From an uncultured Pseudomonadales bacterium (GTDB lineage Bacteria > Pseudomonadota > Gammaproteobacteria > Pseudomonadales > IMCC2047), in assembly GCA_947258415.1 (NCBI GenBank), contig CAMYIF010000005.1, positions 1 through 47,435 on the forward strand: a DNA stretch of 47,435 nt. Reading direction: 5' to 3'. The position numbers and the translations under genes are program-made. Each line of letters begins with the position of its first letter. Within the stretch, counting starts at the first letter, position 1. This document shows positions 1 to 47,435 of the stretch, one piece after another. Under the pieces are notes generated by a model. It did no database searches and was not told the DNA's origin. It worked only from the letters and a program-made list of their open reading frames with translations.

Positions 1-264
1 CCGAGCCAGCACGAATTTTACCAGCTTTACGGGCTTACCAATGACAAGCTGAAATACGCCAAGCCCGATGCCATCGTCATGCATCCTGGCCCCATTAACC
101 GGGGCGTGGAAATATCTTCCAAGGTTGCCGACGGCGAACAGTCCGTGATTCTGGACCAGGTCAGCAATGGCATCGCGGTGCGTATGGCGGTCATGTCGAT
201 GGCCATGAGCGGCCAGATGACCCAGCAGAATGAATCTGCAGAACGCCCGGGTGACATGCCATGA
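1..264 (+). CDS. pyrB: Aspartate carbamoyltransferase catalytic subunit, C-terminal part
   Basis: The reading frame is open from the window edge and encodes the last 87 residues. They carry the PyrB C-terminal signature (YGLT, then a Met-His-Pro-Gly-Pro-x-Asn-Arg-Gly segment near position 80-110) that contributes to the carbamoyl-phosphate/aspartate site. PyrB makes N-carbamoyl-aspartate in de novo pyrimidine synthesis. The stop overlaps the start of the next gene by 4 bp (ATGA), so the two are translationally coupled. That is the arrangement known for Pseudomonas pyrB-pyrC', where both proteins form one complex. The 5' part lies outside the window. Confidence 0.93.
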
Positions 265-1535
265 GCCTCCTGATTTCCGGCGGACGAATTATTGATCCTG
301 CAAACCGTATCGACACGATTGCCGACATTTATATCTCGGAAGGCAAGGTCGCCGCTCTGGGTGAACAGGCCGGCATGTTTCAACCACAAGATTCGATCGA
401 CGCCAGCGGTATGATAGTCTGCCCTGGCCTGGTCGATCTTTACGTTCGTATTCCCGAACCCGGTTACGAGCACAAAGGCACAGTGGAGTCTGAAACCAAA
501 GCAGCGGCTGCCGGTGGCGTTACTTCCCTGTGCTGCCCACCGACCACTTTACCGGTAATTGACAGTCCCTCCGTGGCGACCTCCATCCAGAAACTGGCAT
601 CGCAAAGCGGTTATTGTCGAATATGGCCGATAGGTGCAATTACTACAGGCTTGCGCGGCAAGCAACTCAGCGAAATGGCTACCCTGAAAAAAGCCGGCTG
701 TGTCGGGGTCACCAATACCCGTGCCCCGTTTGCCAACAACCGGGTCCTGCTTCGATGCCTGGAGTATGCCGCTTCCCAGGAAATGACCGTTTGTCTCAAT
801 CCCGTGGATAGTTACCTGGAGCAGGGGGGGTGTGTACATAATGGCCAGTTCAGCACGCGCCTGGGCCTGGCGGGCATTCCCGAAACGGCCGAAACGGTGG
901 CCCTTGCGCGTGACCTTTTGCTGGTCGAGCAAACGGGTGTACGCGCACATTTTGGACAAGTATCAACATCACGCTCGGTAGACATGATTGCCGACGCGCA
1001 GGCAAAAGGCCTTCAGGTACCGGCCGATGCAAGCATTCATCACCTGCTGTCAACCGATGAGAGCATACAGGGCTTTAATTGCCTGTATCACATTCAACCG
1101 CCGCTACGTGACAAGGCCGACAGGCAAAGGTTACGCGAAGGTGTCTCTGAAGGCATAATCAGCGCAATCTGTTCCCAACATCAGCCGCACGAGACGGCCG
1201 CCAAGATGGCACCGTTTGCCGAAACCGAAGCGGGAATCTCGGGAGTTGAAACATTGCTCTCGCAGGCACTTGAACTTGTGGATAACGGCACGCTGGACCT
1301 GCCAACCCTGGTCGCCCGGCTTACCTGCAACCCGGCTGAATCGGCCAGGATAAACGCAGGCAATATCGGTGTCGGGGAAACAGCCGATATCTGTATTTTT
1401 GACCCGGAAGAATGCTGGCAATTTTCAGAAAAAAGCATGTACTCGACCGGCAGGAATTCACCCCTGCTGAACACGCAACTCAAAGGACGCGTGCGCTATA
1501 CCCTGATCGAGGGCAGGAAAGTATACCAGGCCTGA
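261..1535 (+). CDS. pyrC': Dihydroorotase-like non-catalytic PyrC' subunit
   Basis: 424 residues with the amidohydrolase fold of class I dihydroorotases, overlapping pyrB by 4 bp. The zinc-site residues are visibly lost. The usual D-x-H-x-H-x-R-E-P-G reads [10 protein letters not shown], with Tyr61 and Arg63 in place of the two His. The HAED-type His is Asn180. The second His of the HxxH-V-S-T motif is Gln233. The catalytic Asp of DHAPH is Gln306 (QHQPH). It therefore should not hydrolyse dihydroorotate. In Pseudomonas the equivalent inactive PyrC' is a structural partner required for ATCase assembly, and the coupled position after pyrB fits that role. A true pyrC must exist elsewhere. The family assignment is firm; lack of activity is inferred from the residues. 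Confidence 0.9.
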
Positions 1536-1578
1536 TCTGGCCGCGGATGTCTGCTAAATAAAACTTTTCCCTGTCTGC

Positions 1579-2694
1579 CTAATTTTGCAGCGTTAAATTA
1601 TCGGCCACACCCATTGAATTCTCGATGTGTTCACCGGAATCCAGTTTTATCATCAGGCGCAGGTCGTTCATTGAGTCAGCATGTGCCAGCGCCGCTTCGT
1701 AGGAAATAGCACCCGCCTTGAAGGCCCTGAACAGGGCCTGATCGAATGTTTGCATGCCAATCTCTGTAGATCTCGACATGATTTCCTTAAGCAGGTGCAC
1801 TTCGGCTTTACGGATATGATCGGCAATCACCGGTGTATTGATCAACACTTCGGTAATAACCTGGCGCCCCTTTCCATCGGGGCGAGGTATCAACTGCTGG
1901 GCAACAATGGCTTTCAGGTTAAGTGATAAATCCATCCACGCCTGGGAATGCCGGTCGGCCGGGAAAAAGTTGAGGATACGCCCGAAGGCCTGGTTGGCAT
2001 TGTTGGCGTGCAGCGTTGCCAGACACAGGTGACCCGTATCGGCGAAAATAATCGACTGCTCCATCGTTTCCCGGGTTCGTATTTCACCGACCAGTATTAC
2101 ATCCGGCGCCTGCCGCAGAGTATTGCGCAGCGCAAGTTCAAAGCTTTCGGTATCGATACCCACTTCCCGCTGGGTAACAATACAGCCCTGGTGCTGATGC
2201 ACGTATTCGATAGGGTCCTCGATACTGACGATATGGCCATTACTGTTTTTATTACGGTAACCAATCATGGATGCCAGTGATGTCGATTTACCGGTACCCG
2301 TCGCGCCAACAAAAATAATCAGGCCGCGTTTGGTCATCGCCAGTTCATCGATAATCGGCGGTAAACCCAGGCTATCGGATGTCGGGATCTGGGTTTCAAT
2401 ACGCCGCAACACCATACCAACCAGGTTACGCTGGTAAAAAGCACTGACACGAAAACGACCGACACCCCGGGCGCTGATCGCAAAATTACACTCGTGCGAG
2501 AGCATGAACTCCTTTCGCTGCGATTCGTTCATCGCCCCCAGGACAGTTTCACGCGCCTTTTCGGGGCTCAATGCCTCCTGTGAAACAGCACGAATCACTC
2601 CATCGATCTTTATGCTCGGTGGCAAACCAGCCGTAATAAAAAGGTCGGAGGCCTTCTTGTCTACCATCAGTTTTAGCAGTTTTTCTAAATTCAA
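1579..2694 (-). CDS. pilU: Twitching motility ATPase PilU
   Basis: 371 residues, a PilT/GspE-type hexameric secretion ATPase. Walker A is GATGTGKST at 130-138. The Asp box is IVSIEDPIE at 155-163, Walker B VILVGEIR at 199-206 with the catalytic Glu, and the His box is around 221-230. PilU is a PilT paralogue that works with PilT at the inner-membrane base of type IV pili to drive retraction under load. It lies 42 bp downstream of pilT on the same strand, the usual pilT-pilU operon. It lacks the PilT-specific AIRNLIRE motif and has a longer C-terminal tail, which separates it from PilT. The start is the ATG after a short leader; no competing start is evident. Confidence 0.93.
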   Translation of the reverse strand: MNLEKLLKLMVDKKASDLFITAGLPPSIKIDGVIRAVSQEALSPEKARETVLGAMNESQRKEFMLSHECNFAISARGVGRFRVSAFYQRNLVGMVLRRIETQIPTSDSLGLPPIIDELAMTKRGLIIFVGATGTGKSTSLASMIGYRNKNSNGHIVSIEDPIEYVHQHQGCIVTQREVGIDTESFELALRNTLRQAPDVILVGEIRTRETMEQSIIFADTGHLCLATLHANNANQAFGRILNFFPADRHSQAWMDLSLNLKAIVAQQLIPRPDGKGRQVITEVLINTPVIADHIRKAEVHLLKEIMSRSTEIGMQTFDQALFRAFKAGAISYEAALAHADSMNDLRLMIKLDSGEHIENSMGVADNLTLQN

Positions 2695-2736
2695 CAGTAC
2701 TCTCCCGTGAAACCGTGATCAGTTTTCTGAACAGCC

Positions 2737-3774
2737 TTACATAAGGCTTTCCTTATTGTTGGCGACTTCTCTTGCTGAATCCTTGGAAATCAGCCCTTTG
2801 CGCAGTAGTTCTTTCAGTGTCTGGTCCAGGGTAATCATGCCGTGTGCAGCCCCTGTCTGGATAGCAGAATACATCTGCGCGACCTTGTCTTCACGTATCA
2901 GGTTACGTATAGCAGAAGTGGTAATCATGATCTCATGCGCAGCGACACGGCCACCACCAATTTTTTTCAAAAGGGTCTGCGATATAACGCCCTGCAATGA
3001 TTCGGATAACATGGAGCGTACCATTGATTTTTCTTCGCCCGGGAAGACATCAATCACACGGTCAATTGTCTTTGCCGCAGAAGTAGTGTGCAATGTGCCA
3101 AAAACCAGGTGCCCGGTTTCTGCGGCGGTCAATGCCAGTCGAATCGTTTCAAGGTCTCGCAATTCGCCTACCAGAATCACATCGGGGTCTTCACGCAAGG
3201 CCGAGCGTAATGCCTCGTTAAAACCAAAAGTATCGCGATGCACCTCGCGCTGGTTAATCAGGCACTTTTTGCTTTCGTGGACAAATTCAATCGGGTCCTC
3301 AATGGTCAAAACATGATCATATCGCAAGTTATTAACATGGTCGATCATTGCCGCCAGGGTTGTACTTTTACCCGAACCTGTCGGCCCGGTCACCAGCACC
3401 AGCCCACGCGGTAACATGGATAAATCTGCAAAAATATTTCCCAGGCCGAGGTCTTCGAAGGTGAGTACCTTTGAGGGAATGGTACGAAACACCGCGCCGG
3501 CACCACGATTATGGTTGAAAGCGTTGACACGGAAACGGGCAACACCGGGAACTTCAAAGGAAAAATCCGTTTCCAGATACTCTTCATAATCCTTTCGCTG
3601 CTTATCGTTCATGATGTCATATATCAGCGCGTGCACTTCTTTGTGCTCCATGGAAGGAACATTAACGCGCCGCACGTCACCATCAACCCTGATCATCGGC
3701 GGAACGCCGGCTGATAAATGCAAATCAGATGCATTCTGTTTTACAGTAAAAGAAAGTAATTCCGTAATATCCAT
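2737..3774 (-). CDS. pilT: Type IV pilus retraction ATPase PilT
   Basis: 345 residues, the normal PilT length. Walker A GPTGSGKST lies at 130-138, the Asp box (LTIEDPIEF) near 156, Walker B (VILVGELRD) near 200, and the His box (GHLVFGTLHT) near 221. The C-terminal AIRNLIRED motif, diagnostic for PilT and needed for retraction, is present. PilT depolymerises the pilus in twitching motility, surface sensing and DNA uptake. It is first in a pilT-pilU operon and diverges from yggS across a 111-bp gap. This is the Pseudomonas arrangement. Confidence 0.95.
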   Translation of the reverse strand: MDITELLSFTVKQNASDLHLSAGVPPMIRVDGDVRRVNVPSMEHKEVHALIYDIMNDKQRKDYEEYLETDFSFEVPGVARFRVNAFNHNRGAGAVFRTIPSKVLTFEDLGLGNIFADLSMLPRGLVLVTGPTGSGKSTTLAAMIDHVNNLRYDHVLTIEDPIEFVHESKKCLINQREVHRDTFGFNEALRSALREDPDVILVGELRDLETIRLALTAAETGHLVFGTLHTTSAAKTIDRVIDVFPGEEKSMVRSMLSESLQGVISQTLLKKIGGGRVAAHEIMITTSAIRNLIREDKVAQMYSAIQTGAAHGMITLDQTLKELLRKGLISKDSAREVANNKESLM

Positions 3775-3825
3775 AGTACCTCAGCACCATTCATTTATTT
3801 TTTAATTAGTGTTAGCCTTGCTTGC

Positions 3826-3834
3826 ATTATAGCA
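3826..3834 (-). promoter_or_regulatory. Probable extended -10 promoter for pilT-pilU
   Basis: Reading the minus strand, TGC is followed directly by a perfect TATAAT hexamer, i.e. an extended -10 element (TGnTATAAT). It lies 52 bp upstream of the pilT start codon. No good -35 hexamer is seen at 16-18 bp, which is typical of extended -10 promoters. Function is inferred from the match alone. Confidence 0.5.
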
Positions 3835-3885
3835 ATAGCCAATAAAAGGCTTCCCAGTCATTATCCGGATAAATACCCTCAAGCC

Positions 3886-4569
3886 ATGAGCACCATTGCC
3901 GAGAATATTGCTCAGATTAACACACGTATTGAAGACGCGAAAAAAAACGCGGGCCGTACATCGGGTATAGTACAGCTTGTCGCAGTTAGCAAGACGCGCA
4001 AAGCAAATGAGGTAAGAAAAGCCTATCAGGCCGGCATTCATCATTTTGGCGAAAACTACCTCCAGGAAGCGCTTGAAAAACAAGGCCAATTAGGCGATTT
4101 AGCCATTACATGGCACTTCATTGGCCCGATCCAGTCGAACAAAACGGCAGCCATTGCCAATAACTTTGACTGGGTACATAGCGTCGACCGATTGAAAGTC
4201 GCGCAACGCCTGAACGATCAACGACCCGATCACTTGCCGCCTTTGAACATTTGCCTGCAGGTAAATGTCAGCCAGGAAGAAACAAAATCCGGTGTTGATT
4301 TAACCGACCTGGAGGCACTGGCAGCCGCTACCGCGACTATGTCCCGGCTAAAACTACGTGGCCTGATGGCTATTCCCTCACCCCGGCAAAATAAAGCACA
4401 ACTTCGTAATGACTTCAAGACCATGCGTAACACCCTGGCTTCTTTAAACACGCAGGGTTTTACGCTTGACACCCTATCGATGGGCATGTCAAATGATTTA
4501 GAATGCGCAATCATGGAAGGCGCGACAATGGTCCGTATTGGCACAGCAATTTTTGGCGAACGACATTAA
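3886..4569 (+). CDS. yggS: PLP homeostasis protein YggS/PROSC family
   Basis: 227 residues, the usual size. The PLP-binding lysine is in the N-terminal VAVSKTRKA motif (Lys36). Family motifs HFGENYLQEA, WHFIGPIQSNK and the C-terminal LSMGMSNDLECAI...VRIGTAIFG are all present. YggS is a single-domain alanine-racemase-fold protein without known catalytic activity that buffers pyridoxal 5'-phosphate and affects amino-acid pools. It runs with proC and yggT, the common proteobacterial cluster, and diverges from pilT. Confidence 0.95.
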   Translation: MSTIAENIAQINTRIEDAKKNAGRTSGIVQLVAVSKTRKANEVRKAYQAGIHHFGENYLQEALEKQGQLGDLAITWHFIGPIQSNKTAAIANNFDWVHSVDRLKVAQRLNDQRPDHLPPLNICLQVNVSQEETKSGVDLTDLEALAAATATMSRLKLRGLMAIPSPRQNKAQLRNDFKTMRNTLASLNTQGFTLDTLSMGMSNDLECAIMEGATMVRIGTAIFGERH

Positions 4570-4582
4570 AAATGAACAATCT

Positions 4583-5410
4583 ATGAATTCATTAGCGACA
4601 GCGACAGCCAGGCTAACTTTTATCGGCGCGGGTAATATGGCCAGCAGTATTATCGGGGGGCTGGTTGACAAGGGTTACCCCGCGCAGCTGATTCACGCCA
4701 CCGACCTTGATACCGAAAAGCTCGAGGCATTACGAGGACGTTTTGGTATCCAGACCAGTACCGACAACCTGGCCGCGATCGAGCGGGCTGATGCCGTTAT
4801 TCTGGCGGTCAAACCGCAAATCATGGCCCAGGTAGTAACGCCTTTATCTGCAGGCCTGCGGCAACCGCGACCCTTATTTATCTCGATCGCCGCCGGCATC
4901 ACGGTGAGCAATCTGCAAGACTGGCTTGGACAGGACGTCCCCGTGGTCAGGGCCATGCCGAATACACCGGCGCTTGTTCAGGCGGGTGCTACCGGTTTGT
5001 TTGCCAATCATCTGGCGACTTCTGAACAAAAGGAAATCGCATTCCTCATCTTTGACGCGATTGGTACTGCCCTGTGGTTTGACGACGAAGAAGACATCGA
5101 CCGGGTTGTCGCTGTATCGGGCAGCGGGCCTGCCTATTATTTCCTGGTCATGGAAGCTATGGAAAAGGCGGCGGTCAAGCTCGGGTTATCGGCCGACGTT
5201 GCCCGCCAGTTGACCCTGCAAACGGCCTACGGCTCGGCTAAACTTGCGCTTTCGAGTGATATAGATACCGCCGAATTACGACGTCGTGTGACATCACCCG
5301 GCGGGACCACCGAGCAGGCGATCCTGCGTCTGGAAAATGGCGGACTGATTCCATTATTCGAAGAAGCCATGCGGGCGGCCATGGATCGCAGTAAAGAACT
5401 GGCTCGTTAA
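4583..5410 (+). CDS. proC: Pyrroline-5-carboxylate reductase
   Basis: 275 residues from the ATG at 4583 (MNSLATATARLTFIGAG). An in-frame ATG at 4538 would lie inside yggS and add 15 residues unlike the family, so I reject it. The N-terminal Rossmann motif FIGAGNMASSIIGGL binds NAD(P)H. The C-terminal dimerisation domain has the ProC signature (AVSGSGPAYYFLVMEA, then VTSPGGTTEQAI). It reduces pyrroline-5-carboxylate to proline, the last biosynthetic step. It starts 13 bp after the yggS stop and is probably co-transcribed with it. Confidence 0.95.
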   Translation: MNSLATATARLTFIGAGNMASSIIGGLVDKGYPAQLIHATDLDTEKLEALRGRFGIQTSTDNLAAIERADAVILAVKPQIMAQVVTPLSAGLRQPRPLFISIAAGITVSNLQDWLGQDVPVVRAMPNTPALVQAGATGLFANHLATSEQKEIAFLIFDAIGTALWFDDEEDIDRVVAVSGSGPAYYFLVMEAMEKAAVKLGLSADVARQLTLQTAYGSAKLALSSDIDTAELRRRVTSPGGTTEQAILRLENGGLIPLFEEAMRAAMDRSKELAR

Positions 5411-5437
5411 TAATCTAACTAATCAACAAGGCATAAT

Positions 5438-6031
5438 ATGGCTCAATCCCTTGCAACTGTTGGCATCTACCTGGTTGAAACATTATTTACCCTTTATATC
5501 CTGACCATACTGCTACGCTTTCTCCTGCAAACCGTACGTGCTGACTTTTACAATCCCATTTCGCAGGCTATTGTAAAAATCACCGACCCCGCGCTGAAAC
5601 CGCTAAGGCGAATTATCCCGGGATTTGGCGGCATTGATCTGGCCTCGTTGTTTCTCGCACTGATCGTACAAACGGCGGCGATCTGCCTGATCGCCCTGTT
5701 GCTGGGTGGCCAGATACCGAACCTGTTGCTGGTCATCGGCTGGTCACTGGTAGGCATAATGTCCATGGTGCTCAACATTTATTTCTTTGCCATTATCGTT
5801 GTGATAATCCTCAGCTGGGTAGCGCCCAACAGCCACAATCCGGCCGCCGTACTCATTTACCAGATTACCGAACCCGTGATGCGCCGGGCGCGCAGTATTA
5901 TTCCACCCATTGGCGGGCTGGATATCTCGCCTATCTTTATTTTTATTGGTATCAACATCCTGAAGATACTGGTGATTGGCAACCTGGCCGCCGCGCTAGC
6001 CCTGCCGCGCGGCCTGATTCCCTGGGTTTAA
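5438..6031 (+). CDS. yggT: YggT family integral membrane protein
   Basis: 197 residues made of two similar halves. Each has hydrophobic helices followed by a conserved P-x-x-R-x-I-P segment: [19 protein letters not shown] in the first half and [19 protein letters not shown] in the second. This is the duplicated YGGT domain arrangement. Four or more membrane segments are evident. The biochemical role is not established; the family has been linked to osmotic tolerance and resembles CcdA-like/SepF-associated YlmG proteins. It follows proC by 27 bp, as in many Gammaproteobacteria. Confidence 0.9.
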
Positions 6032-6164
6032 TTGCCCGGCTCACACCGTTAATGTGGGCAGGTTGACAAAACTGGCCGCAAATCACCGTTTGTCTTGCGT
6101 TCCGTATAGGCGCAAATTAGACTTCAAAATTATCCCGATCGACCCCGGCTATCGACATAACAAT

Positions 6165-7319
6165 ATGCCTGAAACCATACCCGAAGATTCAGTCGGCCTA
6201 GTGTCCCCGCAGACCATGCAGTTCGATGAACCGCTGGAGTTTGCCTGTGGCCGTAGCATCAAATCCTACCAGCTGGTTTACGAAACCTACGGGCAGCTTA
6301 ACGCCAACAAATCCAATGCCGTTCTTATCTGTCATGCACTCAGTGGTCACCATCATGCGGCTGGTTACCACAGCATGGACGATAAAACCCCGGGCTGGTG
6401 GGAAACATGCATCGGGCCAGGCAAACCCATCGATACCGACAAGTTTTTTGTTGTTTGCCCGAACAATATCGGTGGTTGCCACGGCAGCACGGGGCCCAAT
6501 ACAATCAATCCTGAAACCGGGAAATACTGGGGGCCAGACTTCCCCCCGTTGCGCGCCCGCGACTGGATGGAAGCCCAATTTCGCCTGGGAGTCCGATTGG
6601 GCATCGACCAGTGGGCCGCGGTGATAGGCGGCAGCCTTGGCGGCATGCAGGCGATGCGCTGGTCGCTGGAGTTCCCGGATAAAATACGCTACAGCGTGGC
6701 GATTGCATCGACCATGAGCCTGACGGCGCAAAATATCGCCTTTAACGAAATTGCGCGGCACGCCATCCAGACCGATCCTGACTTTCATGATGGCTACTAC
6801 CTGGAAAAAGGCACCATCCCAAAGCGTGGACTGGTGCAAGCGCGCATGCTGGCGCACGTTACGTATTTGTCAGATACATTAATGGGCGATCGATTTGGTC
6901 GCGTCTTGCGCGCGGGTGATTTCCAGCGCGGCCAGTACAACCCGATTCAGTTTGAAGTCGAAAGCTATTTGCGCTACCAGGGTGAGAAATTTTCAACCAC
7001 CTTTGACGCCAACACCTATATCCTGATTACCCGGATCCTTGATTATTTTGATCTGGCCCGGGAATACGATCACGACGCGGTCAGCGCCTTCAGTCACGCC
7101 AGGTGCAAATTCCTTGTTATTTCGTTTACCACGGACTGGCGTTTCGCACCCGAACGATCACGTGAAATAGCCGATGCTCTGATCGCCGCCGGCAAAGACG
7201 TTACTTATGCAGAGATAGACGCTCCCCAGGGGCACGATGCTTTCCTGCTGCCAATTGACCCCTATATTCGATTATTCAGGGAATACATGCAGCGAATTGC
7301 CGACGAGGTCAACGCATGA
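6165..7319 (+). CDS. metX: Homoserine O-acyltransferase MetX
   Basis: 384 residues from the ATG at 6165 ([11 protein letters not shown]). A longer frame from 6054 adds an unconserved leader. Alpha/beta-hydrolase fold: nucleophile Ser157 in [10 protein letters not shown], catalytic Asp in ISFTTDWRF and His in PQGHDAFLL near the C terminus. It activates homoserine for methionine synthesis by acylation. The donor cannot be told reliably by eye: many MetX proteins beside metW in Gammaproteobacteria are homoserine O-succinyltransferases despite the acetyltransferase name. The stop overlaps the metW start by 4 bp. Confidence 0.92.
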
Positions 7320-7924
7320 GCAGGCATATTCGCGATGACCTTTACATGCTCCAGGACTGGATTACCCCCAAAACCCGAGTGCTGGACCTGGGTTGCGGTA
7401 ACGGTGATTTTCTTCGTTTCCTGATGGATCACAAGCAGATCCTGGGCTACGGGCTGGAAATTGACCGCGAGCACATCATCGAGTGCGTCACGAAGGGTGT
7501 GAACGTCATCGAACAAGACCTGAACCGGGGCCTGACCAACTTCATGGACAAGAGCTTTGACACTGTAGTTATGACCCAGGCCCTGCAGATAATGCATCGG
7601 CCCGACCTGGTGCTCGATGATATGCTCAGGATCGGGAGCGAGTGCATCGTTACCTTTCCCAATTTTGGCAACCTTTTTTCCCGCGCCTACCTGTCTTTTT
7701 ATGGCCGCATGCCGGTCACTAAACAGCTTGCCTACCAATGGTACGAAACACCCAATATCCACTTCTGTACTATCCGTGATTTTGAAATACTGTGCCAGGA
7801 AAAGGATATCGATATCTTGCACCGGAATGTCATCGCCGAGCGATTTCCCAACCGCATATTCAAGGAATTGAGCCCTAACCTTTTTGGCGAAACCGCCATT
7901 TACCACCTGAGCAAGAACAAATAG
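7316..7924 (+). CDS. metW: Methionine biosynthesis protein MetW
   Basis: 202 residues, a class I methyltransferase fold with the SAM-binding motif [16 protein letters not shown] at about 23-37. The family hallmarks ([46 protein letters not shown]) are present. MetW accompanies MetX and is needed for full homoserine acylation in several proteobacteria; a methyl-transfer substrate is not established. It overlaps metX by 4 bp (ATGA), implying translational coupling and a joint function. Confidence 0.93.
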
Positions 7925-7959
7925 GTATTCCGGTTGTCACTTATGCTTGGATATAAATA

Positions 7960-8568
7960 ATGAACAGGATTGTTTTGGCCAGCTCCAATCAGGGCAAACT
8001 GCGAGAGATACAGGCGGTTCTATCACCCCTTGCTATTGAGCTGATTCCGCAAAACCAATTCTCCGTAGAGGATGCCGAGGAAACCGGACTGACCTACGTG
8101 GAAAACGCCATTATCAAGGCTCGTAATGCGGCCAGCATTACCCGCCTGCCGGCATTGGCCGATGATTCCGGCCTGAGTGTCGACGCCCTGGAAGGTGCCC
8201 CCGGAATTTATTCAGCTCGCTATTCGGGCAATGACGCAACCGATGCCAAAAACAACCGGAAACTGCTCGATGAATTACAGGCCTGCGGCAGCAATAACCG
8301 CATCGCCCGGTTTCATTGCGTACTCGTGTTGATGCGGCACGCGAATGACCCAACACCCCTGATAGCCCAGGGTGCCTGGACCGGAGAAATTCTCGAGGCC
8401 GGCCGCGGTGACAACGGTTTTGGTTACGACCCGTTGTTTTTTTGCAAGGAATTGAATGCCACATCTGCCGAGCTGTCACCCGAGGTTAAAAACCGCGTGA
8501 GCCATCGCGCCCGTGCGCTGCAGAAACTGGTTGAGCTGTTGCATAATGCCAATGAAAACCCGATTTAA
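7960..8568 (+). CDS. rdgB: XTP/dITP diphosphatase (non-canonical purine NTP pyrophosphatase)
   Basis: 202 residues of the HAM1/RdgB family. The N-terminal substrate motif SSNQGKLREIQAVL and the acidic catalytic segment ALADDSGLSVDALEGAPGIYSARYSG are intact, as are GFGYDPLFF and the C-terminal VSHRARAL. It hydrolyses XTP, dITP and related deaminated nucleotides to monophosphates, keeping them out of DNA. Its end overlaps the start of hemW by 17 bp. Confidence 0.95.
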   Translation: MNRIVLASSNQGKLREIQAVLSPLAIELIPQNQFSVEDAEETGLTYVENAIIKARNAASITRLPALADDSGLSVDALEGAPGIYSARYSGNDATDAKNNRKLLDELQACGSNNRIARFHCVLVLMRHANDPTPLIAQGAWTGEILEAGRGDNGFGYDPLFFCKELNATSAELSPEVKNRVSHRARALQKLVELLHNANENPI

Positions 8569-9697
8569 ACCACCACCGTTAAGCCTGTACATCCATATTC
8601 CCTGGTGCATCCGCAAGTGCCCCTATTGCGATTTCAATTCCCATGCTGCCGGGGACAGGTTACCAGAAGCCGAATATGTCAGCGCCCTGCTCGAGGACTT
8701 CAGGCAGGATATGCACTGGATCCAGGGGCAGCGCCTGCATTCGGTTTTTTTTGGCGGTGGTACTCCCAGCCTGTTCACGGCTGATTCTATCGATAAAATT
8801 TTATCCGGTATCAATGACCTGGTTGCATTTGAGCCTGGCATTGAAATCACCCTGGAAGCCAACCCGGGCACATTCGAGAAAAACAGGTTCTCGGGATTTC
8901 AACGGGCGGGCATTAACCGCCTTTCGATCGGAGTTCAAAGCTTCAACGATAAGCATCTTGAAACCCTGGGACGGGTACACTCGGGCACCGAGGCTAAACA
9001 GGCGATCAAGACTGCTATCGACTGCGGATTCGATAATTTTAACCTTGACCTGATGCACGGACTGCCCGGTCAAACGGCAAAGGATGCCCTGTCGGACCTA
9101 TCGACGGCCCTTGATTACAGGCCAACCCACCTGTCCTGGTACCAGCTGACTATTGAACCCAACACGGTATTTTACTCGCACCCACCCCGCTTGCCTGCAG
9201 AAAACACCCTTGAAGATATTGAACGGGGCGGTAAAGAGATGCTTGCTGACCGGGGCCTGCACCAGTACGAAGTCTCCGCCTACAGCCAGCCCGGAAAGGC
9301 TTCACGTCATAACCTGAATTACTGGCAATTTGGTGATTACCTGGGTATCGGTGCCGGCGCCCACGGCAAAATCACATTACTCGATGACAAGCAGATTATC
9401 CGTACCCGCAAAACACGGCTGCCCGGCCAATACCTTGACCCGGACAGGAGTTTTATTAGCCAGCAAATGACCATACCTGACAAAAATATAGCCGGGGAAT
9501 TTTTCATGAACGCCCTGCGCTTGAACGATGGCTTTAACCCTGACCTGTTTGAGATCCGGACCGGAAAACATCTCAACGATTACCGGGACAAGATCGCCCT
9601 GGCGCAAGAAAAAGGATTACTGGCCAGAGGCAAAACCATTCGGCCCACCGGTAAAGGGCGCCTGTTCCTGAACGACCTGGCGGGTCTCTTCATATAG
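8552..9697 (+). CDS. hemW: Heme chaperone HemW (HemN-like radical SAM protein)
   Basis: 381 residues from the ATG at 8552, which overlaps the rdgB end. An ATG six bases earlier and one at 8513 are in frame but give poorer N termini. The radical-SAM [4Fe-4S] cluster motif CxxxCxxC is Cys19, Cys23 and Cys26 in HIPWCIRKCPYCDFNSH. FFGGGTPS, EANPG and GVQSF follow in the family order. HemW is now regarded as a heme-binding chaperone delivering heme to respiratory proteins rather than a coproporphyrinogen dehydrogenase. Gene order rdgB-hemW matches Pseudomonas. Confidence 0.93.
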   Translation: MKTRFKPPPLSLYIHIPWCIRKCPYCDFNSHAAGDRLPEAEYVSALLEDFRQDMHWIQGQRLHSVFFGGGTPSLFTADSIDKILSGINDLVAFEPGIEITLEANPGTFEKNRFSGFQRAGINRLSIGVQSFNDKHLETLGRVHSGTEAKQAIKTAIDCGFDNFNLDLMHGLPGQTAKDALSDLSTALDYRPTHLSWYQLTIEPNTVFYSHPPRLPAENTLEDIERGGKEMLADRGLHQYEVSAYSQPGKASRHNLNYWQFGDYLGIGAGAHGKITLLDDKQIIRTRKTRLPGQYLDPDRSFISQQMTIPDKNIAGEFFMNALRLNDGFNPDLFEIRTGKHLNDYRDKIALAQEKGLLARGKTIRPTGKGRLFLNDLAGLFI

Positions 9698-9772
9698 ACT
9701 GCTCTAAAAAATTGTCTGGTTAAACCTGTTACCCGATTTCATTTGTCGACTTTGTAATTTTCCTCTGGCCTG

Positions 9773-9801
9773 TTGTTTCTGGTGACGCATAGGCATATAC
9801 T
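9773..9801 (+). promoter_or_regulatory. Sigma-70 promoter of the thiamin operon
   Basis: A TTGTTT hexamer (9773-9778), a 17-bp spacer and TATACT (9796-9801) form a good vegetative promoter. The predicted start near 9808 would place the TPP aptamer almost at the 5' end of the transcript. Match by eye only. Confidence 0.65.
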
Positions 9802-9812
9802 TTGTGCTTCTT

Positions 9813-9895
9813 GTCGGAGCGCCTAGGGCTGAGACCACTAACGTGGGATCCGTAGAACCTGATCAGGTTAAAACCTGCGAAGGAAACAAGCTGAC
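9813..9895 (+). ncRNA. TPP (THI-box) riboswitch aptamer
   Basis: The conserved thi-box blocks are present in order: GGGCTGAGA (9826-9834), which binds the pyrimidine side, and GAACCTGATCAGGTTAAAAC with CTGCGAAGGAAAC, which binds the pyrophosphate side. Closing stem P1 can form between GTCGG (9813-9817) and CTGAC (9891-9895); the P5-type stem CAGGTT/AACCTG also closes. It lies 89 nt before thiC and should repress the operon when thiamin pyrophosphate is abundant. The mechanism is discussed in the findings. Confidence 0.93.
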
Positions 9896-9975
9896 GCACA
9901 GCCGCCTGATCAGGCATCTTCTATCCCCCTCAAGCGCAACGGCAATCTTGGCACTTTTGATTAACGACAAAGTGA

Positions 9976-11871
<1,896 letters not shown>

Positions 11872-11889
11872 GGGAAATCCGGAAAGGCA

Positions 11890-13032
11890 ATGCAACAGAT
11901 AGCGGTAGTCGGTGCGGGTTTATTCGGGCGGTTATTGGCGCTCCGGCTGGCCCGACTCGACTACCGGGTCAGCCTTTACGAAAAAGACGACCTTGATGCT
12001 ACCGGCAGCGCCGGTTATGTCGCGGCGGCAATGCTCGCGCCTTACGCAGAAGCATGCACAGCCAGCCCGCTTGTTATTCAACTGGGTATCGACTCGCTAG
12101 AGCTTTGGCCCGGAATTCTGGAAGACCTGCCAGAACCAGTCTTTTTCCAGCGCCAGGGCAGCCTGATCGTAGCCCATTCACAGGACCGGGGTGATTACCA
12201 AAATTTCGTTCGCCGGGTCCAGCACAAACTCGGCCACATGCACCTGGACAATGTCCTCGAGCCTTGTGATTCCCGGCAACTGCAATCTTATGAACCTGAA
12301 CTGGCAAAACGCTTTCAGCAGGGGCTGTTTATCAAAGGTGAGGGCCAACTCGATAATCGCGCCCTGTACCGGGCCACCCGGCAGGCCCTTGAATTAAACC
12401 AAATAGAGAGTTTGACAGGCACGCGTGTTGAGCAAATGGGCGATGGCTATGTGGCCAGCAACCATGGCCAGCAAAGGTACGATACGGTAATCGACTGCCG
12501 CGGAATTGGTGCCAAAAAAGATATCCCCGGCCTTCGCGGTGTTCGAGGTGAAGTGATTCGCATGCATGCCCCGGAGGTGAATTTGACCAGGCCGGTAAGG
12601 CTGATGCATCCACGCTATCCCTTATACATAGTGCCACGGCCCGGCCGGGAATACATCATCGGTGCGACGGAAATCGAAAGCGAAGATACCAGCAACATCA
12701 GCGTACGCTCAACACTCGAACTGTTGACCGCCGCCTATTCGCTGCACAGTGGTTTCGCAGAAGCGCGCATACTGGAAACGCTGGTCGGCACTCGCCCGGC
12801 ATTACCCGACAACGAACCACGCATCCTTATTGGGCATCGACACCTGCAGGTAAACGGCCTGTACCGGCACGGCTACCTGGTCTCGCCGGCGCTTTTGAAT
12901 GAAGTAGCGGGCGTACTGGGCGCCAAATCATTGGATGATTACCCGTCGACGAGCCGCTTCCCCGAACTATTCCAACCCATGGAGGCCATTGAAAATGACA
13001 ACTCATGTGATCATCAACGATCAGCCGTTTGA
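11890..13032 (+). CDS. thiO: Glycine oxidase ThiO
   Basis: 380 residues, an FAD-dependent DAO-family oxidase. The dinucleotide motif VVGAGLFGRLLALRL is at the N terminus, the flavin-binding Glu/Lys segment SLYEKDD follows, and the C-terminal part has VGTRPALPDNEPRIL and the GLYRHGYLVSPAL loop. ThiO oxidises glycine to the imine used with ThiS-thiocarboxylate by ThiG to make the thiazole ring. It replaces the anaerobic tyrosine lyase ThiH, so an aerobic lifestyle is suggested. It sits 18 bp after thiC; its 3' end overlaps thiS by 38 bp. Confidence 0.92.
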   Translation: MQQIAVVGAGLFGRLLALRLARLDYRVSLYEKDDLDATGSAGYVAAAMLAPYAEACTASPLVIQLGIDSLELWPGILEDLPEPVFFQRQGSLIVAHSQDRGDYQNFVRRVQHKLGHMHLDNVLEPCDSRQLQSYEPELAKRFQQGLFIKGEGQLDNRALYRATRQALELNQIESLTGTRVEQMGDGYVASNHGQQRYDTVIDCRGIGAKKDIPGLRGVRGEVIRMHAPEVNLTRPVRLMHPRYPLYIVPRPGREYIIGATEIESEDTSNISVRSTLELLTAAYSLHSGFAEARILETLVGTRPALPDNEPRILIGHRHLQVNGLYRHGYLVSPALLNEVAGVLGAKSLDDYPSTSRFPELFQPMEAIENDNSCDHQRSAV

Positions 13033-13198
13033 GCTTGCAAATGCCCGGAACCTGCAGGAAATTCTGGAAAGTTTCGGTGCAACCGAACCCTATGTCGTGG
13101 CCCTGAACCAGGAGTTTGTGCCACGCTCCTGTTATTCACAGCAAAAACTGTGCGCCAACGACCGGATTGAAATTCTTCAACCTATTCATGGAGGGTGA
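12995..13198 (+). CDS. thiS: Sulfur carrier protein ThiS
   Basis: 67 residues from the ATG at 12995; a longer frame from 12935 would lie deeper inside thiO and is not family-like. Ubiquitin-like beta-grasp sequence ending in the required Gly-Gly (LQPIHGG), whose C terminus is adenylated by ThiF and converted to thiocarboxylate. The start is preceded by GGAGG at 12981-12985 with about 9 bp spacing. It sits between thiO and thiG, overlapping thiO by 38 bp and ending 3 bp before thiG. Confidence 0.94.
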   Translation: MTTHVIINDQPFELANARNLQEILESFGATEPYVVALNQEFVPRSCYSQQKLCANDRIEILQPIHGG

Positions 13199-13201
13199 CC
13201 G

Positions 13202-14047
13202 GTGAAAACGCACGCCTTGCGAGACAACACTGCCAAAACCGGCACACAGGAAGATTCGACAAACACCTGGAGCTTATTTGGTGTAGAACTAACGAGCCGC
13301 TTTTTCATTGGTAGCGCGCTGTATCCTTCACCGGCAATCATGTGTGATTCGATTCGTGCCAGCGGCGCGTCGGTGGTCACCGTTTCCCTTCGCCGACAGG
13401 CACCAGAAAACAAGGGGGGGAACAAATTCTGGCAAATGATCAGAGACCTGGATTGTTCCCTGCTGCCTAATACCGCCGGCTGTCATACCACCCGGGAGGC
13501 TTTGGCCATGGCACAAATGTGCCGCGAGATTTTCCAGACCGACTGGATAAAACTGGAGCTCATCGGCGATGACTACAACCTGCAACCGGATCCCATCGAG
13601 CTGGTTAAGGCGGCAGACTGCCTGGTAAAAGCGGGCTTTAAAGTCTTTCCCTATTGCACCGACGACCTGGTCATTTGCCGCCACCTGGTTGAAGCCGGAT
13701 GCGAAGTGTTGATGCCCTGGGGTTCGCCTATCGGAACCGGGAAGGGACTCGTTAACCAGTACGCTCTAACCAGTATTCGCCAACGATTTCCCGATATCCC
13801 GATGCTGGTTGACGCAGGTATAGGCACGCCATCTCACGCCTGCCAGGCCATGGAAATCGGTTACGACGGTGTGCTGCTTAATTCTGCAGTAGCCCAGGCC
13901 CGAGATCCGGTATTGATGGCCAGGGCTTTCGCCAACGCTATAAATGCCGGGCGACAGGGCTACCTGGCAGGACGCATGTCCGAAAAAAATACCGCGTCGG
14001 CTTCAACACCGACGCTAGGAACGCCTTTCTGGCATCAGGATAATTAA
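13202..14047 (+). CDS. thiG: Thiazole synthase ThiG
   Basis: 281 residues from a GTG start, directly after thiS and with GGAGG 9 bp upstream. TIM-barrel thiazole synthase: the Schiff-base lysine is Lys117 in [11 protein letters not shown], followed by [26 protein letters not shown] and [10 protein letters not shown]. It condenses deoxyxylulose phosphate, dehydroglycine and ThiS-thiocarboxylate into the thiazole phosphate. The N-terminal about 25 residues are longer than in E. coli ThiG and unconserved in appearance, so the true start could be later, but no better ATG is seen. Confidence 0.94.
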
Positions 14048-14076
14048 CGTCTGTTAACTCAAGGCATCAAACAACA

Positions 14077-15588
14077 ATGAACTCTTCCAATCGGGCTCCA
14101 AAGCGGCAAGACAGCCGGGCTATCGTCTGGACTGTTGCCGGTTCAGATAGCAGTGGAGGCGCAGGCATCCAGGCAGACCTGTTATCGATCACCGACATGG
14201 GTAGTTATGCCTGCACTGTCATCAGTGCCGTGACCAGTCAGAACTCGTTGGGCGTAAATAAAATAGAAGCAACAGATATTGATACCCAACTCTCTGCCCT
14301 GGCATCCGATATGCCGGCACGAGCAATAAAAATCGGCATGCTGGCCAACGATCAGCAGGTCAGCAGTCTTGCCGAGGCGCTAACGACTTACAAACAATCC
14401 TGGGAGCGACCACCGGTTGTGGTTTACGATCCGGTTTTATTCTCATCCAGCGGTGAACCTTTGTCCGATGAAGACATTCGTGACAGCATCAAGCAAAGGT
14501 TGTTGCCCTGTGTTGACGTGCTTACACCGAATACGACCGAAGCCGCTTCGCTGACCGGTGTTGAAATTACCGATCAGCGATCACTGGAGACTGCCGCACA
14601 AAAGTTAATCGGGTTCGGCTGTAAAGCGGTCGTCATCACGGGTGGGCACACGACCACCAGTACGGCGCGTGCGCGTGATTATTACACAGATGGCGAGCGC
14701 AGTATCCAGCTCGATAGCCCTTACCTGGACATCTTCAACAACCATGGCACGGGTTGCGTGTTTGCCTCTGCCCTGGCCGCCTGCATGGCCCAGAATTACC
14801 CGGTAGAAGACGCGCTGGTACTGGCAAAAGCCTACGTTACCCGCGGTCTGAAAAAGGCAACGCGGGTTGGCGCAGGACCTGGACCCGTTGCCCACACCGG
14901 TTGGCCGCGCCTGCTTGAAGATTTTCCCGAGGTCGACGGCGGTCGGCGTATTGACCAGGCATTTGCATCCTGCGAAACCCGAACGCTGAATCTTTATCCG
15001 GTAGTAGACAGTTCGGCATGGATTGAAAAGCTTCTTTCTTCGGGTATTAAAACCATACAACTACGCATCAAGGACGCTTCCGAAGACCAGCTCAACAGCG
15101 AAATCGCCAAGGCGGTTGCCTCCGGGCGTCGCCACCAGGCGCGTGTTTTTATTAATGACCATTGGCAGTTGGCTTTAAAGCACGAAGCATACGGGGTTCA
15201 TTTGGGGCAGGAAGACATCAGTAAAGCCAACCTCAAGCGCATCCAGGCTGCCGGGTTACGACTCGGTATCAGTAGTCATGGTTATTATGAAATGTTGCGC
15301 GCGCACAACTACCATCCCAGTTATATCGCCATCGGCGCTATTTATCACACCTCAACCAAAAGCATGCCCAGTAAACCGCAAGGGGTCATTCGCCTCAAAC
15401 GTTACGTTGATTTTATGGGTAAGCACTATCCCCTGGTCGCTATCGGCGGCATTTCGTTGAAACGGGCGCCCAGGGTCTGGCAACAAAAACCGGGTAGCAT
15501 AGCAGTCGTTACGGCAATTACCGAGGCACCGGATTATCAGCATGCGGTCAAGGAATTTTTCAAGATTACGGGCGAACCCGGCACTTAA
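14077..15588 (+). CDS. thiDE: Bifunctional HMP/HMP-P kinase - thiamin phosphate synthase (ThiD-ThiE fusion)
   Basis: 503 residues in two enzymatic domains. Residues about 20-270 are ThiD (VAGSDSSGGAGIQADL, then DPVLFSSSG, LTPNTTEAA and the anion-hole motif HGTGCVFASALAA). Residues about 305-495 are ThiE (LYPVVDS, IQLRIKD, VFINDHWQLA, GVHLGQEDIS, IAIGAIYHTSTK, VAIGGIS). The first domain phosphorylates HMP twice; the second couples HMP-PP to thiazole phosphate to give thiamin phosphate. ThiDE fusions are known in several lineages. It lies 29 bp after thiG in the thi operon. Confidence 0.95.
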   Translation: MNSSNRAPKRQDSRAIVWTVAGSDSSGGAGIQADLLSITDMGSYACTVISAVTSQNSLGVNKIEATDIDTQLSALASDMPARAIKIGMLANDQQVSSLAEALTTYKQSWERPPVVVYDPVLFSSSGEPLSDEDIRDSIKQRLLPCVDVLTPNTTEAASLTGVEITDQRSLETAAQKLIGFGCKAVVITGGHTTTSTARARDYYTDGERSIQLDSPYLDIFNNHGTGCVFASALAACMAQNYPVEDALVLAKAYVTRGLKKATRVGAGPGPVAHTGWPRLLEDFPEVDGGRRIDQAFASCETRTLNLYPVVDSSAWIEKLLSSGIKTIQLRIKDASEDQLNSEIAKAVASGRRHQARVFINDHWQLALKHEAYGVHLGQEDISKANLKRIQAAGLRLGISSHGYYEMLRAHNYHPSYIAIGAIYHTSTKSMPSKPQGVIRLKRYVDFMGKHYPLVAIGGISLKRAPRVWQQKPGSIAVVTAITEAPDYQHAVKEFFKITGEPGT

Positions 15589-15590
15589 CC

Positions 15591-16370
15591 ATGTTTAGCG
15601 ACGACGAACTGCTGCGTTACAGCCGTCATTTGCTTTTGGACAAGGTCAGTTTCGAAGGCCAGAGCAACTTTAAAAAGGCACGGATTCTCGTCGTCGGCGT
15701 CGGCGGCCTCGGCTGCCCGGCAGCGCTCTACCTGGCATCGGCCGGCATTGGCACACTGGTGCTGGCAGATGGTGACGAACTGGAACTGACTAACCTGCAA
15801 CGCCAGATTTTGTACCGTACCGACCAGCTAAACCGGCAAAAATCGGACGCCGCCCGTGAAACGCTGACCGCGCTTAATCCGGAAATTGAAATACAGGCTT
15901 TATCAAGAAAACTGGATGAAGACGATTTACCGGGTCTGGTCAAATCAATGGATATCATCCTTGATTGCACCGACAACCTGGATAGCCGTTACGCCATTAA
16001 CCGGGCCTGCGTTATCCATAAAAAACCGCACCTTGTCGGTGCCGCGATCGGCCTTGAAGGGCATTTCATTTATTTCGACCACAGCAATAACCAGTCTCCC
16101 TGTTACCAGTGCCTGGTCACTGATAACGGCAGTCGGCCCGATGCCAACTGTCACAACAGCGGTGTTCTCGGACCGGTACTTGGTGTTATCGGCAGCCTGC
16201 AGGCCCTGACGGCATTGAAACTGCTTGCCGGGCTGGAATGCACCCCGAACCGGCTGCTGCGTTTTGAAGCAGAAACTCTGGCATGTCGTCAATATGCAAT
16301 ACCGCAGGACCCCCAGTGTCCGGTTTGCCGGCATCCCGATTTTTATCAAAACAAGCCTTCTCGGGATTAG
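15591..16370 (+). CDS. thiF: ThiF/MoeB-family ubiquitin-like protein adenylyltransferase
   Basis: 259 residues, E1-like fold. The nucleotide motif VVGVGGLGCPAALYLASAG is at 33-51, followed by the ADGDELELTNLQRQ and KSDAARETL signatures. Zinc-type Cys pairs CYQC and CPVC and the DANCHNSGVLGP segment are present. It should adenylate the Gly-Gly end of ThiS. By sequence alone ThiF and MoeB are hard to separate; the position 2 bp after thiDE in a complete thi operon supports ThiF, though it might also serve MoaD. It ends tail-to-tail with cysZ, overlapping by 4 bp. Confidence 0.88.
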   Translation: MFSDDELLRYSRHLLLDKVSFEGQSNFKKARILVVGVGGLGCPAALYLASAGIGTLVLADGDELELTNLQRQILYRTDQLNRQKSDAARETLTALNPEIEIQALSRKLDEDDLPGLVKSMDIILDCTDNLDSRYAINRACVIHKKPHLVGAAIGLEGHFIYFDHSNNQSPCYQCLVTDNGSRPDANCHNSGVLGPVLGVIGSLQALTALKLLAGLECTPNRLLRFEAETLACRQYAIPQDPQCPVCRHPDFYQNKPSRD

Positions 16371-17116
16371 CCGGATAACTCACGACTTGACGCCGGACGA
16401 TACTCGTCGACCCATATTTTGGTAGCACCGGCAACGGCCGCCGGCATAACAACCAGGTTGAATACCGGGATCATGGTTGCACCCAGGGTGATCAAGCCAA
16501 ATCCCAGGGGTGTGATGCGCCTTTCTTTCAGCTGTGAAATCATACCAGGGAAATCTACGCGGCTGTTATCCATCGGGTAATCAAAATACTGGATCGACAT
16601 CATCCAGCCTCCAAATAAAAGCCATACAAACGGCATAACCAGATTAACTACAGGAATAAAACTGAGAATAAACAGCAATATTACCCGCGGCAGGTAGTAG
16701 ACGAGTTTTCTCATCTCCCGGCCAAGGCTATGAATAACCTCTGCCACAATCGGGCGCGAAGCCTGTGAAGGATTTTCGCCCGTCAAGTAGCGGTGCACCG
16801 CTTCAGAAAGGAAACCGTTAAAAGGCGCGGCAATAAAATTTGCCACGATGCTGAAGCTAAAGGCCACTACCAGGGTAATGATAATGTAAAATATTGCCCA
16901 CAGGAGCCAATCAAGAAAATCCAGCCAGTCCGGTAAAAAGTCCTGCACGGCGACGGCCCAGCCGCTGAATTCGCGGTAGGCAAAATAGATGAGAAACGAA
17001 AAGATCACTATATTGATCGATAAAGGAATGAGCAGATAAAGGCGGATACCGGGTTTCATCACTAGTCCAAACCCGGAAACAAAGCCATTAATGCCGGTAA
17101 AAATATTGCCTCGCAT
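16367..17116 (-). CDS. cysZ: CysZ/EI24-family membrane protein (sulfate permease type)
   Basis: 249 residues from the ATG at 17116. A longer version would need a TTG at 17176 and adds 20 unconserved residues. Family features are visible: an N-terminal GFGLVMKPGIRLYLLIPLSINI, a long hydrophobic pair at about 50-100, NFIAAPFNGFLSEAV and a C-terminal GFGLITLGATMIPVFNLVVMPAAVAGATKIW. CysZ transports sulfate for cysteine synthesis in E. coli; the wider EI24 family is less well defined. No cys genes are adjacent, so the substrate is an inference. Confidence 0.8.
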   Translation of the reverse strand: MRGNIFTGINGFVSGFGLVMKPGIRLYLLIPLSINIVIFSFLIYFAYREFSGWAVAVQDFLPDWLDFLDWLLWAIFYIIITLVVAFSFSIVANFIAAPFNGFLSEAVHRYLTGENPSQASRPIVAEVIHSLGREMRKLVYYLPRVILLFILSFIPVVNLVMPFVWLLFGGWMMSIQYFDYPMDNSRVDFPGMISQLKERRITPLGFGLITLGATMIPVFNLVVMPAAVAGATKIWVDEYRPASSRELSG

Positions 17117-17266
17117 GGTTAATTTTCCAAAATTAGTGTCAATTCGATACCTTTCGATTCTACGACTATTGCCCAAATAACAGGCCGTTTAGTGCATCAA
17201 GAATACAGGTTTCCACGGGTCAATGGAACGCGCCTGGACGACAGGTGATCACCGATAAACAGGCAC

Positions 17267-17288
17267 AAAAAAGGGGCTCGCAAGCCCC
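17267..17288 (-). terminator. Rho-independent terminator after the glnK-amtB-glnK operon
   Basis: GGGGCT (17273-17278) pairs with AGCCCC (17283-17288) around a CGCA loop. On the minus strand the stem is followed by six T (17272-17267). It lies 20 bp beyond the downstream glnK stop and separates that operon from cysZ. Confidence 0.85.
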
Positions 17289-17308
17289 TTCGTTAATTGC
17301 GCCAAAGA

Positions 17309-17659
<351 letters not shown>

Positions 17660-17777
17660 TCAAGCGTGCAAGTGGTCAATACTACTTACCTTCGTGCACC
17701 TAAACAACCCTGCTAACAGTGCAAGATCAATTCCTCCAAAATCGCGCTGATCACACTGCATGAATGAGCCATAAATT

Positions 17778-19037
17778 TTATTGCTGGGTAAATTCAGGGT
17801 AGGCTTCGACACCGCATTCTGAAATATCGATACCCTCGTATTCGGCTTCCTCGCTAACCCGGATACCAAAAGCGGCTTTCAGGATAGCCCAGACGATCAG
17901 GCTCATGCCGAATACCCAGGCGAAGATTACGCCGATGCCCATTAACTGGGCCATCAATGAAGCGTCTGAATTGGTAAAACATACGGCTATAAGCCCCCAT
18001 ATACCAACTACACCGTGTACCGAAATCGCTCCCACCGGGTCATCAATTTTCAACTTGTCCAGGCTGACGATGGAGAACACCACCAGCAAGCCGCCGAGGC
18101 CGCCAATCAGTGTAGCCTGGCCGGCGGTGGGTGTCAGCGGTTCAGCTGTGATGGCTACCAGGCCAGCCAGGGCACCGTTCAGGGCCATGGTTAAATCGGC
18201 CTTGCCGTACATTAATCGCGCGATAGTCAGCGCTGCCAATAATCCGCCGCAGGCGGCAGCATTGGTGTTGACAAAGATCTGGGCGACCGCGTTGGCCTCG
18301 CTGATATTGGAAACGATTAACTCGGAGCCGCCATTAAACCCGAACCAGCCCATCCATAAAATAAAGGTTCCCAGTGTTGCCAGCGGCAGGTTGGCGCCAG
18401 GTATCGCGTTGATTTGCCCCTGTTTACCGTACTTGCCCTTGCGAGCACCCAGTAACAGCACACCCGCCAATGCACCGGCTGCACCGGTCATGTGCACCAC
18501 ACCGGACCCGGCGAAATCGAGAAAACCAGCTTCGTTCAGGAACCCGCCGCCCCATTTCCACATACCTTGCATGGGGTAAATAAAGCCGGTCATGACCACC
18601 GCGAAGGCCAGGAAAGTCCAGAGTTTCATCCGTTCAGCCACAGCGCCGGAAACGATTGACATGGCCGTAGCCACGAATACAACCTGGAAGAAAAAGTCGG
18701 ATGACCCCGAATAGTAGGAATAGTTATCAGGATCAGCGGCGGCGGCGGCCAACACACTTTCCGTGGTATTGTCGGCACCCAGAAGGCCAAACCATGCATC
18801 GGGCAAGACGCCCCCTTCGGACCCACCGTACATAATACTGTAACCACACAGCAGGTACATTGTGCAGGAAATGGCGTAAAGCGCGACATTCTTGGTTAAT
18901 ATTTCCGTGGTATTTTTGGACCGGACCAGCCCCGCTTCCAGCATGGAGAACCCCGCGGCCATCCACATTACCAGTGCACCACAAATTAAAAAATAAAATG
19001 TATCCAGCGCATATTTAATTTGAATTATATCTTCCAC
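17778..19037 (-). CDS. amtB: Ammonium transporter Amt
   Basis: 419 residues with about 11 hydrophobic helices. The pore twin-His residues are visible in GSGVVHMTGAAGAL and VGAISVHGVVGIWG, as are the family signatures FFQVVFVATAMSIVSGAVAER and NAAACGGLLAAL. There is no long signal peptide, unlike E. coli AmtB; the N terminus enters the first helix through MEDIIQIKYALDTFYFLICGA. It moves ammonium across the inner membrane and is inhibited by P-II. The gene is flanked by two glnK copies on the same strand. Confidence 0.95.
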   Translation of the reverse strand: MEDIIQIKYALDTFYFLICGALVMWMAAGFSMLEAGLVRSKNTTEILTKNVALYAISCTMYLLCGYSIMYGGSEGGVLPDAWFGLLGADNTTESVLAAAAADPDNYSYYSGSSDFFFQVVFVATAMSIVSGAVAERMKLWTFLAFAVVMTGFIYPMQGMWKWGGGFLNEAGFLDFAGSGVVHMTGAAGALAGVLLLGARKGKYGKQGQINAIPGANLPLATLGTFILWMGWFGFNGGSELIVSNISEANAVAQIFVNTNAAACGGLLAALTIARLMYGKADLTMALNGALAGLVAITAEPLTPTAGQATLIGGLGGLLVVFSIVSLDKLKIDDPVGAISVHGVVGIWGLIAVCFTNSDASLMAQLMGIGVIFAWVFGMSLIVWAILKAAFGIRVSEEAEYEGIDISECGVEAYPEFTQQ

Positions 19038-19127
19038 AAATCCTTCCTCTTTTCTATTGGTTCAAGCAAACAAGTGGGCAATCTTGCCCCAATGCTGTTC
19101 ATCTTTGATGCAATTGCACTCTACATC

Positions 19128-19469
<342 letters not shown>

Positions 19470-19572
19470 TTACCTCATTATTTCTGTCGTTACCCGGAGG
19501 ATCCTGACGGGATCTTCCAATAGCCGGCATCAAACCCGGTTAGATTGAATCGAATCACTACAAGCTGGCTAA

Positions 19573-19589
19573 TGCACATGGCAGGCCAA
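19573..19589 (-). promoter_or_regulatory. Sigma-54 promoter candidate for glnK-amtB-glnK
   Basis: On the minus strand TTGGCCTGCCATGTGCA has the invariant GG and GC dinucleotides at exactly the -24/-12 spacing of sigma-54 promoters. Three of 13 consensus positions differ. Transcription would start near 19562, about 96 nt before the first glnK. Confidence 0.6.
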
Positions 19590-19651
19590 CTTATTATTCT
19601 TTATAATATTCAATGTGTTAGGTTAAACCTGATGAATAGCGACATCCTGTT

Positions 19652-19668
19652 TGCACCAATTATGTGCG
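19652..19668. promoter_or_regulatory. NtrC-type enhancer site
   Basis: TGCACCAATTATGTGCG fits the NtrC dyad core GCAC-N7-GTGC. Its centre is about 98 bp upstream of the predicted sigma-54 start, within the normal range for enhancer binding. A weaker half-site with GGTGC lies about 31 bp farther out (centre 19691). The remaining part of the 326-bp gap 19467-19792 shows no further clear element. Confidence 0.6.
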
Positions 19669-19792
19669 CGTTAAAGCCGCATATAGCCAAGATGGTGCGT
19701 TAAACATGGCGCCCTGGTTTTTAAACCGTAGTTTGTTCATTCATAGTCGTGTTACTATGCAGCGAAAGAGCGGATTTATTCGAGAACAGCGC

Positions 19793-20041
19793 ATGCTTAA
19801 CCCTGAAATAATCACGCAAATCGGCAAACAACTGATCGACGTGTTGCCCGAAAGCGCCAAAACTGCCCAGCAAGACCTGGATAAAAACATCCGTGCGGTT
19901 TTACAAAGTGCGTTTTCCAAACTCGACCTGGTTACCCGGGACGAACTCGATGCACAGTTGGCGGTTTTGCGACGGACCCGCAGTAAACTGGAAAGGCTGG
20001 AGAAAAAAGTAAGCGCACTCGAGCAACAAACAAAAGACTGA
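19793..20041 (+). CDS. ubiK: Ubiquinone biosynthesis accessory factor UbiK
   Basis: 82 residues from the ATG at 19793; the frame is open farther upstream but the added 43 residues do not look like the family. The sequence matches the YqiC/UbiK (BMFP) pattern: an N-terminal helix, the central LDLVTRDELDAQLAVLRRTRSKLERLEKK block, and a C-terminal coiled coil. UbiK helps UbiJ-dependent assembly of the aerobic ubiquinone synthesis complex. It precedes comM by 47 bp, a common neighbour pair in Gammaproteobacteria. Confidence 0.88.
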   Translation: MLNPEIITQIGKQLIDVLPESAKTAQQDLDKNIRAVLQSAFSKLDLVTRDELDAQLAVLRRTRSKLERLEKKVSALEQQTKD

Positions 20042-20088
20042 CGGTCTTTATACCCACAACACAAAGACACATTTCCAGGGAAGGAAAT

Positions 20089-21603
20089 ATGAGCTTAGCC
20101 ATTATTTATTCGCGGGCAAAATACGGAATAGATGCCCCTCTGGTCACCGTAGAGACTCATTTATCGAACGGCTTGCCGAGTGTGTCCATTGTCGGCTTGC
20201 CAGAGGCCGCCGTTAAAGAAAGCAAGGATCGGGTGCGCAGCGCGATAATCAATTCGCACTTCGAATTTCCTGCGCGGCGCATCACTATCAACCTGGCGCC
20301 GGCCGATTTGCCCAAGGAAAGCGGGCGTTTTGACCTGGCAATAGCAATCAGTATTCTGGCAGCCTCTGGCCAAATCTCGAACAAACAACTCGAAAATTAC
20401 GAATTTTTGGGAGAACTTGCGCTTACCGGAAGTCTTCGGAAGGTTCAAAGCGCTTTACCTGCATCACTGCAATGCGCCAGCGAGCAACGGGTTTTGTTTA
20501 TCCCGAAAATGAACGCCAGCGAGGCCAGCCTGCCGGAAAAGGCGCGCGTGTTGGCGGTTAGTCATTTGCTCGATGTTTGCGCGCACCTTGACGGCCGGCA
20601 AACGCTCGAAGATTTTCATCCCTGCATGGAGTCTTCTCCGGCAGTCAGCAATCTCGACCTGAATGAAATAAAGGGACAATTCCAGGCAAAACGCGCGCTG
20701 GAAATTACCGCTGCGGGTGGCCACAACCTGCTGCTTATCGGACCCCCCGGCACGGGTAAAACAATGATCGCGTCCAGGCTACCAACCATTCTTCCAGAGT
20801 TGTCAGAAAAAGCAGCGATGGAGGTGGCAACAATAGGTTCCTTAACCAACCGGGTATTTTGTCCGTCTAACTGGCGGACACCGCCGTTCAGGTCCCCGCA
20901 TCACACTGCCTCGGCAGTTTCACTGGTCGGTGGTGGCAGCAACCCGAAACCCGGAGAAATTTCGCTGGCACACAATGGTGTCCTGTTCCTGGATGAACTG
21001 CCCGAATTTGATCGCAAGGTCCTTGAAGTGCTACGCGAGCCCATTGAAGCCGGTGAAATTATTATTTCTCGCGCAAATCACCAGGCAAGGTTTCCGGCCA
21101 GGTTCCAACTGATTACCGCCATGAACCCGTGCCCGTGCGGTTACCTTGGCGACGCGAAAAGCAGTTGCCGTTGTACCCCTGACAAGATCAGGCGTTACCG
21201 GCAACGCATTTCGGGTCCATTGCTCGACCGCATCGACATGCACCTGGAGGTGATGACAAATACCCGGGAATTATTAACCGATGGCATGGACCTGGAAGCA
21301 TCAAGCGCTGTGGTAAAAAGTAGAGTAATCGATGCCCGGCAAAGGCAAATCGAACGCCAGGACTGCATTAACAGCGATTTGACCATCAAGGAGATTGAAA
21401 GGGTCTGCAAACTTGGCGCGGAAGATACCGATCTGCTGAGGCAGGCAATCGATAAACTTAACCTTTCAGCCCGGGCGTATCACCGAGTACTCAAAGTCGC
21501 TCGTAGCATTGCCGATTTAGCCAACTCTGAGCTGATAAAAAGCATTCATTTAATGGAAGCTTTAGGCTATCGGAAAATGGACAGGATGAACGATTATTAC
21601 TAG
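20089..21603 (+). CDS. comM: ComM/YifB family Mg-chelatase-like AAA+ ATPase
   Basis: 504 residues. The N-terminal ChlI-like domain is at about 20-145 (GLPSVSIVGLPEAAVKESKDRVRSAI). The AAA+ core has Walker A GPPGTGKT at 218-225, Walker B GVLFLDELPEF, and the C-terminal Mg-chelatase extension has NPCPCGYLGD, CRCTP and LSARAYHRVLKVARSIADL. ComM is a hexameric helicase that extends branch migration during natural transformation. Together with type IV pilus genes in this window it hints at competence, though ComM also occurs in non-competent species. The stop overlaps the opposite-strand gene by 4 bp. Confidence 0.93.
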   Translation: MSLAIIYSRAKYGIDAPLVTVETHLSNGLPSVSIVGLPEAAVKESKDRVRSAIINSHFEFPARRITINLAPADLPKESGRFDLAIAISILAASGQISNKQLENYEFLGELALTGSLRKVQSALPASLQCASEQRVLFIPKMNASEASLPEKARVLAVSHLLDVCAHLDGRQTLEDFHPCMESSPAVSNLDLNEIKGQFQAKRALEITAAGGHNLLLIGPPGTGKTMIASRLPTILPELSEKAAMEVATIGSLTNRVFCPSNWRTPPFRSPHHTASAVSLVGGGSNPKPGEISLAHNGVLFLDELPEFDRKVLEVLREPIEAGEIIISRANHQARFPARFQLITAMNPCPCGYLGDAKSSCRCTPDKIRRYRQRISGPLLDRIDMHLEVMTNTRELLTDGMDLEASSAVVKSRVIDARQRQIERQDCINSDLTIKEIERVCKLGAEDTDLLRQAIDKLNLSARAYHRVLKVARSIADLANSELIKSIHLMEALGYRKMDRMNDYY

Positions 21604-23348
21604 CCGGTTACCGGCTGGATCTGTGCCTGCATTTTTTCTTTTTGCTTTAACAGGCTCTTGCAAATATTACTGAATGGAATGGCCTCCTGGTAAAAATAAC
21701 CCTGCACCTGGTCGCAATCGTTTTCACGAAGCAGGGCCAATTGCTGTAAATTTTCTACGCCCTCCGCAATCACATGCATGCCCAGGTTATGTGCCAGGTT
21801 AATAATGGCTTTGACAATCACGGCATCACCCGCCTCATTGACGGCATTCTGGACAAAACTTTTGTCTACTTTTAGCGCAGTAATCGGCAGGCCTTGAAGA
21901 TGGGCAAACGATGAATACCCCGTGCCAAAATCATCCAGCGAAAAGTGCACACCCAGGTTACTCAAATCGTCCATACAGCGACGCGTTTCTCCTTCGCTGG
22001 CCATCACCGCCGTTTCTGTTAACTCGAATTCGAGGAAGCGGGCGTCAACCTGGGTTTTTTTAATTATCCTGGAAACTGTTTCTTTTAATTTTTTGTCCTG
22101 GAACTGGCGAAAAGATAGATTGACGGCGATTCGTACGAAAAAGCCCTGGTCCTGCAAATATTTAAGGCCCAGGCAAGCTTGATGAATCACCCAGTAACCC
22201 ATGGAAACAATTAACCCCGACTCCTCTGCCAGCGGGATAAATTCGTCAGGCGTCAACATACCCCGGTCCGGGTGCTGCCAACGTATTAAACCTTCCATGC
22301 CGACAATTTCGCCACTGTCTATATCTACCCGCGGCTGAAATAACAGGCGAAACTCGTTGCGTCTCAGGGCACGCCTGAACTCGGCCTCCATAACCAGTTG
22401 ATTGGACGCATTCGTGCTTAATTCACGCGAATAAAAACAAAAACTCGATCCCTGCTCTTTTTTTGCCTGGCTGACAGCAAGGTTAGCTGCCCGCATCAGT
22501 GCTTCAGCGTTCTGGCCACTGGTCGGGTAAAAAGCGATGCCGATACTGCTGGTTAAATATACCTGGTCACCGGGCACGGTGTAGGGTTTACCAAGCTCGT
22601 CGCTAATCTGGTGCACCATCCTCAGGACATCTGACTCTTCCATCACACCTTCGAGAATAATGGCAAACTCATCACCGCTATTACGCGCCAGGCTGTCACT
22701 TTTTCGAATACAGGATTGCACCCGATCGGCCGCAGTCCGGATCACTATGTCACCGGCTTCACGCCCGTAAGTATCATTGACTCCCTTGAATTTATCCAGA
22801 TTCAAGGCAAGCAAAACTACTTTTTGTCGCGATCGTTCCGCCCTTTGTAACGCATGGGTAAGGCGATCATTGAACAGTGTCCGGTTGACCAGGCCCGTCA
22901 GGGCATCGTAATGATCGTGATAATCGAGTTTGACTTGCGCGTCTTTTAACTGCAGGACATAGCGCAGGGAGCGCTCGAGCGAGATAACATCCAGTGAACC
23001 CTTATCGAGGTAATCGGCAGCACCTGCCTTGATCAACGAAGAACCCAGGGCAGCGTCCATGTCAGAGCTGACAATAATAATTTGCGCCGAGGGGTTAAGT
23101 GATTTAACTTCGCTGAAAAAATCCGTATCGCCTTCAGTACCCAGGTAGTACTCGGTAATAATTATATCGTACGGCTGACTGCTCAATTTTCTGAGTGCCT
23201 TGCCAACGGTGCGACACCAGGTCAGCTTGTGGGTGAGGCCGTCAATCTGGCGGAGAGTATAATCCAGATGCAGTTTCTCGGAGTGCTGCTCGTTGACAAG
23301 TAAAATGCGAACCTGGTCGCCCTGTAAACACTGCTCTAGTAAGCCCAT
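21600..23348 (-). CDS. Receiver-GGDEF-EAL cyclic-di-GMP protein with degenerate receiver
   Basis: 582 residues. A receiver domain (about 12-130) has Glu66 in place of the phospho-accepting Asp (DIIITEYYLG) and Asn19-Glu20 in place of the acidic pair; the conserved Lys (DYLDKG) remains. GGDEF domain about 145-305: the active site is SGDEF at 224-228, with an RxxD inhibitory site (Arg215-Asp218) at the right distance. EAL domain about 325-575: EGL at 353-355, DDFGTGYSS and VIAEGVEN are present, so phosphodiesterase activity is plausible. It probably adjusts cyclic-di-GMP without phosphorylation control. No signal peptide or membrane segment. It is convergent with comM. Confidence 0.9.
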   Translation of the reverse strand: MGLLEQCLQGDQVRILLVNEQHSEKLHLDYTLRQIDGLTHKLTWCRTVGKALRKLSSQPYDIIITEYYLGTEGDTDFFSEVKSLNPSAQIIIVSSDMDAALGSSLIKAGAADYLDKGSLDVISLERSLRYVLQLKDAQVKLDYHDHYDALTGLVNRTLFNDRLTHALQRAERSRQKVVLLALNLDKFKGVNDTYGREAGDIVIRTAADRVQSCIRKSDSLARNSGDEFAIILEGVMEESDVLRMVHQISDELGKPYTVPGDQVYLTSSIGIAFYPTSGQNAEALMRAANLAVSQAKKEQGSSFCFYSRELSTNASNQLVMEAEFRRALRRNEFRLLFQPRVDIDSGEIVGMEGLIRWQHPDRGMLTPDEFIPLAEESGLIVSMGYWVIHQACLGLKYLQDQGFFVRIAVNLSFRQFQDKKLKETVSRIIKKTQVDARFLEFELTETAVMASEGETRRCMDDLSNLGVHFSLDDFGTGYSSFAHLQGLPITALKVDKSFVQNAVNEAGDAVIVKAIINLAHNLGMHVIAEGVENLQQLALLRENDCDQVQGYFYQEAIPFSNICKSLLKQKEKMQAQIQPVTG

Positions 23349-23526
23349 ATGATTATTATCTTAGAGCGAGTAAATAGTCAGGTACAACTCTAATATTCAA
23401 GTAGATATTTTTAGAGGATGTAACGCTCGCTACCCATTAGAATTATCAATGTCAGGGTCGTTAATGATGCCCCCGCCAGACCAGAAGATAGACCAGGAAG
23501 ATTAGCTTTTTAACAAACCGGCTTTT

Positions 23527-23976
23527 TTATTTACTATTATCCAGCATATATTTGATAGCCGCCTTGATATCGTCATCCGAACAACTGGCGCATGTTCCAC
23601 GAGGGGGCATTGCACCTTTGCCGGCTATGGCGCTTTTCGTTAAGCCATCAAGCCCGGCACCACTTCTCGCTTTCCATGCTGCGGCGTCGCCAAACTTGGG
23701 CGCACCTGCTACACCGGTACCATGGCAACCAAAACAGCTTGCTTTATAAATATCTTCTCCGGAACGAGCAGCAGAACTTGCCGCCGGTGTAGAGGCAACT
23801 GCTATATTTCCACAATCCTTGCCTTCTACACAAACTTCACCTGCGGGTTTAATTCGATCAATGATTGCCTGATCCTGGCTCTCGGCAGAATTAACGGAAA
23901 CACCGGACAAGAGGCCAATAAAAAGTATCATTGTTAGGGAAATGAGTTTAATGCCATTAATTTTTATGCGATTCAC
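23527..23976 (-). CDS. Cytochrome c5-type monoheme protein with N-terminal anchor
   Basis: 149 residues from the GTG at 23976, chosen because GAGG lies 8 bp upstream. An upstream ATG at 24024 adds 16 poor residues. A signal/anchor segment (about 10-28) is followed by a linker with Cys49 and Cys55 and a low-complexity Ala/Ser stretch. One heme motif, CFGCH at 81-85, and a C-terminal Met in GAMPPRGTC are the cytochrome c5 pattern, including the extra pair CASC. It is a periplasmic or membrane-tethered electron carrier. A second c5-type gene lies at 38445-38744. Confidence 0.85.
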   Translation of the reverse strand: MNRIKINGIKLISLTMILFIGLLSGVSVNSAESQDQAIIDRIKPAGEVCVEGKDCGNIAVASTPAASSAARSGEDIYKASCFGCHGTGVAGAPKFGDAAAWKARSGAGLDGLTKSAIAGKGAMPPRGTCASCSDDDIKAAIKYMLDNSK

Positions 23977-24024
23977 TACAACTACCTCGTTATAAATCAG
24001 ATGAAAATGTGCCATTGCAGGCAC

Positions 24025-24409
24025 ATTAACTTTTGAAAATTAATCAGGATATACCTGCGAGTATAACGATTATTGGCGTATTGGAAAATAAAAAGATGCC
24101 GGTTGTTTATTTTCAAATACTTTATGCATGCCCGGAATGAACTCTTTTGCATACTTTCAGGGTTAAAAATAATTCCTGGCTTCGGCTCGAAACCCTGATT
24201 GATATCGATATCTCCAATTAAATGAAACGGCACCGGGGCGGACGAATTCCAAAACTTTACAGCGAGCAATACCCTCGTTATCGCAGTGAATGCAGGCGAC
24301 TCGCCCAGTGATAATTATCGCCTGGCAGCACAGGCAGGCGATACCATCAGGCAAGGACTGTTGATGGACTAAGCCGGGCAAGGTGCGTATTATTGCGTTT
24401 CCTGAAATT
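24025..24409. other. Intergenic stretch without a supported gene
   Basis: No convincing gene was found. Short frames here have no family resemblance. One frame on the minus strand carries two Cys pairs (CLCC and CIHC) but has no ribosome site. A perfect 8-bp inverted repeat ATCGCCTG (24317-24324) / CAGGCGAT (24335-24342) with a 10-nt loop lies about 70 bp before the tRNA genes. The promoter of the cytochrome gene and that of the tRNAs must be in this region, but no clear hexamer pair stands out. Confidence 0.5.
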
Positions 24410-24486
24410 GCGCCCGTAGCTCAGCTGGATAGAGTAGTGGCTTCCGAAGCCATTGGTCGCAGGTTCGAATCCTGCCGGGCGCGCCA
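24410..24486 (+). tRNA. tRNA-Arg (anticodon CCG)
   Basis: A 77-nt cloverleaf. Acceptor GCGCCCG/CGGGCGC, D-stem GCTC/GAGT, anticodon stem GTGGC/GCCAT with loop TTCCGAA (anticodon CCG at 24444-24446), T-stem GCAGG/CCTGC with loop TTCGAAT, discriminator G and an encoded CCA. It reads CGG codons. Confidence 0.95.
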
Positions 24487-24550
24487 AAAATTAAATGTAC
24501 ATGGGCCCTATTGTGTATAAAATGGTGCCTGCATTTAATACTTCAATTAC

Positions 24551-24627
24551 GCCTCCGTAGCTCAGCTGGATAGAGTAACCGGCTTCGAACCGGTTGGTCG
24601 GGAGTTCGAATCTCTCCGGGGGCGCCA
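24551..24627 (+). tRNA. tRNA-Arg (anticodon UCG)
   Basis: A 77-nt cloverleaf, 64 bp after the first tRNA-Arg and probably co-transcribed. Acceptor GCCTCCG/CGGGGGC (one T-G pair), D-arm identical to its neighbour, anticodon stem ACCGG/CCGGT with loop CTTCGAA (anticodon TCG at 24585-24587), T-stem GGGAG/CTCTC (one G-T pair), discriminator G and encoded CCA. It would read CGA and perhaps CGG. UCG is not the usual gammaproteobacterial solution for CGA, which is read by inosine-modified ACG. Confidence 0.9.
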
Positions 24628-24693
24628 TATTTTGATCCTGAGAATTTCCTTATAGGCTGTTGTGCTTGCAGAAGCTGGCAATTAGAGACAGGT

Positions 24694-27600
24694 CTAGACT
24701 GTGTTCTTGTTAAAAACCAGGAATGATTTTTCAAATTCTTCCGCAGAAACAGGCTTGCCGAGATAATAACCCTGCATGTAGTTACATTTTTTCTCGGTTA
24801 AATATTCTTTCTGCAATTTGGTTTCAACACCTTCGGCAATGACTTTTACGCCCAGGCTATGCGCCAGGGTGATAATGGTGGTAACAATGTCGCCATCGAC
24901 TTTATCGCTGGTGATATTCGATACGAAGGCGCGGTCAATTTTCAACAGGTCGATGGGGAATTTTTTCAAATAATTCAGCGATGAATAACCCGTACCGAAA
25001 TCATCAATTGCCAGCATAACCCCCATATTTTTAAGCTGTTTAAGCGTTTCAATAACCTGTTCAGCGTTTTTCATAATGGTGCTTTCGGTAATCTCCAGCT
25101 CCAGGAAATGGGCAGGCAAACCGGTCTCATTGAGTATTTCTGCAACGTGAGTCGTTATATCACCTTTATCGAGCTGACGCCCGGCCAGGTTGACCGCTAT
25201 CCTGATCGGTGACTGACCCTTGTCCAGCCACTGCTTCAACTGCGCGCAGGCTTCTCTCATAACGAATTCACCCAATTCAAAAATCTGCCCCGTTTCTTCG
25301 GCCAGTGGTATGAACTCCATTGGGCTAACCAGGCCGCGCTCCGGATGTTGCCAACGCACCAGCGCCTCCATGCCGATCAACTCCCCGGTTTGAAGGTCTT
25401 CCTGTGGTTGGTAATAAACAACCATTTCATTTCGGGCAATGGCGCCGCGCAAATCAATTTCTATCCCCAGGCGACGCGCAACATCTGCTTCCATTTTTTG
25501 TTCATAAAACTCGTAACAATTTCCTTTTTCCTTGGCTCGGTACATAGCGATGTCGGCATTTTTTAGCAATACACCAATTTCTTCTCCGTCGTTCGGGTAT
25601 AACGAAATGCCGATACTGGTTTTTACGTGCATTTCCTTGCCCAGGAAAACGAACGGTCGCGACAGGGTATCGTGAATTTTTGAAGCAATTTTCTCTACGG
25701 CCGAGAATGACTTTATCCTGTTCAATACGATGGTGAATTCATCGCCGCCAAACCTTGAGACAATATCCCCTTGCCTGAGGCATCGTTGCAGGCGCTCGGC
25801 GACGACCTTGAGCAACAGGTCACCGGCATCATGACCGAAGGTGTCGTTCACCAGCTTGAAGCGATCCAGATCAAGAAACAGGATCGCAGCCATATTTTCT
25901 TCTGACATCTCTTCGAGAGTTTTCGTTAATTGCTCGGTAAACAGTGTCCGGTTTGGCAAACCGGTAAGGGTATCGTTATAGGCGAGCTTAAGCACATGTT
26001 TTTCAGCTCGACTGGCCTGCAGAATACGCGCGATACGTTTGCGAAGTACGGCAAAATTAACCGGTTTGGATATGTAATCGGTCGCCCCCGCCGCAAAGGC
26101 CCGACCAATGGATGTTTCATCGTTAAGGGAGGTAATGATCAGCACCGGGACATGCTTGCCGCCAGCCAGGGACTGAATTTCCGAACAGGCCTTGAAGCCA
26201 TCCATTTCAGGCATAATGGCATCCATGAGTACAAGTTCAGGCAAAAAGCGTTCACAGTAAGCCAGTGCCTGCTCTCCATTGTTTACATGGTCGACACGAT
26301 ATCCATCCTTTTCCAGCACTTTTCGCATGGCAAAACGCATGCCGCGATCATCGTCGACTATTAGTATTCTCTGCTGGCTATGATCCATGGCCGGGCTTTC
26401 GCTAATACCATAGAGCAGCTCATACGACTGATCCTGTTCGGCAGGATCTTTATCGGGACGGACTTTTCTTTCCAGTGCAAGCTGCAATAGTCCACACTCA
26501 GCGATAACCTTATCCATTAATTCTTCAACGCCCTGGTTATCACTCGCCCTGCTTTTAGCTTCGAGCTCGGCGCATACTTTGGTGAGGCGATGCGCACCGA
26601 AATTACCGGCAGCGCCCTTGATGCTGTGGGCAAAATCTCCGCTGGCCTGACTATCCTTAACCTTGACAGCATCTTTCAGTGAACGAATATAGGAAGGCAT
26701 ATCGTCAAGGAATACCTTGACCATTGTTGGCAGGGCAGCGCCAATTTGCTTGCGCAATTCATTGAAAACCTGCACGTCGATTACTTCATTGTCTACCTCT
26801 TTTACATCACAGACTGCGACCTCATTTTCCGAACTGATATTCCCGGTTTCGGCGCTAACAAATTCTTTAACTTCAAGCCACTTGCTCAGGGTAGCCCGCA
26901 GGCACTCAAGTTTTAAAGGTTTGGGCAAATAATCGTTCATTCCAACAGCAAGGCATTTTTTGCTTTCGCCTTTTTGAACATTCGCGGTCATGGCAACAAT
27001 CGGCACCCTGGAAGAATCGGTTTCAAGGCGCCTGATTTGCGAGGTCGCCTCATAACCATCCATTTCTGGCATATGGCAGTCCATGAGAATCAGGTTGAAT
27101 GTTTCCCTGGAAAGAATTTCCAGTGCTTCGCGTCCATTATTTACATAAGCCGATTTACACCCCAGTCGCTCCAGCATTCCGCTTGCGACTTGTTGATTGG
27201 CTCGATTATCTTCGACAATCAATATCTTGTTGCCGCCAAAAGTTTCTATTTTACTCGTATTCGCATTCCCTCCATCGACCCGAGTATCCTTATCTTCAAC
27301 AAATTCAAGTTTGCGATACAATGCATCGATTTTGTCGGCCAGGTCTTTAAACAACACCGGCTTGGACAGGAAGCCGGCAATATTTAAACGGTGCGTGTCT
27401 TCGTAGGTTGGATTAACCCTGTTGACCATCATCAGGACTTTAGTATTTGCAATCGAAGGCTCGTTAACAATCAGGTGCGCAAGGTCAGAGCCTTTCAGGC
27501 CGGGCATGACTTCGTCCATCAATACAAGGTTATAATTTTGATGATTTGCTGCCGACAATCGGAGTTTATCCAGGGCAACCGCACCATTCTCCGCGATATC

Positions 27601-29232
27601 GTAGGGAATTTTTAGTCGTTCCAGCATGCCGCCCAGGTAACGACGGTTGAGCGGGCTATCGTCGACTACAAGCACGCGCAACTTCTCCGGCTCGGATATC
27701 GTTTCGTGGCTGGGCACAGGCGCGTCAACCTGGACCGGAACCGGCAGGGTAAACCAGAATTCGCTGCCTTTACCCTGTTCGCTTTCAACGCCGATTTCAC
27801 CCCCCATAAAATGTATAATTTGCCTCGATATAGCCAACCCCAATCCCGTCCCGCCATACTTCCGCGTGGTAGAACCGTCTGCCTGGGAAAAAGCTTCAAA
27901 TATTTTTTCCCTGACTTGTTCCGTCATCCCTATACCTGTATCGGTAACCTTAAATAAAAGCTCGAGATGATCCTCGTGCTTCTGTTTCAGACTGACCTCG
28001 ATTCCCACTTCACCCCGATCGGTAAACTTAAGCGCATTGCCAACCAGGTTAATTAATACCTGGCGCAAGCGTCCAATGTCGCATTGCAAGTTGACGGGAA
28101 CCTCGCTGCCCAGGATATAAGCGATATCGATATCCTTACGTTGCGCCTGGGTACTAAGCAATAAGATAATATCCTCGAGCAGGGCATCCAGATCAAACGA
28201 CACATTTTCAGAATTAATTTTCCCCGAGTCGATCTTGGAGAAATCGAGAATATCGTCAATTAAAAGCAACAATGATTCTGCGGAATCACTGGCAATATCA
28301 ATATACTCGGTCTGCTTTTCGTTTAAGCCCATGTCTTCGAGCAACTCGAGCATACCCAGCACGCCGTTTAACGGAGTGCGCAATTCATGGCTTACATTTG
28401 CAGCGAATTCGCCTTTAACGCGCGCCGCCTCGAGCGCCAAATCCCGGGTTCCCCTGAGCTCCTCTTCGCGTGCGTCCAGCACGTTCATCATCTGGTTAAA
28501 CGCAATTTCCATTTCAATGACGTCGCGCGTACCCTTGATATCGGCCCGGATATCTTTTTCACCCTCTTTGGCGCGGCCCATGATGGTTGCCAAGTCCCTT
28601 ATCGGGTTAGTTATACGCGTGGTAATTGCTAAAAGTATAACAAGCAGCAATGCGGCAAGGGCCAGCGATACCAGCAGGTTGTAACGGAAAATATCTGCTT
28701 CCATACGATGTATGGATTCTTTGCCCAGCACAATTCGCACATAACCGACCAGTTCGGCCTGCGCCTCCTGGCCTAAAAAGGGTGAATCATCTTCAACCTG
28801 GGTACCGGTATAAACGGGCGAAACAAAATGCCAATGCTCGCTGTTTTCCGAGACAAGGCTCAATGAATCTGGCCAACTCGAATCTTGTTCCAGTTGGTTA
28901 ACTTTTTTGTCGGTTCCGTAGAGGAGTTTTTTCTCGTTATCGAAAATGCTTACTTCTACCAGGTCTGGAAAAGCAAGCATGGTGTCAGCTATGTACTTGG
29001 CTTCTGATTCGCTGAGGTAGAGCAGGGAAACGCGACTGCGTTCTGCAGTCGTTTTAGTCAGGTTTAAACCTTCCTGCAGCAATCGATCGCTAACCGAGCG
29101 AGTGGACAGCGTTGTCGTCACCATAGTAGTGATTAACGCAAGCAGTAAAATCCCGATGCTAAAGGTCCAAACCAGAAGCTTTCTGAATCCTACGCGATTA
29201 ATCCATTTATTTGGTAACGATTTCATGGTCAT
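24694..29232 (-). CDS. Hybrid sensor kinase with three receivers, HPt, GGDEF and EAL domains
   Basis: 1512 residues in a single frame. Order: TM1 about 19-42, a periplasmic sensor about 43-182, TM2 about 184-205, HAMP about 205-258, HisKA with His282 (SHELRTPLN), HATPase about 385-500 (N399, DTGIGM, GGTGLGLAI), receiver 1 (Asp573), receiver 2 (Asp718), HPt with His869 (AHSIKGAAGN), receiver 3 (Asp1004), GGDEF (1162-1166, RxxD site Arg1153-Asp1156) and EAL (1289-1291). All phospho-sites look intact. This is a BarA/TorS-like phosphorelay whose terminal receiver is fused to a cyclic-di-GMP synthase/hydrolase, so signal and output are one chain. Its start overlaps the stop of the binding-protein gene by 4 bp. 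No signal is known; the genetic link to a periplasmic binding protein and TonB receptor suggests a ligand sensed through that protein. Confidence 0.93.
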   Translation of the reverse strand: MTMKSLPNKWINRVGFRKLLVWTFSIGILLLALITTMVTTTLSTRSVSDRLLQEGLNLTKTTAERSRVSLLYLSESEAKYIADTMLAFPDLVEVSIFDNEKKLLYGTDKKVNQLEQDSSWPDSLSLVSENSEHWHFVSPVYTGTQVEDDSPFLGQEAQAELVGYVRIVLGKESIHRMEADIFRYNLLVSLALAALLLVILLAITTRITNPIRDLATIMGRAKEGEKDIRADIKGTRDVIEMEIAFNQMMNVLDAREEELRGTRDLALEAARVKGEFAANVSHELRTPLNGVLGMLELLEDMGLNEKQTEYIDIASDSAESLLLLIDDILDFSKIDSGKINSENVSFDLDALLEDIILLLSTQAQRKDIDIAYILGSEVPVNLQCDIGRLRQVLINLVGNALKFTDRGEVGIEVSLKQKHEDHLELLFKVTDTGIGMTEQVREKIFEAFSQADGSTTRKYGGTGLGLAISRQIIHFMGGEIGVESEQGKGSEFWFTLPVPVQVDAPVPSHETISEPEKLRVLVVDDSPLNRRYLGGMLERLKIPYDIAENGAVALDKLRLSAANHQNYNLVLMDEVMPGLKGSDLAHLIVNEPSIANTKVLMMVNRVNPTYEDTHRLNIAGFLSKPVLFKDLADKIDALYRKLEFVEDKDTRVDGGNANTSKIETFGGNKILIVEDNRANQQVASGMLERLGCKSAYVNNGREALEILSRETFNLILMDCHMPEMDGYEATSQIRRLETDSSRVPIVAMTANVQKGESKKCLAVGMNDYLPKPLKLECLRATLSKWLEVKEFVSAETGNISSENEVAVCDVKEVDNEVIDVQVFNELRKQIGAALPTMVKVFLDDMPSYIRSLKDAVKVKDSQASGDFAHSIKGAAGNFGAHRLTKVCAELEAKSRASDNQGVEELMDKVIAECGLLQLALERKVRPDKDPAEQDQSYELLYGISESPAMDHSQQRILIVDDDRGMRFAMRKVLEKDGYRVDHVNNGEQALAYCERFLPELVLMDAIMPEMDGFKACSEIQSLAGGKHVPVLIITSLNDETSIGRAFAAGATDYISKPVNFAVLRKRIARILQASRAEKHVLKLAYNDTLTGLPNRTLFTEQLTKTLEEMSEENMAAILFLDLDRFKLVNDTFGHDAGDLLLKVVAERLQRCLRQGDIVSRFGGDEFTIVLNRIKSFSAVEKIASKIHDTLSRPFVFLGKEMHVKTSIGISLYPNDGEEIGVLLKNADIAMYRAKEKGNCYEFYEQKMEADVARRLGIEIDLRGAIARNEMVVYYQPQEDLQTGELIGMEALVRWQHPERGLVSPMEFIPLAEETGQIFELGEFVMREACAQLKQWLDKGQSPIRIAVNLAGRQLDKGDITTHVAEILNETGLPAHFLELEITESTIMKNAEQVIETLKQLKNMGVMLAIDDFGTGYSSLNYLKKFPIDLLKIDRAFVSNITSDKVDGDIVTTIITLAHSLGVKVIAEGVETKLQKEYLTEKKCNYMQGYYLGKPVSAEEFEKSFLVFNKNTV

Positions 29233-30170
29233 CTATCAGGAAAAATCAAATTAAATTCCCGCATTTGGGAGCGGGTTATTTTTAACTTCAAATGCTCGGC
29301 CGTTCGCACGTTGACGGCAATTAATAGATTTTCCAATGCCTCGACTGTTTTACTTTCACCCCTGGCAACAAGTCCGGCCTTTTTTGACAGGCTTTTACCC
29401 ATCTGGATATTATCCGGGAACAGTGAAAATAATGCGCCACGCTTTACATGCGACGGGTTGCTCGAAAAAACAACCGTGTGCCGGTCCCATGCCTCACTCA
29501 TCAGCCTGGGTAACATGCCTTTTTCGTCCAGGGTTGGGTCCGCCTGTAATAGCCAGATTGCATCAGCCCCGCTTACCTGTTCACTCAGGAGTTTCTGGTA
29601 GGTTTTTGCAGCGTCTCGTGCACCATCGGCCGGCACAGTGACCAACTCCAGATCCAGTTCTTTTGCAGCCTTACTGGCCAATCTAACAAGCCAGCCGTTG
29701 CTTTCTTCGTGGTATACAACAGAAACACGACGAATATCAGGCACCAATTCCTTGAGCTTTGTAAACAGCATTTTCGGCGAAGGTGCCAATGATATCCCGA
29801 CTATTCCATGCTTAATATCCTTATCGGATAAAAGCGCTGCGCCTGTGACAACATTTAAACCGGTGGGTAACTGAGTTACAACAGATTTGACTCGGCTACC
29901 GAGAGAAATGACAACCTCGGGATTTGCTTTATTTAACCAGCTTTCCAGCTCTTCGATATCATCGCCTGCCCGAATTGCGTACATCCGGACCTTGCCATTT
30001 GCCTCGCGCGAAATACCCTTGATGATATCGCCAAAAATACTACGATAGGGCTCGCGCACATCAGGGTATAACACGGCCAGTGTTGGCCCCCTGGCGTTAG
30101 CGCTTAAAGACAATATCAAAGCCGCTATAATACATAACGTTTTGAATGTCAGCCCAATTTTATTCTTCAA
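29229..30170 (-). CDS. Periplasmic ABC_sub_bind-family binding protein
   Basis: 313 residues with a signal peptide (about 1-27, hydrophobic core ending SLSANARG). The rest is a two-lobed periplasmic binding fold of the PF04392-like type: LAVLYPDVREPYRSIF, VVISLGSRVKSVV, VVTGAALLS, VSVVYHEESNGWL, DAIWLLQADPTLD and VVFSSNPSHVKRGALFSLFPD. No permease or ATPase gene is nearby, so it is more likely a sensor ligand-presenting protein than part of an importer. It overlaps the TonB receptor stop and the kinase start by 4 bp each, implying translational coupling and near-equal production of the three proteins. The ligand is unknown. Confidence 0.85.
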   Translation of the reverse strand: MKNKIGLTFKTLCIIAALILSLSANARGPTLAVLYPDVREPYRSIFGDIIKGISREANGKVRMYAIRAGDDIEELESWLNKANPEVVISLGSRVKSVVTQLPTGLNVVTGAALLSDKDIKHGIVGISLAPSPKMLFTKLKELVPDIRRVSVVYHEESNGWLVRLASKAAKELDLELVTVPADGARDAAKTYQKLLSEQVSGADAIWLLQADPTLDEKGMLPRLMSEAWDRHTVVFSSNPSHVKRGALFSLFPDNIQMGKSLSKKAGLVARGESKTVEALENLLIAVNVRTAEHLKLKITRSQMREFNLIFPDR

Positions 30171-32290
30171 CCCCGTTCCCTTTTCCGTAACTCGGATAAA
30201 TTCTTTTTATTAGGTACACAAGAGCACTTTCTGACTTCGGCGAACACACTGCGTCCTGCCTGAGGTAAATCACCGGGTATAGCAACTGTTCCTGTGAGGG
30301 GGTCGTAGAGCGATGGCTCCAGCACCTTGTCATCGGTCAAATTGCGAATCGAAACAGCAACGCTGAGGCCATACGCCAGTTTTTTGCCCCTGAGGGTAAG
30401 GTCAATGGTCGTATAGTCATCAATATCACTACGCATATCACCTGAAGCACGTTTTCTGTCCATCACATGATTGAGCTGGGTATTGATCGACCAATAGTGC
30501 GATAACTCAATATTGGCCTGCAGGTAAATTTGATGTTGCGGTGCATTTGCCGCATCGGTATCGGTCTGTTCATCCTCCGATTTCTGATAGGCGTAGTTAC
30601 CTTTTATTTTCAGCCTGCGCATTGCATCCCAATCAAATTCAAGCTCAAGACCATGGCCAGTCTGGTTGCCGGAATTCTGGGCTACCGGCGTAAACCGGAT
30701 GATGTCCAGGAATTCGTAATAAAACAGGTTCATGCCAAACCGCAGGTCGCTGGTATGGTTGTAGTCAAATGCCAGTTCGTAGGTATCGATCCTTTCAGGG
30801 TCCAGGTTGGGATTACCGATGGCAATCGGGTTGGCCTGGTTAAACTGTTCGGCAAAGGAGGGCGCCCGAAATGCCGAACCGTATAAAAACTTGCTGGTCA
30901 GGTCGATGGTCGTATCCCAAACCAGCGCGAGACGTGGATTGGTCGTGGTACCAAAATCAGAATAATCATCAATTCTCAAACCGGCTGTCAGTGACCAGTC
31001 GCGGACAAAATCCCATTCGTCCTGAACAAAAACATACCTGACTGTTCGGTCCTCTTCCCGGTTAAAAATGGCCGCGCCACTGACGGGCATCACTGAACCC
31101 AGAAATGGCGGCGGGAACCCTGCACCAAAGTTTTTAGATTCTTCGATTCGGTATTGATCCAGCAGGTGATAGCCGGTGCCAATGCGAATCACATGATTTT
31201 CAAAACCGGTATAGAAGGTCGACAGGTCAAAACGGTAGTGCCGCTCGTAGTAGTCGGGGTTCCCGATAACCCCGTTAGGGAATGTGCCAAAGGCACCCGG
31301 AGGGTAGAGTTCCAGGTCCAGTTGCGTGGCCACATCATAAAAGCTGAAGCGGGTTTCCAGCTCCCAGTGTTCGTAGATTTCCGGATTTAGGTAAGTCACA
31401 TCCAGGTTGAACCGGTCGCTATTGCCTTCACCTTCGGTGTCCAGCGCTTGCGCTGCGCCACTACCGGTTTCAATATCTCGCCGTCCCTGGTAGCCCAGGC
31501 GAATACGCCAATACTCCTTGCTCAGGTCGATACGGGCATCGATGGATTCCCTGCCGGTATTGACACCACCAGGGGCCAGCGAGGCAGATGTTGCGAACAG
31601 GCCGTCAAAAGCAGTCTGGGCATCGGCGCCTATTTTTTCGTCATGACCTGAGGTATCGAGCAATTCCAGCGAAAATGCCACATCCCAACCTCTGACTTCA
31701 GTCCCGTAAAGGGCCCATGCTCGATGCTCATCGAAGCTGCCCGCCGAAATACCGGTTTCAACGCCATTAATTTCGTCGGCTGTTTTGGTGACAATATTGA
31801 TGGTACCGGCAAAGGCATCGGCGCCGTAGACGGCAGAACCCGGTCCGCGGATAACCTCAATCCTGGAAATATTTTCAACCGGCATCCCGCCCCAGGCTTC
31901 ACCCCTGTTGCCAAAAAGCAACTGGGTGGTTGGTATACCATTGATCAGCACAAGTACTTGCGGGTTAAATTCGGAATAGATTCCCCGGAAAGTAAAAATC
32001 GGCTCATAACCGGCGCCTTTCCTGGCGACATGAACGCCGGGCACCGATTCGAGTACTTCTGTTATGTCCCTGGCTCCCGTCTGCTGAATTTCTTCGGCCG
32101 TAATCAGCGTGGTAACCGCTGGCGCTTTTGAAATTAGTTGTTTTCTGCCAGTAGCGATGGAAACAAAATCCTCATCGCCGTACGAAAGTAATAAATCATT
32201 TCCTTCTACAACCTGATTTCCATATCCGTATTGGGAAAAACCGAGCAGGCAAATAATGCCACCCAAAAAGCACGGAATGTGATTTTTCAT
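30167..32290 (-). CDS. TonB-dependent outer-membrane receptor
   Basis: 707 residues. A signal peptide (about 1-24) is followed by a plug domain at about 50-170: PAVTTLITAEEIQQTGARDITEVLESVPGVHV-type sequence, VLVLINGIPTTQL, ISRIEVIRGPGSAVYGADAFAGTINIVTK. The beta-barrel covers the remainder, with LTAGLRIDDYSDFG, FRAPSFAEQFNQANP and NLDPERIDTYELAFDYN in the usual places. The last barrel strand (AGRSVFAEVRK) is followed by an unusual polar tail of about 20 residues containing two Cys instead of ending in an aromatic residue. The substrate is not deducible. A GAGGTGAGGG ribosome site precedes the ATG. It is first of a three-gene coupled set. Confidence 0.92.
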   Translation of the reverse strand: MKNHIPCFLGGIICLLGFSQYGYGNQVVEGNDLLLSYGDEDFVSIATGRKQLISKAPAVTTLITAEEIQQTGARDITEVLESVPGVHVARKGAGYEPIFTFRGIYSEFNPQVLVLINGIPTTQLLFGNRGEAWGGMPVENISRIEVIRGPGSAVYGADAFAGTINIVTKTADEINGVETGISAGSFDEHRAWALYGTEVRGWDVAFSLELLDTSGHDEKIGADAQTAFDGLFATSASLAPGGVNTGRESIDARIDLSKEYWRIRLGYQGRRDIETGSGAAQALDTEGEGNSDRFNLDVTYLNPEIYEHWELETRFSFYDVATQLDLELYPPGAFGTFPNGVIGNPDYYERHYRFDLSTFYTGFENHVIRIGTGYHLLDQYRIEESKNFGAGFPPPFLGSVMPVSGAAIFNREEDRTVRYVFVQDEWDFVRDWSLTAGLRIDDYSDFGTTTNPRLALVWDTTIDLTSKFLYGSAFRAPSFAEQFNQANPIAIGNPNLDPERIDTYELAFDYNHTSDLRFGMNLFYYEFLDIIRFTPVAQNSGNQTGHGLELEFDWDAMRRLKIKGNYAYQKSEDEQTDTDAANAPQHQIYLQANIELSHYWSINTQLNHVMDRKRASGDMRSDIDDYTTIDLTLRGKKLAYGLSVAVSIRNLTDDKVLEPSLYDPLTGTVAIPGDLPQAGRSVFAEVRKCSCVPNKKNLSELRKRERG

Positions 32291-32375
32291 TAACCCTCAC
32301 CTCAACTTACTGGGTATTACACCGAATATTTACAAACTTATTTTTATAGCTGTTTCATTAGTTTAGTCGGTATTT

Positions 32376-33188
32376 CTAGTTTTCCCATTTCCTTTGAGGT
32401 TTTCCTTCGTATGAAATGCGCTTGCACCTGAGCGGGAAGAAGGTTCCGGCGGGTTTATCAACGGCATCGATGTAACAGGCCATCATGCCAGCAGAATATA
32501 TCACAGCGCCCATTCGATAAAACTCTTTAGCTGTCAGCCCCTGATCTGCATATAACGCTGATGCAAAACCAGCGATATTGAGTTTCGTTCTATAGCGCAT
32601 TTTGATAAGTATTTTTTCTATTTCAAAGGCGAGCTTTACATGCGGGCCGTCGGAAGCACCCAACTCTTCCGCCAACCTTAATGCAACAGGAACCCTTTCA
32701 TCATTATTGGTTATTGGCCGACCAAAACCATAGGGCACGTTTTTACTAGCATCTATTTCATGCTTAACGACATCTACCAGTTCCTTGCCTTCGTCCACTA
32801 CTAATGTTTTAACCCGTGTAATAAAGTCCGCAGCAGCAAAACTTGCTTGCCCTCCGAAAAATTTGCTTTCAGATATCGCGGTTCCACAGGCTATTGCTAA
32901 CATACCCGTTGTTTTGGCAGATCCCGATATTGCCGCAACCCGATTGTTCCAGATTCTCGGTTCGGGGAAGCTGGTGCAAATGGCCCAGGTTCGGCTAAAA
33001 AGCTCGATTTGTTTTTTGCTAAGAAACTTGCCGGTGATGCTAAAAAACCAGATTTCAACCCAGTCTTTATCAAAAAATTCGGTAAACACATCCAGGCCCC
33101 TGAACACCACCCGTTCGCCCGCAAACCAGGCACCCATATCGGTTTCCCAGTTGTCTTCTCTCTCGATTAAAGTATCCGGTCCTTTCAT
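32376..33188 (-). CDS. Citrate-synthase-fold protein lacking the catalytic triad (B subunit)
   Basis: 270 residues resembling the citrate synthase/citryl-CoA lyase superfamily, shorter than a full citrate synthase. Matches to family motifs are recognisable but altered. LHG(G/L)A is FFGGQASF (His to Phe). GFGHRVY is GFGRPITNNDER (His to Arg). NVD is NIAGF (Asp to Ala). The C-terminal FPLRCKRISYEGKPQRKW keeps the typical Tyr-x-Gly ending. Standard Claisen condensation or citryl-CoA cleavage is therefore doubtful. It overlaps the preceding homologue by 4 bp, so the two probably form a heteromer. Other readings are a regulatory subunit or a CoA-ester enzyme with new chemistry. Confidence 0.7.
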   Translation of the reverse strand: MKGPDTLIEREDNWETDMGAWFAGERVVFRGLDVFTEFFDKDWVEIWFFSITGKFLSKKQIELFSRTWAICTSFPEPRIWNNRVAAISGSAKTTGMLAIACGTAISESKFFGGQASFAAADFITRVKTLVVDEGKELVDVVKHEIDASKNVPYGFGRPITNNDERVPVALRLAEELGASDGPHVKLAFEIEKILIKMRYRTKLNIAGFASALYADQGLTAKEFYRMGAVIYSAGMMACYIDAVDKPAGTFFPLRCKRISYEGKPQRKWEN

Positions 33189-34036
33189 TTGTTTATCTTT
33201 TCGAGATTATCTTTAACAGGTCCGGGATCGTTGGAAAGCTTTAACCCATCGGCAAAAAACGGGTATTTAGCCAGGCCATTATGCCTTTGTTCAAGCGCAT
33301 GCGCGCCTGCGCCGGGTAGTCGCAGAATCATAAACAGCATTTCAGCCTGCTCGTCCGTGAAGCCCAAATCGATAAAAGCAGCTGCGATTACTCCTACCAT
33401 AGCCAAGGGATTTCCGCTAAAGCCTTCAACGGATTCCCTGTTTTGTTTTAACCACTGCAATTGGCCTGCTTCCCCGATCTCGATCGACGACAGGTAATCC
33501 AGGGTTTGCTTAACGGGTGTTGAACAACTGCTACCGTAAGGATCAAAACCCGGGATATGCTCGATGTCCGGCCACGCTTTTACATCATCCTGTTTTTCAT
33601 AATTAGTCAGTTTATCCTGCCAAATTGCCAAATCCTTTCCACAGGTATTAATTAACCTGATGGCCAAAAACATTTCCCGGGCACCACCATATTGCCCGGA
33701 ACCGGGCCCAAGTGCGCCAATCAGGCAAGATGCAGCAATAGACCCACCTGCACCCCCGCTCATGGCAGCCCTGACACTTAGGTCGCGAGGCCCGGGATTT
33801 GCCAATGCTACGGCGACTCCTTCCAGAAGCTTTGTTTGAGTTTTTGAGGGTGGCTCAAGTTTGAAGAGAAGGTACAGATACTCGACCCAGCTGACTTTTC
33901 CCAGCAGGTCGCCGTAGACGTCAAAACCCGAGCAATAGCAGGCTTGTGCAGCGAAGGGATTATCGGGTTCGGGGATTTCTTGCCAGATTTTACTGTGAAT
34001 GACATCTTTTTGCCTAGGCTTGCCCGCGTCCGTCAT
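33185..34036 (-). CDS. Citrate-synthase-fold protein lacking the catalytic triad (A subunit)
   Basis: 283 residues, paralogous in fold to the next gene. Family landmarks: SCLIGALGPGSGQYGGAREM (LHGGA position, His to Tyr), IPGFDPYGSSC (GFGH position, His to Pro), EGFSGNPLAMVGVIAAAF (NVD region, no matching Asp seen) and MILRLPGAGAHALEQR, close to the RxxGxxAHxxEQ helix of citryl-CoA lyases. As with its partner the three catalytic positions are changed. It begins 6 bp after the ThDP enzyme stop and overlaps the B subunit by 4 bp, arguing for a three-protein functional unit. Superfamily call firm, function unknown. Confidence 0.72.
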   Translation of the reverse strand: MTDAGKPRQKDVIHSKIWQEIPEPDNPFAAQACYCSGFDVYGDLLGKVSWVEYLYLLFKLEPPSKTQTKLLEGVAVALANPGPRDLSVRAAMSGGAGGSIAASCLIGALGPGSGQYGGAREMFLAIRLINTCGKDLAIWQDKLTNYEKQDDVKAWPDIEHIPGFDPYGSSCSTPVKQTLDYLSSIEIGEAGQLQWLKQNRESVEGFSGNPLAMVGVIAAAFIDLGFTDEQAEMLFMILRLPGAGAHALEQRHNGLAKYPFFADGLKLSNDPGPVKDNLEKINK

Positions 34037-34042
34037 CGCGTT

Positions 34043-35914
34043 TTATTTCAATCCATTTATGCGGGTAGCCAAGGGTGGCACTTCGTCAGCATCGATAACG
34101 ACATCAATAACGGTTGGTCCATTGCGTTTCAATATCGCCTCGATGTTCAGTTCGTGTAGTTCATCAGGCTTGGTAATCTGGTAACCTGGAATGCCCATGG
34201 ATTCTGCCAGTTTTGCGTAATTAGCAGCGGGCAATTGATGGCCGATGCTTGCAGATTTATTCATGATTTGTCCATGCTTGACCATACCCAGTGACGAGTC
34301 ATTCATAATCAGGAAGGTCACTTTCAGGTTATTTTGTAAGGCCACGGTGATTTCATTGCCGTACATCAGGAAGCCGCCGTCACCAATGATGCAAACTATG
34401 TGTTCATCCGGATTTGCCAACGACGCGCCAATGGCACTACCCACCGACCATCCCATCGAGCAGAAATCTGTGCACACCTGGAACAGCCCGCCATGTTGAT
34501 GCCGCCGACCGTCTTCATACCAGCGATCAAGTGATCGACGCTGACCCAACCGCCGGTCGAAAGGGTTCAGGTAATGTATTGCCCAGGCAAGGTTGTTACC
34601 TGCGTCTGCAAAGTATTTTGTATGAGCAGGGAAGATTTTCGTCAACTGGTGCATCAGCCACTGGGGTTTGATCGGCACCGAGTCATCAAAGATTTTTCGA
34701 GGCTCATCCAGGGTAAAATGCATGATATCATCGTATTTGGAATCATCTTTTTTGGCATTTTCCAGCCGTTCGCTTAATTCAATACCACTTTGAAGGCTGG
34801 TGTTTTGGGTAATGCCCTGGATAATCAGTTCATCCAGCACCTTGCTGAAAATGGAGAGAATATTTCCCCTGACATGCAGTTTTGCCATCGGTGTGCGAAT
34901 AAGGTTTGCCTCATCCGCTTCCACGTGGATAAGCCGATCATTCAGCAGTGTGTCTGCATCCCAGGCATTGCTGTTGAATTCGCCCAAAGAGGTTCCCACG
35001 GCGACCACGGTTTCAACTTCGGGATCGGCAAGCGCTTCATTGGCGCTTTTATGTCCGGCGAAACCAATCACACCCTTAAACTGCGGGTGGTAAGGGCTGA
35101 TAAAGCTTTTAGCATCGGGCATGGCGACAACCGACGAGCCCAGCAGACAAGCAATATCTATAATTAAACTTGCCGCGTCCCTGGTGCCGACGCCAAGAAC
35201 AAATACAACCTTTTTACCCTTCGACAACTGTTTGCAGAGCTCTGTTACAGCCTCTTTATCCTGCATTAACGGTCGCTTAACGGCTTTGTTTAAATCATAG
35301 GACGGCCCGTGTTGAGGCAAGCTTGCCTTTAAAATATCAGAAGGGATACTTAAATGCACTGGACCGTAGGGTGGGCGCAGGGCTGTCATAATGGCCGAAA
35401 TTAATTTGTTTTCAAGCTGGCCGATATGACTGACGAAGGAATTATAGAGTGTACAAAATTGATACATACCGACCACATTGACGCCGGTATCGCCTGACTC
35501 CTGCAAGGCTTTACGGCCAAACTTATCATGGACAGTTTGTGGCGTAATCACCAAGAGGGGAACGTTGTTCTCGTAAGCCGAAGCAACGCCGGTAAGCATG
35601 TTGGTTGCCCCCGGGCCTGTGGTTGAGCAACATACACCCAGATGGCCCGAGTTTTTTGCATAGCCACTAGCCATGAATGCAGCGCCGGTTTCGTGCCGGG
35701 CGATGATTGAGCGAATGCCATTGCTTGCTTCGCTTCGGGCCAGGGCATTGTAAAGCGCTTCTATTGCGCCACCCGGTATGCCAAACACATACTCGACATC
35801 GATTTGCTCAAGGTATTGGAGGATCAGGTCAGCGACGCGGACTTCCAGTTCGACACTTGACACGCTCGGGTCATCAAGAGACTTTTTGGCCAGGCCAAGC
35901 GCGTTTATACCCAT
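34043..35914 (-). CDS. Thiamin-diphosphate-dependent enzyme, acetolactate-synthase-like
   Basis: 623 residues with the three-domain layout of the acetohydroxyacid synthase/oxalyl-CoA decarboxylase family. The N-terminal pyrimidine-binding domain has VFGIPGGAIEALYNAL and the activating Glu75 (RHETGAAFMASGYAK). The C-terminal domain has the ThDP/Mg motif GDGG...N from 511 with Asn538. It carries out decarboxylation and/or carboligation of a 2-oxo acid or a 2-hydroxyacyl group; the substrate is not apparent. No small regulatory subunit (ilvN) is adjacent, which argues against ordinary valine synthesis. It leads an operon with two citrate-synthase-fold proteins, suggesting C-C bond chemistry on a CoA ester. 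Confidence 0.85.
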   Translation of the reverse strand: MGINALGLAKKSLDDPSVSSVELEVRVADLILQYLEQIDVEYVFGIPGGAIEALYNALARSEASNGIRSIIARHETGAAFMASGYAKNSGHLGVCCSTTGPGATNMLTGVASAYENNVPLLVITPQTVHDKFGRKALQESGDTGVNVVGMYQFCTLYNSFVSHIGQLENKLISAIMTALRPPYGPVHLSIPSDILKASLPQHGPSYDLNKAVKRPLMQDKEAVTELCKQLSKGKKVVFVLGVGTRDAASLIIDIACLLGSSVVAMPDAKSFISPYHPQFKGVIGFAGHKSANEALADPEVETVVAVGTSLGEFNSNAWDADTLLNDRLIHVEADEANLIRTPMAKLHVRGNILSIFSKVLDELIIQGITQNTSLQSGIELSERLENAKKDDSKYDDIMHFTLDEPRKIFDDSVPIKPQWLMHQLTKIFPAHTKYFADAGNNLAWAIHYLNPFDRRLGQRRSLDRWYEDGRRHQHGGLFQVCTDFCSMGWSVGSAIGASLANPDEHIVCIIGDGGFLMYGNEITVALQNNLKVTFLIMNDSSLGMVKHGQIMNKSASIGHQLPAANYAKLAESMGIPGYQITKPDELHELNIEAILKRNGPTVIDVVIDADEVPPLATRINGLK

Positions 35915-35968
35915 TCAAGCTCTCAGTTATAGTTATCTTTTCAGGAAATACTCAAACCAACAGACGCG

Positions 35969-35986
35969 CCCCCAGCACCATGGGGG
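35969..35986 (-). promoter_or_regulatory. GC hairpin in the leader of the ThDP-enzyme operon
   Basis: CCCCCA and TGGGGG form a perfect 6-bp inverted repeat around a 6-nt loop, within the presumed 5' untranslated region and 55 bp before the start codon. It may act as an RNA hairpin or as an operator; there is no U-tract, so it is not a terminator. Confidence 0.4.
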
Positions 35987-35990
35987 ACAA

Positions 35991-36018
35991 AATATAATGA
36001 AACGCCCAGCCTATGCAA
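35991..36018 (-). promoter_or_regulatory. Promoter candidate of the ThDP-enzyme operon
   Basis: On the minus strand TTGCAT (36018-36013), a 16-bp spacer and TATATT (35996-35991) make an acceptable sigma-70 promoter about 77 bp before the start codon. It lies in the 201-bp gap after the endonuclease/phosphatase gene; nothing else is recognised in that gap. Confidence 0.45.
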
Positions 36019-36115
36019 GCCTAACTTATTGAATTAACGAAAATTCACAGAAGTTTCGTTATTTAAATCCCTATTATTATCGGCTTTACTCATGTCGACT
36101 TGATGGCAATTTGGT

Positions 36116-36979
36116 TTAGTGAAAAGCGTTGAAATGCAATGGTAGCTCGACTTCCATAGCGATAGGAAGGTGGTCAGAAGTGCAGCAGGGCAATACTTCC
36201 GCATGCTTGATGTTCAAGCTTGGGCTGACCAGAATATGGTCCAGATGATGGGTTGGTCGCCAACTGGGATATGTATTGAATGTTCCTGTTGCCGATTTTA
36301 ATTTGATCTCGGATAAGGGTGACAGGTTTAAAATATGGTCAGCACCACTATTCAGGTCGCCCATAATAATGACATGCTTGAAATCGGAGATTATTTCTTT
36401 CACGTATGATAATTGGTTTTGCCTGGCACGGGCACCCAGAGACAAGTGAAGTACAACCAGGACCAGCGGGTTATCAGCGGTACCAAAATGAGCCACGATG
36501 GCACCACGTCCCGGTATCAGGCCGGGCAGCTTATAGTCTTCGATTCGTTGCGGGCGCAGTTTACTCAACACGCCATTGCTGTGTTGCCCCCACTTACCCA
36601 GGTTGCGGTTGAGTTGCTGATACCAATAAGGGAATCCTGCGCTACATGCCAAATACTGAACCTGGTTTGTGTACCCACTTCTCCGGCTGCCACCATCAGC
36701 TTCCTGAAGGGCAACAAAGTCAAATCGGGCCAGTTGAGCCGCGATGGCATCAAGGTTTTTTGTTCTGCGTGGGTGCGGCAGCAAGTGCTGCCAACCTCGG
36801 GTCAGGTAATGACGATACGCAGCACTCTGGATGCCAACCTGTATGTTGTGGCTTAACAGCTTAATCGTTTTCCTGTTTTGGTTAAAAACATGACTCTCTT
36901 GCACTTGACGAAACGACGCCACGGAGACAGGTGCGGCCTCGGCGGATTTTGATAGATGAGGAGTCAAATGTCTTAGCAT
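36116..36979 (-). CDS. Endonuclease/exonuclease/phosphatase (EEP) family protein
   Basis: 287 residues with all EEP core motifs: LLSHNIQ (metal-binding Asn), ALQEAD (Glu), VVLHLSL (His), IMGDLNSG (Asp/Asn), HHLDHILVS and TSDHLPIAMEV (catalytic Asp-His). The family cleaves phosphodiesters of nucleic acids, phospholipids or inositides; the substrate cannot be inferred. No clear signal peptide: a polar 35-residue leader precedes the domain. It follows dsbA by 31 bp and is probably co-transcribed with it. Confidence 0.85.
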   Translation of the reverse strand: MLRHLTPHLSKSAEAAPVSVASFRQVQESHVFNQNRKTIKLLSHNIQVGIQSAAYRHYLTRGWQHLLPHPRRTKNLDAIAAQLARFDFVALQEADGGSRRSGYTNQVQYLACSAGFPYWYQQLNRNLGKWGQHSNGVLSKLRPQRIEDYKLPGLIPGRGAIVAHFGTADNPLVLVVLHLSLGARARQNQLSYVKEIISDFKHVIIMGDLNSGADHILNLSPLSEIKLKSATGTFNTYPSWRPTHHLDHILVSPSLNIKHAEVLPCCTSDHLPIAMEVELPLHFNAFH

Positions 36980-37010
36980 TACAATTGCCTATGATAAAAC
37001 TGCAGCAATG

Positions 37011-37646
37011 TTACGGTCTGGCCGACCGCTCTTTTTCGACAAGAAAGTCGACCACGTCAAATAGTCCTTGCGGGCCTGCTTTCATTGTCGTGCTGACCCG
37101 ATATTTACCATTTACTATAATAGCAGGTACCCCGGATGCGCGATAATTTCTTTGCTTTGCTTTTGCCTGGTTTATTTTACTTTTTACAGCAAATGAGGAG
37201 AATACCTTGTTAAATTCGTCCTCATTCACGCCCTGGCTTGCATAGAACCCGGCCAGTGAGGCCTGGTCGGCGAGCTGTTGTCCGTACCTGTGAATCGCGG
37301 TAAATAACGCTTCGTGCGTCTTGTCAACAACACCAAGCACCTCGGCTGCATAGTAGGCTTTACCATGATCCAGCCAACTAGAGGCCATCAACCCGGGCAT
37401 GCGCTTGAATTCAACGTAATCAGGAGCTTCTGCGACCCATTTATTCAGGCTTGGCTCAAGTGCATAACAGTGGGGACAGCCATACCAGAAAAGCTCAAGC
37501 ACCTCCACTTTGTCAGCATTCGCCGTAGCCACTGGCTTGGATAGTTGCACATAATGATCGCCTTCCTGGTATTTGTCTGATTCTGCGCAGGCTGCCAGGG
37601 GAAAGATCAGTAAAAGCAATACGGCTCGCTTTAAAAGCACAAGCAT
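37011..37646 (-). CDS. dsbA: DsbA-family thiol:disulfide oxidoreductase, possible lipoprotein
   Basis: 211 residues. The thioredoxin-fold active site CPHC lies at 57-60 (ELFWYGCPHCYALEP) and the cis-Pro loop GVPAIIVNGKY near the C terminus. It introduces disulfides into exported proteins. The N-terminal export signal ends LAAC with Cys20, which fits a lipobox; the usual DsbA has a cleaved signal without Cys, so this copy may be lipid-anchored. Position next to cytochromes c4 and c5 is the Pseudomonas order, where these periplasmic proteins cluster. Confidence 0.92.
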   Translation of the reverse strand: MLVLLKRAVLLLLIFPLAACAESDKYQEGDHYVQLSKPVATANADKVEVLELFWYGCPHCYALEPSLNKWVAEAPDYVEFKRMPGLMASSWLDHGKAYYAAEVLGVVDKTHEALFTAIHRYGQQLADQASLAGFYASQGVNEDEFNKVFSSFAVKSKINQAKAKQRNYRASGVPAIIVNGKYRVSTTMKAGPQGLFDVVDFLVEKERSARP

Positions 37647-37740
37647 AAAATACTCCTTATAAGTAATTCTTGGTCACTCAGACAAGTATAAGACAAATAA
37701 TTTCATTCGTGAGTGAAAATAATTCTTGTGATTCCGAACA

Positions 37741-37768
37741 AAAAAAGGCGGCTGTCGCCGCCTTTTTT
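37741..37768 (-). terminator. Rho-independent terminator after the cytochrome c4 gene
   Basis: GGCGGC (37747-37752) pairs with GCCGCC (37757-37762) around TGTC, extended by A6/T6 flanks that supply a T-tract on both strands. On the minus strand it lies 27 bp after the cytochrome c4 stop, ahead of dsbA. Confidence 0.88.
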
Positions 37769-37794
37769 AACTGTTTGCTTTAGGCTAACTATGT

Positions 37795-38400
37795 CTAGTG
37801 CAATCCGGAGATGTAACTGGCAAGTGCTTCAATTTCATTGTCATTTAAACGAAAGGCTGTGGCTCGCATGATTTTACTATCGCCATCGTTGGTGCGTTCA
37901 CCGGCACGAAACGCTTTCAATTGCGTTGCAATATATTCGGCATGCTGGCCACTTAAGGCCGGGAAGCCTGCAGGCGCATTGCCCGAACCGGTTGGAGAAT
38001 GACAAGCAGTGCAAGCCGCTACGCCGGTTTCCTTGTTGCCGGACCGGTAAAGTTTTTCTCCCAGGCTAACCAGCTCTTCTTTAGCCTTGCCAATACTCGA
38101 ATTTTGGCTTGCAAAATAGGCGGCGATATTTTCCAGATCCTTATTGGACATACCGTCAAGAATACCTGTCATCGCAGCGATAGAACGCCTGCCTTCTTTA
38201 ACGTCCTGCATTTGCTTAACCAAATAGCGTGTATTTTGTCCGGCCAACTTGGGAAAACTTGGCACCACACTATTTCCATCCACCCCATGACAGCCTGCGC
38301 AAACTGCCGACTTGGCCTTGCCTGCTGCCGCATCACCAGCTGCAAATGCAAGGCTGCTCATGCCCATAAAGATAAAGAAAAATGCTACTAATTTTTTCAT
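37795..38400 (-). CDS. Cytochrome c4 (diheme)
   Basis: 201 residues from the ATG at 38400; six upstream codons are unlikely because they precede a clean signal peptide (MKKLVAFFFIFMGMSSLAFA). Two class I cytochrome c halves follow, with heme motifs CAGCH at 34-38 and CTACH at 130-134. The axial-Met regions are AAMTGI and KIMRAT. Cytochrome c4 is a periplasmic, often membrane-associated donor to terminal oxidases. It is 44 bp downstream of a cytochrome c5 gene, the arrangement in Pseudomonas. Confidence 0.92.
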   Translation of the reverse strand: MKKLVAFFFIFMGMSSLAFAAGDAAAGKAKSAVCAGCHGVDGNSVVPSFPKLAGQNTRYLVKQMQDVKEGRRSIAAMTGILDGMSNKDLENIAAYFASQNSSIGKAKEELVSLGEKLYRSGNKETGVAACTACHSPTGSGNAPAGFPALSGQHAEYIATQLKAFRAGERTNDGDSKIMRATAFRLNDNEIEALASYISGLH

Positions 38401-38444
38401 TGAATTTCTCGCGATCAATTGAAAAGAATCGTCACTCTAACCTG

Positions 38445-38744
38445 TTATTGACCACTCATACGCATGATGATTGCCTTGTAATCGTCAGCCGAGCAGTCTG
38501 CACACATACCCTTGGGAGGCATCGCACCCTTGCCATTAACAACACTGTTAACCAGTTCGTCCATGCCTTTTTCCAAACGTGGTTTCCAGGCTTCAGCGTC
38601 GCCGATTTTCGGAGCACCAGCAACACCTGAGGTATGACAAACACCGCAAGATTTGGCAATTGTGTCATCAACCGCATCGGCAGATACAAAAGATGCTGCC
38701 AGGGAGAAAAAACATAACGTTAAAAGCTTACAAAAATTTTGCAT
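38445..38744 (-). CDS. Cytochrome c5-type monoheme protein
   Basis: 99 residues from the ATG at 38744, which has AAGGAG 6 bp upstream; an earlier start adds nine residues without support. Signal peptide about 1-22, heme motif CGVCH at 33-37, and the c5 signature GKGAMPPKGMCADC with axial Met and a disulfide-type Cys pair. It is a small soluble periplasmic electron carrier, expected to work with the adjacent cytochrome c4. Confidence 0.92.
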   Translation of the reverse strand: MQNFCKLLTLCFFSLAASFVSADAVDDTIAKSCGVCHTSGVAGAPKIGDAEAWKPRLEKGMDELVNSVVNGKGAMPPKGMCADCSADDYKAIIMRMSGQ

Positions 38745-38907
38745 AGCCAACTCCTTACTATTAAGAAACAAGATCTGAATCTGGTTTGATTGGCAGGCAG
38801 GACCGCCTCTTGTCTACCAACGATACTGGATAATTATATACTATTATTTTCCAGAACGGGAGACCGAAATTGGATACAGGCCGACATAGCTTCTCTATAA
38901 TGATGCG

Positions 38908-39516
38908 ATGAATAACCCGACATACAACACATTCCAGAAGGCCCGATTCCTGACCAGCGCTTCACGTTTGCAACAATGTCCTCCGGATGAAGGCGCAGAA
39001 ATTGCCTTTGCCGGCCGGTCAAATGCCGGGAAATCCAGCGCGATTAATACCATTACCCGACAAAAAAAACTGGCTCGGACCAGCAAGCAACCGGGACGCA
39101 CGCAACTGTTGAATTTTTTCGCCGTTAGCGCTGAACAGTATCGCCTGGTAGACCTTCCCGGCTATGGCTACGCCAGGGTGCCACTGCAGACCAAGAAAAA
39201 ATGGCAGACCCTGATTGATGATTATTTGCGCAATCGATCCAGCCTTGTTGGCCTGTTTTTGATTATGGATATCCGTCACCCCCTGGCCGAGTTTGACCAG
39301 ATGATGCTCGATTGGGTAAGCCAATGCCGAATACCAACGCACATCTTGCTGACAAAAGCTGATAAATTAAAGTTTGGCCCTGCAAAATCTACTTTGCTCA
39401 AGGTGCGGCGAGCACTTGGTGGCTGCGACTCGACCTCTGTGCAGCTTTTCTCTTCCACGACTGGCATGGGAGTCGACGAAGCGTGCGCGGTACTAGCTTC
39501 ATGGCTTGAAATATAA
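38908..39516 (+). CDS. engB: Ribosome biogenesis GTPase EngB/YihA/YsxC
   Basis: 202 residues with the G motifs in order: G1 [11 protein letters not shown] at about 34-44, G2 region [15 protein letters not shown]3 [10 protein letters not shown]4 LTKADKL, G5-like SSTTG. EngB is an essential GTPase in assembly of the large ribosomal subunit. It diverges from the cytochrome c5 gene and converges on polA, the same pairing as in E. coli (yihA) and Pseudomonas. Confidence 0.95.
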
Positions 39517-39656
39517 AAAAACCTCATACATCCTTGGGGAAGATATATGAGGTCAAGGACTCCGGTAGTGGGGATTCCGGAGATGTTTCGACTGAATAAG
39601 AAAAGGGGAAAATCAGTCATTCACGGTAACTATGACTGACAATGCCTCAAATAAGT
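39515..39656 (-). ncRNA. Candidate small RNA between polA and engB (Spot 42/ErsA position)
   Basis: Three hairpins lie on the minus strand, which is also the polA strand. The first is TCAGTCAT/ATGACTGA (39639-39632 / 39620-39613). The second is CTCCGG/CCGGAG (39582-39577 / 39565-39560) with a loop holding CCCC. The third is a 13-bp stem (39552-39540 / 39534-39522) with loop CCCCA, followed by seven U (39521-39515): a Rho-independent terminator. Two G-U pairs in the last stem exist only if the minus strand is transcribed. A TATTAT -10-like box is at 39667-39662, giving a start near 39656 and a length of about 140 nt; no clear -35 is visible. Spot 42 and ErsA occupy the same place and strand in other Gammaproteobacteria. 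Primary-sequence homology to either is not claimed. Confidence 0.68.
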
Positions 39657-39732
39657 TCCCGATAATATCTTATGTTTTTATCGCTATATTTTATTGATAT
39701 ATTTCAATAATTTATTGTTTTATTTCGATCGT

Positions 39733-42441
39733 TTAATGCGCCTCGTCCCAGTTGTCGCCTACGCCAACATCAACGATTAACGGGATATCCAGACTGGCTG
39801 CCCCTGCCATTTTATTTTTCAACCCGGTGACCATCTTTTCGACATGAGCTTCCGGCACCTCGAGTACCAATTCGTCGTGCACCTGCATCACCAAATGGGC
39901 GCCTGTGTCGCTGCCGGTTAACCAATCGTCGACATTAATCATGGCTTTTTTAATGATATCGGCCGCGGTTCCCTGCATCGGCGCATTGATTGCCGTACGC
40001 TCGGCGGCCTGTCGTTGCATGCCATTGGCGGAGTTAATCTCCGGCAGGTAAAGCCGACGGCCAAACAGGGTTTCTACATACCCCTTTTCGGCCGCGTTGC
40101 TGCGTATACTGTTCATATACTCAAGTACGCCCGGGTATCGATTGAAATACCGGTCGATATAGGCCTGCGCCTCGTTCCTGCCAATACCAAGCTGGCGACC
40201 CAGGCCAAAAGCCGACATCCCGTAAATCAAACCGAAGTTGATCGCCTTCGCGCTGCGCCGCTGGTCGTTATTAACCTCGTCAAACGGTACGCCAAACACC
40301 TCCGAGGCCGTTGCCCTGTGCACATCCATCCCCTGTGTAAAGGCTTTTAACAGACCCCTGTCCTGCGACAGGTGCGCCATGATTCTAAGTTCAACCTGGG
40401 AATAATCAGCTGCTACCAGTTTGCTGCCCGGTGGCGCAATGAATGCCTGCCGGATACGTCGTCCTTCTTCGGTCCTGATCGGGATGTTCTGCAAGTTCGG
40501 GTCTGAAGAAGACAAGCGACCGGTAGCGGTCACCGCCTGGTGATAGGAGGTATGAATCCGTTTGCTGCCCGGGTGAATCTGAAGTGGCAACTTGTCCGTG
40601 TAGGTGGACTTGAGCTTGCTCAGGCTGCGGTATTCCAGGATGATTTTTGGCAAAGGGTAATCCAGCGCCAACTCCTGGAGCACAGGTTCTGCCGTTGATG
40701 GCTGGCCCTTGGGTGTTTTTTTCAGGACCGGAAGATTGAGTTTTTCGTAGAGTATCTTCTGTAACTGTTTGGGCGAACCCAGGTTAAACTCCTCACCGGC
40801 AAGCTCAAAGGTTGAACGCTCTATTTCCAGCATCCTGGTGGCCAGTTCCTGGCTTTGTCTGTGCAACAGTTTTGGATCAACCAGCACGCCCCGGCATTCC
40901 ATCTTCGAAAGTACCGGCACCAGGGGAATCTCGAGTTGTTCGTATACCTTGTTTAACGTCGGCGTTGTGGCAAGCTTTGGTCTCAGTGCCTGGTGCAATC
41001 GCAATGTCACATCCGCATCCTCGGCGGCGTACAAGCCAGCCTGTTCCAGGTCTATATCATTGAATGTCAATTGCTTCTTACCCTTGCCGGCGATGTCCTC
41101 AAAATGAATCGTCTGGTGATCGAGGTGTTCCATTGCCAGGCTATCCAGATTATGCCGCGAGGTAGAATTAAGCACGTATGACTGCAGCATGGTGTCTTCG
41201 GCAACCCCTTTTAGCTGAACCCCGTGATTGGCCAGGATATTCATATCGTACTTGAGGTTTTGTCCGACTTTTTTACTGTCCGGGTCTTCCAGGATCGGTT
41301 TCAGGGCCGACAATACCGCCTCGCGATCCAGTTGTGCAGGCGCGCCCATATAATCATGACCCACCGGGATATAGACAGCCTGTGACGGCTTGACTGCCAG
41401 AGAGATACCTACCAGGCGAGCGGCCATGTAATCCAGGCTGGTGGTTTCCGTGTCAATGGCAAACAGCTCGGCCTGCTGTATCTTGTCCAGCCATTGTCCG
41501 AGATGCGTATCATCGAGCACCAACTGGTAATTTGCCTCAAGTTTGGCCCCCGGCCCGTTGCCATTATTGGAGGCATCATCAGCACCAAGATCGGCCATCC
41601 AGCTTTTGAATTCGAGCTCTGTAAAAATAGCCAGCAAGGTTTCATTATCCGGATCATCATGTTTGAGTTGTTGTGGCTTCTGCTCGAGGTCAAGGTCAAC
41701 CTTGATGGTAGCCAATTGATACGAAAGGGGCAGGTGTCCCAGACTGGCGCGAAGATTCTCTCCCACCTTGCCCTTGATTTCGCTGGCGTTGTCAATGACG
41801 CCTTGCATCGAACCGTAGGTATTGAGCCATTTCACGGCTGTCTTCGGGCCCACCTTGGGTACACCCGGAATGTTGTCGACCGGATCACCCACCAGTGCCA
41901 GGTAATCAATAATCCTGTTGGCCGGTATGCCGAACTTTTCCACCACATCCTGCTCGTTCATTGTCGAGCTATTCATGGTGTTAACAAGGCTGACGTGCTC
42001 ATTGACCAGCTGCGCCATATCCTTGTCGCCTGTGGAAATCACCGTGTCCATACATAACGCCGATGCCTGTGCTGCAAGGGTACCGATGACATCGTCAGCT
42101 TCGACGCCGTCGACTACCAGCAAGGGCAGGCCCATGGCACGAATGATGTTATGAATAGGTTCAATCTGGACGCGCAAGTCGTCTGGCATGGGCGGACGGT
42201 TGGCCTTGTACTGCTCGTAGAGCTGATTCCGGAAAGTCTTGCCCTTGGCATCAAACACAACGGCAACATTCGATTCGGGGTAATCCTGCATCAATTTGCG
42301 AATCATGCTGATAACTCCCCTGACGGCGCCGGTTGGCACCCCTTTTGAAGTCGTCAGGGGTGGCAATGCATGGTAGGCCCTGAACAGGTAAGACGATCCG
42401 TCAACGAGAACAAGCGGGGCTGGTTGCTGAGATTTTGTCAT
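39733..42441 (-). CDS. polA: DNA polymerase I
   Basis: 902 residues from the ATG at 42441; an upstream TTG at 42462 is unlikely. The 5'-3' exonuclease domain covers about 1-290 (VDGSSYLFRAYHALPPL, VFDAKGKTFR, DKDMAQL). The 3'-5' proofreading domain keeps its acidic residues (FAIDTETTSLDY, GQNLKYDMNIL, YAAEDADVTL). The polymerase domain has motif A DYSQVELRIMAHLS, motif B RRSAKAINFGLIYG and motif C QVHDELVLEVP. It fills gaps in repair and removes Okazaki primers. Its 3' side holds the candidate small RNA. Confidence 0.97.
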   Translation of the reverse strand: MTKSQQPAPLVLVDGSSYLFRAYHALPPLTTSKGVPTGAVRGVISMIRKLMQDYPESNVAVVFDAKGKTFRNQLYEQYKANRPPMPDDLRVQIEPIHNIIRAMGLPLLVVDGVEADDVIGTLAAQASALCMDTVISTGDKDMAQLVNEHVSLVNTMNSSTMNEQDVVEKFGIPANRIIDYLALVGDPVDNIPGVPKVGPKTAVKWLNTYGSMQGVIDNASEIKGKVGENLRASLGHLPLSYQLATIKVDLDLEQKPQQLKHDDPDNETLLAIFTELEFKSWMADLGADDASNNGNGPGAKLEANYQLVLDDTHLGQWLDKIQQAELFAIDTETTSLDYMAARLVGISLAVKPSQAVYIPVGHDYMGAPAQLDREAVLSALKPILEDPDSKKVGQNLKYDMNILANHGVQLKGVAEDTMLQSYVLNSTSRHNLDSLAMEHLDHQTIHFEDIAGKGKKQLTFNDIDLEQAGLYAAEDADVTLRLHQALRPKLATTPTLNKVYEQLEIPLVPVLSKMECRGVLVDPKLLHRQSQELATRMLEIERSTFELAGEEFNLGSPKQLQKILYEKLNLPVLKKTPKGQPSTAEPVLQELALDYPLPKIILEYRSLSKLKSTYTDKLPLQIHPGSKRIHTSYHQAVTATGRLSSSDPNLQNIPIRTEEGRRIRQAFIAPPGSKLVAADYSQVELRIMAHLSQDRGLLKAFTQGMDVHRATASEVFGVPFDEVNNDQRRSAKAINFGLIYGMSAFGLGRQLGIGRNEAQAYIDRYFNRYPGVLEYMNSIRSNAAEKGYVETLFGRRLYLPEINSANGMQRQAAERTAINAPMQGTAADIIKKAMINVDDWLTGSDTGAHLVMQVHDELVLEVPEAHVEKMVTGLKNKMAGAASLDIPLIVDVGVGDNWDEAH

Positions 42442-42570
42442 TATATTTTTGATATGGGTCAATTGAGGGGTAAAATATTGCTACATACTGGTATCAAGTC
42501 GAGTGATGCAGTGATTTTACCCGGTATTCTATACCAGATTATCCAGTGACCTATACCTGTTCGGTGCTTT

Positions 42571-42858
42571 ATGATGAAAAAACTAGTTGGTGTTTTCCTG
42601 TTAATGATGCTGCCATGCCTGTCCCTGACAGCCAAGGAAGAGACTAAAGATGCTTCGACCGAGCCCGATATCGTGATCAGGGAATTTGAAGATAAAACTA
42701 TCCATGAATACCGCGTGAACGGCTTTTTATACGCTATAAAAGTCTTCCCAAAAAATGGCAAGCCGTATTACCTGGTAGCCGAAGATGGCAGTGATAATTT
42801 CACCAATCCTGATCAACCCGACATGCTTGTTCCCAAATGGGAAATTTTCACCTGGTAG
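42571..42858 (+). CDS. DUF2782 family small exported protein
   Basis: 95 residues: signal peptide about 1-21 (MMKKLVGVFLLMMLPCLSLTA), then the compact DUF2782 domain with the features IREFEDKTIHEYRVNGFLYAIKVFPKNGKPYYLV and the C-terminal MLVPKWEIFTW. Function is unknown. The gene is commonly found divergent from polA in Gammaproteobacteria, as here, with 129 bp between the two starts. It should be periplasmic. Confidence 0.85.
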   Translation: MMKKLVGVFLLMMLPCLSLTAKEETKDASTEPDIVIREFEDKTIHEYRVNGFLYAIKVFPKNGKPYYLVAEDGSDNFTNPDQPDMLVPKWEIFTW

Positions 42859-42862
42859 CCAT

Positions 42863-43762
42863 TTACTGGGGTAACCTGCAAAGACTGGCGATCAACGCAT
42901 CTTTCTCACGCCACAGCTGCGCAACCCAATCCTGGAATTCGGCGCGAAATGCATCTGACTCCTGATAATCACCCGCCAGAATACGGGGCGGAATAGTTCG
43001 CTCCCTGATATCAACCACGATCGGGTCAATCTGGCCGCACAAAAACCCGAAAAAGTCCTGCCTCCCGCCCCGGTAAATGATGGTAACGTCGACTAATTTG
43101 TCTATTTGATCACCAATAGCTCCAATAACGTAAGCCATCCCACCTGACTTTGGTTTCAGTAAATACCGGTAGGTTGAAGCCTGCGCTTTATGTTTTTCGG
43201 GAGTAAAACGCGTACCCTCGACATAGTTAATGATCGAGGCCGGGTTATTTCGAAGCTTTTCGCAGAACCGACGCGTTCTTTCCTGATCCTGGATCCTTAG
43301 CGCCGGATTTGCTGCAATCTCTTCTTTTGAATAACGTTTCATAAACGGGAAATCCAGCACCCAGCAGGCGATACCTACAAAAGGCAGCCAGATCAATTCT
43401 TGCTTTAGAAAAAATTTCATCGGGGAAGTGCGACCAATTAACAGGAAGATAAGCACCGCAATATCGGTCCAGGACTGGTGGTTCGAAATAATCAGGTAAC
43501 AGCGATCCGGGGACAGGTTGTCGAGCTTACTGACCTGCCATTGCGGACTGTGTACCATGAAATAAAAGCGACGGTTAGCAAGTGCCCAGTAAGTCCCAAC
43601 AAGACTTGCCTGATGTGTGCACATGCTTTTAACACGCTCGCCCGGCACCAGATACTTGATGATGGCTAACAAAAGGATGGGGAATGTTGCGGCAACTGAT
43701 AACACAAGGCTTGCCAGCAAGCATATGCAGCCCTTGAAAATCTGTATGAATTTATTTTTCAG
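42863..43762 (-). CDS. yihG: YihG-type 1-acylglycerol-3-phosphate acyltransferase family protein
   Basis: About 299 residues from a CTG at 43762, preferred because GGGAGG lies 5 bp upstream and the product then begins like E. coli YihG (KNKF). A TTG at 43798 in the same frame lacks a good ribosome site. Motif I NHQSWTD and motif III VEGTRFTPEKH of acyltransferases are intact, and the FLKQELIWLPFVGIACWVLDFPFMKRYSKEE block is the YihG pattern. An N-terminal membrane helix is present. It acylates lysophospholipid-type acceptors at the inner membrane. It overlaps the end of znuA by 11 bp. Confidence 0.85.
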   Translation of the reverse strand: MKNKFIQIFKGCICLLASLVLSVAATFPILLLAIIKYLVPGERVKSMCTHQASLVGTYWALANRRFYFMVHSPQWQVSKLDNLSPDRCYLIISNHQSWTDIAVLIFLLIGRTSPMKFFLKQELIWLPFVGIACWVLDFPFMKRYSKEEIAANPALRIQDQERTRRFCEKLRNNPASIINYVEGTRFTPEKHKAQASTYRYLLKPKSGGMAYVIGAIGDQIDKLVDVTIIYRGGRQDFFGFLCGQIDPIVVDIRERTIPPRILAGDYQESDAFRAEFQDWVAQLWREKDALIASLCRLPQ

Positions 43763-44642
43763 TAAAGCCTCCCGTGCATTGCCCGAACCCCTCGCCAACT
43801 TCCCTGATAAAATTCAGGTACGCACCGGTACCCGGTGGTATATCAGCCGCCATCGGGTCCAGCTCAATGAGCCTTATATCAAAATCTTGCACAACAAGAT
43901 TGACGACACTCAAATTACTCCCGGGCTCGACGATAATACAACCAATGTCCTGCTTTTCGACAATATGTCGCAAGTGCAACAGATGTTTTGCCCCCGGTTT
44001 TACTTCATGGTGGTCACTGATCACCCCGGCGTGCGCAAGACCATATTCGGCCTCGAATAACGGGTAGGCATTATGATAGACCAGGTAGCGGCTACTACCC
44101 TGTGCAAGCTTTATTTTCAGCTCGGCATCGAGTTGCGCCAGTTTATCCAGGAAATCAGCAAGGTTGCGCCTGTATTGTTCGCTCCCGGCCGGGTGCAACA
44201 GCGTAAGCCGGTCGGTGAGTCGCCTGGCAATGTGCCCGGCATTAGCCACGCTGAGCCACACATGGGGGGGTTCTGCTGCCCGGATTGAAGATGCCGATGA
44301 AATACCGACATTCAGAGACTTTCCGTGTTCTTTTTTCGCCCCGGCCTGTTTTAGCACCTTGCCAAGATAGGGCTCCGTGACTGGGCCCAGCCATATAACC
44401 AGGTCGGCGTCCCGGATTTTTTTAAAATCGGAGGGCCGCAAGGCATAATCGTGTATCGACATACCCGTCGGCACCAGCACCTCAACGGTCTGCTGCTCAC
44501 CCGCGATGGCCTGAGCGATCAGCTTGACGGGCTTGATACTGGCAAGAATGCTAATCTCTTTTGATTGCGGTTTTTCATTGGCCACGACAGCCCAGGAAAG
44601 AGCCATGCCGGCCAAGAGTACAAAACAATAACTTCGAAGCAT
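43752..44642 (-). CDS. znuA: Zinc ABC transporter substrate-binding protein ZnuA
   Basis: 296 residues from the ATG at 44642; an upstream in-frame ATG lies across the Zur box. Signal peptide about 1-22. Metal-ligand regions typical of ZnuA are seen: GMSIHDYALRPSD, PPHVWLSV, YLVYHNAYPLFEAEYG and the C-terminal ELDPMAAD. The His-rich loop of enteric ZnuA is nearly absent (only GAKKEHGK). It captures zinc in the periplasm for ZnuBC. It diverges from zur-znuC-znuB across a Zur box. Confidence 0.93.
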   Translation of the reverse strand: MLRSYCFVLLAGMALSWAVVANEKPQSKEISILASIKPVKLIAQAIAGEQQTVEVLVPTGMSIHDYALRPSDFKKIRDADLVIWLGPVTEPYLGKVLKQAGAKKEHGKSLNVGISSASSIRAAEPPHVWLSVANAGHIARRLTDRLTLLHPAGSEQYRRNLADFLDKLAQLDAELKIKLAQGSSRYLVYHNAYPLFEAEYGLAHAGVISDHHEVKPGAKHLLHLRHIVEKQDIGCIIVEPGSNLSVVNLVVQDFDIRLIELDPMAADIPPGTGAYLNFIREVGEGFGQCTGGFTEK

Positions 44643-44665
44643 ATTATTCAACAACAAATAAACAA

Positions 44666-44680
44666 TGTTATAATGTAACA
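44666..44680. promoter_or_regulatory. Zur box between znuA and zur
   Basis: TGTTATAATGTAACA matches the gammaproteobacterial Zur palindrome TGTTATA-N-TATAACA with one mismatch. It contains a perfect TATAAT (44669-44674), so bound Zur would cover the -10 of the zur-znuCB promoter, whose -35 may be TTCAAC at 44647. It should repress both directions under zinc sufficiency. Confidence 0.78.
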
Positions 44681-44701
44681 AATTATTTCTCGCGAGGGAA
44701 A

Positions 44702-45196
44702 ATGTCTCAGAAAAATATTTCCAATATTGTTTACGAACCGCACAACCACAATCGCTGCATCCAGACCGCGCTTAAACAGGCCCGGGAAGTATGCCGCACC
44801 AAACGCGTCAGGCTGACACCGATGCGTGAGAGGGTGTTGAGCATAATCTGGCAAAGCCATAAACCACTGGGCGCCTACGATATTCTGTCGATGCTGAGTG
44901 AGCCGGGCAAGATAGTTGCCCCACCAACGGTTTATCGTGCCCTCGATTTTTTGATGGCGCAGGGCTTGATTCACAGGATTGCCTCGTTAAATGCCTATAT
45001 AGGTTGCAACACCCCGGAAGACGAGCATTTGAGCCAGTTTCTTTTATGCCACCAGTGCGGGGTTGCACTGGAACTGGTTTCCGGGTCGATCAACAGCGCG
45101 ATACGGGATAACGCATCGCATTATGGTTTTCATATCGACAACGAAACCATCGAAATAACCGGGCTTTGCCGTCCCTGCCAGAATAATCGCTCATAA
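44702..45196 (+). CDS. zur: Zinc uptake regulator Zur (Fur family)
   Basis: 164 residues from the ATG at 44702, with GAGGG upstream; the longer open frame runs back into znuA and is rejected. Winged-helix DNA-binding half: [25 protein letters not shown] and [22 protein letters not shown]. Dimerisation half with metal Cys pairs CHQC and CRPC and HLSQFLLC. Zur represses zinc uptake genes when zinc-loaded. It heads zur-znuC-znuB and lies next to its own operator. Confidence 0.93.
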
Positions 45197-45228
45197 TTCT
45201 TGATCATCGTGACAGGAATTCAGACCTT

Positions 45229-46038
45229 ATGATCCAACCAGGTACATTAATTGAACTCGAACATGTCGGGGTAACCCTCTCGGGCAAGTCCATTATTGAC
45301 CATATTGATTTATCTATTTCTGACAATGAAATCGTTTCGCTTATTGGCCCCAATGGCGCCGGGAAAACCACTCTGGTGAAAGTCGTGCTCGGTTTGATCA
45401 AACCCACGTCCGGGTATTTTCGAAAGCAAAAGGGTTTGCGCATCGGTTACATGCCGCAAAAGCTGCACATTGAAAACACTATCCCCCTGAACGTAAAAAG
45501 CTTCCTGTCAATCTCAAAGAAAGCCAGCCCCCAAAAAGTTTCAAGGGTGCTCGATCAGGTAAATATAGCTCACCTGGCACACCATCCCATGCAGGCCTTG
45601 TCAGGGGGCGAACTGCAGCGCGTTTTGCTGGCAAGGGCTTTATTGCGCCAGCCGCAATTGCTGGTTCTGGACGAACCCGCCCAGGGCGTCGACATTAATG
45701 GCCAGGCCGAGTTATATAACCTGATTACTGAAATCCGGGTTCAATATCAATGCGCTGTATTGATGATTTCCCACGATTTACACCTGGTCATGTCGGCTAC
45801 CGACAGGGTGGTCTGCCTGAACCATCATGTGTGCTGTTCGGGTCACCCGGAATATGTCAGTAACGACCCGGCCTACCGTGAATTATTTGGCCTGGAAAAG
45901 GCCGACGGTCTGGCCGTCTACGCACACCATCACGACCATGTCCATGACGAGCATGGAAACATCATTCCTGAGCACCCGCGCCAGGGCCAGGAGGAAGAAA
46001 GTAATTCCGCATTCAGCAAGGGTAACCGGGATGGCTGA
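45229..46038 (+). CDS. znuC: Zinc ABC transporter ATP-binding protein ZnuC
   Basis: 269 residues. Walker [10 protein letters not shown], signature [16 protein letters not shown], Walker [13 protein letters not shown] and the H-loop SHDLHLV are intact. The C terminus is His-rich ([14 protein letters not shown]), a feature of many ZnuC that may bind zinc. It powers the ZnuABC importer. It starts 32 bp after zur and overlaps znuB by 8 bp. Confidence 0.95.
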
Positions 46039-46825
46039 TTTTATCTGGAATGCATTATTGGCTGGTATCGGTGTTGCTCTTATAGCCGGACCATTGGGCT
46101 CGTTTGTTGTCTGGCGACGTATGTCCTATTTTGGCGATACGCTGGCACATTCGGCTTTGCTTGGCATAGCGCTGGGTATCGCGCTGGATATCAACCTGAA
46201 TATCGCCATTATCCTTTGTTGTGTATTACTGGCGGTTACCCTGGTTTCGCTCCAGCAACGACGCATTATTTCCACCGACACCTTGCTGGGAATCCTGGCG
46301 CACAGCACGCTCTCCCTGGGCATTATCTTCATTGGTTTGCTCGATATTCGGCTGGACCTGATGGCTTATCTTTTCGGTGACCTGTTGACCGTTACCTCCA
46401 CCGATTTAATGTGGATCTATATCAGCGTACTTGTTTGCGCGGCGCTACTGCTGGTATTCTGGCGCCCCTTGCTCGCCATATGCATTGATGAGGAACTGGC
46501 CGAGGCCGAGGGTTATCCCGTTGCCGCGCTGCGCCTGTTAATGATGCTGCTAATCGCTATCGTTATTGCCCTGGCCATGAAAGTCGTCGGGGTACTGTTA
46601 ATCACCTCATTAATGATTATTCCCGCGGCAGCGGCCCGGCGACTGGCGCTGACTCCTGAAAGCATGGCCCTTTCGGCCAGCGTACTCGGCTGCATGGCAG
46701 TGGCCATGGGTCTGTTTGCCTCGGCAACATTTGATACGGCTACCGGGCCCTCTATCGTGATCAGCGCGACCCTTATTTTTCTTTGCGTCTACGCGCTCCC
46801 GGCCAGGATTTCCAAACCAACCTGA
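46031..46825 (+). CDS. znuB: Zinc ABC transporter permease ZnuB
   Basis: 264 residues from the ATG at 46031, inside the znuC end; the frame is open farther upstream in znuC but has no reason to start there. ABC-3 permease with about eight hydrophobic helices: [23 protein letters not shown] at the N-terminal side, the ATPase-contact segment [16 protein letters not shown], and [19 protein letters not shown]. It forms the zinc channel across the inner membrane with ZnuC and ZnuA. Confidence 0.95.
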
Positions 46826-46843
46826 CACCGGAAACCCGGCAGG

Positions 46844-47435
46844 CTAATAAGAATTGATAATCTGCTTGAGGCTGTTTTCCAGAACCGGGACCCTGTGAGG
46901 TATTTTGAAAAACGCGTGGAATTTCGCTTGCGGATTGATCAGCAAAATATAGGCGCTGTGATCCATCAGGTAATCGCCGCTTTCATCGGTCACCACTTTT
47001 GCAAAAATACTGTTCAGGTCAATCGCGAAATTATAGATTGGCTCAACGGCATCACTGGTAACCCCGATAAAAGCCGGGTTGAAATAACCCACGTACTTGG
47101 CCAGTTTTTCGGGTGTATCGCGAGCCGGATCAACCGTTGCCATGATGGTTTGTATCTGGTCATCGAGCCCGGTGTCCTGCAACCGGGTGTGCAGTTGATT
47201 GAGCAACGCCAGGGTTGTCGGGCAAATATCCGGGCAATAGGTATAACCGAAGAAAACCAGGCTCCATTTTCCTTCAAGCCGTGCCTGAGTAAAAGCCTGC
47301 CCCCTGTGGTCAATCAGGGTGAAAGGCTGCAGTGCTTTTGGCTCGGCCTGCAACAGGACACCATTGCGTGCCAGTTGCTCGACGTCCAGCGTAGGCGATT
47401 TTAATGCACGCGCAAACAACAGGGCAACGATAGCT
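46844..47435 (-). CDS. SCO1/SenC copper chaperone, N-terminus cut by window edge
   Basis: The frame stays open to the window edge, with a hydrophobic segment (AIVALLFAR) at the N-terminal side consistent with a membrane anchor; the start lies outside. Thioredoxin-fold SCO domain: copper-binding CxxxC in GYTYCPDICPTTL and the third ligand His in DHSAYILLINP. SCO proteins deliver copper to the CuA site of cytochrome c oxidase or act as thiol reductants. It converges on znuB with an 18-bp gap. Its genetic partners beyond the edge are unknown. Confidence 0.92.
   Translation of the reverse strand, partial: AIVALLFARALKSPTLDVEQLARNGVLLQAEPKALQPFTLIDHRGQAFTQARLEGKWSLVFFGYTYCPDICPTTLALLNQLHTRLQDTGLDDQIQTIMATVDPARDTPEKLAKYVGYFNPAFIGVTSDAVEPIYNFAIDLNSIFAKVVTDESGDYLMDHSAYILLINPQAKFHAFFKIPHRVPVLENSLKQIINSY

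Follow-up and report, generated by a model that had tools for sequence, protein, structure and literature searches.

A conserved operon linking TPP and citrate-synthase-like enzymes, a TonB receptor and an orphan binding protein to a cyclic-di-GMP enzyme: a candidate small-molecule signalling system

INTRODUCTION

A six-gene operon from an uncultured Pseudomonadales bacterium probably encodes a small-molecule signalling system, in which enzymes, TonB uptake, periplasmic reading and cyclic-di-GMP (c-di-GMP) output are brought together. Judged by sequence comparison, the cluster is conserved across many Proteobacteria, among its carriers Dechloromonas hankyongensis, Collimonas humicola, Rheinheimera sp. 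A13L and others.

The messenger c-di-GMP switches bacteria between swimming and settling. For most c-di-GMP enzymes we know of no sensory input or ligand. Here a large family of such enzymes comes with a chain of receptors through outer membrane, periplasm and inner membrane, and probably also with the biosynthetic enzymes for the ligand; because receptor chain and probable synthesis enzymes are encoded together, the c-di-GMP input becomes directly testable. An exact-word search of the open-access subset of the literature, which is weak evidence, found no paper on a cluster of TonB-dependent receptor (TBDR), binding protein and kinase, nor on one of TPP enzyme, citrate-synthase-like protein and TBDR.

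THE OPERON

The operon spans positions 24694–35914 of the window (the whole stretch of 47,435 nt that was analysed), with all genes co-directional on the minus strand. Its first gene (34043–35914) encodes a TPP-dependent enzyme with domains PF02776, PF02775 and PF00205, a member of the acetolactate-synthase/CybE-like acyloin synthase family. Starting 6 nt past it is the gene for citrate-synthase/citryl-CoA-lyase-like protein A (33185–34036), which overlaps by 4 bp that of its paralogue, protein B (32376–33188). After 85 nt come a TonB-dependent outer-membrane receptor with Plug and beta-barrel (30167–32290), an orphan periplasmic binding protein assigned to PF04392 by Pfam domain scan (29229–30170), and a membrane hybrid histidine kinase/c-di-GMP enzyme of 1512 aa, recognised by domain scan and motifs (24694–29232).

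An earlier note on this DNA had taken the last three genes as a unit at 24694–32290 joined by 4-bp overlaps. All three reading frames and both overlaps are present on the minus strand, TTGA at 30167–30170 between receptor and binding protein (whose start codon is TTG) and ATGA at 29229–29232 between binding protein and kinase; the unit was nevertheless cut short, since three more co-directional genes (32376–35914) lie directly upstream. The stress on the overlaps finds little echo in relatives, where the 4-bp overlap is not conserved and the gap from binding protein to sensor is mostly 1–50 nt. A promoter and terminator scan of the locus gave signals at chance level.

The kinase begins with a TM helix, a periplasmic cache-type sensor (about residues 40–182), a second TM helix and a HAMP-like region, together at 28456–29232 on the minus strand, as are the domains that follow. 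Homologues of this N-terminal part match sCache_4/HAMP, its profile matches PDB 5o7j, and an AlphaFold model of the sensor (pLDDT 87) has PAS/cache-like folds as best matches. HisKA and HATPase_c follow at 27736–28416 (residues 273–337 and 385–499), then a REC1, REC2, Hpt and REC3 phosphorelay at 26032–27675 with phospho-acceptor residues present (the REC1/REC2 limits are approximate), and at 24751–25983 an intact GGDEF domain with RxxD I-site and an EAL domain with intact motifs. The domain scan thus gives the order HisKA-HATPase-REC-REC-Hpt-REC-GGDEF-EAL, and the kinase H, N and G motifs, three phospho-Asp, the Hpt His and the GGDEF, RxxD and EAL catalytic motifs were all found. The architecture is the same in relatives.

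THE RECEPTOR AND THE ORPHAN BINDING PROTEIN

In the receptor only Plug and barrel were found, with no STN signalling domain, and scanned neighbouring genes include no FecR or sigma factor; FecA-type signalling was rejected because the STN domain is lacking. The receptor is 41% identical to that of the corresponding cluster in locus L071. Only three TonB receptors were found in the 2.5-Mb draft genome, and two of them adjoin PF04392 proteins (chance about 2e-5). The third looks BtuB-like.

The binding protein scores 39.1 bits against PF04392 (ABC_sub_bind; gathering cut-off 25.9), its sole Pfam match, and only 40.6 against the TrpX profile, whose cut-off is 390. Its AlphaFold model has a mean pLDDT of 93.7. 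By fold search, its fold and closest solved structures are TrpX-type (3lkv/3lft), and LuxP and XylFII are also returned. No lipobox was found in it, and a single-protein contig scan with it as query gave no match.

That this protein has neither permease nor ATPase had been claimed before, and a search for such a pair elsewhere in the genome did not refute it. No PF06541 permease matched in the genome, and a profile built from the permeases of PF04392-type transporters found one weak match there, in a LivHMGF branched-chain transporter; this was rejected as partner, for that transporter has its own binding protein. A cognate permease was likewise seen in 0 of 56 distinct loci of the subfamily. 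Conservation of the module and absence of the transporter are, on these comparisons, almost certain.

CONSERVATION ACROSS GENOMES

We compared these 56 loci, loci L162–L199 having been retrieved via the TPP enzyme. In 53 loci the gene after that of the binding protein encodes the membrane sensor, which lies within 400 nt in two more (L171 and L172), so that binding protein and sensor appear to form a near-invariant pair; a TonB receptor falls within the fetched stretch in 49. Gene adjacency is conserved far beyond chance, and the proposed association of receptor, binding protein and membrane sensor survived the check for co-occurrence in relatives. The fixed ratio read into the three genes did not: the receptor is the immediate upstream neighbour in the same orientation in no more than 23 of 56 relatives, and elsewhere it is divergent or separated by enzyme genes. 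In some loci the TonB receptor thus belongs to another transcription unit than binding protein and sensor.

The TPP enzyme is present in 50/56 loci, a count biased by the retrieval of L162–L199; the unbiased figure is that of an order-wide survey, where the enzyme occurs in 35 of 38 genomes with the binding protein and 16 of 354 without it (p=4e-34), or, by genus, in 14/15 against 8/127 (p=6e-13). The earlier reading of a scarce environmental ligand overlooked these co-conserved enzymes. Their presence covaries with that of the binding protein across 13 families. The pattern search used the TPP enzyme alignment, the 33-member alignment of the binding protein being too variable.

Sequence co-variation of the binding protein is strongest with the periplasmic sensor of the kinase (partial r 0.47–0.56), ahead of the TBDR (0.26–0.34) and the kinase core (0.19); significance was taken from label permutation, with phylogeny handled by the TPP/kinase control alone. 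Adjacency and co-variation agree with binding-protein/kinase contact of the LuxPQ type.

WIRING VARIANTS

The earlier claim of a c-di-GMP output gains from relatives, whose wiring variants end in GGDEF-EAL either fused to the sensor (25 loci) or encoded separately within the stretch (19 loci, mostly as REC-REC-GGDEF-EAL). Two of the fused forms, in L176 (sensor-HAMP-PAS-GGDEF-EAL) and L169, are kinase-less. Every one of the 25 fused and 23 separate proteins examined has an intact GGDEF motif. In 12/56 loci the fetched stretch showed no GGDEF-EAL gene; several of these loci, though not all, end at contig edges.

In Marinobacter and Hahella, a YfiR/HmsC protein (PF13689), a CHASE8 kinase and a REC-GGDEF-EAL protein stand beside the TPP enzyme, citrate-synthase-like pair and TBDR. 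YfiR/HmsC is here, from its place in the cluster, an apparent non-homologous replacement of the PF04392 protein; PF13689 and CHASE8 are absent from the window. In Cellvibrio and L145, YfiR is fused to the kinase. The 16 genomes that have the enzymes without this binding protein include some with YfiR instead and others with no recognised partner. To our knowledge the ligand of YfiR-type proteins is unsettled, and this replacement within the cluster offers a natural clue to what they may sense.

THE UPSTREAM ENZYMES

An NCBIfam ScyA-related subfamily is among the best matches of the TPP enzyme, below cut-off, and a profile of 19 relatives finds BbmA (8x3x) and CsmA (8x3z) as closest PDB entries. 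CsmA has been described as homologous to CybE, and relatives of the TPP enzyme supply acyloins to natural-product pathways (PMC12395478). By homology, then, the operon enzyme is assigned to the CybE type. This is what the cluster has in common, as homology only, with the cyanobacterin CybE/CybF furanolide pathway (PMC12395478, PMC8777810), where CybF is a furanolide synthase of the KAS III class (PMC8777810). The window differs from that pathway in that the citrate-synthase-like pair replaces CybF and no ammonia lyase or CoA ligase is present; a CybF-type KAS III is absent from the window. In L133, a KAS III-type protein occupies the usual place of the pair, and one is likewise encoded close to the TPP gene in L156 and L198.

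Across 20 aligned members of the citrate-synthase-like proteins, the positions of the citrate-synthase catalytic His/His/Asp triad are not conserved, and the H of GxGHR and the D of NVDG in 6hxp are replaced or absent. Citryl-CoA lyase activity of proteins A and B was rejected because these catalytic residues are missing. No conserved exporter or acyl-CoA ligase was recognised in the cluster. An apparent fusion of TPP enzyme and binding protein in L171 was discarded as an out-of-frame extended ORF.

DISCUSSION

In the reading we favour, the cytosolic enzymes are the most likely makers of the ligand, which would be derived from an acyloin or alpha-hydroxy-beta-keto acid and possibly be furanolide- or butenolide-like. 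The ligand would exit the cell, and the TonB receptor would concentrate it in the periplasm, whether it came from the cell itself or from neighbours. There the binding protein, having no transporter, would not hand it on but dock ligand-dependently on the cache domain of the kinase, as near-invariant pairing and co-variation suggest; the kinase would relay phosphate via REC and Hpt to the last REC, setting the balance of GGDEF against EAL and so changing c-di-GMP.

The binding protein is very probably a co-receptor of the sensor, and a c-di-GMP output, predicted from the motifs, deserves the same high confidence. Delivery of the ligand by the TonB receptor is quite probable, and the balance tips slightly towards the cluster enzymes as its makers. 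A self-made ligand is the more economical reading, since the enzymes are co-conserved with the binding protein; it would cross the periplasm when leaving, and why a TonB receptor should then be needed is not obvious (to concentrate it? to sense neighbours?). Only tentatively, and with odds somewhat against it, might the whole be a widespread, hitherto undescribed Proteobacterial form of cell-to-cell signalling, running from enzymes through a furanolide/butenolide-like signal, reuptake by a dedicated TonB receptor and a PF04392/YfiR co-receptor to kinase and c-di-GMP; its signal maker would be a CybE-type acyloin synthase with a repurposed citrate-synthase-like pair (or KAS III). Of what a quorum-sensing system would have, a released signal of the cell's own making that acts through its receptor according to density, the co-conserved candidate synthesis genes are seen here. 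If true, c-di-GMP control would gain a route powered by TonB and fed by a self-made signal, with energised uptake coupled directly to the motile/sessile switch and an exchangeable periplasmic receptor.

Scarce nutrients are the usual cargo of TonB receptors, and the receptor might instead scavenge some rare compound from outside, such as a metal chelate, an aromatic or a vitamin-like molecule, that the binding protein senses and to which c-di-GMP responds, the upstream enzymes acting on something else or degrading the ligand. The absence of an exporter from the cluster, and the occurrence of TPP and citrate-synthase-like folds in lyases too, suit this account. We nonetheless think it unlikely: a catabolic enzyme in the cytosol would scarcely have access to the compound when the inner membrane lacks a permease for it, the citrate-synthase-like proteins are without lyase catalytic residues, enzyme presence tracks the binding protein across those 13 families, and the relatives of the TPP enzyme are natural-product acyloin makers (PMC12395478).

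In the Marinobacter/Hahella clusters YfiR/HmsC and CHASE8 stand in for binding protein and cache sensor; this and a three-layer layout resembling YfiBNR point towards envelope contact, in which the outer-membrane receptor would capture or release a periplasmic repressor, either the binding protein or YfiR, according to envelope or redox state, and no small ligand is involved. Under such an arrangement the co-conserved TonB receptor and enzymes would both be superfluous, and the binding protein is still folded like relatives that bind ligands, TrpX with its tryptophan among them; we consider envelope contact improbable. Ordinary ABC import, with permease and ATPase encoded elsewhere and an incidental kinase neighbour, recalls the founding PF04392 members, which are ABC transporter subunits, and the high-scoring relatives L034–L038, which adjoin permease and ATPase. 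With no suitable permease found in the genome or in any of the 56 subfamily loci, the sensor gene adjoining in nearly all loci, and PF04392-GGDEF and PF04392-kinase fusions in distant relatives (L060, L064 and L062), it is refuted as far as sequence allows and we consider it extremely improbable.

By analogy, the favoured system would work like NspS-MbaA, LuxPQ and YfiBNR, and it belongs to none of them. With FecA/FecR/FecI it shares a TonB receptor tied to regulatory output, but no STN was found in the receptor and no FecR or ECF sigma among the neighbouring genes scanned, and the proposed route is a soluble binding protein and a kinase. TrpX-type proteins (3lft, 3lkv and CD0873) have the same Pfam family and fold as the binding protein; they belong to ABC importers, whereas the subfamily here has no permease or ATPase.

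NspS is a polyamine-binding protein of the PotD type, unlike the PF04392 protein here. The NspS-MbaA polyamine sensor of Vibrio cholerae (PMC8967002) has in common with the window a binding protein and a membrane GGDEF-EAL protein with overlapping genes, and with the favoured reading a ligand sensed in the periplasm through these two proteins and at least partly self-made (there norspermidine). MbaA is without the kinase relay of the window protein, and the NspS-MbaA unit is without TonB receptor or synthesis genes; its kinase-less layout occurs, as genes alone, in relatives L176 and L169.

LuxP-LuxQ, TorT-TorS and XylFII-LytS share the periplasmic-binding-protein fold and the co-receptor role proposed here, and LuxP/LuxQ serves a self-made signal, as we also propose. 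Their binding proteins are of other families, they are without a dedicated TonB receptor or TPP-type enzymes, and their output, unlike that predicted for the window, is not c-di-GMP inside the kinase. YfiBNR/HmsCDE, which controls a diguanylate cyclase, has the same succession of outer-membrane, periplasmic and inner-membrane layers ending in GGDEF; its outer-membrane part is an OmpA-like lipoprotein in YfiBNR and a TonB receptor here, and the window has PF04392 with a cache sensor, a kinase relay and enzymes in the operon.

Operon layout

The window encodes, all on the minus strand, a TonB receptor (30167-32290; Pfam Plug/barrel), a binding protein with a TTG start (29229-30170; Pfam ABC_sub_bind, PF04392) and a hybrid kinase (24694-29232; Pfam HisKA-HATPase-REC-REC-Hpt-REC-GGDEF-EAL). 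ORF calls place the three where the earlier note had them, neighbours overlapping by 4 bp each, and Pfam bears out the families it named; the kinase, on motif inspection, keeps all its catalytic and phospho-acceptor motifs intact. Its extent for the system, 24694-32290, was too short, since three more same-strand genes lie directly upstream (32376-35914). These are two citrate-synthase-like genes (33185-34036 and 32376-33188, minus strand, the operon's second and third), which overlap by 4 bp, and directly upstream of them a CybE-like TPP enzyme gene (34043-35914, minus strand). Gaps are 6 nt from the TPP gene to the pair and 85 nt from the pair to the receptor, and from this layout we judge the six genes, 11.2 kb, to be one operon.

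Just past the kinase 3′ end are two plus-strand tRNA-Arg genes (anticodons ccg and tcg; 24410-24486 and 24551-24627). Downstream of the operon a REC-GGDEF-EAL protein is encoded (21600-23348); one of like size and layout in the related genome G001 (L052, 92-1858) lies near a different TonB/binding-protein/kinase module.

Binding protein and sensor

Among 56 distinct loci of the binding-protein subfamily, 53 have a membrane sensor gene immediately after the binding protein and two more have it ≤400 nt further on. A TonB receptor is within the fetched stretch in 49; the remaining seven loci are on short contigs or close to a contig end, and in three of these genomes (G004, G034, G329) the TPP, citrate-synthase-like and TonB receptor genes are on another contig. 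Only 23/56 loci have the receptor gene immediately upstream in the same orientation; in others it accompanies the TPP and citrate-synthase-like genes, in some cases divergently. Because its position varies, the tight pair is binding protein and sensor: the three-family adjacency of the earlier note survives as that junction with a receptor nearby, and its ‘fixed ratio’ of three genes is not conserved. Distance-matrix covariation of the binding protein, controlled with the TPP tree, agrees (sensor domain 0.47, TonB receptor 0.26, kinase core 0.19).

The binding protein is indeed an orphan. A cognate permease occurs in 0/56 subfamily loci, and in the window's own draft genome (2.49 Mb, 229 contigs, 96% complete) no suitable one was found, the one weak match being part of a LivHMGF system that has a binding protein of its own. 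The search of this genome gave just three TonB receptors; two adjoin PF04392 proteins (by chance ∼2e-5) and the third, BtuB-like, is beside a CobC-like phosphatase.

The binding-protein model (pLDDT 93.7) best matches the PF04392 structures 3lkv, 3lft (with L-tryptophan) and CD0873. General periplasmic-binding-protein folds follow, including LuxP and XylFII, and reflect only the common fold. The sensor is modelled as cache/PAS-like (pLDDT 87); by profile its match is the histidine kinase sensor 5o7j, and its relatives match sCache_4, the BarA/GacS type.

Replacement of the binding protein

We examined clusters with the TPP enzyme, citrate-synthase-like pair and TonB receptor that do not contain the binding protein. 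Marinobacter and Hahella have YfiR/HmsC (PF13689) in its stead, and after it a CHASE8 kinase (CHASE8 is a domain of YfiN-type cyclases) and a REC-GGDEF-EAL protein; Cellvibrio and L145 carry a YfiR-kinase fusion. The periplasmic part is exchangeable, and YfiR/HmsC appears to fill the same role, with receptor and output unchanged. That a non-homologous periplasmic protein stands in for the PF04392 protein is strong support for the latter as a periplasmic co-receptor.

YfiR/HmsC-like proteins, free or kinase-fused, were seen in such clusters at L142, L184, L186, L187, L188, L178 and L145, which may offer a clue to what ligand YfiR-type proteins bind.

Predicted cyclic-di-GMP output

GGDEF-EAL is carried on the sensor protein in 25 of the 56 loci, many with the window's 1490-1540-aa architecture. 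Another 19 have a separate GGDEF-EAL gene within the stretch, mostly a REC-REC-GGDEF-EAL gene adjoining the cluster, with a short kinase; this is a split form of the fused relay. Two Gallionella-type loci (L176, L169) have no kinase, L176 being sensor-HAMP-PAS-GGDEF-EAL, and in 12/56 no GGDEF-EAL gene was seen in the fetched stretch. The GGDEF motif is intact in 25/25 fused and 23/23 separate proteins. The Hahella proteins and some of those from Marinobacter have degenerate EAL motifs, which points to synthesis of cyclic-di-GMP there and not to its breakdown.

Enzymes and proposed ligand

The closest PDB relatives of the TPP enzyme subfamily are BbmA and CsmA. CsmA and ‘BpmA’, the latter probably BbmA, are CybE homologues, and CybE couples a pair of alpha-keto acids to give an alpha-hydroxy-beta-keto acid on the way to furanolides (PMC12395478). 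The enzyme after CybE, CybF, belongs to the KAS III class (PMC8777810). A KAS III protein is also near the TPP gene at L156 and L198, and at L133 one lies between TPP gene and TonB receptor, the position held elsewhere by the citrate-synthase-like pair (32376-34036). These paralogues, paired in nearly all clusters, do not have the citrate-synthase catalytic residues; given the replacement at L133, they are candidates for a new enzyme that forms C-C bonds. Tailoring-type genes differ by locus (sulfotransferase at L071, L102, L166; O-methyltransferase at L185; SDR at L164, L165, L170), as is common in small-molecule pathways.

The most likely mechanism is that a ligand would be made in the cytosol and released, the TonB receptor would take it into the periplasm, the PF04392 protein would bind it and dock on the kinase cache domain, and the phosphorelay would then shift GGDEF/EAL activity; the comparison itself establishes the arrangement of the genes, their domains and conservation, the missing transporter and the exchangeable periplasmic part, and ligand, import, docking and the direction of the cyclic-di-GMP change are what we infer. 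A self-made ligand would fit this topology because a TonB-imported compound would hardly come within reach of cytosolic enzymes when the inner membrane has no importer for it. We consider it a real possibility, a little short of an even chance, that the operon encodes a new signalling system whose ligand the cell makes itself. NspS-MbaA works alike, with genes that also overlap and a ligand, norspermidine, that is partly self-made (PMC8967002); the window's system would likewise resemble LuxPQ and YfiBNR in its working. Membership in NspS-MbaA and in YfiBNR was rejected, a tested defining feature of each having failed.

Distribution

The binding-protein subfamily (alignments A2 and A4) and the TPP enzyme were each traced through 392 genomes of the order. 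The TPP enzyme is present in 35/38 genomes with the binding protein versus 16/354 without (p=4e-34, ignoring shared ancestry within genera) and, per genus, in 14/15 versus 8/127 (p=6e-13, with kinship lessened, not removed); the co-occurrence spans 13 families. Outside the order, the TPP alignment led to named genomes of Betaproteobacteria (Dechloromonas, Collimonas, Rhodoferax, Azoarcus, Gallionella), Methylococcaceae, Colwellia and Rheinheimera, so the module is not an artefact of a single metagenome assembly. Looser versions of the cluster occur in Desulfobulbaceae and Nitrospinota.

A first comparison covered 57 relatives from a PF04392 search. High-scoring ones (L034-L038, L040) stand with permease and ATPase, and many low-scoring ones adjoin TonB receptors, kinases or GGDEF proteins; a PF04392-like domain is fused to GGDEF in L060 and L064 and to a kinase in L062. 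The window's own genome has three PF04392 proteins, and the other two also look modular: contig C136 (L004) carries a LuxR-type regulator, TonB receptor and binding protein, then ends, and on C119 (L005) the binding protein adjoins an sCache_4 cache-domain hybrid kinase. L004 and L005 make up a second module type with a separate response regulator, and like layouts are seen in L052, L056, L057 and L069. Eight PF04392 matches (at L041, L042, L045, L046, L051, L055, L067) lie in the 6.9-Mb genome G037, a number of them in tandem and most with no adjoining kinase or permease. In two genomes (L048, L049) PF04392-matching proteins, with neither kinase nor permease alongside, have large conserved neighbours in common (1157 aa and 834-851 aa), arranged alike in both.

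Follow-up and report, generated by a model that had tools for sequence, protein, structure and literature searches.

A conserved six-gene operon linking a ThDP-dependent enzyme and a citryl-CoA-lyase-fold protein pair to a receptor and a sensor: a possible make-and-sense signalling system

Introduction

In the furanolide pathway, the enzyme acting after CybE joins the CybE product to an acyl-CoA (available part of PMC12395478). The CybE partner, CybF, was considered as a precedent for a citrate-synthase-fold protein and was rejected since the accessible part of PMC8777810 describes it as 3-oxoacyl-ACP synthase-like. In Vibrio parahaemolyticus, the ScrABC operon combines a signal enzyme, a periplasmic binding protein and a membrane GGDEF-EAL protein, according to the available parts of PMC11315295 and PMC9303241. 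The window (the whole stretch of DNA analysed, 47,435 nucleotides) carries an operon that joins a ThDP-dependent enzyme and two citrate-synthase-like proteins, CSa and CSb, to a TonB receptor, a binding protein and a sensor. This operon was not recognised in the open-access PMC literature searched.

Organisation of the operon

The operon comprised six genes and was larger than the trio (ThDP enzyme, CSa, CSb) of the preliminary description. The ORF listing and domain matches gave the following features, all on the minus strand:

34043..35914, minus strand: ThDP-dependent enzyme of 623 aa, with CybE/CsmA/BbmA-type carboligases and acetolactate synthase as relatives (ORF and domain matches)
33185..34036, minus strand: CSa, citryl-CoA-lyase-fold protein by profile match below cut-off, predicted model and alignment, 283 aa, catalytic residues lost
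32376..33188, minus strand: CSb, citryl-CoA-lyase-fold protein by profile match, predicted model and alignment, 270 aa, catalytic residues lost, Arg157 and Arg165 invariant
30167..32290, minus strand: TonB-dependent outer-membrane receptor, 707 aa, with plug and barrel domains, 85 nt after CSb
29229..30170, minus strand: periplasmic binding protein, PF04392 ABC_sub_bind (E 6.7e-10), 4-nt overlap with the receptor gene
24694..29232, minus strand: sensor, 1512 aa, with HisKA, HATPase, three receivers, Hpt, GGDEF and EAL, 4-nt overlap with the binding-protein gene

The tight packing of the trio described earlier was confirmed, with 6 nt between the ThDP-enzyme stop and the CSa start and a 4-nt overlap (ATGA) between CSa and CSb. 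No ABC permease gene was found beside the PF04392 binding protein, and according to the ORF and domain listings the window operon encoded no inner-membrane transporter.

The biosynthesis genes beside a TonB receptor, which matched hemin/siderophore receptor models below cut-off, could also belong to a metal-chelator system, with a hydroxy-carboxylate siderophore made by the trio and recovered through the receptor. This reading is very unlikely, as genes for siderophore export or ferric-siderophore import are missing from the operon, a large histidine kinase/c-di-GMP sensor would be unnecessary for such a role, and sensors occur at other loci where the visible stretch shows no receptor.

A search for a TPP riboswitch or other RNA found only two tRNAs downstream, and predicted promoters and terminators showed no excess over shuffles. 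The PADLOC anti-phage defence models did not match CSa, CSb, the ThDP enzyme or the binding protein; four matches to the sensor fell on its receiver and kinase parts.

ThDP-dependent enzyme

Three TPP_enzyme domains were identified in the ThDP enzyme and its best solved relatives were BbmA (8x3x, E 3.5e-78) and CsmA (8x3z). The relationship to CybE/CsmA-type carboligases was evident by sequence and the ThDP motifs were intact, with His74-Glu75, Gly-Asp-Gly 511-513 and Asn538 invariant in 31/31 sequences. The enzyme scored 277.3 bits against the acetohydroxyacid synthase equivalog model and did not reach its cut-off of 538.35, and the tree separated it from two acetolactate-synthase-like proteins of its own genome. 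As described previously, no ilvN-like partner was apparent for this acetolactate-synthase-like enzyme among the ORFs and domains listed around its gene.

Fold and catalytic positions of CSa and CSb

CSb matched the Pfam Citrate_synt profile with 32.1 bits (cut-off 27) while CSa remained under the cut-off with 17 bits, and both matched the NCBIfam citryl-CoA lyase models far under cut-off. Single-chain predictions gave a pLDDT of 91.1 for CSa and 90.2 for CSb. The CSa model aligned with ATP-citrate lyase 6hxj (Z 19.9) and citryl-CoA lyase 6hxp (Z 19.7), and the CSb model aligned with 6hxp (Z 22.7). On these predicted models, both proteins have the citryl-CoA lyase fold. No CSa-CSb fusion protein was found; long ORFs carried only one CS domain and an unrelated frame.

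Lone citryl-CoA lyases that retain the catalytic residues (L025, L171, L172) served as the reference for mapping these positions, four of which were located as codons on the minus strand:

33689..33691, minus strand: CSa Tyr116, place of the first catalytic His (His in 0/63 close relatives and 7/15 distant rows)
33539..33541, minus strand: CSa Pro166, place of the second catalytic His (Pro in 63/63; replaced in divergent types, with His in 1/15)
32718..32720, minus strand: CSb Arg157, place of the second catalytic His (Arg in 71/71 and in 19/19 wider rows)
32571..32573, minus strand: CSb Ala206, place of the catalytic Asp (Asp in 0/71 and in 0/19 wider rows)

The CSa motif around the second His read GFDP instead of GFGH and the catalytic Asp of CSa was missing. 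The first His of CSb corresponded to Phe111 or to a gap, an assignment that depends on the alignment by one residue. The mapping thus agreed with the His/His/Asp substitutions read earlier from the sequence. The three residues were lost in all 63 CSa and all 71 CSb of the close relatives, after a length filter left out 5/68 and 10/81 cluster members, respectively. In the distant set, with the window row included, CSa kept the first His in 7/15, the second in 1/15 and the Asp in 0/15, and CSb was without His or Asp in 19/19. Median dN/dS was 0.12-0.13 for CSa and CSb, indicating purifying selection. Since the loss was uniform and the dN/dS low, it is not explained by chance or decay, which bears out the earlier view that these genes are not decaying.

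The close relatives also shared invariant polar residues, namely Glu20, Arg84, Trp139, Trp155, Glu249 and Gln250 in CSa and Arg78, Asn82, Arg83, Arg157, Asp163, Glu164, Arg165 and Asp215 in CSb. CSa adjoined CSb in 79/80 named loci, the exception (L086) being cut by a contig end, and none of the 11 CSb-less genomes tested carried CSa; the two therefore behave as a near-obligate pair. A 4-nt ATGA/GTGA overlap between their genes was possible in 38/67. In one genome a KAS-III-like enzyme stood in place of the CS pair (L142), and in another a methyltransferase (L147). No second variant of either kind was found among the 1 and 4 genomes examined from their respective families. The CS-linked clade also took in the ThDP enzymes of the swapped loci (99/99), with a long branch for the KAS-III row.

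The loss of all three canonical residues in close relatives, the near-obligate pairing and the possible gene overlap would suit pseudoenzymes with no chemistry of their own, which scaffold the ThDP enzyme or regulate it allosterically like the regulatory subunits of acetolactate synthase. We regard this as rather improbable because the many other invariant polar residues look more like a rebuilt active site, and the finding of a KAS-III-like enzyme or methyltransferase in the position of the pair suggests an enzymatic slot.

A role of CSa and CSb as a citrate synthase replacement was rejected, as three related genomes with the trio or the CS pair (G002, G013, G020) have full citrate synthases. 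A partial match was present in G004. No gltA was found by PF00285 in the window's own assembly, which in view of these four genomes more probably reflects the incompleteness of that assembly (96% complete).

Conservation and distribution

All six genes occurred together in 43/48 loci with enough flank, usually in the order ThDP-CSa-CSb-TonB-SBP-sensor and with mostly unrelated flanks. Near CSb, homologues of the TonB receptor were present in 70/80 loci, of the binding protein in 56/80 and of the sensor in 63/80, the last tally being one that can include unrelated two-component proteins. Carriers were spread over gamma- and betaproteobacteria with outliers elsewhere, and included strains recorded as named or numbered isolates, namely Shewanella salipaludis (L068), Sulfuricella sp. 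T08, Pelotalea chapellei and Geobacter sp. OR-1.

In the class sample, CSb was found in 32/274 genomes; 29 of these 32 had the ThDP enzyme against 4.3 expected (hypergeometric p ~1e-28, uncorrected for kinship) and 28 had the binding protein. In the phylum sample of 398, the 10 genomes with strong CSb matches were the same 10 with strong ThDP-enzyme matches. The trio proposed previously is thus a conserved unit. The further proposal of a heteromeric enzyme held in part: the CSa-CSb pairing and the conserved unit agree with it, while C-C bond formation by the pair, a single complex of the three proteins and use of a CoA ester are putative. The ThDP enzyme occurred without CSb in 8/37 ThDP-positive class genomes, at least two of which have the ThDP gene ending at a contig edge; the trio therefore does not strictly amount to a single enzyme. 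Distance correlations among five operon proteins were 0.56-0.83 (38 loci) and were given no weight, being uncorrected for kinship.

The receptor side was also exchanged. In L166-L169, Ser/Thr-kinase/GAF/HK proteins and a LuxR-type regulator replaced it, and the visible stretch around the trio showed neither a TonB receptor nor a binding protein. In L133, a YfiR-like DUF4154 protein and a CHASE8-GGDEF-EAL protein replaced the binding protein and sensor, while FIST and HK genes lay beside the ThDP gene in L145 and L148. A synthase accompanied by several sensor kinds fits a signal maker. Some loci (L078, L121) showed the trio but no receptor in their visible stretch, and nine class genomes carried the binding protein without CSb, which indicates that sensor and synthase are not inseparable. 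Tailoring enzymes differed by locus and included a reductase, a sulfotransferase, a carbamoyltransferase and others.

Genes similar to sucAB-lpd (2-oxoglutarate dehydrogenase) adjoined the ThDP gene in five related loci (L026, L028, L033, L047, L061) and in L149, which could point to metabolism, and an SDR cluster was present in 6 loci. Both would suit a catabolic operon that captures a compound from the environment through the receptor and binding protein, registers it through the sensor, and cleaves or converts it with the CS pair and the ThDP enzyme; lyases occur in both folds, and uptake is the usual task of TonB receptors and binding proteins. Such an operon is nevertheless unlikely here, given the lack of an inner-membrane transporter in the window operon, the loss of the classic lyase residues in both CS proteins and the pairing of the trio with a Ser/Thr-kinase/HK sensor in L166-L169.

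Proposed function

The three further genes for receptor, binding protein and sensor shift the likely purpose of the operon from metabolism to signalling. We give about an even chance to a self-contained operon that makes and senses a small-molecule signal. The ThDP enzyme would couple two 2-oxo acids to give an acyloin-type acid, like its relatives CybE, CsmA and BbmA. CSa and CSb may form a heteromer that is devoid of the citrate-synthase acid-base residues and acts on this product; most likely it would bind the product together with an acyl-CoA and acylate or extend it. The product would exit the cell by an unspecified route, be imported to the periplasm by the TonB receptor and be bound there by the PF04392 protein. 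The loaded binding protein may then switch the membrane sensor and alter its phosphorelay and c-di-GMP output.

Recurrence of the six genes, co-occurrence of the ThDP enzyme and binding protein, the missing inner-membrane transporter, the exchange of parts and the ScrABC model speak for signalling. Points against it are the lack of an exporter in the six-gene unit, the cases in which sensor and synthase genes occur apart, the 2-oxoglutarate dehydrogenase operon next to some ThDP genes, and the origin of the KAS-III and methyltransferase variants from one genome each.

More tentatively, and at somewhat less than even probability, the locus may represent a novel type of signal synthase in bacteria, in which a ThDP carboligase and a heteromeric, catalytically rebuilt citryl-CoA-lyase pair make a family of private signals, with partner enzyme, tailoring enzymes and receptor swapped like cassettes between lineages. 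If true, this would be a new route to bacterial signal molecules that combines ThDP and citrate-synthase-fold chemistry and is coupled directly to control through c-di-GMP and phosphorelay, and the make-and-sense circuit would be present in about one tenth of the sampled class species. Even without signalling, this citrate-synthase-fold pair, conserved and under selection yet lacking the catalytic triad, offers an example on which active-site remodelling can be tested.

Comparison with known systems

Compared with the citryl-CoA lyase/citrate synthase family (6hxp and the CCL module of ATP-citrate lyase), CSa and CSb are of similar length and share the fold over nearly the full length (Z 19.7-22.7). 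The GFG/GYG turn and, in CSb, Asn204 and Arg165 are retained. They differ in the loss of His/His/Asp, in reaching none of the NCBIfam cut-offs and in being two unlike proteins that nearly always occur together.

The ThDP enzyme shares domain layout and motifs with the acetohydroxyacid synthase large subunit (IlvB/IlvI) but differs in its score below the equivalog cut-off, the lack of an apparent ilvN and its separate place in the tree. Its best solved relatives, BbmA and CsmA, belong to the CybE/CsmA/BbmA alpha-hydroxy-beta-keto acid synthases. In that system, as far as the available descriptions go, the partner CybF does not have the CS fold, and a KAS-III-like gene was found here in L142 only. 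The available accounts of the furanolide pathway mention neither a receptor nor a sensor, whereas both are present here.

ScrABC, in the parts of its description at hand, offers by analogy a model of how the operon might work, and a binding protein and a GGDEF-EAL sensor are present here too. A TonB receptor is not named in those parts but is encoded here, and the sensor of the present operon is additionally a hybrid histidine kinase. The signal enzyme ScrA is a PLP aminotransferase; here its place is occupied by the ThDP enzyme and the CS pair, as putative makers of the signal.

Operon organization in the window

The ThDP (acetolactate-synthase-related) enzyme and the two citrate-synthase-like genes, CSa and CSb, were placed by the ORF and domain listings at the head of the following arrangement:

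34043-35914, minus strand, ThDP enzyme
33185-34036, minus strand, CSa
32376-33188, minus strand, CSb
30167-32290, minus strand, TonB-dependent receptor, starting 85 nt after CSb
29229-30170, minus strand, PF04392 periplasmic binding protein
24694-29232, minus strand, sensor of 1512 aa
24551-24624 and 24410-24483, plus strand, two tRNA genes directly downstream of the sensor, the operon's final gene

Overlaps of 4 nt were found between CSa and CSb, receptor and binding protein, and binding protein and sensor. For the 85-nt gap the terminator scan, which overall was at chance level, listed no site. A permease was absent from the operon although receptor and binding protein were present.

Catalytic residues and selection in CSa and CSb

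Residues were mapped by profile alignment against the lone citryl-CoA lyase of L025 (L-numbers denote loci in related genomes), which has its residues intact, and by joint alignment with three such lyases. The catalytic His/His/Asp were missing from both proteins in both alignments, and the loss extended to 63/63 CSa and 71/71 CSb members of the close group after odd-length members were dropped (5/68 and 10/81, respectively). In the wider set including the window, CSa kept the first His in 7/15 rows and the second in 1/15, whereas CSb had Arg at the second-His position in 19/19; because of these counts, CSa seems from the alignments to have lost its catalytic residues stepwise and CSb to have changed uniformly. 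CSb retained Asp163-Glu164-Arg165 and Asn204, while Arg 239 of CSa was retained in the close group only. AlphaFold2 models (pLDDT 91.1 for CSa and 90.2 for CSb) had citryl-CoA lyases as best structural matches. Median dN/dS was 0.123 for CSa (33/58 pairs usable) and 0.130 for CSb (24/32), indicating purifying selection; both are functional proteins rather than relics.

A lone lyase-like gene with intact His/His/Asp was observed at L025:8430-10429 and L172:5949-8008, next to what we take to be CoA-transferase-like and tripartite-transporter-like genes; this is a distinct setting, probably a catabolic one. A canonical citrate synthase was not found in the window's own assembly (95.83% complete), probably an assembly gap.

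Recurrence of the gene set

A scan of 84,980 species gave 360 CSb relatives, and the best 80 were chiefly gamma- and betaproteobacterial, alongside some records from Desulfuromonadia and Fibrobacteres. With tblastn, these 80 loci, many on short contigs, showed CSa in 79, ThDP in 71, TonB in 70, sensor in 63 and binding protein in 56. The 48 well-flanked loci (>3.5 kb upstream, >8.5 kb downstream) showed CSa in 48, ThDP in 48, TonB in 47, binding protein in 43 and sensor in 46. Sensor tallies in both sets may be inflated by unrelated two-component genes. All six genes occurred together in 43/48; L067, L071, L078, L082 and L104 fell short, and ORF comparison revealed that L067 and L104 do carry a binding-protein gene missed in the tally.

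Another sample, drawn separately and comprising 274 genomes of the class, contained CSb in 32, ThDP in 37 (cut-off 1e-120 or 1e-150, set to split this clade from ordinary acetolactate synthases) and binding protein in 37. CSb co-occurred with ThDP in 29 and with binding protein in 28, with hypergeometric p values that ignore kinship. CSa adjoined CSb in 27/31 CSb loci of this draw (window excluded) and was carried by 0/11 CSb-less genomes searched. L141 had CSb at a contig edge without adjacent CSa, L134 had CSa on a different contig, L132 showed no clear CSa, and L129 is one part of a split CSb whose other part adjoins ThDP and CSa. In that single-contig genome (G190), CSb is divided between two distant sites (L157 and L129), a broken operon. 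Among 398 phylum genomes, strong CSb and strong ThDP matches fell in the same 10 genomes; three more weak CSb matches were lone lyase-like genes or ambiguous.

Variant loci

ThDP without CSb was found in eight class genomes, six of them when binding protein was also required; L143 and L152 are contig-edge cases. L142 (single genome) combined sensor, binding protein, TonB, a KAS-III-like enzyme (PF08545/PF08541) and ThDP, and L147 (single genome) had the same layout with a methyltransferase at the position of the KAS-III-like enzyme. In L145 and L148, the neighbours of ThDP were a histidine kinase plus a FIST protein (domains tested in L145). L145, L148 and L160 (Pfam domains tested in L145 alone) had ThDP relatives beside FIST-like proteins and kinases, with no CS pair nearby, which may be a second way of sensing.

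In L166-L169, ThDP-CSa-CSb accompanied a long Ser/Thr-kinase/AAA/GAF/histidine-kinase protein (domains tested in L167), with a response regulator in 3/4 and neither TonB nor binding protein within the stretch seen. In the L167 ORF listing ThDP and CSa were masked by an overlapping reverse frame, and ThDP was recovered by the phylum-sample ThDP search. The order in L162-L165 was TonB-CSa-CSb-ThDP-binding protein-sensor, and L133 carried YfiR-like DUF4154 and CHASE8-PAS-GGDEF-EAL proteins. Tailoring genes comprised an SDR cluster in 6 loci, a sulfotransferase (L022), a carbamoyltransferase (L018) and an asparagine-synthase-like gene (L137). In the ThDP tree, swapped-part variants nested within the CS-linked clade, with two ALS-like proteins from the window's own genome outside it; long branches were flagged for L142, L019 and the outgroups.

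2-oxoglutarate-dehydrogenase-like genes, presumably sucA, sucB and lpd by length and start, adjoined ThDP in six loci. They lay ~350 nt upstream in L026, L028, L033, L047 and L061, one group (Cycloclasticus and kin), and downstream, in reversed order, in L149. Such neighbours could be a clue that the substrate is 2-oxoglutarate or succinyl-CoA.

Comparison with known systems

The constant core is ThDP plus some means of sensing, while processing enzyme, decorations and receptor vary; a family of signals with private dialects would be expected to look like this. We take LuxPQ to be a second parallel for the window operon, beside ScrABC. The latter, a Vibrio parahaemolyticus operon of signal enzyme, periplasmic binding protein and GGDEF-EAL protein, serves as the functional model (PMC11315295, PMC9303241). 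The best solved relatives of the ThDP enzyme were BbmA and CsmA, alpha-hydroxy-beta-keto acid synthases like CybE; PMC12395478 names CsmA and 'BpmA' as CybE homologues. By this analogy, CSa-CSb would solve in a second, unrelated way the type of step carried out by the CybE partner, which fuses the product of CybE with an acyl-CoA.
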